This document shows positions 1-64,000 of a DNA stretch of 64,000 nt, piece after piece. The translations under genes and the position numbers were made by a program. Within the stretch, counting starts at the first letter, position 1, and each line of letters opens with the position of its first letter. Under the pieces are notes generated by a model, which did no database searches, was not told the DNA's origin, and saw nothing but the letters and a program-made list of their open reading frames with translations. Origin of the DNA: Brachyhypopomus gauderio (Eukaryota > Chordata > Actinopteri > Gymnotiformes > Hypopomidae); the NCBI RefSeq assembly GCF_052324685.1, contig NC_135212.1:19644048-19708047 (forward strand), in the 5' to 3' direction.

Positions 1-1
1 C

Positions 2-1246
2 AAAACATTTGCAACTTTTGAACAACTAAAAACAAAATTCAATATTCCTCAAATTCATTTCTTCAGATATCTGCAGCTACGTAGCTTTGTATCCACAAAC
101 TGTTCTCAGTTCCCGTCTTCAACCTCATCATTATTAGATACAGTTATGAACACTAACCCACAGATAAAAAAGGTAATTGGTACTTTATATTTGTTACTGA
201 ACACATTCGATACAAAACCCTTGGATGTATTAAAACAAGAGTGGGAGAAAGAACTTTCTGTCAATATATCTGATGAAACGTGGCAAAACATCATAGGCAA
301 CATTCACTCCTCTTCAATATGTTTGAGACACGCTGTAATCCAATTTAAAATAGTTCACCGACTACACTGGACTAAAGTAAAACTAGTCAAGTTCGTTCAA
401 AACATGAACCCAATGTGTAATAGATGTCAAATACACCTGGCAACACATGCACACATGTTTTGGTTTTGTCCAAAATTTACTCTATTTTGGGACTCTGTTT
501 TTAACTTCCTGTCAGGGGTGTTTCACTAGCCGATCCAGCCTTCCCACTTAACTGCAGTGTTTGGGGTGACCCCACAAGGGCTTCATCTGGGGCAAGCTCG
601 TTCCGGGGTAGTGGCCTTTGCTACTTTAGTGGCACGGCGACTTATATTATTAAAATGGAAAGAGAAAAGCCCTCCTACCTTTAAAAAATGGTTAAATGAC
701 TTGATGCAGTTTATAGGATTAGAAAAAATTAGATTCTCTCTGTCTGGCTGCAGTGGTAAATTTAATGCGACCTGGCGGCCTGTTTTGACTTATATAGACA
801 AAATGGACTCTGTTGATTAATTGACTTTCAAATTAACAGTTTGGAGACTATTACATGTGTATGTATATGTGTATGTATTGTGTATGTATATGTATATGTA
901 TGTATGTATGTATGTATGTATATATGTATATATTGTAATTCTGCTGTTATTTATTTGCATCGACTTATGTTTTCCCTTTGCCCTCTGCCTCTCTTGAGAT
1001 ATTTGTTTATTATGATTACAGCACTGATATTCATATATCGTCTATATATGTATGGAGAGACATGACTAAGAGACATGACTAGGGGGTTTAAGGGAAGGGG
1101 GGGGGGGGGGGGTTTGGATTTTTCTTTTTTCTAATTTTCATTCTATTTTTTTTTTTCTCTTTTAGTTTTACTATTGTTCTTATATTTGTGTTAAGTTTGT
1201 TGGGTAATTAGGAAATGCCAATAAAAATACTTTTGTTCAAAAAACC
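2..1246 (+). mobile_element. 3' end of an L1/Tx1-like LINE (ORF2 C-terminus and 3' tail)
   Basis: One frame is open from base 2 to 820 except for a single TAG at 527-529. The translation has the shape of the C-terminal end of fish L1-like ORF2: an FFRYLQLRSF stretch, then a zinc-knuckle-like CNRCQIHLATHAHMFWFCPKF segment (here C-x2-C-x8-H-x3-H spacing), then VAFATLVARRLILLKWK and KKWLNDL. A 3' tail with a TG/TA-rich stretch, a G run (1098-1112) and AATAAAAATAC ending in a short A run closes the element at about 1246. The reverse transcriptase core lies outside the window to the left. The single stop suggests a recently dead copy. Family assignment is by motif memory only. Confidence 0.8.
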
Positions 1247-1404
1247 ATATGTTTAATTATGCAGCTCTGATGTATTTAATAATCAATGTATGTGATTATT
1301 TCTCTCTGAACTCAGTAAAATCACAAAATCACATTTAGGAATATAGCTGACAGGAAAAGGGAGGAAGTGTGTGGAGAACGTGTAGTGACCTACACCACTT
1401 CATC

Positions 1405-1427
1405 CCTCCGCCATGCCATGGCGGAGG
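1405..1427. repeat. Near-perfect 23-bp palindrome
   Basis: Two 11-base arms, CCTCCGCCATG and CATGGCGGAGG, are exact reverse complements separated by one C. Function is unknown. It sits about 160 bp beyond the LINE end, in sequence with no gene. Confidence 0.7.
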
Positions 1428-2427
1428 TGACATTGACGACGGAACTAGACCACAGACGATCCATTAGAGAGCGTGGCGGGCTATTTTCAGGTTGAGATGT
1501 TCACCTCTCAGACTAATGGCTTTGACAAGGCCTCCAGAGGCAGGCCACACATTCCTGAATGGGCACCGTGGATTATGATGTTAGAAGTTTACGTGTGACT
1601 TTGAGTAATATTTGTAGGCAGGGCTGCTCAATTAAGATACTGTCGTAAGTGTAGGTTCATCTTCTCTGGCATTGCATGCTTAAAAACACTAGCGCTATGA
1701 TGCAGTACATTTTAAGTCAAAGTTAAATGCCAAAAAATCTCTTTTTACAACAGAGCAGCTTTGCTAATGTCTAGGGCCGGATGCTTTAATGGGCATACCA
1801 GTGTTGCAATGGTGACAAATTGATAAAATTTAAGAAGAAACTTTGGGAAGACCAAGACCTTAGAACCCACCCATCTTGGACAGTGCAGCTTATAATCGGT
1901 CTATTCTTTATTACATTATATATTGTCTGTGTAGTTCAGTATAGGTGTTAGCTGTTCCACTAGAGTCTTCAGATACTTTACACATCCGCCCGGGGATCTT
2001 AAACTCTTGAGATTCCTTGGAGCACTGTCTCCTCTAACAAGACTGATTCAACTCATCAGCTAATTATCAAGTTCTCCTCGAACTGAGCTGAGTCAGGTAT
2101 GTTGGAGCAGGTCAAACACAAAAGATGCTAGAGTCATGGGTCCTGTCGTATAGCTGGAGGACTAGAGGAACCCGCAGAGGCTCAGATTTGCCTTTTATGT
2201 TCATCTTGAATATGTGAGTGTCAGATTGTGCAGGCTCCCCAACCCTGTAGCTTTGTTCCAGTGTCTTTGAAAATGCGAGTGTCGGAGTGTGCGGGCTCTT
2301 CAACCCCGTGTCTTTGTCCCAGTCTCTTTGCTGAGCTATTTTTGCTTTAGTGGAGGAAACTGACACAATCTTTGTGAAGTTGGGCAGATAATAACAGGTG
2401 TTCAGTTTGTATAGTTGGGTGGGGACA

Positions 2428-2620
2428 GTGGCGCAAAAAGGGGGTATGCAGCGTATGCGACGCATAGGGGCGCTGCACAAGAGGGGGCGCCAAATCGATG
2501 TCAGAAAATTATTAGCCGAGTTGGTGTGGGGTGGGGGTGGAGTGTGGGGGGCGCCAATAGTATGTTTGCATACACCTCAGAAAGTATGTAGTTGCAACCC
2601 TGGTTGGGGATTACTTCTAG
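2428..2620. mobile_element. Probable hAT-like repeat fragment
   Basis: The stretch begins CAGTGGCGCAAAAAGGGGG, resembling the terminus of a common fish hAT-type repeat, and continues with GC-rich GGGGCGCC blocks. I see no matching right terminus and no target duplication, so this is a fragment or a misassignment. Confidence 0.3.
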
Positions 2621-2985
2621 AATGGAGCTTAACTCCACTAATTAGTTTGATTGATTTATATGTCAATTATTGTCTTGGAGAGCTCAGCACAGCTTTCTAA
2701 TTTATCAGTACCTGAACTGATTGAATATTCAAATTGTTCTCCAGTAATGTAAATAAAGAGACTGTAAAACTCCATTCTGTTCTGTTTTTATTAAGTAGGA
2801 CTATGTAAATTGTAAATAGAGGTTTAAATAATGATTACGAAAACAAATGTCATAAACTTTAATATAAGTTGAGTCCACAGTTATGTATTAACAAATGTCA
2901 TGCAAATAGATACTAACTGGAGTTCAATATTAAGACATGTAACATATTTAGTACTTTACACTATCTGATGCTTTATTTTCTCTCA

Positions 2986-3091
<106 letters not shown>

Positions 3092-4182
3092 CTAGACTAC
3101 CAAACTCCAGGCAGATATATGGAGTTGCTGCTCCCGCAGCCAGGAGCTCATTACTTCAGGTCAAGGTGACTGGTGAGATAGCCAGACACTTTATCACCCC
3201 ACCCTACTGTGAACCTCTTGGCTGGAACCCAGTCACAACTTCTGAAGGTGCCTTCTTCTGTCCAACCATCTTCTGCTTTCATAAGGGGACACTGCAATGA
3301 CGACCCCAAACACAGACAGAAAGATCCGTTGTCTCCTGTATAATTTTTTATGATTATCCAAGAATCCTTGGGAATTCCCATTTCAGAAGTATGCAGCTGC
3401 TGTTTGGAGTTGATCATTGCAAAGTCTATTCATTCTCCTCCCGTGCGCAATGTCATGTCTGTTACATCTCTAATAAGGGCTAAAATTAGCCTCAGTGAAC
3501 ATGCTGCCTTGTTCTTTGATCTCCCTTGTGATGGTAATCTGGCAGAGTCAGCTTGTGCAACGTCGGTTACGCTTGAAGGGCATTGTCTAATGCACGGTTT
3601 GCAGACCCAATGGATTGTGCACCTCTGTGCAGATTTCATTCAGTTAAAAGTCTACCTTCAGATGGGCCTGCTGTCTTCCTGAGTCCCAGTTCGATATGTC
3701 CACACAGCTCTGGACTGTTGTTTTGATCAAGAGATTTAACCACAGCTACATTTATCGGCCATCATGCTCTCAGTGGAATGTCTAATGGTCGATATCAGGT
3801 GACCACATAAACAGGTTGGCATAGGATGAAACCATAGCGAGTAAACTACATGAACATCACCCATCTCCTCATGTGCTTTCTGAGTGCAGCCACACACATG
3901 CAATATGTGTGTCAGTACTTTCATATGGCTCTGATGTGTCAGACTAGACCATTCTTGTATAAAACAAATAATTCTGCTGTATTCTATTTACGTCTGACAG
4001 CATTCTGTTTTGGGGGCGGTCGTAGAGCTGTTTTAGAAGTTGTGAAGTTGAAGTTATTTTTGCTGGTATGATGGTTATCTCTCTGACACTGGTTTCAGGC
4101 TATTGGGTTTACACTCTCATCAACTTCTTCTTCACTTACATTTTGTCCTTTTTTCTCTCATTCATTTTCTGAGACTGTTCAA

Positions 4183-4241
4183 CACCCCCCCCCCCCCCAC
4201 ACACACACACACACACACCAGACACACACACACACACACAC
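4183..4241. repeat. Poly-C followed by interrupted (CA)n
   Basis: A run of about 14 C is followed by two short CA blocks split by a CCAGA interruption. Confidence 0.9.
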
Positions 4242-5037
4242 TCCACTAAGCATTTGGCCATGGCACGGTGGGGCTCCAACTCTCTGGGAGACAGGTGAAG
4301 CACCCAAGCATTGTGTCTTTATCCCAGGGCCTTCAGCACGGAGGTGCCGCATGTGTTTTTCCCCCTAATTGGGTTGGAACTAATCATGTTTCACCACTGA
4401 ATGGCGAAAGCCCAGCAGAGCTGAGGGACTGTGGCAGGAGCGTGTCACCGTGTCTCCTACATCCTTACGCTGCTATAACAGTGTGCTTTTCTGTTAGCCC
4501 CCCCCACCACCAGGGGGCCGGCTCATTCCCCCATGGGCTCCACCTCTAGCCACTGCACTGCATTATTGTCCTAACAAAGAATGAACCTTGTGTGAGAAGC
4601 TCCAGAATGAGACCATGAGACCACTATGAGACCAACTGTTAACAGAAGTTAACTAATGAACTCTGATGAAAGCAACTGTGTTTTTTTGGGACTCAGAAAA
4701 TCGGGTGTCTAGTATGAGACAGCTAAGCAATACCGTTAGCCAGGTACAAATCTCAGAATGTTCATTTGCGAGGTTAATCTTTGTTCAAATGTGCACATGC
4801 ACCAGAAATATTCTCATGTAATGTGTTCTGCAGAGAATACAGAACATTTTGGATTTAATACAACTGGGATTTGTTGTAGTCCTGTTGTGGCATAAATGGG
4901 TCATATGTGATGTCCTGTTCACTCTTTGATGTTAGTTTCATGGTATACATGTTAACCTTAATCAGCAAGGAACCAACGTTCAGTAGGCAGCTTTCAAAAA
5001 TGTAAATAAAATGCTTTTGGACTGATTCAATTAAGTC

Positions 5038-5115
5038 AAGTAAAGTCAAATTTATTTATATAGCGCTTTTTACAACACATGTTGTCACAAAGCAGCTTTA
5101 CAACATTACACATTC
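5038..5115. mobile_element. Fish interspersed repeat (TTTATATAGCGCTTTT type)
   Basis: The segment AAATTTATTTATATAGCGC followed by CACAAAGCAGCTTTACAA is a very common teleost dispersed-repeat signature. Only the terminal part is recognisable here. A weaker relative lies near 62262-62350. Confidence 0.5.
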
Positions 5116-5410
5116 AACACATGTTACACATTTTCTCAAACCTAATATTAAACCTTTATATATATAAATCATTATATATTATAACATTATGTTACTTTCC
5201 CCTTTAAAATGATGTGAGCATGTCTTAGGTATACATATGGAGTAGCAACCAGAGAGCATGCTCTTAGAGAGCACATGATGAAGGTGATTCAGCAGGTGTT
5301 GGGCTTGTTTTTGTACCATGGCACATACAGGACACTAATGTCTACCCACCCTCTGCTTCCGCCCTCCCTCTGTAAGTAGGCACAGCGCCCCCTGGAGGTG
5401 GGGATCAGAG

Positions 5411-5572
5411 ATGTTAAACATGCTCCCCCATGGCCAACATCACAGGTGCCGGGCCATTGTGGAGCAGCCGGAGGACGACAGAGAAGAGAGAATCCTGGCC
5501 GTTCTGGGGATTATCGGGACTGTGCTCAACCTGCTTGTGGTAATCTTCGTTTACATTTACACGACCATCTGA
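5411..5572 (+). CDS. TUNAR-like single-pass membrane microprotein (53 aa)
   Basis: This ORF has its first in-frame ATG at 5411, a second ATG at 5420 (50 aa) and a TGA at 5570-5572. An in-frame TAA lies upstream at 5336. The C-terminal half reads ERILAVLGIIGTVLNLL followed by VVIFVYIYTTI. As I recall it, this matches the C-terminus of human TUNAR/beta-cell-and-neural-regulin (48 aa) almost residue for residue: conserved LGIIGT-LNL core, FVYIYTT end and acidic stretch (EQPEDDREE) before the membrane helix. The family protein sits in the endoplasmic reticulum membrane, where it is reported to act on SERCA2 and calcium handling in neural and beta cells. The N-terminal residues (MLNMLPHGQHHRCR) look unlike the family, so the true start may come from an upstream exon spliced at the CACAG ending at 5445. 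It lies 12 kb upstream of rasgrp4 on the same strand. Expression is unproven. Confidence 0.8.
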   Translation: MLNMLPHGQHHRCRAIVEQPEDDREERILAVLGIIGTVLNLLVVIFVYIYTTI

Positions 5573-6629
5573 AGAGTGGAGGAGACAAGATGGCCAGACT
5601 GGCCCATCACCCAGAGACCCAGGACCAGAGGCATTTGAGGGGGGGTCAGGGGATCGGGGGGTGGGGGGTGTTGAGAGGATAACAGACTAATGTTGCTTTT
5701 TGTTTGCTAAGTAAACTCATCATGCAGTGCCTGGAACCACTACCATGTTACAAAATCCCCTCACCATTTATGTGGAGAACATCTGTATATTGTTTGAGCA
5801 CTTCCCATTTTAAGGGTTAAACAAAAACTTAGACATTGGATATTTCTGTCACAGTTCAAAGTTTGTTTTTACTGCTGTTATTTATCCACTCAGTTATGTT
5901 GTATATACTTAACCATGAGAGCATGTTGACCAATAATTCCCCATATATTATATTTGTTGATTATGTGAACCTTTCTTGTTATTGAACAGTTTAGTTTTTG
6001 TCATATTTACCTGTAATCCTTTTAGCATAAAGCACAACAGATAGGCTATGGAGTCATGGAACACACAACACACATATTGGTCAACAACATGCCCAAAGTT
6101 GTCTTCAGCTCCAGCTGTTGTATTTACATTATCAGAGGGCCTGGCTTCAACTTTGTTTTTTCAACTTTGAATTGTTCAGACAGCATATTTAAACCTGAGG
6201 TAAACATGAAAATGATGTAACACAGATGAACAACAAACCTAACAGTGATCTTTGGTTTATAATCAGCACTTATTCCAAAACATGTAGCAACAGCAAAAAC
6301 AGAAATAAATCATGTGTAGCGGATGGATATTTATTGACCTTTTGTCATTTCTGTGTAGATCTACCCTGAAATAAAGTTTGAAATAAAATGAACAAAATGA
6401 ATAAAGTTAAAGAAATATTTCCCTATTGCTTTATTGACCATATTTCAAAGACCATATTTTCTTCATTTCAGTAGTTTCTTTTTTTTTCTACTTTCAATTT
6501 TATTGCCATTAACACACATTGATAGGCACTTAACATTATGTAACAAAAAATAAATAAATAGGAAATTATTTTTTTAACACCTTGAGATTGGGTTTCACTT
6601 AAAAGACAAAAAATATTTAACATACATTT
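5573..6629. other. AT-rich region downstream of the TUNAR-like ORF
   Basis: No further coding signal is seen. This is probably the 3' part of the TUNAR-like transcript followed by intergenic sequence. Possible AATAAA-type signals occur at about 6303 and 6370. TUNAR transcripts are long and mostly non-coding in other vertebrates, so transcription over this stretch is plausible but not shown by the sequence. Confidence 0.35.
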
Positions 6630-6905
6630 CAGGGCAGTCATGTCCTGGTGGTAGGGAACTGGTCTTGTGACCGGAGGGTCGTGGGTTCGACCATGGGTTC
6701 AGGCCATGACTGAGGTACCCTTGAGCAAGGCACCTAACCCCAACTGCTCCCCAGGCGCTGGGCTAGGGCTGCGCTCTGCTCTGGGCACGTGTGATCCACA
6801 GCACCCTAGTAATCACTAGTGTGTGTGTGTGTGTGTTCTAACTGCACAGATGTGTTAAAAGCAGAGGACAAATTTCGATTGCGGTGTAAAAATCACAATT
6901 GACAA
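6630..6905 (+). mobile_element. tRNA-derived SINE
   Basis: The head carries RNA polymerase III box-like elements: a box-A-like TCCTGGTGGTAGGGAACTGG and a box-B-like GTCGTGGGTTCGACCATGGG. The body holds the central domain CCTTGAGCAAGGCACCTAAC, widespread in fish SINEs. A short (GT)9 tract and a tail ending TAAAAATCACAATTGACAAA follow. The family name cannot be fixed from sequence alone. Confidence 0.8.
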
Positions 6906-7344
6906 AATATGGCACACACAGTAGTTTCTTATAAGGTTTACATTCTAATCTCAGATTAAAGAGAATGTCTTTACACTTTCTTTCCCAGTAAAGAATGAAA
7001 ATGCTAAATGAATGAATCAGACCCCACTGCTTTGGTTTGAAGGCTTGTTAGCATTCCTCTCATAAAGCATCTAGGTCAATGTTTCCTGAATTTTTTCTAT
7101 TTGAACTAAAAGACACTGCCTTCCGCTCACAAGGATAATATTGCACAAGCAAGACAGCGTCTGAAAGAATGAGAGCAGACACAATGTCATTTCCCCTCCT
7201 CTCATCCACTCATCCTCTCATCCGCTCGTTCACAAACGAGAATGACAAAGAGGGAGATGGAAATGAGAAGAGTGGTGGTTATGAGACTCCAAAAGGGATG
7301 AGAGAGCATGACACCATCTGCTTTTCTTGTAGATTCTGACCCTG

Positions 7345-7433
<89 letters not shown>
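7345..7433. repeat. (CA)n microsatellite
   Basis: About 44 CA units. Reading frames through it in both directions are artefacts of the repeat. Confidence 0.97.
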
Positions 7434-7437
<4 letters not shown>

Positions 7438-10019
7438 TTGTCTGGTTTGGTCTGCTCCTTTTCATGCCTATCTAAGAACAGGTCCTTTATTTCTGCAGAA
7501 CTTTTTACTGATATATGAAGTGTGACTCTTTTAAAAGAGAATGCTGTTGTTTAACTCTTGATTATCGCACCACAGCGATCAATAGAGGAGTTGGACAAAA
7601 ACACCATCGTACTTCCTGCCCTCAGGATGCAGAAAAGACAGATGACATCACACTGATGTGTCTGAGGCAGCTTCAGAGGGGAGAGCTGGGTACAGCGTAG
7701 AAGGCAAATACAACACGGTCTGTTGCTGTTCCCAGTAAACACAACCATCCTGGGCTCTGAGAGACATTGTTACACCAAGACGGAATGAAGGTCCTTGTCA
7801 GAAAACTCTGCAGAAACAAATCCTTAAATTACTGCATATGTGCTTATACAGTGTGTTAAACCTGCATCTGTATGGGAGCATGAGAGTACATTACACCTCC
7901 ATCTGTATTGGAGTATGAGAGTATGTTAAACCTGTATCAGTATGAGAATATGAGAGTACGTTACACCTCTATCTGTATTGGAGTATGAGAGTATGTTGAA
8001 CTTGCATGTGTGTGACATCATGTAATTTCCCTAAATGGTACAATAAAGCCCAGATCTTTTTCAGGTTGCCAATAAAATAAAATAAATAAATTAATTAAAT
8101 GATGTCCTCTCAGCTGCCCAAATGAAGGTAATGTACCAGACACAAGCAAAAACAGGTCCACCAAAACACGCTATTCACAATGAGAGGCACACTTAAGTGG
8201 ACCTTAAGTGGATTTGGGATACTTTAGGATACTTTAAATTAAAATAAAATAGTTTAATTAATCAGTCAATCCTCTATTCATTTGTTTGTAAATCATTTAA
8301 GCTACAGCAATCATAATTTGACCCAGTTCTTATTTACAAAATGAGAATATAGTTAATGATTCAGTTTCTATAACATCTAGGCAAAGCTTTTTCCACAATG
8401 GTGTTTACCTGAACTTCTGTGCTAAATTAATGCTGTATATGCTAAATTAATACTATGCTAATAAATTCTATAATAAACCTAACACATACTAAATATTTAC
8501 TGTATGTACTCTAAATTATTACATTTCTCTTATTCTTTAAAGATCAAATAACATGATTTGATTGAATTCAAGCCACTGCACAGAAAAATAATTTTGATTA
8601 GTCCTAAAGCCGAGCTTTTGGAAAGCTGTTTCCCATTGTTGGTCCACAGTCTTGCTATTTTCAGAGTAACTTTCTTAAATTCCATTTCTTAAGTTCCATT
8701 CTCCCACTCCCAGAACCTCGACACAAACCCAGCCTTGTTAATGGGTGGCTCCAGATGTTGCTTTCTATTGGCCACGGTTCTGTGACCCAGTTTTTGTTGT
8801 TATTTTTGTTGTTGTTGTGTTTGTTTGTTTTTTTTCTGTTTTTCAAAAGCTTACCCAACCAACACATCCACCTAGATGCCTCAGTGGTCAGGTTGGAAAG
8901 ACAGGAATACTTGTGAAAGGCCAGCATGTCAGTTCTCTGCTACACTGGCCCAAAGCAAACTAGATACTAGTCTAGAGTCGAGACAGGTGGAGATAAAAAC
9001 TCCTGCTGTGTTTAACACTTTCCCACTGGAAAGCAGTCTTGATGTATAATCTGTAAACTCACTTTGGCGCTTTTTCGAAAGGACACTTTTTAGTATCAAC
9101 TGCACTTCATAAAAGGTGTGCAGATGAATATTTCATTCCTTTTGCATATATAAATTGCATGTCTAGAATGAACATTCTCCGTCTGTCTAACACTTGGGCT
9201 GATGTGTACATTCGCACACAGACATGCAAACATTCACACTTTATATGTCTCTGTCGTTTCCTGTAGTGCATATGTACACACATGTACACAGGAGTACACA
9301 CACCTACTCTTGCTGAGCACAAGTCCTGCTTCATTATGAAGGCAGGAACCTCCCACAAGCCCAGCACAAAACCATCCTCTCCTTTTGTGACTGGACTATA
9401 AAAAGCACATTGAGGGGAGAAAAAAGGCCAGGAGAGGGAGAGAGCACATAAGCCTTCACTCAGGACTGAACCCGTGCACAACGCCAGTGTTTGCAGCAGG
9501 CATGCGTCCTCTTCACTGTAAAGATTCGGACCTATTTCCAAGTTTCGTCAGTACAGTTGGAGCAGATGGGGAGGTTACGTTTCAGTTTATTTTGATGAGG
9601 ATTTGATGAAACAGTGCTTTTAATAATGATAATGGGTGCAAAATTGGGAAATTCGGTTTACTTTTGTAGCACCGTTCATAGCACCATTTTATTATGGTAT
9701 TACTTTGTGTTTATTGTTATTTGTAATGTAAATATTTTGTCAAGAAATTAATGTTATGAATAAAAATTTAGTTTTGACTAGAGACAGGCAGAGTCCCACT
9801 ACAGCCTCATCCAGACACATGAGAAGACTCATCAAATTAAATGTTATTCAGTGTAAATTCCAGACTATGAAAACAGTTGGCTGTGGATGGGGTATAGATT
9901 AAGATACAGTTACTGTAACTTGAAACATCCCTTTGTGAATGAGGTAGATTAAGATACAGTAAGCTTTAAATCCCTCCATTGCCACTCAGTACTGTGCAGC
10001 CCCTGACTCTTTCTGTTTT

Positions 10020-10021
<2 letters not shown>
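7434..10021. other. Intergenic, no gene recognised
   Basis: AT-rich sequence with short degenerate repeats, such as three related blocks of about 60 bp around 7860-8000 (ATGAGAGTA plus TTACACCT or TTAAACCT). A TATAAAAAG motif occurs near 9396. I find no ORF with family resemblance. Confidence 0.5.

Positions 10022-10071
<50 letters not shown>
10022..10071. repeat. (CT)n microsatellite
   Basis: About 25 CT units. Confidence 0.95.
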
Positions 10072-10073
<2 letters not shown>

Positions 10074-10325
10074 CAGGGTAGGACGTATCAGCTGATGGAT
10101 ACATCCAGTAAACTTTTTTAGTATCTTTTTTGTGCTTTTCTGGCTTTGGCAACATACAAGAAACAAAGAATATGAAGGTCACTTGCATTTTATGTAATGC
10201 AGTTACAAAGCATTGTTTGCAGTTCATACTTACTTACTTTTACATTGTAGATGCAACTACAGAGCATATTAACTTTCACTTGCTCATGTGATTCTTCCAG
10301 GATTAAGCCAAGTGATTAATATATA

Positions 10326-10448
<123 letters not shown>

Positions 10449-10676
10449 GCTGCTGCCATCTAATGTTCAGTAAAAAAAAAATAGTAATAGTTTCTGCTAC
10501 TAGCTTATATTAGCATACCCAATTGCGGACATATTGAAAACTGTCCTCAGATACGTATAAAGTATATAGTAAAAAATGAATACTCAAGTGAGTTCATTTG
10601 ATTTCATTTAATAACATTTTAGCAACTTGACTCTTAATCGTCTTCTCAGTCCCCGATCTTTCCAACTGATTCGGGA

Positions 10677-10934
10677 AATCAGTAATATGACCACAGTCCT
10701 CAACCCACATCAGTAATATGACCACAGTCCTGAGCCCACATCAGTAATATGACCACAGTCCTGAACCCACATCAGTAATATGACCACAGTCCTGAACCCA
10801 CATCAGTAATATGACCACAGTCCTGAGCCCACATCAGTAATATGACCATAGTCCTGAACCCACATCAGTAATATGACCACAGTCCTGAGCCCACATCAGT
10901 TATATGACCACAGTCCTGAGCCCACATCAGTAAC
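10677..10934. repeat. 31-bp minisatellite, about 8 copies
   Basis: The 31-bp unit contains CATCAGTAATATGACCACAG followed by TCCTGARCCCA. Eight units follow head to tail with one or two substitutions each, plus a partial ninth ending at CATCAGTAA. Confidence 0.95.
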
Positions 10935-11887
10935 CTGGCTGCTGAATTTGGTGTGTTGAATTGTGCCAATTCATCTGGAGATCAAAGAGAAGACCATTAA
11001 AATAATCAAGGTGCGAAAAAAATTCAACAATGTGTAAGTATTTCAGCTGCTAGTGTAGTAAGTGTTGGGCATTGAAGAGCAATACTTTTTAAATGTAGAT
11101 ATTATTTAAATAAGTTATTTAAATAACAAAATTATTTAAATGCGTGGTTGAAAGAACACGATCAAATAAGACCCTGACATTCCTACCTACTCCAGCTGGG
11201 CCTGGATCCATTAAAGGACGTGTTGAATGGACTGACTCCCCTAGAGAAGCAGTCGAGCCAAGCAGCATTACCTCACTCTTGTTCATCCGTTGTTTCACCT
11301 CTTGAAGGCACGCTGACGCAACTGAAAGTAGAAGTTGATCTGTGAGCTTTGATTGGGCCTAAGTCAAAGTATCACTTGCAAATAAATGATAGTTCAGACC
11401 ATGTTTATAAAGTATCAGCCCATGAGGTAACACATGAGGTAAAACGTACAGGTATCGTAGTTCGAGCTTTCTTAGCACAGGAAATATCAACTGATCATAA
11501 TGCTGCCTGTCAAAGAACAAAGCCACTTCAAAGACATTCCTCCAACACCCACACGTATTTAAATATGGTGTCAAACAATATGTTGACATACTGTATCAAA
11601 TGTTTCGTATAAATCCAATAAAATTTGTGACAAGATTTGTTTGAAGTCAGTCTATTGAAAAAACTTACAAATGCAGTCGCAAATCAATACCCAAAAACAA
11701 GACTGGAAAGGTTCAAACTGGTCGTTGATCAATATATGCTGTCATAGTTGTTCTCCCTACCGCTCCTTCAAGACCTCTGGTCAAGAACATTAACTGAGAT
11801 GCATGCGATTCTTCTTCATAATGAAATGAGGTTACTTCCTAAAAGTCAGGACAGTTAAGAGAAGTATATATACACGTATATATATAC

Positions 11888-12118
11888 ACTGCTCAAAAAA
11901 ATAAAGGGAACACTTAAACAACACAATGTAACTCCAAGTCATCCACACTTCGTGTTCAGATAGGAAGCAACACTGATTGTGAATCAATTTCATCTGCTCT
12001 TGTGCAAATGGAACAGACAACAGGTAGAAATGAGAGATTTTCAACTGATTTCAAAGATTTTTATTAATTGAGATCTGGGATGTGTTATTTTAGTGTTCCC
12101 TTTATTTTTTTGAGCAGT
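11888..12118. mobile_element. Tc1/mariner-like non-autonomous element (MITE)
   Basis: The 27-bp terminal repeats at 11888-11914 and 12092-12118 are perfect inverted copies, with outer end ACTGCTCAAAAAAATAAAGG. TA-rich flanks fit TA target duplication. The 231-bp element contains no transposase. This sequence family is common in teleosts and is probably mobilised by an autonomous mariner relative. Confidence 0.9.
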
Positions 12119-12388
12119 ATATATATATATATATATATATATAATCTATTCTTAAAGTTGGGTTGGGAGCTGGGTCAAAATAGGTAAGCAAACTATGATG
12201 ACTTTCACCTTGATAGTTTAACTCGGCTGTATTCTTAACCAAATTGGGGCGAGAACGAGTTTTCAAACCTGTGAATTACCACAACAAATCGCACATGTGC
12301 TTATATGGATGCAGCCACGAAGTCGCCAGGTTTGCTTCATGGAAATTTTTTAGGAAGCTGACAATAAGACATTGACAAGACTAAAGTT

Positions 12389-12586
12389 GTTTGCAGCTTA
12401 TGCAGTGAGGAATTAGTTTATTGTAGGAGTTCTACCAGTCTGAAGTACCATTTAAACGCAAAGCACCCGTTTGCTAATGCTGCTGACGCTGGGTCAAGCA
12501 CTGATGTAGCCCAGGGGAAGAGTCGCCACCAAACTACTCTGAGTGCAACTGAGGCAAGGTCAGCACAGCTCTATCAGACAAGTTGA
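12389..12586 (+). pseudogene. hAT transposase BED-zinc-finger relic
   Basis: An open frame of 65 codons reads VCSLCSEELVYCRSSTSLKY and continues HLNAKHPFANAAD, giving the CxxC and Hx4H arrangement of a BED finger at the N-terminus of ZBED/hAT transposases. It stops at TGA 12584-12586, with further frame damage upstream and no catalytic domain downstream. It is a decayed fragment of an autonomous hAT element. Confidence 0.7.
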
Positions 12587-14023
12587 CCAATCTCTTCGCC
12601 CAGTGGATTGCCACTATATATATATGTATATGAGGGTGGGGTCCAGCCATGACAGAAAAAAATCAGTCTGATACATTTATTATAAATATTTGCGTTTTAG
12701 AAATGCGTCCACATTCTGAATAAATGGAACAGAATAAATAACACTTTTGGGAAAATATGCTGTATTTACAATATATGGTAGATGCCGTGCATAGAGATGA
12801 ACAGGTAGATGGACAGTTTTATGATGGTTTTGCAGTGGGTGTAATGGCACCAATTCAGAACAGCTTTAGTGATGGTTGTAGTACTGGTTTGGGGTAGACA
12901 GCAAAAGCTGTAAAGGTCGTGCAGCTCAGTTCAATTCAGTTCAGTTCAATAGTGTTTTTTGGCACATTTTCATGAGGTAGAGAGACTGTATAATAATTAT
13001 GCACACATTATATATGGTGTTAATCCTTTCTAAGCCACACAATCTCATAAAACAGTTAAATAAAATAAAACAAAAAGTTAGCATTCAGGTTTATATGGTT
13101 ATGGATATGTTCACCCTTGCCTTTTTGTGGTGTATTTAAATAACTATTAATCCTGCACTTATGATAAGATTTTACTACTGTGGATTAATTCATTTAATGC
13201 ATTTCTTCTAGCTGTCAGCATCGTTCTAGTTCAATAACATTTTTGTCTCTAACCTACTGGACTGGCTGAGACACAAGCACAGTGGTGGATTCTGTGTCAA
13301 GCATTCCAAACACAATGGCAGAGTCCAAAATGTGTGCGTGTTATAATGCATTTCTCCTGTCTCATTACTGTACTGCATGTCAGACCATCACACAAACACT
13401 ACAGTGAAAACAACGAGGTGGGACGAGGAAGTGGAGCAAAGAGGAAGGACAAACCAGATGGTGGAACACCACAACCAAACTGGGGTTTGACTGGATGGGA
13501 ATTTGAACCTAGGATGTAGGCAGATGGAGAATAAAGCTCTAGCCACTCCACTACAGGGGTGGAAAGAAAACACTGGGGGTTGGCTAAATCTGAAAGCTGA
13601 TTAGTGGGAGGAGTGTTTGGTGGAGATGTGAGAAAGGGTCTAACCAAAAGGGGAGGCAGGCCTGGTTTAGCCAGGTCTGAGACTCTAACTCAGGTCTGCA
13701 CTAGACTGGAAGCCTTGACAAGAGACCACAGAGCCACTAGAGAGTTGGACGTAGTTGAGGAGAAGACAAACACAACTCAAAAGGACAGACAGAAACTTCC
13801 TTCAGAAAGAACAGACATTTGAACAGACACAAGGGACACAGTCACTCACAGAACAGGGAAGGAAACAGCTTGAGGGAACCAGGAACTGCCAATAGCATTT
13901 ACCAGCAAAACATGTGTACATGTAGCATACAGCAAGGACTAAGCTTTGCGAAGCTGCTTATATGGTGAGGAGCTACCTGAGGGGAATCAGGCTAACGAGC
14001 TCCTGATTGTTTGCAGGCTCATT

Positions 14024-14038
14024 GCCGCCCTCTGGTGG
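14024..14038 (-). promoter_or_regulatory. Candidate CTCF site
   Basis: The reverse complement, CCACCAGAGGGCGGC, fits every position of the CTCF core consensus CCASYAGRKGGCRSY. Occupancy is not shown by the sequence. Confidence 0.35.
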
Positions 14039-14503
14039 CCACCTGCTGGTGCTTTGAGCAGCCTGTCACAAAATCTGTCCTGTTTGTTTTTACCAACATT
14101 TTACCACCAAAACATAGCAGTGTTTATGCAAGAGTGTATTTATTATTTTTCCATTTTCCAATAAAGTGCAGCTCACATGAAATAAATAATCAAATTGCTT
14201 TGTAGACCTCAAATGAACCAGTTTACACCAAATATAGCAGATCACCCATATGGAGGTGGTCATGTATAGAATATATGAAACACCCAGGCCACTAGGTGTC
14301 AGAATAAAGACTATGTCTTTCATAATGTGAAGAAGAATAATTTAAAAAGTGCTCCTTTAAAGTTCCCCCTACATTTCTATGTATGCCCTCAACAGCACGC
14401 CTCCTTATATTATATATATATCCAACGACACGCCCATTATTCTGCTGTCTGCAGACATTTTTGAAGTATTGCACTGCTAGGCCCCCGTAGGTATTTTAAA
14501 TAG

Positions 14504-14566
<63 letters not shown>

Positions 14567-15260
14567 ACCTCTATGAGTATATCATTTAGGCTATGAGTTA
14601 TAGCTGATTTCTGATGCAGTCTTTTTCATTCTCTTTAAAAGTTGAACGTCATCCAGCGATACATCGCTGTTAGAATGAAAAGATGAAGCAATATAAGGTA
14701 ACGCCTGTGTTTTATTACAATAAACGGATCTTATATATACAGTCAACACACAGCGTGTTCATGACGGGAACAATAAATCACTTATAAGGAAACAAACATA
14801 TTTGTCAAGGAAGTCTCCACACCAATACTGCGCTCGAAACGTATTATTGTTACTGTTGTTCACAATGATTTTCATTTATATTTCCATAATTGCGATAATG
14901 ACTACTTATTTAAATAGCTTTCTATGTGTAATAACATCCCAACTGTTTGATTCACAAGTCGTAGTAGAATTGCTTTTCCTTAAAAAAGGTAATTAAGTCA
15001 CTTATATTTAATTCATGATTGGGTGAGGTTCGTAGTCAAAATCCCATTGACATCTAGACATTAGAATCGTCTTTATCTGTTTGAAGTGAGGAGAATATGA
15101 GCAGAATATAAGCAAAAGTACCATATCACTGAATGTTAAATATCACAGCACACCCCGATTGGCCGAGGCACCCACCTTGTAGCAAGCATAATTATTTCTG
15201 TCCATTAAATTAACAAATTAATACAAAATGAGTCCTACGAAATTAATCAGATGCGGCGTA

Positions 15261-15274
15261 CTGCCACCTAGTGG
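15261..15274 (-). promoter_or_regulatory. Candidate CTCF site
   Basis: The reverse complement, CCACTAGGTGGCAG, fits every core position of the CTCF consensus. It lies 1.2 kb from the other perfect match at 14024, in the same orientation. Confidence 0.35.
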
Positions 15275-16341
15275 TTATAGTTTCCTGGGAAACATTTAGA
15301 ATGGACTACCATTGAACGCAGATGTAAAGGTAGATGAAATGCAGCAAAAATAGTCATGCATCTAAAATGAAGATGTCTTTCTCAAACTAAATAAATTGAG
15401 TTAGAGGATAATGACACACTATCTAGGTAAAGAGGCACATCATGACCACTCCTTCCTGTGTTTTGCAATTATATGGGAAGTGAATTGCATACTGAAGTTA
15501 CTGTAAGGTTACACAGAAAAAGAGGACATGAAAATCTCCATGTAACCAGGGCAACAAGTCAGTCTGAATAAGACTACTCAGACTATAAACATGAGCAATA
15601 AACAACAACAACGACAACAAAACCCACCTGTCATGAAATTAGGATCCTGGATTTGTCTTCCTGTTTTGTTTTGTTTTTCGTTATTATTATTAATAACCTC
15701 TCAAATCCCATGGGCCTTTGCTCAAAAGCTACACATACTTTCCGGACCCATTTATGGTATTTTCATGTCATGTTCTAATTTGTGCTGCAGAGCAATGTTA
15801 CACTGGTAGCATGTAAACTGTGTGGTGTGCAACGCATGTTACACGCTTCCACACACAGGCATGTAATCTAATGAGTGCAGGGTTTTGTGCTTTAATGGGA
15901 TCTTTACCACACACATCATTAGTTCATTCTGAAAGTCTAGTCTAGTTCATTCTGAAATTAAGTTAGTTTTGCATTTCTCTCTATTGGGGGGGGGGGGGGG
16001 GGGGGGCACCCATGACTAGATGCCAGGATAAAGGATCAAGGAAAGTGTTTTAAAATAAACCTTTTTTTGCATGGAGTGAATGGGCCACTGGAGCTGTGGG
16101 TTTAGTCCTCTGCTTTAAGGTTAAAATACAAATTAAGACATTATTTCTCAAAGAAAGTAATGCCAAAGCACTGGGGCGAGCTGAACGGCCCTTAGACGGC
16201 GCAAATAAAAGCTACATTTACAACGAATTGACATGCGAGGCGCAGTTCACAGAAGTAGCGCTGGATGCATGAGCTCCCACATCTGAGCGAACAGAGACCC
16301 TGCACCAGGCTGGGTGAGTCTCCCACCTGTGTGTGAACAAA

Positions 16342-16375
<34 letters not shown>

Positions 16376-17581
16376 CCGGGCCGGGGCCACAGGTTCCCAC
16401 AGCATTCACGTGCACAGATCCACCAGCTCCCTCCTATCAGCTCCTGTGTCCTCGCCTTTCGGAACAAGGCGGCCTTTCAGGCAGCCATACAGCTGCAAGG
16501 CCCCGACACACAGGCTCAGTGTTAGCAGGGGGGAGAGGGGCTGGGGGAGCGGGGCTGGCCAGGGGGAGAGGAGGCAAGGTGGAGCGCGAGAGAGGGGAAG
16601 CCCTGCAGGACAGAGTGGGGGGGCGTGAGCCGGCAAGCCGTGAGCCGCCCAAGGTGGCGGGGCAGCCGGGGGTAACAGGGCGCTCGGCTCCGCTCATACA
16701 CCTCTGTCCTCCAGGCAGGGGAAATCCCCGCAGATCAACGCTTCATCTATTCCGCATCTATCCCAGACACGATCGCCAACTTCTCCCGCTGTCTGTTTCC
16801 CTCTCCCTACAACTGCCCCCCCCACGACAACCCCCCACCTCCCCCCCCACCTCTTGCCTCCACTCTCTTATTGTCATTTTTCAATGACGCTTAATTTGTA
16901 TTGCTCACTCTCACGCGGTGTTGTGCAAGAGCCCTCTCGCGCCCTCTCTCAGTCAGGCCCTCCCTCTTTCACACACTCATTCGCACACATGCATGCACAC
17001 AAGCACACACACACAAGCACACACAAGCACACACAGATGACAGTTCCCCTATCTCTCTGAGCCAGTGCCTCCGTTTCAAATAGGGACTTGTTTGTATTGA
17101 CCGATTTTGCCTTGCTGCTCACACTAAAGAGCTCCTGCTATAATTTTTTAAATCAGCCAACATTTACTTTTTTTTTTTACTCACTTTACTATTTTTTTAC
17201 TCACTTTTTAACTCGTCTCTGTTTACAGGGAGGTTTTTTTTTCTTCCTTTTATTGTGGTTGTTTTGTTTTCGTTCAGCTGGATACTTGATCAGGTGGAGG
17301 TGTGGCAGGCAGAGAGAGAGAGAGAGCGAGAGAGAGAGAGAGAGAGAAAGAGGGTGAGTAAGTGCGAGAGAACTGCAGTTGCTGATCAACAGGTCTTTCA
17401 TCTGGGCGTTGCTGGCGGTGAGCGGTGAACAGAGTGGATCCTCTCAGCCGACGAGAGGCGGCTCTCCCTCGTTGCCTCGCTCGCGGGGCAGGTGCTCGGC
17501 TCCAGGGGTGTGGGCGTCACAGGAGCGACCACGCGCACGGCCCCATGGGACGCTAGGGCTGGGGGACTCCCACACGTGCCG

Positions 17582-30859
<13,278 letters not shown>

Positions 30860-32760
30860 GTGTGACCGCACACGTCACCTAAAAAAAATGGACGCAGACC
30901 ATGACTTGATAAGGGAATAAGACTATTAAAGCACACCGGAGATACGCATCAAACACACATTTCCTTACATTTCATACAGTCATGTTCAAACTCCCATCAC
31001 CAGATGACTTTACATGCATTAATGAAATAATACCCTGAGTGGGATGAACTGGAGAGAGGTCCATCGTGATTTTGGCCAGTCTGTCTTCAGAGCTTCAGGA
31101 GAACATGAGAACGAGCACCGGGTTGCAGCACACTCTCAAGGCACTAGCATGTTGATGGAGTCCATATTTCCACAGGAACCTCCAAGAGCAGACTACCATA
31201 GAACTGACCTCACCACTACTCCTGCTGTCTGAAAGCAAGACTCACAAACCTTCCTACAAGCATTTATGTGGATTAGTTCTGACTTCAGCATGAAATCAAG
31301 AAAGGTGCTTTCTGCCAAGCTTGCATTCATCAGTGTGTGTGAAAAGAAAGAAAAAAAAACACATTTGTTTTCTGCCTATAGCCTTTAATGATCGCACTGA
31401 TGCGGTTTGTCGTACTGTGAATTTCAATGTGAGATATGTAACGTCTGCTGTACCTTCTGGGGCTGCTTGTGTGATTATGAATGTAAGTTCCAGCTTGCTA
31501 ACAGATTAGACGCCGTGTTGTACAATGGTGGTCTGCCTCCTGATGGACTTGATTATTCCATGAACCATCACTGTGCCTTATGCAATGAACAATTCACTCA
31601 GAGCAGGGAAGAGGGGTAATACACTGATCGCCCGATGTAGAACGATAAAGAACACTGTGCACCTACAAGTGAATATTTTTATCTTTTTTGTTTTCCGACT
31701 TGAATGTTTGTTTTAGCACATTCCGAACTTAATTTTTTTATTTATTGAAAACTCATGGATCTACAGTATTTTCCATCTTACAGCACTGCCTGAAGGCCAT
31801 GACCTTGTTTAAAAAAAATACAGAAATGTTTTTTTTCCCTGCTGAAGAGTTGACTTTTTGTGGTATGCTTGTGGTAATACATAAGTGCAGATAACACTAT
31901 TTACACTACACACTAACAATAGTTATTCACTCTGCACACCAACACTAGTTATTCGGTCTACACTAACTTGCACGGCAGTAACAGATAGTCAGATATTATT
32001 GTGAGATAGTGAGATGAGAATTTATTGTCACTGGGAAACAAAAGATTCAAGACTGAACAAAGAACACAAAGTGAGCCTGAGCCACTTTTAAACTAAAAAA
32101 TGATAGTTGCAAGTCAGTAAGCATTTCTTAAAATCTGTTCCATTAAATTCTATTACTGACCAAGGAGCACAATTAAAACCTGTGAAATCTACACAAAAAT
32201 ATTTTCAAAATAGATGTCATTTTAACTGTAGTTACAGAACATCTCTAGTTGTATGTGATGGCTAGAAACAAATCAAGGACTCATGTTAAGGTGGGGGTAC
32301 AAACTTTTGGCTACGTCACTTGTGAAGGACGGCAGGACCTCGTCAGAGTAGTCATAATGATTTAATTGCAAAATCAACATTTCCTGCCATAAAATTAAAC
32401 TTTTCTGTGGTGCATTGACTGAAACAGGCATCAGTACTGGAGTGGCAGATGCCAGTATTGAGGACTCTGTCTAAACGTGATCACACTTTTCACATTCCTA
32501 AGACCTTATTCAATATCCAAGATGACGGGAAAGCTTGTCTGATCTTTCCAACTGGAACAGGACTTCAGAACCGGAGCACTCGATCCGACTACAAAAGAAT
32601 TTCAATGGCAGTGTGAAGACGGCTTGGCAGGCAAGCATGACTATATAAGAGGACCTGATATAAGGGCTTTAAGTCACAGAAAAAGAAGTTTGTAATGAAG
32701 CATGTAGCCATGTGGGTGTGAGGTTAAAGACGTCTGTGATGGATCGAGATGCGTCTGTCT
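30860..32760. other. Convergent 3' UTRs of rasgrp4 (+) and hnrnpul1 (-)
   Basis: No coding sequence lies between the rasgrp4 stop (30857-30859) and the hnrnpul1 stop (32761-32763). An ATTAAA at 30925-30930 is a possible early rasgrp4 polyadenylation signal. TTTATT at 32021-32026 (AATAAA on the minus strand) would give hnrnpul1 a 3' UTR of about 740 bp. The exact ends are not visible. Confidence 0.5.
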
Positions 32761-34219
32761 TCACTGGGAGCCCTGGGAGCCCTGGTTGTTGCCCTGTTGC
32801 CCAGAGTAGTTGCCATACTGGCTGTAGTACTGGTTCCACTGACTCTGGTTCTGGTAGTACTGCTGCCACTGTTGGGCATACTGGTGAGAGGGGTAGAGAG
32901 ACAGCTTGTTTACAGCGGCACTTACAAACATAAAAAAAAAATGAACAAACAATAAAAACAAAGGTTTTTGAGGAGTACCTGCTGGTACTGCTGATTGTAG
33001 CTCTGTTGCTGGTTGTATGACTGCCCAGAAGTCTGGCCATCACTGTAGCCTTGCCCATATCCTGGGTATTGGCTGTAGTTGCCATAATTGTAGCCTTGGT
33101 TGTAACTACCTTGGTTATAGTTGCCTTGGTTGTAGCCTTGGTTATACCCCTGGTTGTATCCCTAGATGGAACACACGGAAGAGGTTTACAAGACACATTG
33201 CAACCACACTGATCAAAAATCACAGACAGAAACAATACTTGCCTGGCTGTATCCATCCTTGTTGTAGGAAGCTTGCTGGTTGCCGTTGTAGCCCCCTCCA
33301 TACTGCTGGTTGCGGCTGTACCCCCCCCTCGAGCTGTTGTCTCTGTAATTCCCACCCCAGCGATTCTGATTGTAGCCACCACGGTTGTAACCTGCCCAAG
33401 AGACACAGGAGACCTCAGCTCCAATCAACACTGGCATACAATTCCAGTTTCGACTTTATCATCTTCGTCAAGAATCTCTTCTTTAATGCCCCATTTAAAA
33501 ACACCACAGGCACATTACTGAATTAACAACCATCACACATCTCATGGATGACTCGCACATAAGGTGAAGCTTACAACAGAACACAAATAAGGTGAAGCAA
33601 ACCTTATTTGGTGATGGAATTACTGATACACTGTGTGATTGTCATTACTAAATGCATGAGAAGGGTGATAAGAAACTAGATGCTTGAATTACAGAGATGG
33701 ATATAGATTTAAAATATTATATTATATTCACTGTTATATTCACTGCATACACAGCCAAGATCTCTTTACAGACATTCTGACATGGCCAATTTGATCAGAA
33801 TTATCCCTAATATTCACCAATAGGCAAATACTTTAAACTAATGCCATTTGCTACACAGACTACCCATCCACAAGAACACTAAAGTGTCAAAGGACCTCTG
33901 TATCCTCCACCGGAGCCACTGCGGTTCTGATAGCCTCCGCGCTGGCCTCCGCGGTTGTCGTAGCGCTGGTAGCTGCCGCCCCCACCGCTGCCCCCGCTGT
34001 GCCCACGGTAACCCGTCTGGCGGCTGTCGTAGCGTTTGTCGGCCGGTGGCCCCGCCCTGCGGCCCTCCTCGTTGTACTGCCTCACCAGCTTGTCTGCGTC
34101 GTCGCGCTGCAGCCCCACGAAGGTGACCTCGTCCAGGACGTCGCCGGGCTCGGGCAGCACAAAGTTCGCTTCGAGGACGCGGAGGGAGATAGAGAGGGCC
34201 ATTCGTGGGGGTGGGGAGG

Positions 34220-34293
<74 letters not shown>

Positions 34294-37200
34294 TGGAAGA
34301 GAGGGGAGGGAATGTGGTGGGCCAGGTGGTCACACCACCAGGAGACAAATGAAAGAGCTCAATTATTGATGCATAAGTGATATTTCACACCACAAAATAA
34401 ACAACAGAAACAAAAACAAGGAAACAAAGGATGAGACAGAACCATGTTGAGCAGTGAGTCAGAAACAATAATGTCTGGAGCAAGCATGGTCTCCTGGATG
34501 GCAGGGATTCCATATTTGCTTCAGTTTATTCTGTCAGGAAAACGTGGAAACATCCGAATGATCCGGACAGGCAACAGTATTAGATCTTAAGGGTGAGGGG
34601 GGACGAACACTGCCGCTGCAAACCAAGTGCTACCCGATGCCTCAACACCACCTACAAATACTCTCAACTACACCACCTTCGCTGGATAAATCTGCCCCAG
34701 CATATGCTGGAAATTTCCAATGAACAGATCCGACTTGGCGATGCAAGTTTGAACTAAGCAAGTTTGGGTTTTTGTGCCTATACTGCTCAGTTTGCAGTGC
34801 TGGGGGGGGGGGGGGGGGGGGGGGGGGGGTCGAGATGGAAAGGTGGAAGGAAAAATAATCAAAAAGCCAAACAAATATATACAAAAAGAAACAAAAAGAA
34901 ACAGTCCAAGGGCCGATTAGACAGAACTCCGATTTTAGGTGCTAAACAATGGGGGGTGTGGTGGAGGGACTGACAGGGAGGAACGTGGGGACATCGTCCA
35001 TTTTTTACATAAAAAAAATATATATAGTAATAATTAAAACATGAATAGTTGAGCAGAGATCTGGAATCTGTTTTAAAGTGGTTTGCTTTCATCCACAGCG
35101 TTCCTACCTTTCATTTCTAACACTGCATGATCGGGCACATCCTTCCCTTCCTCATCAGTTTGCTTTAACGTTCGTTCTTTAAAATCCTCGTCCGTGGGAC
35201 AAATTACAATAGCCTTGCGTTGAAACCCTTCAAAAGGACGCATTTTTCGTCTCTGGGCTGATCCATATACATTTGTCTAGCAATGGTGACAAGAAAGAAG
35301 TAGAAGCTGTTCGTTATTGTTACTTCGTGTTGGGCTTGGCCGGCTGGAAGGCTGCAATGAGGAAGTAAGAGAGGTTCTCCTCTCCGGACCTACGGACGGC
35401 CTCTCAAGCACACTTACCTTCACCACCTGCCTGACCTCACCTGCAAAAAAAAGGGTTAGCAGGGACCCTTTCACACTAGCAGCATGCTACTGAAGGGTTA
35501 ATTATGAAATAAGGATGACCTCTAGATGGGAGTTGTGTTGCTTTAATCATCTTAAAATGATTCATGTCTGTACATCCATCAAATGTGAAATAGATTCTTA
35601 TCGAAGTTAAATGTTTAAATTATTCAAATTTTATTCATATATGGAGTCTATTATCTTCATAAAACTGTCAGAAATGTTGGCCAGACATCATTTACAAAGG
35701 CTCTTTAAAAGCCTCAGTCTGGCTTTTGTATTACAAAATGTCCCCATCACACCAAGATCAGAATTGCATAGTTATTTAATCATGTTTCATGCTTCAAATA
35801 AATCATCCAAAGTGTTAGCAAAGCAAAATTTGGCTCTCATATCCTAAAAGGGTCCTGTTACTTACCTTTAATAACCTGTTCAGAATCGGAGCTTCAATCC
35901 CACAGACGTGGACATACATACATTACTTACCTGGGTATACTCACTGTTTCCAAGGTTACAATAAGACGCGTCCATCCGACCTTACTTACCTTGCAAATCA
36001 GAGGAGAAGGCCCTGCAAAACTAAAAACGTTAGCTCTAACTTACCTTGATGTATTATCAAAACATTAACACTCAACATTTCCAACTATGAGCATAATACT
36101 AAGGTCTCTTTAAAAGATACTATCAATGTTACTTTTGTTATAATTACCATAGCAACAAAAGTTGTTTTTCTTACTCACCAGGCAGAGATTACTTGTCTCT
36201 CAACATCTTAACACTGTAATGGACTATGTGTACAATATCGGAGAGGCTCACAAGACAATATACAATATATGATAAATAACGAACGCTCAAGATACTGACG
36301 AAAACAACAGTGATAAGCACTTTCCTCTCATTTTACAAACTTTAAAAAACATTTCTTTAGAATACATGGCAACAAAGCTCAAGAGAGGCTGATGCTTCTT
36401 CTACTCTATCATATTTTGGTTTCCTGAAAGATAAATAAATAATACATTAGCGAAAGGGCACAAGAGGGCATCTGCAGATTTGTTCTTGTGGAGAATTATG
36501 GGAGTTGTAGGCATTACCTGGTCAAGAATGTAGTTGCGTTTCTTGCGAGCGGCGATCTGGATCAGCCTGTTCAGACACTGTGTGGCCTGCTGAATCAGAA
36601 TGTCCCAGCGACCCGCGTAGTTCCTCTGTCGACGCAGTCCCATCACCTACAGCCAACAGAGGAGATCTTCCATAGGTCCACACTTTAAACTCAATACCCG
36701 AGTGTCCTCAGAAGGGTCTAGATGTCCTTCATAGCATAGTCACAATTTGGAACTGATTCTGATTTTTAACATTAATATTATTTATTCAGGATCTGGCTTG
36801 AATCACCAATTTCTCTTAATTGCGTTAAGGGGTTTATGTATCGTATTCCTGTACATGTAGAGTCAAGCCTAAAAAGGAATACAATGTTTCCTTCATTTGT
36901 CAACACCCTGTAAAAACCTCCAAAAACATTTGTACAATACTTTAAATTACACTAGAGTTCATCTTTCTTTCCTGATTTAATTAGCTAATTTAATTAGCCA
37001 CACGTTCTAAGATGTAGCTGTAACTACAAAATCAAAATCTTATTTCTGAATGTTAAGAAACTTTAAATCCAAAATGATCAGGTTTAGTTTCTGTTTTGTT
37101 GTGGAATACAGATGACGCAGTATTCACGCTGCTGCAATAAAAAAAATCTTCCATTATAATTATAATGAATTTTATTATAATTATAATAAACATTTAAATA

Positions 37201-40200
37201 TATAATTACTTTTTACGAATAAACGTATTTGGATCATAAAATATTTGAAGCTGTGGTCACTTAGGCAATGTGTAAAAGTGCAGTCAGCCTTTAAGGTGCT
37301 TCAACATGCAAAACAGATGGACTCATTTAATGTGTTTTACGGCCATATTTCGAGCTGTTTTAGGGATAATGCAAGATCATTTCACCATTTCAGAATGTTA
37401 GATGTGCTCCAAAACCTACTTGGCTCGTTAGCACTCACATAAACAAACAAACAACCACACGTGAGAAAGCACAACATCATTTACTCGGATATGGAATTGG
37501 AATGATGGCCTTGCTGCACGCCCTTACACACTCACTGACGCGCTCTTTAACTGCTGCACGCCCTTACACACTCACTGACGCGCTCTTTAACTGCTGCACG
37601 CCCTTACACACTCACTGACGCGCTCTTTAACTGCCCTTTTTGTCTGCAGCAGACGTGTTAGGAAATCTGTCTCTCACTCTGCTGGTCAGAAAGTCCCGCA
37701 CATTGCGGGACGCTCCCCTTTCGCCCCGAGAGCCATCCGAGCTGGTGTGCATCACCCGCTCCTCGCTCCTGAGAAACCACACTCCTGAAAACCAGGGCTC
37801 CGTTGTGGTCTGACCAGCTCCTGCTCATCCGCGTCAAGATGGACGTGATCCATCATGAAGTTAGAAGAACGGAGACCTTGCCATTCCCAGCAGTGCTCAG
37901 TGTGAAGCAAGGCAGGGAACGCCAGACATCTAGGGACCGTTCTGAGGTGGAGGGGGACGGCCTGTCCCTCGTGATGACTGTGACAAGGCCATTAGACGGA
38001 GTGGTTAAGGTAAGATGTTGTGCAGCACCCTGACGGGACTGTGTCCCACAGCCCATCAAACTCCTCCCTCATCCACCGACGCTCCGCCTCCTTTTCCTCC
38101 ACTCGGTCCTTATGAGTCTCTTGTTCCTTCAGCTGGTATTTCAACGCTTTTCCCATCTCCCACTGTCATTTTCAGGGTCATTTTCAGACATATCAAGGCG
38201 CTGAAACGTAAACAACATGCATAACTACAATTGTGGACAGAGCGGTGAGGCTTTGATGTTAAAAGTCGAATCGTAAATGCAGTCCGCATCTCCTAAATTC
38301 AGCAGGCGTTTACCTCCTTTGATGGGTTTTGGTCCCACAAACAGTTGTTGCAAACACTGAAAATTAAATTTAATACATATTAATTTATTTCATCATGTTA
38401 CTGAATTTAAAAGGTGAACATAAAAAGGAAAAGAAATTCAAAAAACACCTACTAAAAGTCCTCTCTGATGGCTGCACAAGGACAGTACATCTGGATGGAC
38501 AGTGTAAAATACTGCTCTGTGTCAGAACCGTTGTTTCAGGGGACTGAAGAGTCTTGTTTAGCTAAGAGCTCTATTTAAAAGAATCCAGACGGTTGAGTTA
38601 AAAGATTTACTGACCGAACGGAGACCGGGATCCACGTTCAGTCAGGGTCAAGCCTGTGACAACTCTCGGTGTTCCGGGACATCAACCACACCTCACCTAA
38701 CCTCTCATCATGAAGTCGGAGACGAGAACACACCGCTGGAATCACACCTACCATCGCTCTATTCAGAGGTATTCAAATCACGGTCCTCAGGGTTCAGCTC
38801 AGATTTTCCACCCTCCCTTTATCTAAGAGGCAGGAGTAATGACAAAGTGGCCAACCAGTTACATGAATAATTTAATCAACTGCTAGAGATCTACAAAATC
38901 CAGGACCAGATTTGGATTTAAGGTCCAGATTTGAATACCACTGTTCTAGGTGCACACAACATGCCTCACAAAGGCAAAAATCATCATTAGGACATTGCGT
39001 TGATCCTGAGTAACATGAGCTGCAAGATCTTCGTTAAGGTCAAGGAACCTCCTTAAACCTCCATGTAAATCTTGTTTGAGTCACGGTGTCTCATTACAGT
39101 AAGAACAATACAACATTTACAGGGTTGTTTGTTAATTTATTTACATATATTTCCATCCCAAATGTGACAAACAGGTAAAAGTAAACAGCAGAATACAAAC
39201 CACAAGATATGGGGGGGATAGATCTCCAGTTATGAGCACCAACAGGTTGACCTTTGTACATCGTACTACTTTTTATAACTATCAATAAGAGGTTATTCAT
39301 TTCCCATATTCATGAAGCAGTCAATATGGCAATGTTTTTCCAGGTATTAAATGAGCCCATTTGTATAGCATATTAAGGGATATTTAATTACAAAGAGAAA
39401 GGTTCTCCAGTCAATATAATGGTGTGATGCTTACCTTCATCTTCTCCATGATGGCGTTGGTACCAAGGATGTTGTATTTCTTCTCAGGGTTCATCTCTGC
39501 ATGTTTGGTGGCCCACGTGGTTTTTCCACACGCAGGCAGACCGACCATCATCAAGATCTGAAACAAAGGCACCGTGGCTTTAGAAATGCACCCCCAGGAC
39601 TTTTTACAATGAATCAATGGCTGGACTTTGGCACCTCTAGTTGTACTTTTGTGAGCTCAGTTTCCCAGTGTGTGCATGTTCATGCACACATGCAGGTAGT
39701 AAACGTGTGCTGGCAGTAAAAACGTCTTCCAGAAGGTTTCCAGAGAAACTGGACGTTTCAGAGAGGAAAGTTCGTCTGAAACTGGGTTTACTGGAGGTAA
39801 ACCCAGTTTAACCTCATAGATCTTCAGAAGCATGGTGCTTTCACATGTGATAAAGACATTTGTCTGAAACATCCTATTTCTCTGGAAACATGTATTACTT
39901 ATCACCAATTTACCAAGTAAGCAAACATTTGTAGTAATACAGACCTCACAATCAGCCTTGTTAGCAGGGCCGAGGGTGCCTCTGGTCCTATCCTCCATTG
40001 CCACGGCCTGGATGAATGTGTATTCCTCTGGTGAAGGGAAGTAGGGCTCCCCCTTCTGGCCAAAGTTAAATTCTACAGCACAGTTCTTGACCAGGACATG
40101 AGGGAAGAGTGCTCGACCTGCCAGCTCCTCCTTAGTGGCCCGGAACGCCACACCAAGCCACTTCCCATTCTTGGAGAACGCAATTTCCACGTCCTCGTTG

Positions 40201-42425
40201 CTATCAAAATCCTAAAAGAAACATGATCTGCATTTGTAGCTGCCATCACCGAATAATATCTAGGACTGCAAATGATGAATTTGACTTTAGAATCCCAGTG
40301 CTACTCACAACATAGCAACCAATGACATCGTTTTCACCAAACTTCTCTCCATAGTCTTCAAACCTGCAGTTGGAGGACTTTTTGCCAGTTCCGCCATACC
40401 CATAGGAGAAAGGCTCTTCTCCTGTATGAATAAGACAGTCATCTCATGGAATGATGGGGGTGAATAAATTTGATACAGCTCCGGTCGGTTGTGCAACAAC
40501 CATTTCATTTTCACAATGACATACAACAATCTCACTCACTCTTGGTACTGACAAACTGCAGTTCTGCTGGAACTACAAACTTTTTTCTACTACTGCATTC
40601 TTATACCTCATTTACATATTGGCAGAATCTTAACCTACACATTTTTCCCAGTTTACATTAGCAATAAGAGTGCATGATTGTATGGGTGTTTATTTTACCG
40701 AGCTGTGTGCTGCAGGAATCCAGAGACCAGCCCACTCTCACCACATGTGGGTCAGGCTCACCGCTAGGAAGGTGCTTAACTGAGATCTCTTCTGTTATCT
40801 GCACACAGACAAAAAACATTTCTCCACTGTATATTTTTTCTTGTCCCAACCTAAATCTGATGTAGCCCAATTTCAACAACCGCTCCTGCTGTATTGTCTT
40901 AACTGGTCAGAAGTCATTACCTTCATCTCGTAGCAGACACGACCCTTGCTCACACCATAAGTGGCACGTGCACCAGACCACAGGTAAGCAAAGCCCTCAA
41001 TGGTGAGAGGGTATCCACTGTACCGGTCACGGGAGACTTTGAAGTGCAGGTCACAATTATCTATAAAAGTACATGTAAACAGAGCCTTATGTAATCTTTA
41101 TTACAGCCTCATACATGCGTGTTACAGACATTATAACTGGCCATGCGAAAATTCAACCGACTGCCTTCTACGAAGTAACAAAGAGAACTGCACTGACAAG
41201 TATCGATGGCTACCAGCGTGTCATCAAAATCCTCCTCTTCTTCTTCAGCCGGGGGCTGAGGCGAGCGTGACCTGCAAAGCGAGCGCAACGTCATCGCTAG
41301 CAGAAACGACAAACGACACGTATACACACACGATGCACCACGGGTCCATCGTTAACTCAACCGAACAACAGTCGCAATCCTCACGGTTAGCTCAGACAGG
41401 GTCTGCTGTGCGTAAAGCCTGCTGCTGCGACAGACATGCGAGCGGCTACGCCCGCAGCCGCCACCGTTACCTCTTGTCCTCTCGATGCTCGTAGTAGCCG
41501 TAGCCGTGCGCCTCCTCGTAGTGCCTCTTGCGGCCGTAGTGCGCGTGGCTGTCCTGCTGGGATCTGCAGTGGGAGGCCTGGAGAGCCTCGGTCTCCTGCC
41601 ACTCGCAGGATTCGCCCTGTTCCTCCTCGAGCTTCTCAACAACCTCCTTCACCCCCACTTCTCCTGGCGCTTCTTCTTCTGTGGGGGCAGCACGTTTGAA
41701 CTCATGTTAACACCCTACGTGTGTTCTTTACATTCTTGCCAAAACAAAAAAGCTACCTGAAGAAATGTGTTTTAACATGTGTGCTGTATTTATATGCAAG
41801 AGAACTGATAACATCAGACGTCATACTGGCATCAACGTTTTCAAAACGTCGTTTTGCACGCGTTACGGAAACGCAGTGCTCCACACACCCTGACCTTCTT
41901 TGTAAATAGGCTGTGCCTCGATTTCAGGTTTGACTTCAGGTTCTTCTACCATTTCCATCTTGGGCATGATAACTTCTGCAACACTGCGATCTGTGTCAGG
42001 GATTGATTCCGCCTTATATTCTTCAGTGTGAGGACTGTTGTCTTCCCGCTGTGCATGGTGAGCCCCCTCTTCATAGCTGGCCTCTTCAGCACCTGTCATC
42101 GCACCACAAAATGATGTGCTAGTGTCCATTATGCAATTGTGCCCCATAAGGACACACAAAACAGGGTCATTTAACCAAAAGTAACATAAAACACGTGCAG
42201 AGAGCCAAAAGGGTTTATTAACGTACCCGCCTCTGCAGTATCTTCAGGTGTAAGCTCCTCTCCAGTTCTTCCTGGTAGTCCAGCCCTCCCATCTGGTACC
42301 TCCGTGTCCAGAGCAGCTCTCAGCCTGTCCACCAGGTCCGCCTTCAGCCCACGGGTGTCCAGCCCTCTCTTCTGCAACTCCTCTTTCAGCTCGTTGACTT
42401 TCAGTTTCTTCACGTCGATATCCAT
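32761..42425 (-). CDS. hnrnpul1: Heterogeneous nuclear ribonucleoprotein U-like 1, 15 exons, 814 aa
   Basis: Coding exons (minus strand, 5' to 3'): 42227-42425, 41895-42092, 41471-41678, 41198-41271, 40921-41060, 40699-40798, 40309-40421, 39945-40211, 39435-39557, 36518-36646, 35108-35276, 33896-34168, 33243-33391, 32979-33161, 32761-32880. Phase is kept to the TGA. Domains: SAP DNA-binding (3-37, [20 protein letters not shown]), acidic linker, SPRY (about 225-405, [26 protein letters not shown]), P-loop kinase-like domain with Walker A GLPACGKT at 439-446 and [23 protein letters not shown] box (about 618-715), and a G/N/Y/Q-rich prion-like tail (665-814). The family acts in the nucleus in RNA processing, transcription and DNA-end resection with MRN. 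HNRNPUL1 fits better than HNRNPU or UL2 ([14 protein letters not shown]). The human protein is 856 aa. Intron 13 has a GC donor. Confidence 0.96.
33162..33242 (-). other. GC-AG intron (hnrnpul1 intron 13)
   Basis: On the minus strand exon 13 ends AGCCAG and the intron starts GCAAGTATTG, a canonical GC-donor context. It ends CATCTAG before GGATACAACC. The length is only 81 bp. The frame is continuous across it, joining GYSQ to GYNQ in the glycine/tyrosine-rich tail. Confidence 0.85.
34220..34290 (-). repeat. (GA)n, a CT tract before hnrnpul1 exon 12
   Basis: Read on the gene strand this is a (CT)35 tract about 50-120 nt upstream of the exon 12 acceptor (exon edge 34168). It acts as, or extends, the pyrimidine tract and is a typical binding ground for PTB-type proteins. 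Confidence 0.9.
34801..34829. repeat. Homopolymer run of 29 G
   Basis: Uninterrupted poly-G on + (poly-C in the hnrnpul1 pre-mRNA) in intron 11. Length is likely to vary and to be assembly-sensitive. Confidence 0.9.
37511..37630. repeat. 40-bp x 3 tandem repeat in hnrnpul1 intron 9
   Basis: Three units containing TGCTGCACGCCCTTACACAC and TCACTGACGCGCTCTTTAAC. Only the first base of the first copy differs. The high identity implies a recent duplication. Confidence 0.97.
38768..38939. mobile_element. Short DNA transposon relic with terminal inverted repeats
   Basis: The left end GGTATTCAAATCACGGTCCT and the right end AGGTCCAGATTTGAATACC are inverted copies with two mismatches. The 172-bp element lies in hnrnpul1 intron 9 and has no coding capacity. 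Confidence 0.7.
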
Positions 42426-42471
42426 TGTGTGGGGTGGGCTGGAGGAGTGTGTGTTCCGCTAGTCTTCCCAA

Positions 42472-42960
42472 CCTGAAAGCGCGTTAAAGCCAAACCACTC
42501 AGGTACCAACCAGCCTGCTGCTAACCGCCAAACGTCGAGCTCGCCAGCTCGCAGCTTGGCTCTATTCGTTAGGCAGTTATCCTAAAAATTAGACATAACT
42601 CGCAGGAAAAACACGCCATCCGTCACTCCGCTGACCAGGCTGACTGGCCAGTTGTGTCCGCTAGCTGACTAGCTGTTATGCTAGTTGGTGAGGACGGCTA
42701 GCGGGGCTAATATATGTTATGATACAATATATTCTGTGCATGCTGAGTCACTGGTATACTGGCTGCAAAATAATTTGCATGAATAGCACGTACCTTTGCA
42801 GACCTCCTTCAAGTAAAAGAGTCTGGCCTCCAAAATAGGAGAAAAATCCTACTAATGAGCGGCCACCGCCTGTCAACAACCAGCTAACCAGCCAGCTAAC
42901 GTAGCGCTATCAACACGACGCGCAATGCCCTCGATGACTCTATACCGCCACCCAGTGGAC
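42472..42960 (-). promoter_or_regulatory. hnrnpul1 promoter, leader exon and first intron
   Basis: Upstream of the start codon (42425) the gene strand shows an acceptor GCGCTTTCAG with the exon edge at 42472. Further up is a donor GCAAAG/GTACGTG with exon end at 42794, defining a small 5' non-coding exon in about 42794-42900. Dispersed CpGs continue to about 42930. The start site itself is not visible. Confidence 0.6.
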
Positions 42961-43089
42961 GATCGCCTTAACGCTTTTCACCGACTGACTGCTTCCACAA
43001 CGCTGAACATTCTGGGCTTGTTTTGTTTGCGCTGATCACAGATTTACAATAGTCATGTTTCATTCGTTTCAATGTTTTCTGTATGAATG

Positions 43090-43153
<64 letters not shown>

Positions 43154-43939
43154 CATACATTCTTACCATACTCTCATGAATTGATTTGATCGTTTGTAGA
43201 ACCACATTATGTTAATCAATAACCACACAATGTTTTCATGCTTTTACGCAATCGCAATTAAGAAACATCTTTGAATAGAATATTTTATTTTACAATAGTA
43301 ATATACATCACTATGTACGGGTCTTCTTGGAAGTCAAACAAGATCAGCTGCTGGAGCTGTTTAATGTATGTGATTTATCACTATTACGGTTAATGTACCC
43401 AGCTCCTGTCCTGAAGGTCCCACTGATCAGTTTTGTGTTCCCCTCTCTGACAAATCTGAATTGTTAGCTGTTTAACAAGCTGTTCATGACCTCAAACAGG
43501 TTTGATCAAGCAGACAGAATAACATTATGAACATATCTACAGACATGCTTTACAGAAGGCTTTTTTCTACTGAAATAATCTTTTCCAGGTCAAAGCTTTG
43601 AATTCAACACATACTGCTTTCAATCTGAAATGCTTCCCTGTCAAAGAGACACAGGCTAGAGAAACCTATTTATTTGGGGTCCTAATGTTCAGCATAACCA
43701 AGAGACAAAATCAAAACATGGCTTGTTTTTCACTCACACACAGGTTATGGCATGTGCCACTAACACTGTGCAACACAACTACTGACGTGTTCTCGCCTCT
43801 AGATTACAGGACCAAAATAAAAAGAAATGTGAAGTTGGACTTCCACTAGTTTGTTTGTTCATGGCACTGTTTGTGTGTATTGTGACACACGTCATCACAC
43901 ATACAGATGTAGTCCCTCGGTCAAACTCAGAGCCACACA
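42961..43939. other. Gap between hnrnpul1 promoter and opa3 stop
   Basis: Contains a (TA)n microsatellite (about 43094-43149) and the probable opa3 3' UTR. Minus-strand AATAAA signals (TTTATT on +) lie at 43669-43674 and 43285-43290. No other gene is seen. Confidence 0.55.
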
Positions 43940-45172
43940 TTAGTGTTTAGTGTCATTTGTTGCTGGGGCAGGTGGAAGAGACAGCAGCAGTCTATTCAAC
44001 TCCCGGATCTGAGCATCTAGAGTCTCTGTGGCCAGAGCGACCTCCCCGAGTTGGGTCTGCAGACTGTTGATGGTCTCTGCTAGTTCCTCCTCCTTACGCC
44101 TGGAGTTTGCAGCCTGCCGACTGTACTCAAGGACCATGCAACCCCCACCAACGAGGAAGATGATGGCCTCGCCGAGCAGCTCGGCCCCAAGCTCGGCGGC
44201 TGCCTCCTCGTTCAGAGGCTTGATCGTAGAACCACGGAACCCCATGATCCTCATCTTGGTCCTCATTTCAACCCAGTGGTACACTTTGAATGAGGAAAGA
44301 GAAGATTGCAGGTGTCTTACTCTGAACTAAATTTCGGTGGAACACTACATATTGATCTAGGGTTAGTATTGCACGAATCAACACAACAGGGCAAAACAAG
44401 CAGTGAGCATAACATCATTTATAATATCTGAAATAAGACACAATGATGCTAAAGGGTCTATTAAAAATATTCAGAAAATAAGTAGTATATCACTAGATAG
44501 ACTATTTGTTTAAAAATCCTATGACATATATTCAGGGTATTGAAAAGTGTACAGATTGTCAGTAGCCTTCAAACTTTGACGCAAATAAAATAATGATTGC
44601 AAATTTTTTTTATGATGCGTGTAACTCCACGAAATAGTATAATGATCAGAAATCTGTATGGTGTATAACGACCAAGTATAAAAGAATAGAAAATTGGGCA
44701 ATGTCAGAATTTGATAGAAGGCACTTTCAAACGCTCCAATGCTCAATGACAGCTTGCTACCGCCCCCTCCGAATGACAAAACTCTTATTGGTCGGTTTTG
44801 GTCTTAAAGGGCACACCTTTTGGTTCTTTATTGGACTACGAGTAAATCTATCATTATAGGGGTTCAACAGTAACGGCTTACCACTCAAGGCACGTTTATG
44901 ATTGGTTAAACAATGCAATGTGTAAAACGCATTGGCTACATGTTGTAGTTCCATCAAATTCTACTTCCGCCTGTTCGCAGCCTTTAGCTGTTGGCACACA
45001 CGTATTTATACTGTAGCAAACACAGCTTACCTTGTGCCGGGGGAAGGCATACGTAATTTTTGAAGAATTCACTTCTCCGTGCTCCTGCTTTGATCCTGTT
45101 AGCTATTGGTTTGCTTAACTGACGAACGCCCAGATAGAGCAGCTTTGCAATGGGAAAAGCACCTACAACCAT
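43940..45172 (-). CDS. opa3: OPA3, mitochondrial protein, 2 exons, 161 aa
   Basis: Exons: 45031-45172 (start codon at 45172) and 43940-44283. They are joined at donor CACAAG/GTAAGC and acceptor TTCAAAG/TGTACC, giving [15 protein letters not shown]. The N-terminus [20 protein letters not shown] is the conserved mitochondrial-targeting and membrane-associated start of OPA3. The second exon carries [28 protein letters not shown], a hydrophobic [14 protein letters not shown] segment and a C-terminal coiled-coil-like region. The family protein sits in mitochondrial membranes and affects mitochondrial shape and lipid metabolism; human defects cause optic atrophy and 3-methylglutaconic aciduria. The two-exon structure is as in human, and the protein is slightly shorter than the human 179 aa because the tail is shorter. 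No alternative second exon was recognised. Confidence 0.96.
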
Positions 45173-45340
45173 CTTGACGGAAGCGCCTCGGTGAAGTGGG
45201 CGGGACAAAATGAGGTCAAATTAGAGGCGCCTGTGAACATACGCGCTGCGTTCAAGAAGCGCAGGATTTATGTGAACATTTTGACCAACTCTGATCAAAT
45301 ATGGATCTCCACAAATTTGGGGAAATTATATAATTATATG
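45173..45340 (-). promoter_or_regulatory. Short opa3 upstream region
   Basis: Only 168 bp separate the opa3 start codon from a hAT insertion at 45341. The segment has a few CpGs (CGCCTCGG, TACGCGCTGCG) and no TATA box. It probably holds the core promoter and 5' UTR. Confidence 0.4.
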
Positions 45341-45538
45341 CAGGGGCGAGGCTAGGGTATTTTTAGTGGTGCTAGAGCACCACCGTGAAGTTGCTCAGCA
45401 CCCTCTGGCTCAACACATTTTTAAAATATTATATTATGCAAAAAACTTGCTCTGCACCTGCGCAATACTTTGGTATTGTGCCTCTGTGAGCACTGGGGGC
45501 TGGGCACCCCTAAAGACCAGATCCTAAAATCGCCCCTG
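45341..45538. mobile_element. Non-autonomous hAT element with perfect 8-bp target duplication
   Basis: The termini are CAGGGGCGA (left) and TCGCCCCTG (right), perfect inverted 9-mers. Both sides are flanked by ATTATATG (45333-45340 and 45539-45546), the 8-bp duplication expected of hAT transposition. It is 198 bp long with no coding capacity. Confidence 0.93.
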
Positions 45539-45989
45539 ATTATATGTATATAATTTCTCTAGACTTCATTCCCTAAAAATGTGTGCTGAGCATAACCTAC
45601 ATACTAGGGTCTAAACAGCTTTTTTTTTTATCTGTGTATAATACTGAGATATCGGAATATTTGTTGTAATATTCATCTTAGGCAAGACCCACTATGACAC
45701 AAATGATCCTAAATTATTGGGATCGCAACTGCTAAGTTATAAAATGTTAATAACTCCACAATATATTGTTTTCTAGAGTGCAAAGCATCTTTCAACATTA
45801 AATATATTACACTATTTAAAATATTTATGATATTGGACTATTTAGCCTACATAAAACTTGCACTGTAAAAATGTCCGTCTTATGATCTTCTAAAGTCCAA
45901 ACAGGCAGAAAGGCGCAGTAAATGGGCCCGTCCAACCTACACCAGCTGTAGTGCTGCAGTCTCACACCTAGGTCAGGTTTCACAGCAGT

Positions 45990-46079
45990 GGGCTGGACCG
46001 AGAACATCTGACGAACATCAGAACTTCTTCAGTGAACACCGATCGAGGCCGTTTTACTTTCCTCCTTCCCGAGTAGACA
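45990..46079 (+). promoter_or_regulatory. Candidate 5' non-coding exon of ppp1r13l
   Basis: A stretch ending CCCGAGTAGACAT is followed by a good donor GTAAGAAAAT at 46080, in a mildly CpG-bearing region just beyond the opa3 promoter on the opposite strand. It would splice to the acceptor TGATTTTTTTAG at 53433. No reading frame supports it, so the assignment rests on splice signal and position only. Confidence 0.3.
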
Positions 46080-47143
46080 TGTAAGAAAATATTTTAGCTC
46101 GACGAAATCACTGTGGCTGTTAACAACGGCAAATATCTCTTGTACTTTCCGTCTAAAGGATAAATCTGCGTGGGGGTAAGGGAATATGTTTCATCTACTT
46201 TGTTTTAGTCAGGCTCTTCGCATCTTCACAACAAATCAATTGCACGTTGGGGCTCAGACGAAGCTGTACGTGTTTTGTAAATAAGTAAACTTGGTTGAGG
46301 TTCAACTATAATGTTCTCATCCCATTGAGTATCTTTTGTGTAAGACGTGAAGTCTAAGGAGGAGTTAGTGAAGGCAGTTCATGAAAGTTAATAGGAATCA
46401 GATGTTCCCAGACCTAAACCTTCAGTCGGAACAGAACAAATAGAGACGGAGTAGATATGCTGGTGGCGCAGACGAGCTCGGCTGAAAACGCTTGTTTTAG
46501 ATCCCAGTTTACCAGGATGAATTTGCCTTGTGGTGAAGGAACGTTTTAGGACCAAACGTGGTTTAGCTTGCTTGGAAATGCACGAATTCACGCAGTCCTT
46601 AAGTTTACAGCTTCAAGTTTGTAATCATCTTTGTTGTCTGAGTGAAATTAACTTTTCATCTTTGGAAGGTGCAACACATGTTCCGCGTCTCATCGGTTGT
46701 CCCGTAGTTCTCGGGGGCTCTGCTGAAGTTTTTTAACCCTCTGCCAATGATATTTGCATATTATATGCAGCTTTATCATATGAAACTGTTTATAAGGCGA
46801 CGGTCACGTGAATAACATGGTTTAGGAACCCCGAATAATTGTGATTAGAGTGATTTCTCACTTGTAATGTCGATATGAATATGGATATGTTAAAGCAGTA
46901 TAAATCACGTCATCTTCAAGATTGCACCAACAGGACGTCAGAAGAATAGTGGGATTTATCGAAGGACAGTCTTAACTACCAAAATTCATAGACTCCAGCC
47001 TATGCTGTAAAGAGAAGCATTTTAAAGTCTGAATTTTTATATGACATAAATAAAACTCGCTGTGACGGCATTGATCGTGAACGTAACATGTGCACTTGAA
47101 GAATGTACTAACCGAGCACAGGTGATCTAGCTGAGCAACATAG

Positions 47144-47181
<38 letters not shown>

Positions 47182-48518
47182 CTCACTTGCTCAGACTTGC
47201 TTCCACACAACAATCATTATCCGTGTAACCGTACGAGATCTCATGTCAAAATATTTTAGGTGTTCTAAATGTTTTGTATTGTGTTATTTTTACATACGTT
47301 TTTGGTAGAAATGTATTTATAACTGATTCTGTCCAATCATTTGCAGTGATTTGAACAGCATGTTGTCACATCTATATGCCCATATCTTAGGGAAACTTTT
47401 GAATATTTTGAACATTTGCTTGTTTCAAAATATTCATTAGGAGTTGGGCTGTTGGTTTGAGCATTGTTAATGTGAAGTGGAAATGTTGGTTGTCTCTTTG
47501 TATAACCCTGTGGTTGCACTAATTACAGCATTGTGTCGGCGCACAAGTATGTGGGATATTAACATTGTCAGGACACCTCAACACAATTGCACATCTATCC
47601 CCACATTACACTTGTGCAGCGGTACAATACAGAAATGAAGGTCAGCATGTCTGCCAAAATATACCATGCTGATTTAAATCAGCAATTCACAGTTAACGTT
47701 CCCAGAAAAAAAAAGTGTTTCTTCTTTGTTATTTGGCTAGGGGGTTAGTAGAAATCACGATTAACAAGCTTGTCGTGTGAGAGCCGGTGATTCAAGCGGT
47801 TGGACACACCTCAGATATATGAGAAGTTAAACCTGCAAGAGTTCAGGTCACACGATCACTAGCACATAGTACCTTAAAAGGGCCCAGAAACCTTTTAGAG
47901 GTCTTGCACAATGATCGTGTTAGGTAATGCATTGTTTACAATACAGGATGACCGAGAAAAAACACTACTTTGTATATTTTAGTTGAGTCAATAATGATTT
48001 ATACAGTGTTCCTGCATATGTTTGATCATTTGAAGTGTTTGTGTTTATAAGAAATACTTTTACATGTGAGTTAGACAAAAAACAGAAATAAGTAATAGGC
48101 TAAAAATGTCAGCGATTCGATGGAAAAATGTTGGCAATCTTAAATTTACATATATAACTTCATCGTATTTTTTTTTGAGGGGGGGGGTATTGTATGGATT
48201 AACATGGTAATATGGTAGAAGGGTAATTGTCTTTGTTGAGAACACAATTTTAGTGAGACAAATAATTGTTGATTTTATTTTATTTATTTTTTACATGTGT
48301 CAGTATCACTGCTGGATTGAGCGTGGTCATCCAAACACTTCTAGCCGACAGCGGTTCTGTGGTAACAAACCAAATATTGAATATGAGCTACAGGATGGTT
48401 AGTACACATTGTAATTTAAGCCATAATAACCGGAACTAACCAGCCAGTCCTCTGTGCTTTGTGTTTGTACTGCCTTTGAATGCTTACTGACTTTGTTCAG
48501 TTGGGGCGATTCTCTGTG

Positions 48519-48557
<39 letters not shown>

Positions 48558-51323
48558 TGTGTGCTCGTACATGGTTGTCAGGTCAGTTTGTGTTCCTGCT
48601 CTTTTGGTCTTTTCACTGCACTGGTAATTCAGCGTCCTGAGTGACTGTAGAGGAATGTCTGGCACTGTGCACTTGAGAGATTCCTGAATCACATGTTGCT
48701 CAAAAGAACACTGAGGGGACTTAGGGTGACCGTGTTATAATGTCTCCCAGAGCCACTTATCTGTGCTGATGCCACCAACTACACAAAGGCTGATAGTTAA
48801 GCTAACGGAACACTGTCATTTTAAGAACATTTTGTTTTCAGTTATCTACATGTCATTGTTGTTGTTATTGTTGTTATTATTCTATTACCCTTGTGGGCAA
48901 GTATAGAATAATTACATCTCCTGTTAATCCTCCCATTATGATGATGGGTGTTTGGGAGTGGTATTTGGTATCATGTCTGTGTGAGAAATATAATGAGCGC
49001 TTCCCATTGGTATTGCTTGCACCTGCAAAGCAATTTGCCATGAAAATACCAGTAAGTATCTGATGGAATGTCTGGGTCTGTGTACACACGTATGGCTTGT
49101 ATGTATGTCTGGCTGTCATTAGCTAGGTTGATGCAATACAATAGGGTATAAATAATTAGGCAAAAGACAGTCCTCATGTGCTGTGTTCAAAGGTGTCTCA
49201 TGTTGTTACTGTTTGTTTTATAACCAGCAGGAAGCCATAGCCCAGGGAGGTGTTTTTAACCAAGTTTAAGTTTAGCATGCTCGCTGATTTTAGCTACACA
49301 CACTGAACCAATTACTCCTGGTTGTTCGGACTTGAGTGGCTCAGTGGGTCATAGGTGGTGATCCAGTCCAGAGGAAAGTCCGATGAATAGTGTCACTCAT
49401 TTGAGATCACTGAATGTTTGGCAGATTTGACACAACTGCTTCTGTAGTCGTGAGTTTTGCCTTTACAATATATAAATGAGCATTATAAGAGACCCAAGAT
49501 TTTTATTGTCTGCTATGAGCGTCCTCGCCAGTCTTGAGACTTTTCAGATGGGTTTTGGTGAATTTATATATAAATTAATAATTTGGGTTCAAATAACAAA
49601 GGATAGTCTTAATAATTTCATATTAATGTATTATGATAAATGACAAGTCATATGACATTGCAGTATATCATAATATAATTGCAACATACCAGTACTATAT
49701 TTATGTCTAATTTGCTTCGTGATCACAGTTGTAAGCCCTGGTGAAACGTTGGTAATGGAGAGATGTTGTGGTCTGGTCCATGGACGTTTCCCGGTCTTTC
49801 ATCTTCCCCTCACATACTGTTCCTACTCTCTTTCACTCATTTATTAATACATTCTTTGTCCTGGAGTGACCCACACTGGGGTGGCCTGTTGGTACATCTG
49901 AACTTAAGACAGTTTTTCCATATCTTTCATGTTGGGTTGAGTATTTTGTAGATAAAAAAATAGTATCCAGTTACATCATTAGGAGATGTGTTTGTGTACG
50001 AGTTGATAATGATGGGTGAATTGCATTCACAATTTCATTTTGTTTTTATAAAAATGCAAATCAATGAAATGGTCACTCAAAGGAAGGAAATGTCAGTGTC
50101 GGTCTTTAGTAGGAAGACATCATGATTGTTCTGTAACTGGCATTTACAGAAATAACTGTATTGTCAATTATGAGGGAAATGGACTCAAACCTCACTTGAC
50201 TGTTTCAGTTAGGGAATACTTTAACCTAATAAATCTTCCCCACCTTTTTGTCCAAAGATGAGTGGTGGACAGTTCAGGTTTAAAGAGTGTAACAACTTTC
50301 AATCAAAGTAATTAATTAGTGAAGTCAGCTTGGTGATACAAAATCATGACTGGACTATTGCTTTTAAAATATATTCACACTTGCCTAAAATGGAGGACTT
50401 TTTGTAATGTGAAGCACAAACATATTCCATTCAAGCTGGCCAAACTCTCTGGGGATTTGAGTTTCATAACAGTGATCTAAGTTCACAGACTTTCATCCAT
50501 AACTTGCATGCAATAAACCAAGTGCAAGAAGTAACAATTAAAATTCTGAAAAGCAAGCTAATTCTAGTTTATTTGTATAGTAAGCATGTTTTGTTCCAGC
50601 CAAATAGATGTGCTACTTGGCTCCAGCTAAGTTAAGTAGACATAATCAATGAAATCTATCACATAACACGTGAGTCATAAGTCATGTCAGAGCCTGTACT
50701 CTTTAAACATAAACTAGGATACCTTTGATGCACTTACAGCTTCGCTGAGAATGAACAACCATACAGATATGGGGAGGTACCTGAGAGAGTGAAACAGCTG
50801 TAGGTGTGTATTGCTACAAGACTGCGAGACCATAATCTCACATTCTCTTATGGGCGGGAACCGTCAGTGAATCAGCACTTGCAAAATTACAGTTCCGTAT
50901 TGGAATCTTAGGGCCATTAATAGAACAAGCCCTTGAATTCCACAAGCACTGACAACCTCAGCGAGGTTTGATATGCTGCATATTGGTTGATGTGACACAT
51001 TATTGCATGATTCTTAAAGGGAAACATGGTTTTGGCTTGATGTAAGAGCAATTCCTGAGAATTGTGTGTGGCAAGTGTAGTGATGAGGATTGTTTGAATG
51101 GAGGCTGACATGACTGTAGTGGTGCAATCGGTAATGTGGTCATATTAAAATCAGTCAGTCTGGCAGCTTGGGAGAGGCTTTGAAAGGAACGTGCCACCTC
51201 CAAGCCTGTTGGAAAGGGTTCGTATGACAGATAGATTTCTCACAAACCACATTTCTCTTGAAAAAAAAAAAAAATCAGGGTGAGGAGACAGGAGAGGGCG
51301 GGAGGAAAACTGAGGGAGAAAGA

Positions 51324-51363
<40 letters not shown>

Positions 51364-52371
51364 GAGAGAAGCTGAGAGGAGAATGAAGCAACTGATTGAA
51401 TAACAGTACACTGAGTAAAGGCCGTCACACCCTGACTGTATTACCTCCTTTAATCCAGTCCTGTTTTCCACAGCAAACAAGGAATGAGGCATCTCCCCAT
51501 ATCGGTGCAGCCAGCAACCATCACCCCGCGAAGGGCACCATCAGTGGACAGAAACTGCAGCAAACTGACATTATTTAAACCATCTGTCTCATAACCCAAG
51601 CTGAGGTAGAGTAGAACAGTAGAGAGGGTCAAAAGAGCACGGTGAAACGTGAGCGATCAGATCCAGGACGGAAACAAAGGGAGACGAGAGCCTGGATGAA
51701 AGAGTGATGAGGATTGTTGAAAGGAGTTGCCGTTATTGAATACTGGTGACTGGGTGACCTAGGTGACTCAGTGTGGGAGTGTGTGTGTGTGTGTGTGTGT
51801 GTGCATAGATGCTATTGGTGTTGCATTTGACAAACAGGAAAGGGCGAGAGGTCTGACTCAGGTTGGTGTGGCACGGAATGTGCTGAACAGCAGGGCATGT
51901 GCTCACGCTAACAGCCACGTTAACAATTGAAGGTTTGTTTTAATATTAAACCTGCTCACTGATATTGGGTCATTCTACGGTCACCGTATAGCCAAAGCTT
52001 TCCCAAAACGTAACAATACGCCAAGTTTGCTGTGTGCCGGTCAGTTTCTTGAGACAAAGCATGCAGATGTTCATAGGGAAAGACTGGTAGGTCTACGCAA
52101 AGGGAAAGTTCCTCTGACATACAATAGAGAGTGTCTTCGTTGTCATTGAAGCAGTTACCTCACTCCCACACCCATGCCCACAACTATCCAACTACTCACC
52201 GCTGATGGTGTAGCGAGGACAGCTGTTTATGTAGATACTGTAGAGGTGATTCACCCCCTGAACTGTAGTCTGGTTTTAATTAGGGGAGTCAGACAGATGG
52301 GACCTCACACTGCAGGTGCCACAGCTGGTGTATCCAGGTGTTGTTGGTTTGGCGCTGCTCAATCCAGTCTT

Positions 52372-52414
<43 letters not shown>

Positions 52415-53433
52415 TTGTGTGGGAAGGTGATATTAAAAGCTTGAATCAGAGGTCTGTTTAAATTAGCATTTTCTTGTTTTTAAAAGAAAAAAAATTGTGG
52501 CTGCTTGAGACAAGCTTTAACAGTTCAGTCAGGGCCCAGGGAAAAGCGAGCCCGAGAGCGAGAGCCCGAGAGAGAGAGGGAAGAACTCGGCAAACGCTGC
52601 ATTATAGGACTGGAAAAGGTCCAACATCAGTCCCGAGCAGGAAAAACCTAACAGAAAAGAGTTCATTCACATGAATGAGTCAGTGCACATTTGTCTACTT
52701 CTACTGTGAATACATGTACTGTAGCTGCTGTTTTCTTTCTTTTATATTTATGACTTTACTTTTATTGTTTGTATCAATAGTTCTTTCAGATTCCGTCAGT
52801 ATGCCTGGAGCACATAGTAAAATTTGTGATATCTATAGCACCATCATAAATATCAGTGAAAGCAGGGGGTGTATTAGCCTGGGGGCTGAATGTTGTCGAG
52901 ATTCTCATGTCACTTTGTACACCTGAGATCCAGCCTGACAGAACAAGATGAAATATTTGGTGCTTAATAGTACGAACCATCAAACTTTACAGCCATTGTC
53001 GTCATATAATGTAACAGAAGTAGCATGTTGATTTCTCTAAAATGTTGATTCTCAGCAGTGAAAAAATACTATATTATTATTTATTATTTTATTTCACATT
53101 ACACTAATGCATAGTGGTCTAGAGGTTCTGAATTAAATCTATTTTAAACTTGGCCACCAAGTATTTTCATCTCAAGTGATCTGCACTTTAAAGATTGCCA
53201 GCTAAATTGCAGTATTAAAATGATTCATTGCTGTTTTAATATATGATGTAATAAAATAATCTAATTGTGAAGTCAGTAATGTGTAAGTTAGGATAATCCA
53301 GTATGGCAGTATGGCGTAATTAATCTCTTGTTTCAGAGATGCATTGGCTGCATTGTCACTGTAACCACAACGACGTGACATCGTACCAGTGTTTATAGAG
53401 ACCCTACAGTTCTCTTCCCTGTGATTTTTTTAG
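46080..53433 (+). other. Long non-coding stretch, probably ppp1r13l intron 1
   Basis: AT-rich unique sequence with (GT)n at 47143-47178, 48522-48560, 51779-51803 and 52374-52410, a GA tract at about 51318-51370, and no ORF resembling any family I know. If the leader exon near 46.0 kb is real, this is a 7.3-kb intron. Confidence 0.4.
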
Positions 53434-53530
53434 ACAAGGTTGTCTGAACTGCAGGACTTTTCCTCTGACCGCCAAGAAGCGCCTTTAGTCTCACGCGGCG
53501 TGACGTGTGTCCCTGGAGAAGCCCGACGTC

Positions 53531-55498
53531 ATGAGCTCCCAGCGAGGCAGCAGCATGTTTTGTGAGTGCTGAACACCACGCTGAAAACACCACGTGCCCT
53601 TTCATCTCGGCTGAAGACATTTGCCCACGTGACCAACGTGCCACAACAAGACATTTAAGGACGTTAATTTCCATGGTGTAATGCGTGTGGTTTTGTGATC
53701 GCGCTGCTTTTATTTCTCCCGTCACGGTTTGTAACACCTGCTGCTCCTCTCTCTGTGGTATGTGTCCACGTAGTCCAAACCATCACGGAGGACCTGAACG
53801 CTTCCTTGGCCACGGCGGATAAGCTGTCCCAGGAGTTCAACTCCCTCCTGCAGGAGATCTCCAGCACAAAGAGTTCTCCAACACCGGTAACGCAAACCCG
53901 TCCAGTCAACCACTCCTCCGGGTTCTGCCCTCTCACAGTCACTTATTTTCACCCATTTTGTGGTGACTGGAATCCCAGGAATTTTTAAATAGCATAAACT
54001 TGTCAGTACACACCCATAAGGTCCCATAAGGTCAAATAAGTAAGATTGCTCCGATATTTTGTCGTGTACTACTCTATACTATCAGGCATTACACTGTGGC
54101 CATATTGTATTGATTCAGGAACCATCCAACATAATAGTGAAATACCAAAAACAGCAAAGACATTACAAAGCAACAGTGGTACTATGGCAGCCTATTACCA
54201 TGGCGGCTAAGAAAAGACTACATAAAACTACAATGAGTTAGCTGTTGTAACATCATTAATTATTGGAGATATCGTATTGGCCATTATATCTTACACGTTT
54301 GCTCTCCATGTCCTCCAGAGCTCCAGGTCCAGGCTTCACGCCCACAGCAGCAGCCATGGTACCAGTAGCGCCCCGGTGTCTGGGGACAGTGTCTCCAGCA
54401 ACTCAGGCAGGGATGGACGTGAAGACATTGGCAACGGCAACGCTTTGTCTGTCGTCATGCCTACGGAATACAGCACACGCTCACTGGATTCCATCATCAC
54501 GGCCAAGACAAACCCCACCTCCCCCAAGTCCCCGTACACCCCTCCCCTGGTCCGCAGAGCTGACCCAGAGTCTGGCTACTCTCGCGGGCACATGAACTCG
54601 CCCAACGTGTCCCCACGTGTCCAGCGGAGGGCCGTGCCCTTCTGCCCTTCGCCCGTCCCCAAGTACGATCACCAGTCGCATCCGAGCATGCTGCAGGTCC
54701 CAAGCAGTCCCATGACCCCGCTGACCCCCACGGGTCGGAGGTCTCCGAGGATGGACCGCGCCCCCTCCCCGACCTTTTTCGGCCAGCCAGGGGGAACACT
54801 ACCACGGAACTTAATGCCTTTCAAACCTTCAGGTTGGTGTAACTGCAACAAGATCTGGAACACATCAAAAGTTGTGTTAATGAGCTATATGCAGTGAGCT
54901 TTGTTTTAACCTGAGCTATAAAAGATTATAAAGACCAATAAAGATTGATACAGTGTACAGGGTGTACAGGACTCCAGTTCAGTCACTTTGCTTCAAATCA
55001 TACAATAGTGGGCATGATGGATTAAAACGTACAACCAGTCTAAAAATGTATGGTACTCTTTGATAGTTAAAAAATACTCTGTGTAGAGTATTTAAAAATA
55101 CCTGTAGCCTCTAAAATCTCTCTCTCCCTCCCTCTCTCTGTTCTTCACTCCTCTAATCATGCTGTAAATCCCTCAGAGGAGAGTATACCGAATCCAAGAA
55201 GCCCTACAAAGTGGAATGAGACAGACCTGGACATTTCGTATGAGAGAAAACCACACCACACATATGAAAGTGAGTCCTCAGCGCCATATCTCTGTGTAGT
55301 CTGTCTTTGACCCAGCTTAAGATAAACTAGGTACAAATGATAAGCTCTGGCTCACTAAGGTCACAGAGAGGGCTGGTGACTTTACAATCACTGCTCAATC
55401 TCCCCTCCCCCTCCCAGAGACCGAGTGGATCAGGCCATCTATACCCAACAGCAACTGGAAAGAGTCCAACCTTGACTCACCCACGCTGTCCAGAAAGG

Positions 55499-55547
<49 letters not shown>

Positions 55548-57428
55548 ATATGGTATGAGTTTAAGTGCAGATATCTGTTTAAGGTTCATCAGAGTTGAAC
55601 ATTAGCATGTTTTATTCAGTTAGTTTGTAAAATGAAGCTCAAGTTAACCTGGCAGGATGAGAACGATTGCAGCTTTGCTCCACAAAGCACCGCTTGCCCT
55701 CTCTGCCTGTCTCTCTTCATTCATCTGTCTCTCTTCCTTACTCTCTCTGTCTGTCTCTCTTCTCGTTTTACCACATTCTATCACTTCTTCTCATTCTCTC
55801 GTTCTCCCTCTGTCTCTAGGACCCCGTGACCCACCATCATCCCCAATCAGCTCAGGGCTCGTTGCCCAGGACGACGCGTGTCCCCATGCCTATTGACCGC
55901 GCCCCCCCTGGCCAAGTGCCCTATGGCTCTCAGCCAATCATTTCCCGCATCTCTATCCCACCCAGCTCCCCCGGGACCTACCAGCACAGGCCGATTCCAC
56001 TGTCCGTCATCATGAGGCTCCAGAACCCTTACTACACCATGGCTGTTCCCTACTATCCACTCAGCCCGGAAGGCGACCTCGGCAGGCAGCGTCAGCCTTT
56101 TCCTCTGCCCCGAGACTACTTTCACCACTTCCAACCCGCTCCACCTGAGCAGAGACAACCTGTCTACTATGGGGAAGGTACTGAGTGTAAAAGCACCAGA
56201 AAACTGAGACACTGAAGAGAAGTACTGAAGTGATCAGAAGTGGAGTGATTTAGCTCTTTTGAAGACCGTTACGGTCACATGTTCTAGAAACTTACTGAAT
56301 GAAACCCAGAAGCTAACCTTTTAAAAATGAAATTAATCAAAAAAAGAAAAAAGTTATTTAACATTAACAGCACAACACAAATGTTTAATATTTGGAGAGT
56401 TGTGTGTGTAATTGCCCTGTCTGTGTGGGGTCTCAGTAATCAGCTCCAGCGACATGGATGCGGAAGTGGAGAGGCTGAACGCGGCGAAGCTGTCTGCGAT
56501 CCCTGAAAGCCTGGCGCCCTCGCTACAGGGCAAAGAGCCCGGGGTGGAGGCTGGCGTGGAGGCTAGCGCGGAGCCCCCGGAGCCGCGGCCCCTCAGCCCC
56601 ACGCGCCTGCAGCCCGTGGTGGCCCCGGAGGCGCCGGTGGTCCCGGACGTGGAGGCTGTGCTCCGGCTCCGAGCGGAGATCCCGCGCGCCCTGAAGAGAC
56701 GCAGCTCCGCCGATCAATCGCAGAGCCTGAGGAAGGTGAACCTCATGCAGCCCAACCAGTACAAGCAGATGATCAAGAAGCTGTTCAGCAGGAAGAGCCA
56801 CCAGGCGAAGGACGAGGCCGGCAGCGACGGCAGTTCGTCCGACAGCGACGAGGGCACCGCGCTGCCCCCCGCGGGCCAGCAGCCCGGCCCAGACAAGATG
56901 TCGGGCTTCGCCCAGCAGAGGGTGAGGACCAGCGGAGAGATCCGTGTCCGTGGTTCTACAGACTCTGCGCATCCGACCCGGATTGGCAAATATTTGTTGA
57001 TTTCGTTTGTTGTGTTTGCTCTGGGTGTGTGCGTAGGTCGGCCAAGGGCTTCAGTCCATCCTGCGGAAGCCCAAGGTGTCGAGCGTGAAGGCGACGGGCC
57101 CCCGTGCACGGCTCAGTCCCCTGGTCCTGCTGCTGGACGGGGCCCTGGTTGGAGAGCTGGACACGGTGCAGAGAGCAGTGCAGGAGGTCTGACGTTAGGG
57201 CCGACTCGCGCAGTCGCTCCGACGCGGAGCAGATGGGTGTCGAGGTGTACAGTGTCGTGAGTGATTATATGTGCCTTTCCCTCCACAGATGAGTGACCCA
57301 AGCCAGCCGAATGATGAAGGCATCACTGCCCTCCACAATGCGATATGTGGGGGCCACCACACCGTGGTGGACTTCCTCGTGCGGATTGGTGCTAACGTCA
57401 GCGCCCCGGACAGCCATGGCTGGTGAGG

Positions 57429-57481
<53 letters not shown>

Positions 57482-57487
57482 GGTGAC

Positions 57488-57527
<40 letters not shown>

Positions 57528-57537
57528 TAATGGTGAC

Positions 57538-57571
<34 letters not shown>

Positions 57572-57671
57572 TGTGTATGTATGTAATGGTGACTGTCTGT
57601 GTGTGTGTGTGTGTTTGTGTGTATATGTATGTAATGGTGACTGTGTGTGTGTGTGTGTGTATGTATGTAAT

Positions 57672-57716
<45 letters not shown>

Positions 57717-57723
57717 AATGGTG

Positions 57724-57774
<51 letters not shown>

Positions 57775-57785
57775 AATGGTGACTG

Positions 57786-57842
<57 letters not shown>

Positions 57843-57847
57843 TGGTG

Positions 57848-57881
<34 letters not shown>

Positions 57882-57885
57882 GGTG

Positions 57886-57946
<61 letters not shown>

Positions 57947-57953
57947 AATGGTG

Positions 57954-58006
<53 letters not shown>

Positions 58007-59171
58007 GACCCCCCTGCACTGTGCTGCCTCCTGTAATGACCAGGCGCTGTGTGAGTTTCTTGTGCGTAATGGCGCTGCTGTTTTGGCTGTGACTGAGAGT
58101 GACGGGGCAACGGCAGCACAGAAGTGTGACCCATTCGCACCCGGCTATGAGGAGTGTGAGAGCTTCCTCAGAGGTGAGGACACAGCACGTGTAGCCCCGG
58201 ACACAGGACACGTAACCTTATATCTGTGTATAGATGTTTATGTTAAGTAATGCAATATGACTTACCTAACATAAGTTTGGCTTTGGTCCCAAAGTCGCAT
58301 ATACAAATTTATACAAAAATATATGTATACATTTAATTTGTGGAGATTTCTTTGTGTTGATAATTTGCTTGTCCCTGTGGGAAAAAAATTAGGCATTTTT
58401 GCTTGTTTAGTTTTTATTAGATATGCAAAATGCAAGATTGACTCAAACCAAAAGAGTTAACAGCTGTATTTATGGTCTTTGATGTTAAGGATATGATTAG
58501 AGTGTAGACATAGCTGTATCCATTTTGGGTAATGTATACTTCAGAGGAAAATAACAGTTAAGTTAGTAATATAAGGGTGTGTGTGTGTGTGTGTGTGTGT
58601 GCGTGTGTGCTGTCAGGAGTGGAGGAGGCGATGGGAGTGGAGAACAGTGGGGTGCTGTATGCTCTTTGGAGTTATCCGGCCCAGGCTCCTGATGAGCTGA
58701 GCTTCAAAGAGGGCGACATGGTGACCATCCTGCAGAAACCGGAGGCGGTGAACTGGTGGTGGGCCTCCCTCTGTGGCAGGGAGGGCTTCGTCCCAAACAA
58801 CTACTTTGGGGTAAGGGAACACACTTAAAGAGGTAGCAAGACAGTTCTCAGACTTAGGTAGTCTATAACACTGTGCTTGGATGCTAAAAAAAAAGTAAAT
58901 TGTCTGTGAAACTAGTTTTAGATGCCAAGTTGGGTAAATACTAGTTTAAATAAAATATGGCTTGACGAATCATGTTCAATAGCATTTTGTTCAAGCACAC
59001 TTTCACTAGCATTACATTTTAAAGAAGCATTTTGCAGCACACAGTGGCACAGAGCTAGATCGTAACGATTCTGAATGCTCTCTTCAATTTGATTTAAAAT
59101 GTGTCTGACTTTTTTTTCACTTTTTTCCATGGTAGCTTTTCCCCAAGGTGCGGCCTAAGTCACTCTGCTAG
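53531..59171 (+). CDS. ppp1r13l: iASPP, RelA-associated inhibitor, 12 coding exons, 784 aa
   Basis: Coding exons: 53531-53561, 53774-53886, 54319-54832, 55177-55269, 55418-55497, 55820-56177, 56437-56921, 57037-57186, 57289-57422, 58007-58173, 58617-58810, 59136-59171. Phase is kept to the TAG. Order: short N-terminal coiled-coil-like segment ([19 protein letters not shown]), long Ser/Pro-rich region ([29 protein letters not shown]), PLSPTRLQP and IPRALKRR, the PP1-docking variant RARL at 581-584, ankyrin repeats (about 585-700; [29 protein letters not shown]) and an SH3 domain (about 718-775; [40 protein letters not shown]). RARL, rather than the RVKF of ASPP1/2, and the [10 protein letters not shown] block identify iASPP. 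The family binds p53, p63 and RelA in nucleus and cytoplasm and restrains p53-driven apoptosis. The first exon ([10 protein letters not shown]) is supported only by ATG, donor and phase. The human protein is 828 aa. Confidence 0.93.
55502..55547 (+). repeat. (GT)n in ppp1r13l intron 5
   Basis: About 22 GT units begin 5 bp after the donor GTAGG of the 80-bp exon ending at 55497, so the microsatellite overlaps the donor context. Confidence 0.97.
57430..58004 (+). repeat. Compound (GT)n array with TAATGGTGACTG spacers, filling ppp1r13l intron 9
   Basis: Blocks of GT are separated about nine times by the spacer GTAATGGTGACT, with GTAT variants between. The array occupies nearly all of the intron from the donor GTGAGGCT (57423) to the acceptor GTGTGTAG (58006), so the AG of the 3' splice site directly follows the repeat. 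Long CVCV/HTHT reading frames here are repeat artefacts. Confidence 0.97.
58576..58610 (+). repeat. (GT)n before the SH3 exon of ppp1r13l
   Basis: About 16 GT units with one GC interruption end 6 bp before exon 11 (58617), leaving only TGTCAG as acceptor context. Confidence 0.95.
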
Positions 59172-60160
59172 AGAACATCGCCCTCTACATGCTGAGCGAG
59201 TCCTACTGCATCACAACAGCTGCTGAACTGACAAACCGTAGAGAAATAATCTGTGACTATGTAATATGTGGCTAACCTAAGTAAACAATCCTTGATTGTT
59301 TGAGAAACTGTTACACAATGTATGTGCCACTAGAGGTGGTTTTCTTTAATCATTACAAACCAAGTTCTGGCTATAGATATGCTTTGTAGTTGAACTTCAA
59401 TAACTTGTTAGAAGCCATTTCAATAACTTTCTTTAAATTTGTGTCTATCACACATTGTCGCAGATAAACTCCATTTTACCAGGTCTATGTGCCTAGCACG
59501 TTAGGGTTAGAACATGTATTTGGAAAATCATTAATCATAAGTTTAGAAGTATTAACATGATTTTGACATGAGTTCACCTGCATTTTAAGACCAAACTCCA
59601 CCACAAGACGAAAGCAATACACGAAGGTGGATTCTTCATTGATCTTTTCATAAACAATGGACATGAAACCCCAGAAGATGAAATGCCTTGTTATTTCCTT
59701 GGTGGACAGTCTTGGGAATTCATCCATTCAGTATTGTTTTTGTGTGAATATTGTTTTGGTTTTGAGTGTGTGTTAATAACTTGGCTTTGTATGTTATGAA
59801 CCTTGGGTATGAGTATCACGTATTCCACCTAGGCTTTATTTTGGTCTTTTATAGTCACTGTGAAACGTTTGAACATTTATATTCAAACAATAATGTATAT
59901 TTTCATGAAGCATGATTTCATGAATCACTGCTCCACGTGGTACGCTGAGTGTATATTTCTTCTTGGTACTCTGCTGACTGGTAACCAATTTTGGATGGAA
60001 AATTACTTACCGTGATTTTATAGCTAAAAATGGGTGTGAATCAGTATGTAATATGGCTGTAGTATTTAGGGTGGTGAGTACTTGTTCCTCCATGTGGGGA
60101 GATTCATAGCGCATCTGGTCTGGACTGTTACTCAACAAAAATAAACTCTTTGTGATGTAC
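59172..60160 (+). terminator. ppp1r13l 3' UTR and polyadenylation signal
   Basis: AT-rich sequence follows the TAG. A canonical AATAAA at 60140-60145 followed by TTTGTGATGT (GT-rich) is the best polyadenylation signal and would give a 3' UTR of about 0.98 kb. A later AATAAA lies near 60583. Confidence 0.55.
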
Positions 60161-61612
60161 CGCTAAAAGTCACCAAATTCATCTAAATAGCATGTGCTTC
60201 TTTTTTTTACTTTATAATCGTAAACTACAAAACAAAGAAGTCTGGTGCATTTAATCCAGTAGTGAATGTGTAGATTGTAAAGTTTGGGTAACATGTCCTC
60301 TGAACTTCTAGTCAGGCTGTTGGACAACCGTAAAGGCAGTGAGGCCACCTTTGGGATGCCATGTGGTTTAGTAAGACCAAGACTGCATCACCTGCTTTAT
60401 TCACTCATCTCCGTGCCATCAATGATCATGGAAAACTTAACTTACTACTCGGTGGGTTGGTTTGTTTGTTTGAAAGGCTGCTGTGTTGCAATACCAAGGT
60501 TTACTTATTGATCCCAGATTTAAATGTAGTTGTTACCTCTCGTTCCTTCCATTTTTATGAGATATATATATTTGTTCTACTAATAAACCCAAACCTATCA
60601 GTTGCAGCGCTTAGACAAGGTCGTACAACTCGAAAGGCGAGGCTGTGTTTTCACAGCCACCTGCAGAGGGCAGCATTGAGTCAGGCCTGATCTCCCACAC
60701 TTCACACCATGGGTCTGTTATGTTAGAGCTGTTTATTTAGTAGTTTTGTTTTCGATAGCAAAGACTGATTGGCTTCATTTATGGCCACCAGAGTCTGACA
60801 AAGACAATTACCGCAGTAACATTACCTATCGTGACAATTTATTATTGTTGTTTTATCTCGTCCATTTTCCTTAATCAATTTCCGTTCCATTTAGTTTGTT
60901 AGTTAATATTTTTTCATATCAACCCATTTCTTTTTGTGACGATACGTACCAACATGGCTAATTTTTCATTCTAGGCTTTAAACCTCTTACATCCACCAAT
61001 GATGTGGTGATACCAAGTTCCATCCAAGTGTTGTGTAGTTCTTGTGTATTGATAACTGCTATTTACGTGGAGCAACTAGACAGTTTGGTGGGCTGAGTAA
61101 AGTCATACGAACTGGATGTTCGCCAAATGACTGAGTGTAAGTTCAACATGTACACAAGCTATAAACGTAGGACTATTGTGCTCCATAAACTTATGTTTAC
61201 TAACCGTAAAACGTCTTCACATAACAAAGATAAATTAACTTAATTCGCTTGACCCCCAGAGTCAATGGATGCCTATTAGATAATATAAATCTAATATTAA
61301 ATTTTCTGGTTTTGATTAATGGTTTTCCTTTAAGCTATTTACTGTTGTGTAGGGGAACATATTTTATCTATACTAAATTAATCATTTATTCTACTTCATT
61401 ACATTTTTGTGGGTGCGTGCGCATGTGCAATAAAGGAATTCGCAAGCTCGTGATTAATCTTTTTTAATGAAGTTGCTATGGAGTCGTTTGATCTGCTGGC
61501 CGCCAGCTGCACGAGAGAAGACGCTCGTGCGTGTTTGCCTCATTGAAGCCTTCCCTCCACAACACGAGCATTGAGTTACTATATATATCCACATGCACCA
61601 TTTTACATTATC

Positions 61613-61689
<77 letters not shown>

Positions 61690-63999
61690 GCTCATATTGA
61701 AGCAGGATAATTATTTCACTACGTATAATAAAGATATCCTTTAAAATCCTAATGAAATAGGGCTTTGGGACCAAAGCTTAACTTTTAGTGCTCTGATACG
61801 TAATGTGATGATGTGGGCTCTGTAGCTGTATTTCTTCTATTGTGTTGGGCATGGTGTGAGCATGCGTTGGTGCGTGCGTGCGGGCGGGCGGGCGGGCGGT
61901 TGGATACTGCACGCGGAGGGATGGGGATGGATTCACAACTTCGTTACCATGGATATACCTCGGTTAAGCAATGATGTTTGGTGGGTCATATGTTATCAGT
62001 AACATCGGTTAACTATTTAATCGCAGTTTATTTTAACATTTGATCGATTTTTTGAACGATGCTGCTCTACTTTATGAACATTTAGCTCCGACTAGTGCAT
62101 CTTTCTGAATGAATGGTCATAAGATATTTCACTGCAGTGACAACTGGCACCTGAATATATATCCAGCATCATGGTGGTATCTAGCTGTCCTCCTACACCG
62201 AGTCAGTTGGTTTCTGATCATGGATGGCTTATGACAGAACTGAGATTCTATAATGTTAAGTGTTTATATAGCACATTTCTGGATTCAGTTTACTTCAGTT
62301 TATTTTAATTTTGTATTGTACTTTTCACAACAGGCATCAAAGCAACTATACATACAAAAATATGTAAGAATGTACTAATTTACGTGGGCATTTCAGTAAA
62401 ATAGAATCTATTATGATTTATAAAGAAGAATCTTGGTGAATATCATTCAAAGACAGTAAGGGTGAACGTCCATTTAAGACGAGAGATGTTGGTTGAACAG
62501 AGAAATAAACATGTAGACATCAAAACGCTAGCTGGATTAGCACTATGTTTCCAAATAACTGGCATGGTTGCCTCTTGACACAGTTTTGACAAGGGCCACG
62601 ATCAGGGACACTGAGCAACTGGACATCTTATACAGACCGGTGAGCTGCTGACATCTGAGCTCATGTGAATCCCCGTTTTATCCTGTTACAGCATTTTATC
62701 ATACACAGCTCAAACCCCTCAAAAAACCTGTCTGTGGATGTGTTCACAAGTTTTGTTTTTTTTTTCTACCCCACACACTTAGGACCCCCCCCCCCCCCCC
62801 CCAACTTTTCAAGCCATATTATATAGTGATGTTTTTGTTATTATACAGTCTATCCTGGTATAAATACACATTATTATATATGCTGATATTATGATAATCT
62901 GAAAGGATCCTGGGATATTTTCTAGGCCATGTAACTAACTACATACCCCAAACATCAACAGAACTAATTTCATATTAGTCTCTCCTTTCTGCTGTAAATC
63001 AGGTCAGGATGACATGGCCATTTTCGGCAGTACAATTAGGGTCTGCTTGACAAGAGCCATGTTGCTAGCTGTGTTTAATCACAATTATAAAACTGTCCCC
63101 AACAGGTGGTTATTTTAATGCCCCTTTAGTGAGGATGGATGGATATGAAAAAAGGTTGATTGCAATACAAATACTGCATGTTGGACTACCTGTCATATAC
63201 ATGCGAGGATAACGCATACACTGCAGTCATGTTTGAAATATTCAAGATCAATACTCCTACAGCCACAGATGGGCCAGTGGTGTTAACATTCAGTATTTCA
63301 TGCTAATAACATACAGAAGGAAGGAAGCACAAGGGTGTATGCACAAACCAAAACACAAACAAAAACAAGTGATAACATCATACCACGCTGAACATGTGTG
63401 CTTTCACATGCACCTGCCAAGAGCTTTTTGGCTCAAAGCCAAGATCATAAAAGTTGAATGTTTGCCTTAAAGATTTAAAAGGCTTTCAAGGAGAGTCAGG
63501 AGTAATCGCTGCGGAGGTGATTGTGATTCTGTCGGATCAACGCCGGGGTAGTCCCGCCAAACGAGTTCAACAAGTGCAGCCTTTAATTATTTAAGGGCAG
63601 TGAAGCAGCATGAGGAAGGGAGCAAACCTGGTGGCGCCCCCTGCTGGCAGGACCTAGCAAGAGTGGCACAAGTTGAACCACACTAATGCACTCTCATCCG
63701 TGCGACTATCACAGGGTCACAAATGACTACTGTAGGTTTTTTTTTTGTCTCCGCTCATAAACGTGTTTTAATAGAATGAAAGAGGAGAGGTGAAATTGTG
63801 TTTACAAGTATTAGGGGAGGGGAGAAATAAATTAGTCATCCATTCTCCTTTCAGTTTCCCAAAGCATATCTGATGTGTATTGTTCATCCCGTGTAATTAT
63901 TTGCACCCTCCACCCACCCTCCACCCTCTCTCTCATATGTCACCTACGTCACCTGTTTCACAGACCCAGACCTATAGGTTATACAGCCACTGACACTGT
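60161..63999. other. Intergenic tail of the window, no gene recognised
   Basis: Contains (CT)n-(CA)n at about 61614-61690, a GCGG-type short repeat at about 61881-61900, a poly-C at 62786-62802, a degenerate fish repeat near 62262-62350 and CTCF-like motifs at 60660 and 63634. One exon-like piece ending CAGACCG/GTGAGC at about 62639 has no recognisable family. Confidence 0.5.
63634..63647 (-). promoter_or_regulatory. Candidate CTCF site
   Basis: The reverse complement, CCAGCAGGGGGCGC, is a full match to the CTCF core consensus. It lies 4.5 kb beyond the ppp1r13l stop codon. Confidence 0.4.
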
Positions 64000-64000
64000 A

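Follow-up and report, generated by a model that had tools for sequence, protein, structure and literature searches.

A likely third TUNAR-family gene, encoding a predicted 53-residue membrane microprotein, in a 19q13-type block of Brachyhypopomus gauderio

The window analyzed here is a stretch of 64,000 nucleotides (C2:19644048-19708047) from an assembly of 797 Mb in 840 contigs. It contains a 53-codon open reading frame that we consider likely to make up the translated portion of the terminal exon in a genuine protein-coding gene of the TUNAR family, the third member in this genome, with the origin and mode of action proposed below. It is a new gene of an already known family.

Family membership and copies in the genome

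The frame runs on the forward strand from an ATG at 5411 to a TGA at 5570-5572, and its translation is MLNMLPHGQHHRCRAIVEQPEDDREERILAVLGIIGTVLNLLVVIFVYIYTTI. Coordinates, strand, and length agreed exactly with the original prediction. When the peptide was compared with Pfam, TUNAR (PF21954) was the only family listed to E 10 in a search whose filters drop most weak matches. Residues 20-53 scored 58.3 bits (E = 7.1e-16) against a curated cut-off of 27 bits, which bore out the description of the peptide as TUNAR-like. The motifs LGIIGT, LNL, and FVYIYTT, which had been named as part of its helix, were all found and are identical in the copy on contig C17; the acidic stretch that had been noticed ahead of the helix is EQPEDDREE. 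The alignment covered positions 15-48 of the 48 in the profile and was thus not full length, leaving residues 1-19 of the peptide outside the match. Because the N terminus is variable among the copies described below (that of the C9 copy is unmatched there too) and the cut-off does not require it, the window ORF is classed by its sequence as a TUNAR family member without the status of a TUNAR orthologue. A PDB sequence search with the peptide gave five weak matches to E 10 (best E 0.045), none of them to TUNAR, and a scan of viral contigs yielded 58 pattern-matching stretches and no relatives.

A six-frame profile scan of the whole genome, in which 11 candidates were scored and six matches listed, gave three matches above the TUNAR cut-off, on C17 (86.9 bits), on C9 (65.0 bits), and in the window (57.0 bits, E = 1.7e-12). 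Those below the cut-off lay on C6 (22.2 bits), C3 (16.8 bits), and C11 (16.2 bits, E 9.37); the frames read at C6 and C3 were both low-complexity runs of IYIY. A protein search of the genome to E 10 led to three places: besides the window itself, there was one on C17, at 73% over 33 residues, and one on C9, at 71% over 35. The ORF had been proposed as a possible second fish copy; the search for further copies in the same genome replaced this count with three, the window copy being the third.

The ORFs on C17 and C9 comprise 48 amino acids each. The C17 ORF matched the TUNAR profile from end to end (1-48, 88.7 bits) and is for that reason regarded as canonical tunar, and the C9 ORF matched positions 14-48 (66.7 bits). 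The window copy, the most divergent of the three by profile score, is 67% identical to C17 and 69% to C9 over 36 residues; it differs from both in its length of 53 residues. The same difference holds against mammalian TUNAR, for which excerpts of PMC6886504 give a coding sequence of 48 amino acids. In an alignment of the three copies, 24 of 53 columns were invariant, 22 of them within the C-terminal 30 residues. The start M-[LV]-N is common to all, and the translation start itself seems to have been kept. Beyond it, the N-terminal 19-23 residues of the window peptide are unlike TUNAR, in keeping with the N terminus of its own that had been predicted. None of the papers listed in searches of the open-licence PubMed Central literature dealt with TUNAR paralogues; entries named "protein TUNAR-like" may already be present in annotation databases.

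Table 1. Positions of features in the window
Feature	Position	Strand	Basis and remarks
Candidate splice acceptor AG	5378..5379	+	Equal alternative AG at 5375-5376; exon start 5380 or 5377
TUNAR-like ORF, 53 aa (coding sequence including stop)	5411..5572	+	Pfam PF21954, genome copies, codon test, alignment
Membrane-helix core (residues 28-46)	5492..5548	+	Best hydrophobic 19-mer, mean Kyte-Doolittle 2.81; AlphaFold2 helix
Candidate poly(A) signals AATAAA	6304..6405 (starts 6304, 6370, 6382, 6400)	+	Presumed end of the terminal exon; two more follow
RasGEF exon of RasGRP gene	26770..27162	+	Pfam RasGEF 47.8 bits; PDB RasGRP1 122.8, RasGRP4 105.9, RasGRP2 85.1 bits
SAP-domain exon of hnRNPU-like gene (SPRY exon at 39657-40211)	42171..42458	-	Pfam; presumably hnrnpul1
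OPA3 exon	43940..44326	-	Pfam OPA3, 91.1 bits
SH3 exon of PPP1R13L (iASPP)	58562..58828	+	PDB RelA-associated inhibitor 91.5 bits, above ASPP2 75.6

Chromosomal neighborhoods and origin of the copies

Ten neighboring frames of the window were scanned against Pfam, and six were named (Table 1): the RasGEF and C1 domains of a RasGRP gene (C1 below its cut-off) and the SH3 exon on the forward strand, and the OPA3, SAP, and SPRY exons on the reverse strand. The other four, and both of two further window frames, yielded no name. In human, PPP1R13L, OPA3, HNRNPUL1, and RASGRP4 lie in 19q13, and the content of the window (RasGRP, SAP/SPRY, OPA3, and PPP1R13L) upheld the proposal of a 19q13-type rather than a chromosome 14-type block. 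The ORF had further been said to adjoin rasgrp4. A RasGRP gene is indeed present, but RasGRP4 was not its best match in PDB, the top scores being those of RasGRP1 and RasGRP2. The former led for the RasGEF exon, and for another exon RasGRP2 scored 43.6, RasGRP1 42.8, and RasGRP4 39.4 bits. RasGRP3 was not among the PDB matches of these exons, and one further frame had no match in PDB; rasgrp4 is therefore a candidate name, suggested by the neighboring genes. The window also carries a long minisatellite at 19973-21258, which has open frames in several phases and a 26-residue stretch of repeat translation.

In contrast to the window copy, the C17 and C9 copies were found in 14q32-type neighborhoods, again by human gene positions. 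Within 200 kb around the C17 copy, a receptor ~42 kb downstream had the B2 bradykinin receptor as its best match. Of eight further frames, four were named: one belongs to a TMEM151 gene ~42 kb upstream, and the others are SPATA7, an exon of a tyrosine phosphatase, and a further receptor of the rhodopsin type. The remaining four yielded no name. Judged by eye, the phosphatase would be PTPN21 and an unmatched frame KCNK10. In human, SPATA7, BDKRB2, and PTPN21 lie in 14q31-32. Three tandem bradykinin-receptor-like GPCR frames lie downstream of the C17 tunar (2027-9127 of the piece of C17 read there), and the first of them, the one searched, matched the B2 receptor. GLRX5 (83 bits), whose human counterpart neighbors TUNAR in 14q32, lies about 11 kb ahead of the C9 copy; among the longest frames listed, the rest of the ~50-kb C9 stretch was mobile-element- or repeat-like by eye or unassigned.

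As the C17 and C9 copies reside on different contigs beside different 14q31-32-type genes, they look like a teleost-duplication pair, and we infer that they are the two descendants of a chromosome-14-type TUNAR. The window copy, which lies in a 19q13-type rather than a 14q32-type block, is thus a third copy and probably predates that pair. Judged by its neighborhood and the human map, it would descend from an earlier duplication, most likely in one of the two whole-genome duplications early in vertebrate history, to which the 14q32 and 19q13 blocks are also due. In line with this, the closest match to the window's RasGRP gene, among six RasGRP matches in the genome (C2, C17 twice, C1, C165, and C18), is on the contig that holds canonical tunar, C17, at 14.1 Mb and with 60% identity. 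With HELP domains (EML family) as a further paralogy marker, none of 13 matches fell on C2 or C9, a result neutral to or against an early duplication. Besides canonical tunar, C17 has RasGRP matches at 14.1 and 18.3 Mb and accounts for four of the 13 HELP matches; by human gene positions, it perhaps unites 14q-, 2p-, and 15q-type genes. BIRC6 was uninformative as a locus marker here, with two matches on C66 and neither on a TUNAR contig. Zebrafish megamind appears as linc-birc6, a matter of naming only, in excerpts of PMC3877055 and PMC5300904; the idea that it might represent a copy of the 2p type was abandoned, as no evidence supported it.

Coding constraint and exon structure

The last 36 aligned codons of the three paralogues of this genome were subjected to a codon test in which substitution types were preserved and sites randomized. 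The window and C17 copies differed at 35 nucleotides (11, 5, and 19 by codon position), causing 12 amino-acid differences versus 20.4 expected; one of 20,000 random replicates was as low, and dN/dS was 0.28. Between the window and C9 copies there were 37 nucleotide differences (10, 5, and 22) and 11 amino-acid differences versus 21.3 expected, with no replicate of 20,000 as low and a dN/dS of 0.09. The comparison of C17 with C9 gave 35 differences (8, 2, and 25) and eight amino-acid differences versus 20.7 expected (0/20,000). The amino-acid differences of the window pairs thus amounted to 52-59% of the random-substitution expectation, a null that is somewhat high because replicates containing stops were kept (11,980 for window-C17, 12,929 for window-C9, and 7,696 for C17-C9 of 20,000, i.e. 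60-65% in the window pairs) and stops were scored as amino-acid differences. The dS values of the window pairs were 1.07 (C17) and 2.76 (C9); in two of the three pairs, silent sites had come close to saturation or gone beyond it (dS 2.76 and infinite), C17 versus C9 being saturated.

Stretches of ~3 kb from each locus were compared by blastn at E 0.01. One match linked the window and C17 loci, covering 87 bp at 79% (about 5479-5565 of the window), and a single one of 89 bp, at 75%, linked C17 and C9; neither extended beyond the coding sequence. No match was obtained between the window and C9 at this threshold, although the other two pairs did match, so DNA similarity gives no ranking of the three. 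A peptide conserved amid unalignable DNA is, as far as sequence can tell, the look of an old coding gene.

The candidate acceptor AGs before the window ORF (Table 1) are preceded by 20 nt with pyrimidine fractions of 0.75 and 0.80. They lie 34 or 31 nt before the ATG, whereas in both the C17 and C9 copies an acceptor-like AG stands exactly 39 nt before it. Translated, the 39 nt read GLRGKLLTTSEK at the C17 locus (1417-1455 of the stretch read there) and GFRRRLLTHHRK at the C9 locus (1426-1464); they are similar as peptide, and the two frames are 62.9% alike over 62 residues including this part. For mammalian TUNAR, excerpts of PMC8758570 describe an isoform of 65 aa that is longer by 17 residues at its N terminus. 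The peptide similarity suggests that a long N-terminal isoform of this kind may be translated from the two 14q32-type copies in fish too. The window copy differs in phase, so that such an extension is not evidently kept in its exon, and the 65-aa isoform described in those excerpts has no evident counterpart there. No 5' exon was recognized among the longest frames read in the 10 kb upstream of the window edge, which were retroelement-like, simple repeats, or unassigned. Copia-like frames on the reverse strand (3900-6900 of the upstream stretch) and LINE-like frames on the forward strand (7275-10000, continuing into window 1-820) were named by eye. A bacterial promoter scan, which is not meaningful in a fish, found nothing.

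These features bear on whether the window copy could be a real TUNAR gene of younger date, namely a duplicate of one of the other two genes, C9 or C17, that is restricted to teleosts or to one lineage and was moved into the 19q13-type block by translocation or as a retrocopy. We regard this as unlikely. The upstream retroelement-like frames belong to elements that can carry or break synteny, and the stretch before the ATG is unlike that of the other copies and in a different phase (31 or 34 nt versus 39). However, blastn similarity outside the coding sequence was nil, synonymous divergence of both window pairs is high, and the Pfam score of the window copy is the lowest of the three; against a retrocopy in particular speak the pyrimidine tract and the acceptor-like AG directly before the ORF. 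Decay of a TUNAR paralogue into a pseudogene, with the frame still open by chance, is very improbable: the diverged N terminus, the five extra codons, and a profile match beginning only at residue 20 would fit it, but all 53 codons are open, substitutions are strongly biased to silent ones at a large total divergence, and the helix residues are retained in the alignment. A chance hydrophobic ORF imitating the TUNAR helix can practically be discarded, for although the stretch is short and hydrophobic and weak false matches of that sort exist in the genome (C6, C3), the window scored 57-58 bits versus at most 22.2 for matches below the cut-off and is constrained at the codon level.

Predicted topology, function, and significance

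Reading the ORF as a third TUNAR-family gene, we considered what its product might do. A single-sequence AlphaFold2 model of the peptide (mean pLDDT 79.8, pTM 0.45) contained one helix, residues 22-52, with block-mean pLDDT values of 95-98 for residues 31-53 and 57-64 for residues 1-20. Hydropathy and model both point to a single C-terminal transmembrane helix, and as only seven residues follow the stretch 28-46, the shape is tail-anchored. TUNAR/pTUNAR/BNLN resembles the window peptide in its single C-terminal helix LGIIGT-LNL-FVYIYTT (profile match above), in the acidic stretch before it, and in a C terminus a few residues past it. The regulins (phospholamban, sarcolipin, and myoregulin) and DWORF are, in excerpts of PMC8758570, short single-span ER proteins acting on SERCA. 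The likeness of the window peptide, known from its sequence, to these proteins is one of size and single span; no sequence relation is claimed, and the regulin motif xLFxxF given in the same excerpts is, judged by eye, absent from the window helix ILAVLGIIGTVLNLLVVIFVYIYTTI.

By analogy with TUNAR, the window peptide probably regulates calcium pumping at the ER membrane, which it would span once. It would be inserted into the endoplasmic reticulum membrane via its C-terminal helix with the acidic N terminus in the cytosol, the conserved helix would touch the SERCA calcium pump, and calcium handling would be altered as by mammalian pTUNAR/BNLN. As the helix is the conserved part, the same partner is proposed for the window peptide, with the cytosolic part differently tuned; the changed N terminus, histidine-rich and five residues longer, would adjust partner, regulation, or tissue. 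For the mammalian protein, excerpts of PMC8758570 describe ER membrane localization, co-precipitation of pTUNAR with SERCA2, and faster removal of calcium from the cytosol upon overexpression, which the authors read as SERCA2 activation. An excerpt of the review PMC12733331 states that BNLN lowered ER calcium, and the two accounts thus conflict in sign.

TUNAR may be a family from the early vertebrate genome duplications, and we give about even chances to its consisting of a 14q32-type branch, kept twice here, and a 19q13-type branch with a different cytosolic N terminus, the latter regulating the calcium pump separately, with a partner or tissue of its own. If true, the 19q13-type branch could hide in other vertebrates, being too short for annotation. 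If the two additional copies sharing this helix are present in zebrafish too, redundancy would offer an explanation for mild mutants. The copies would then also provide a natural experiment on whether the constant helix or the variable N terminus sets the regulation of the pump.
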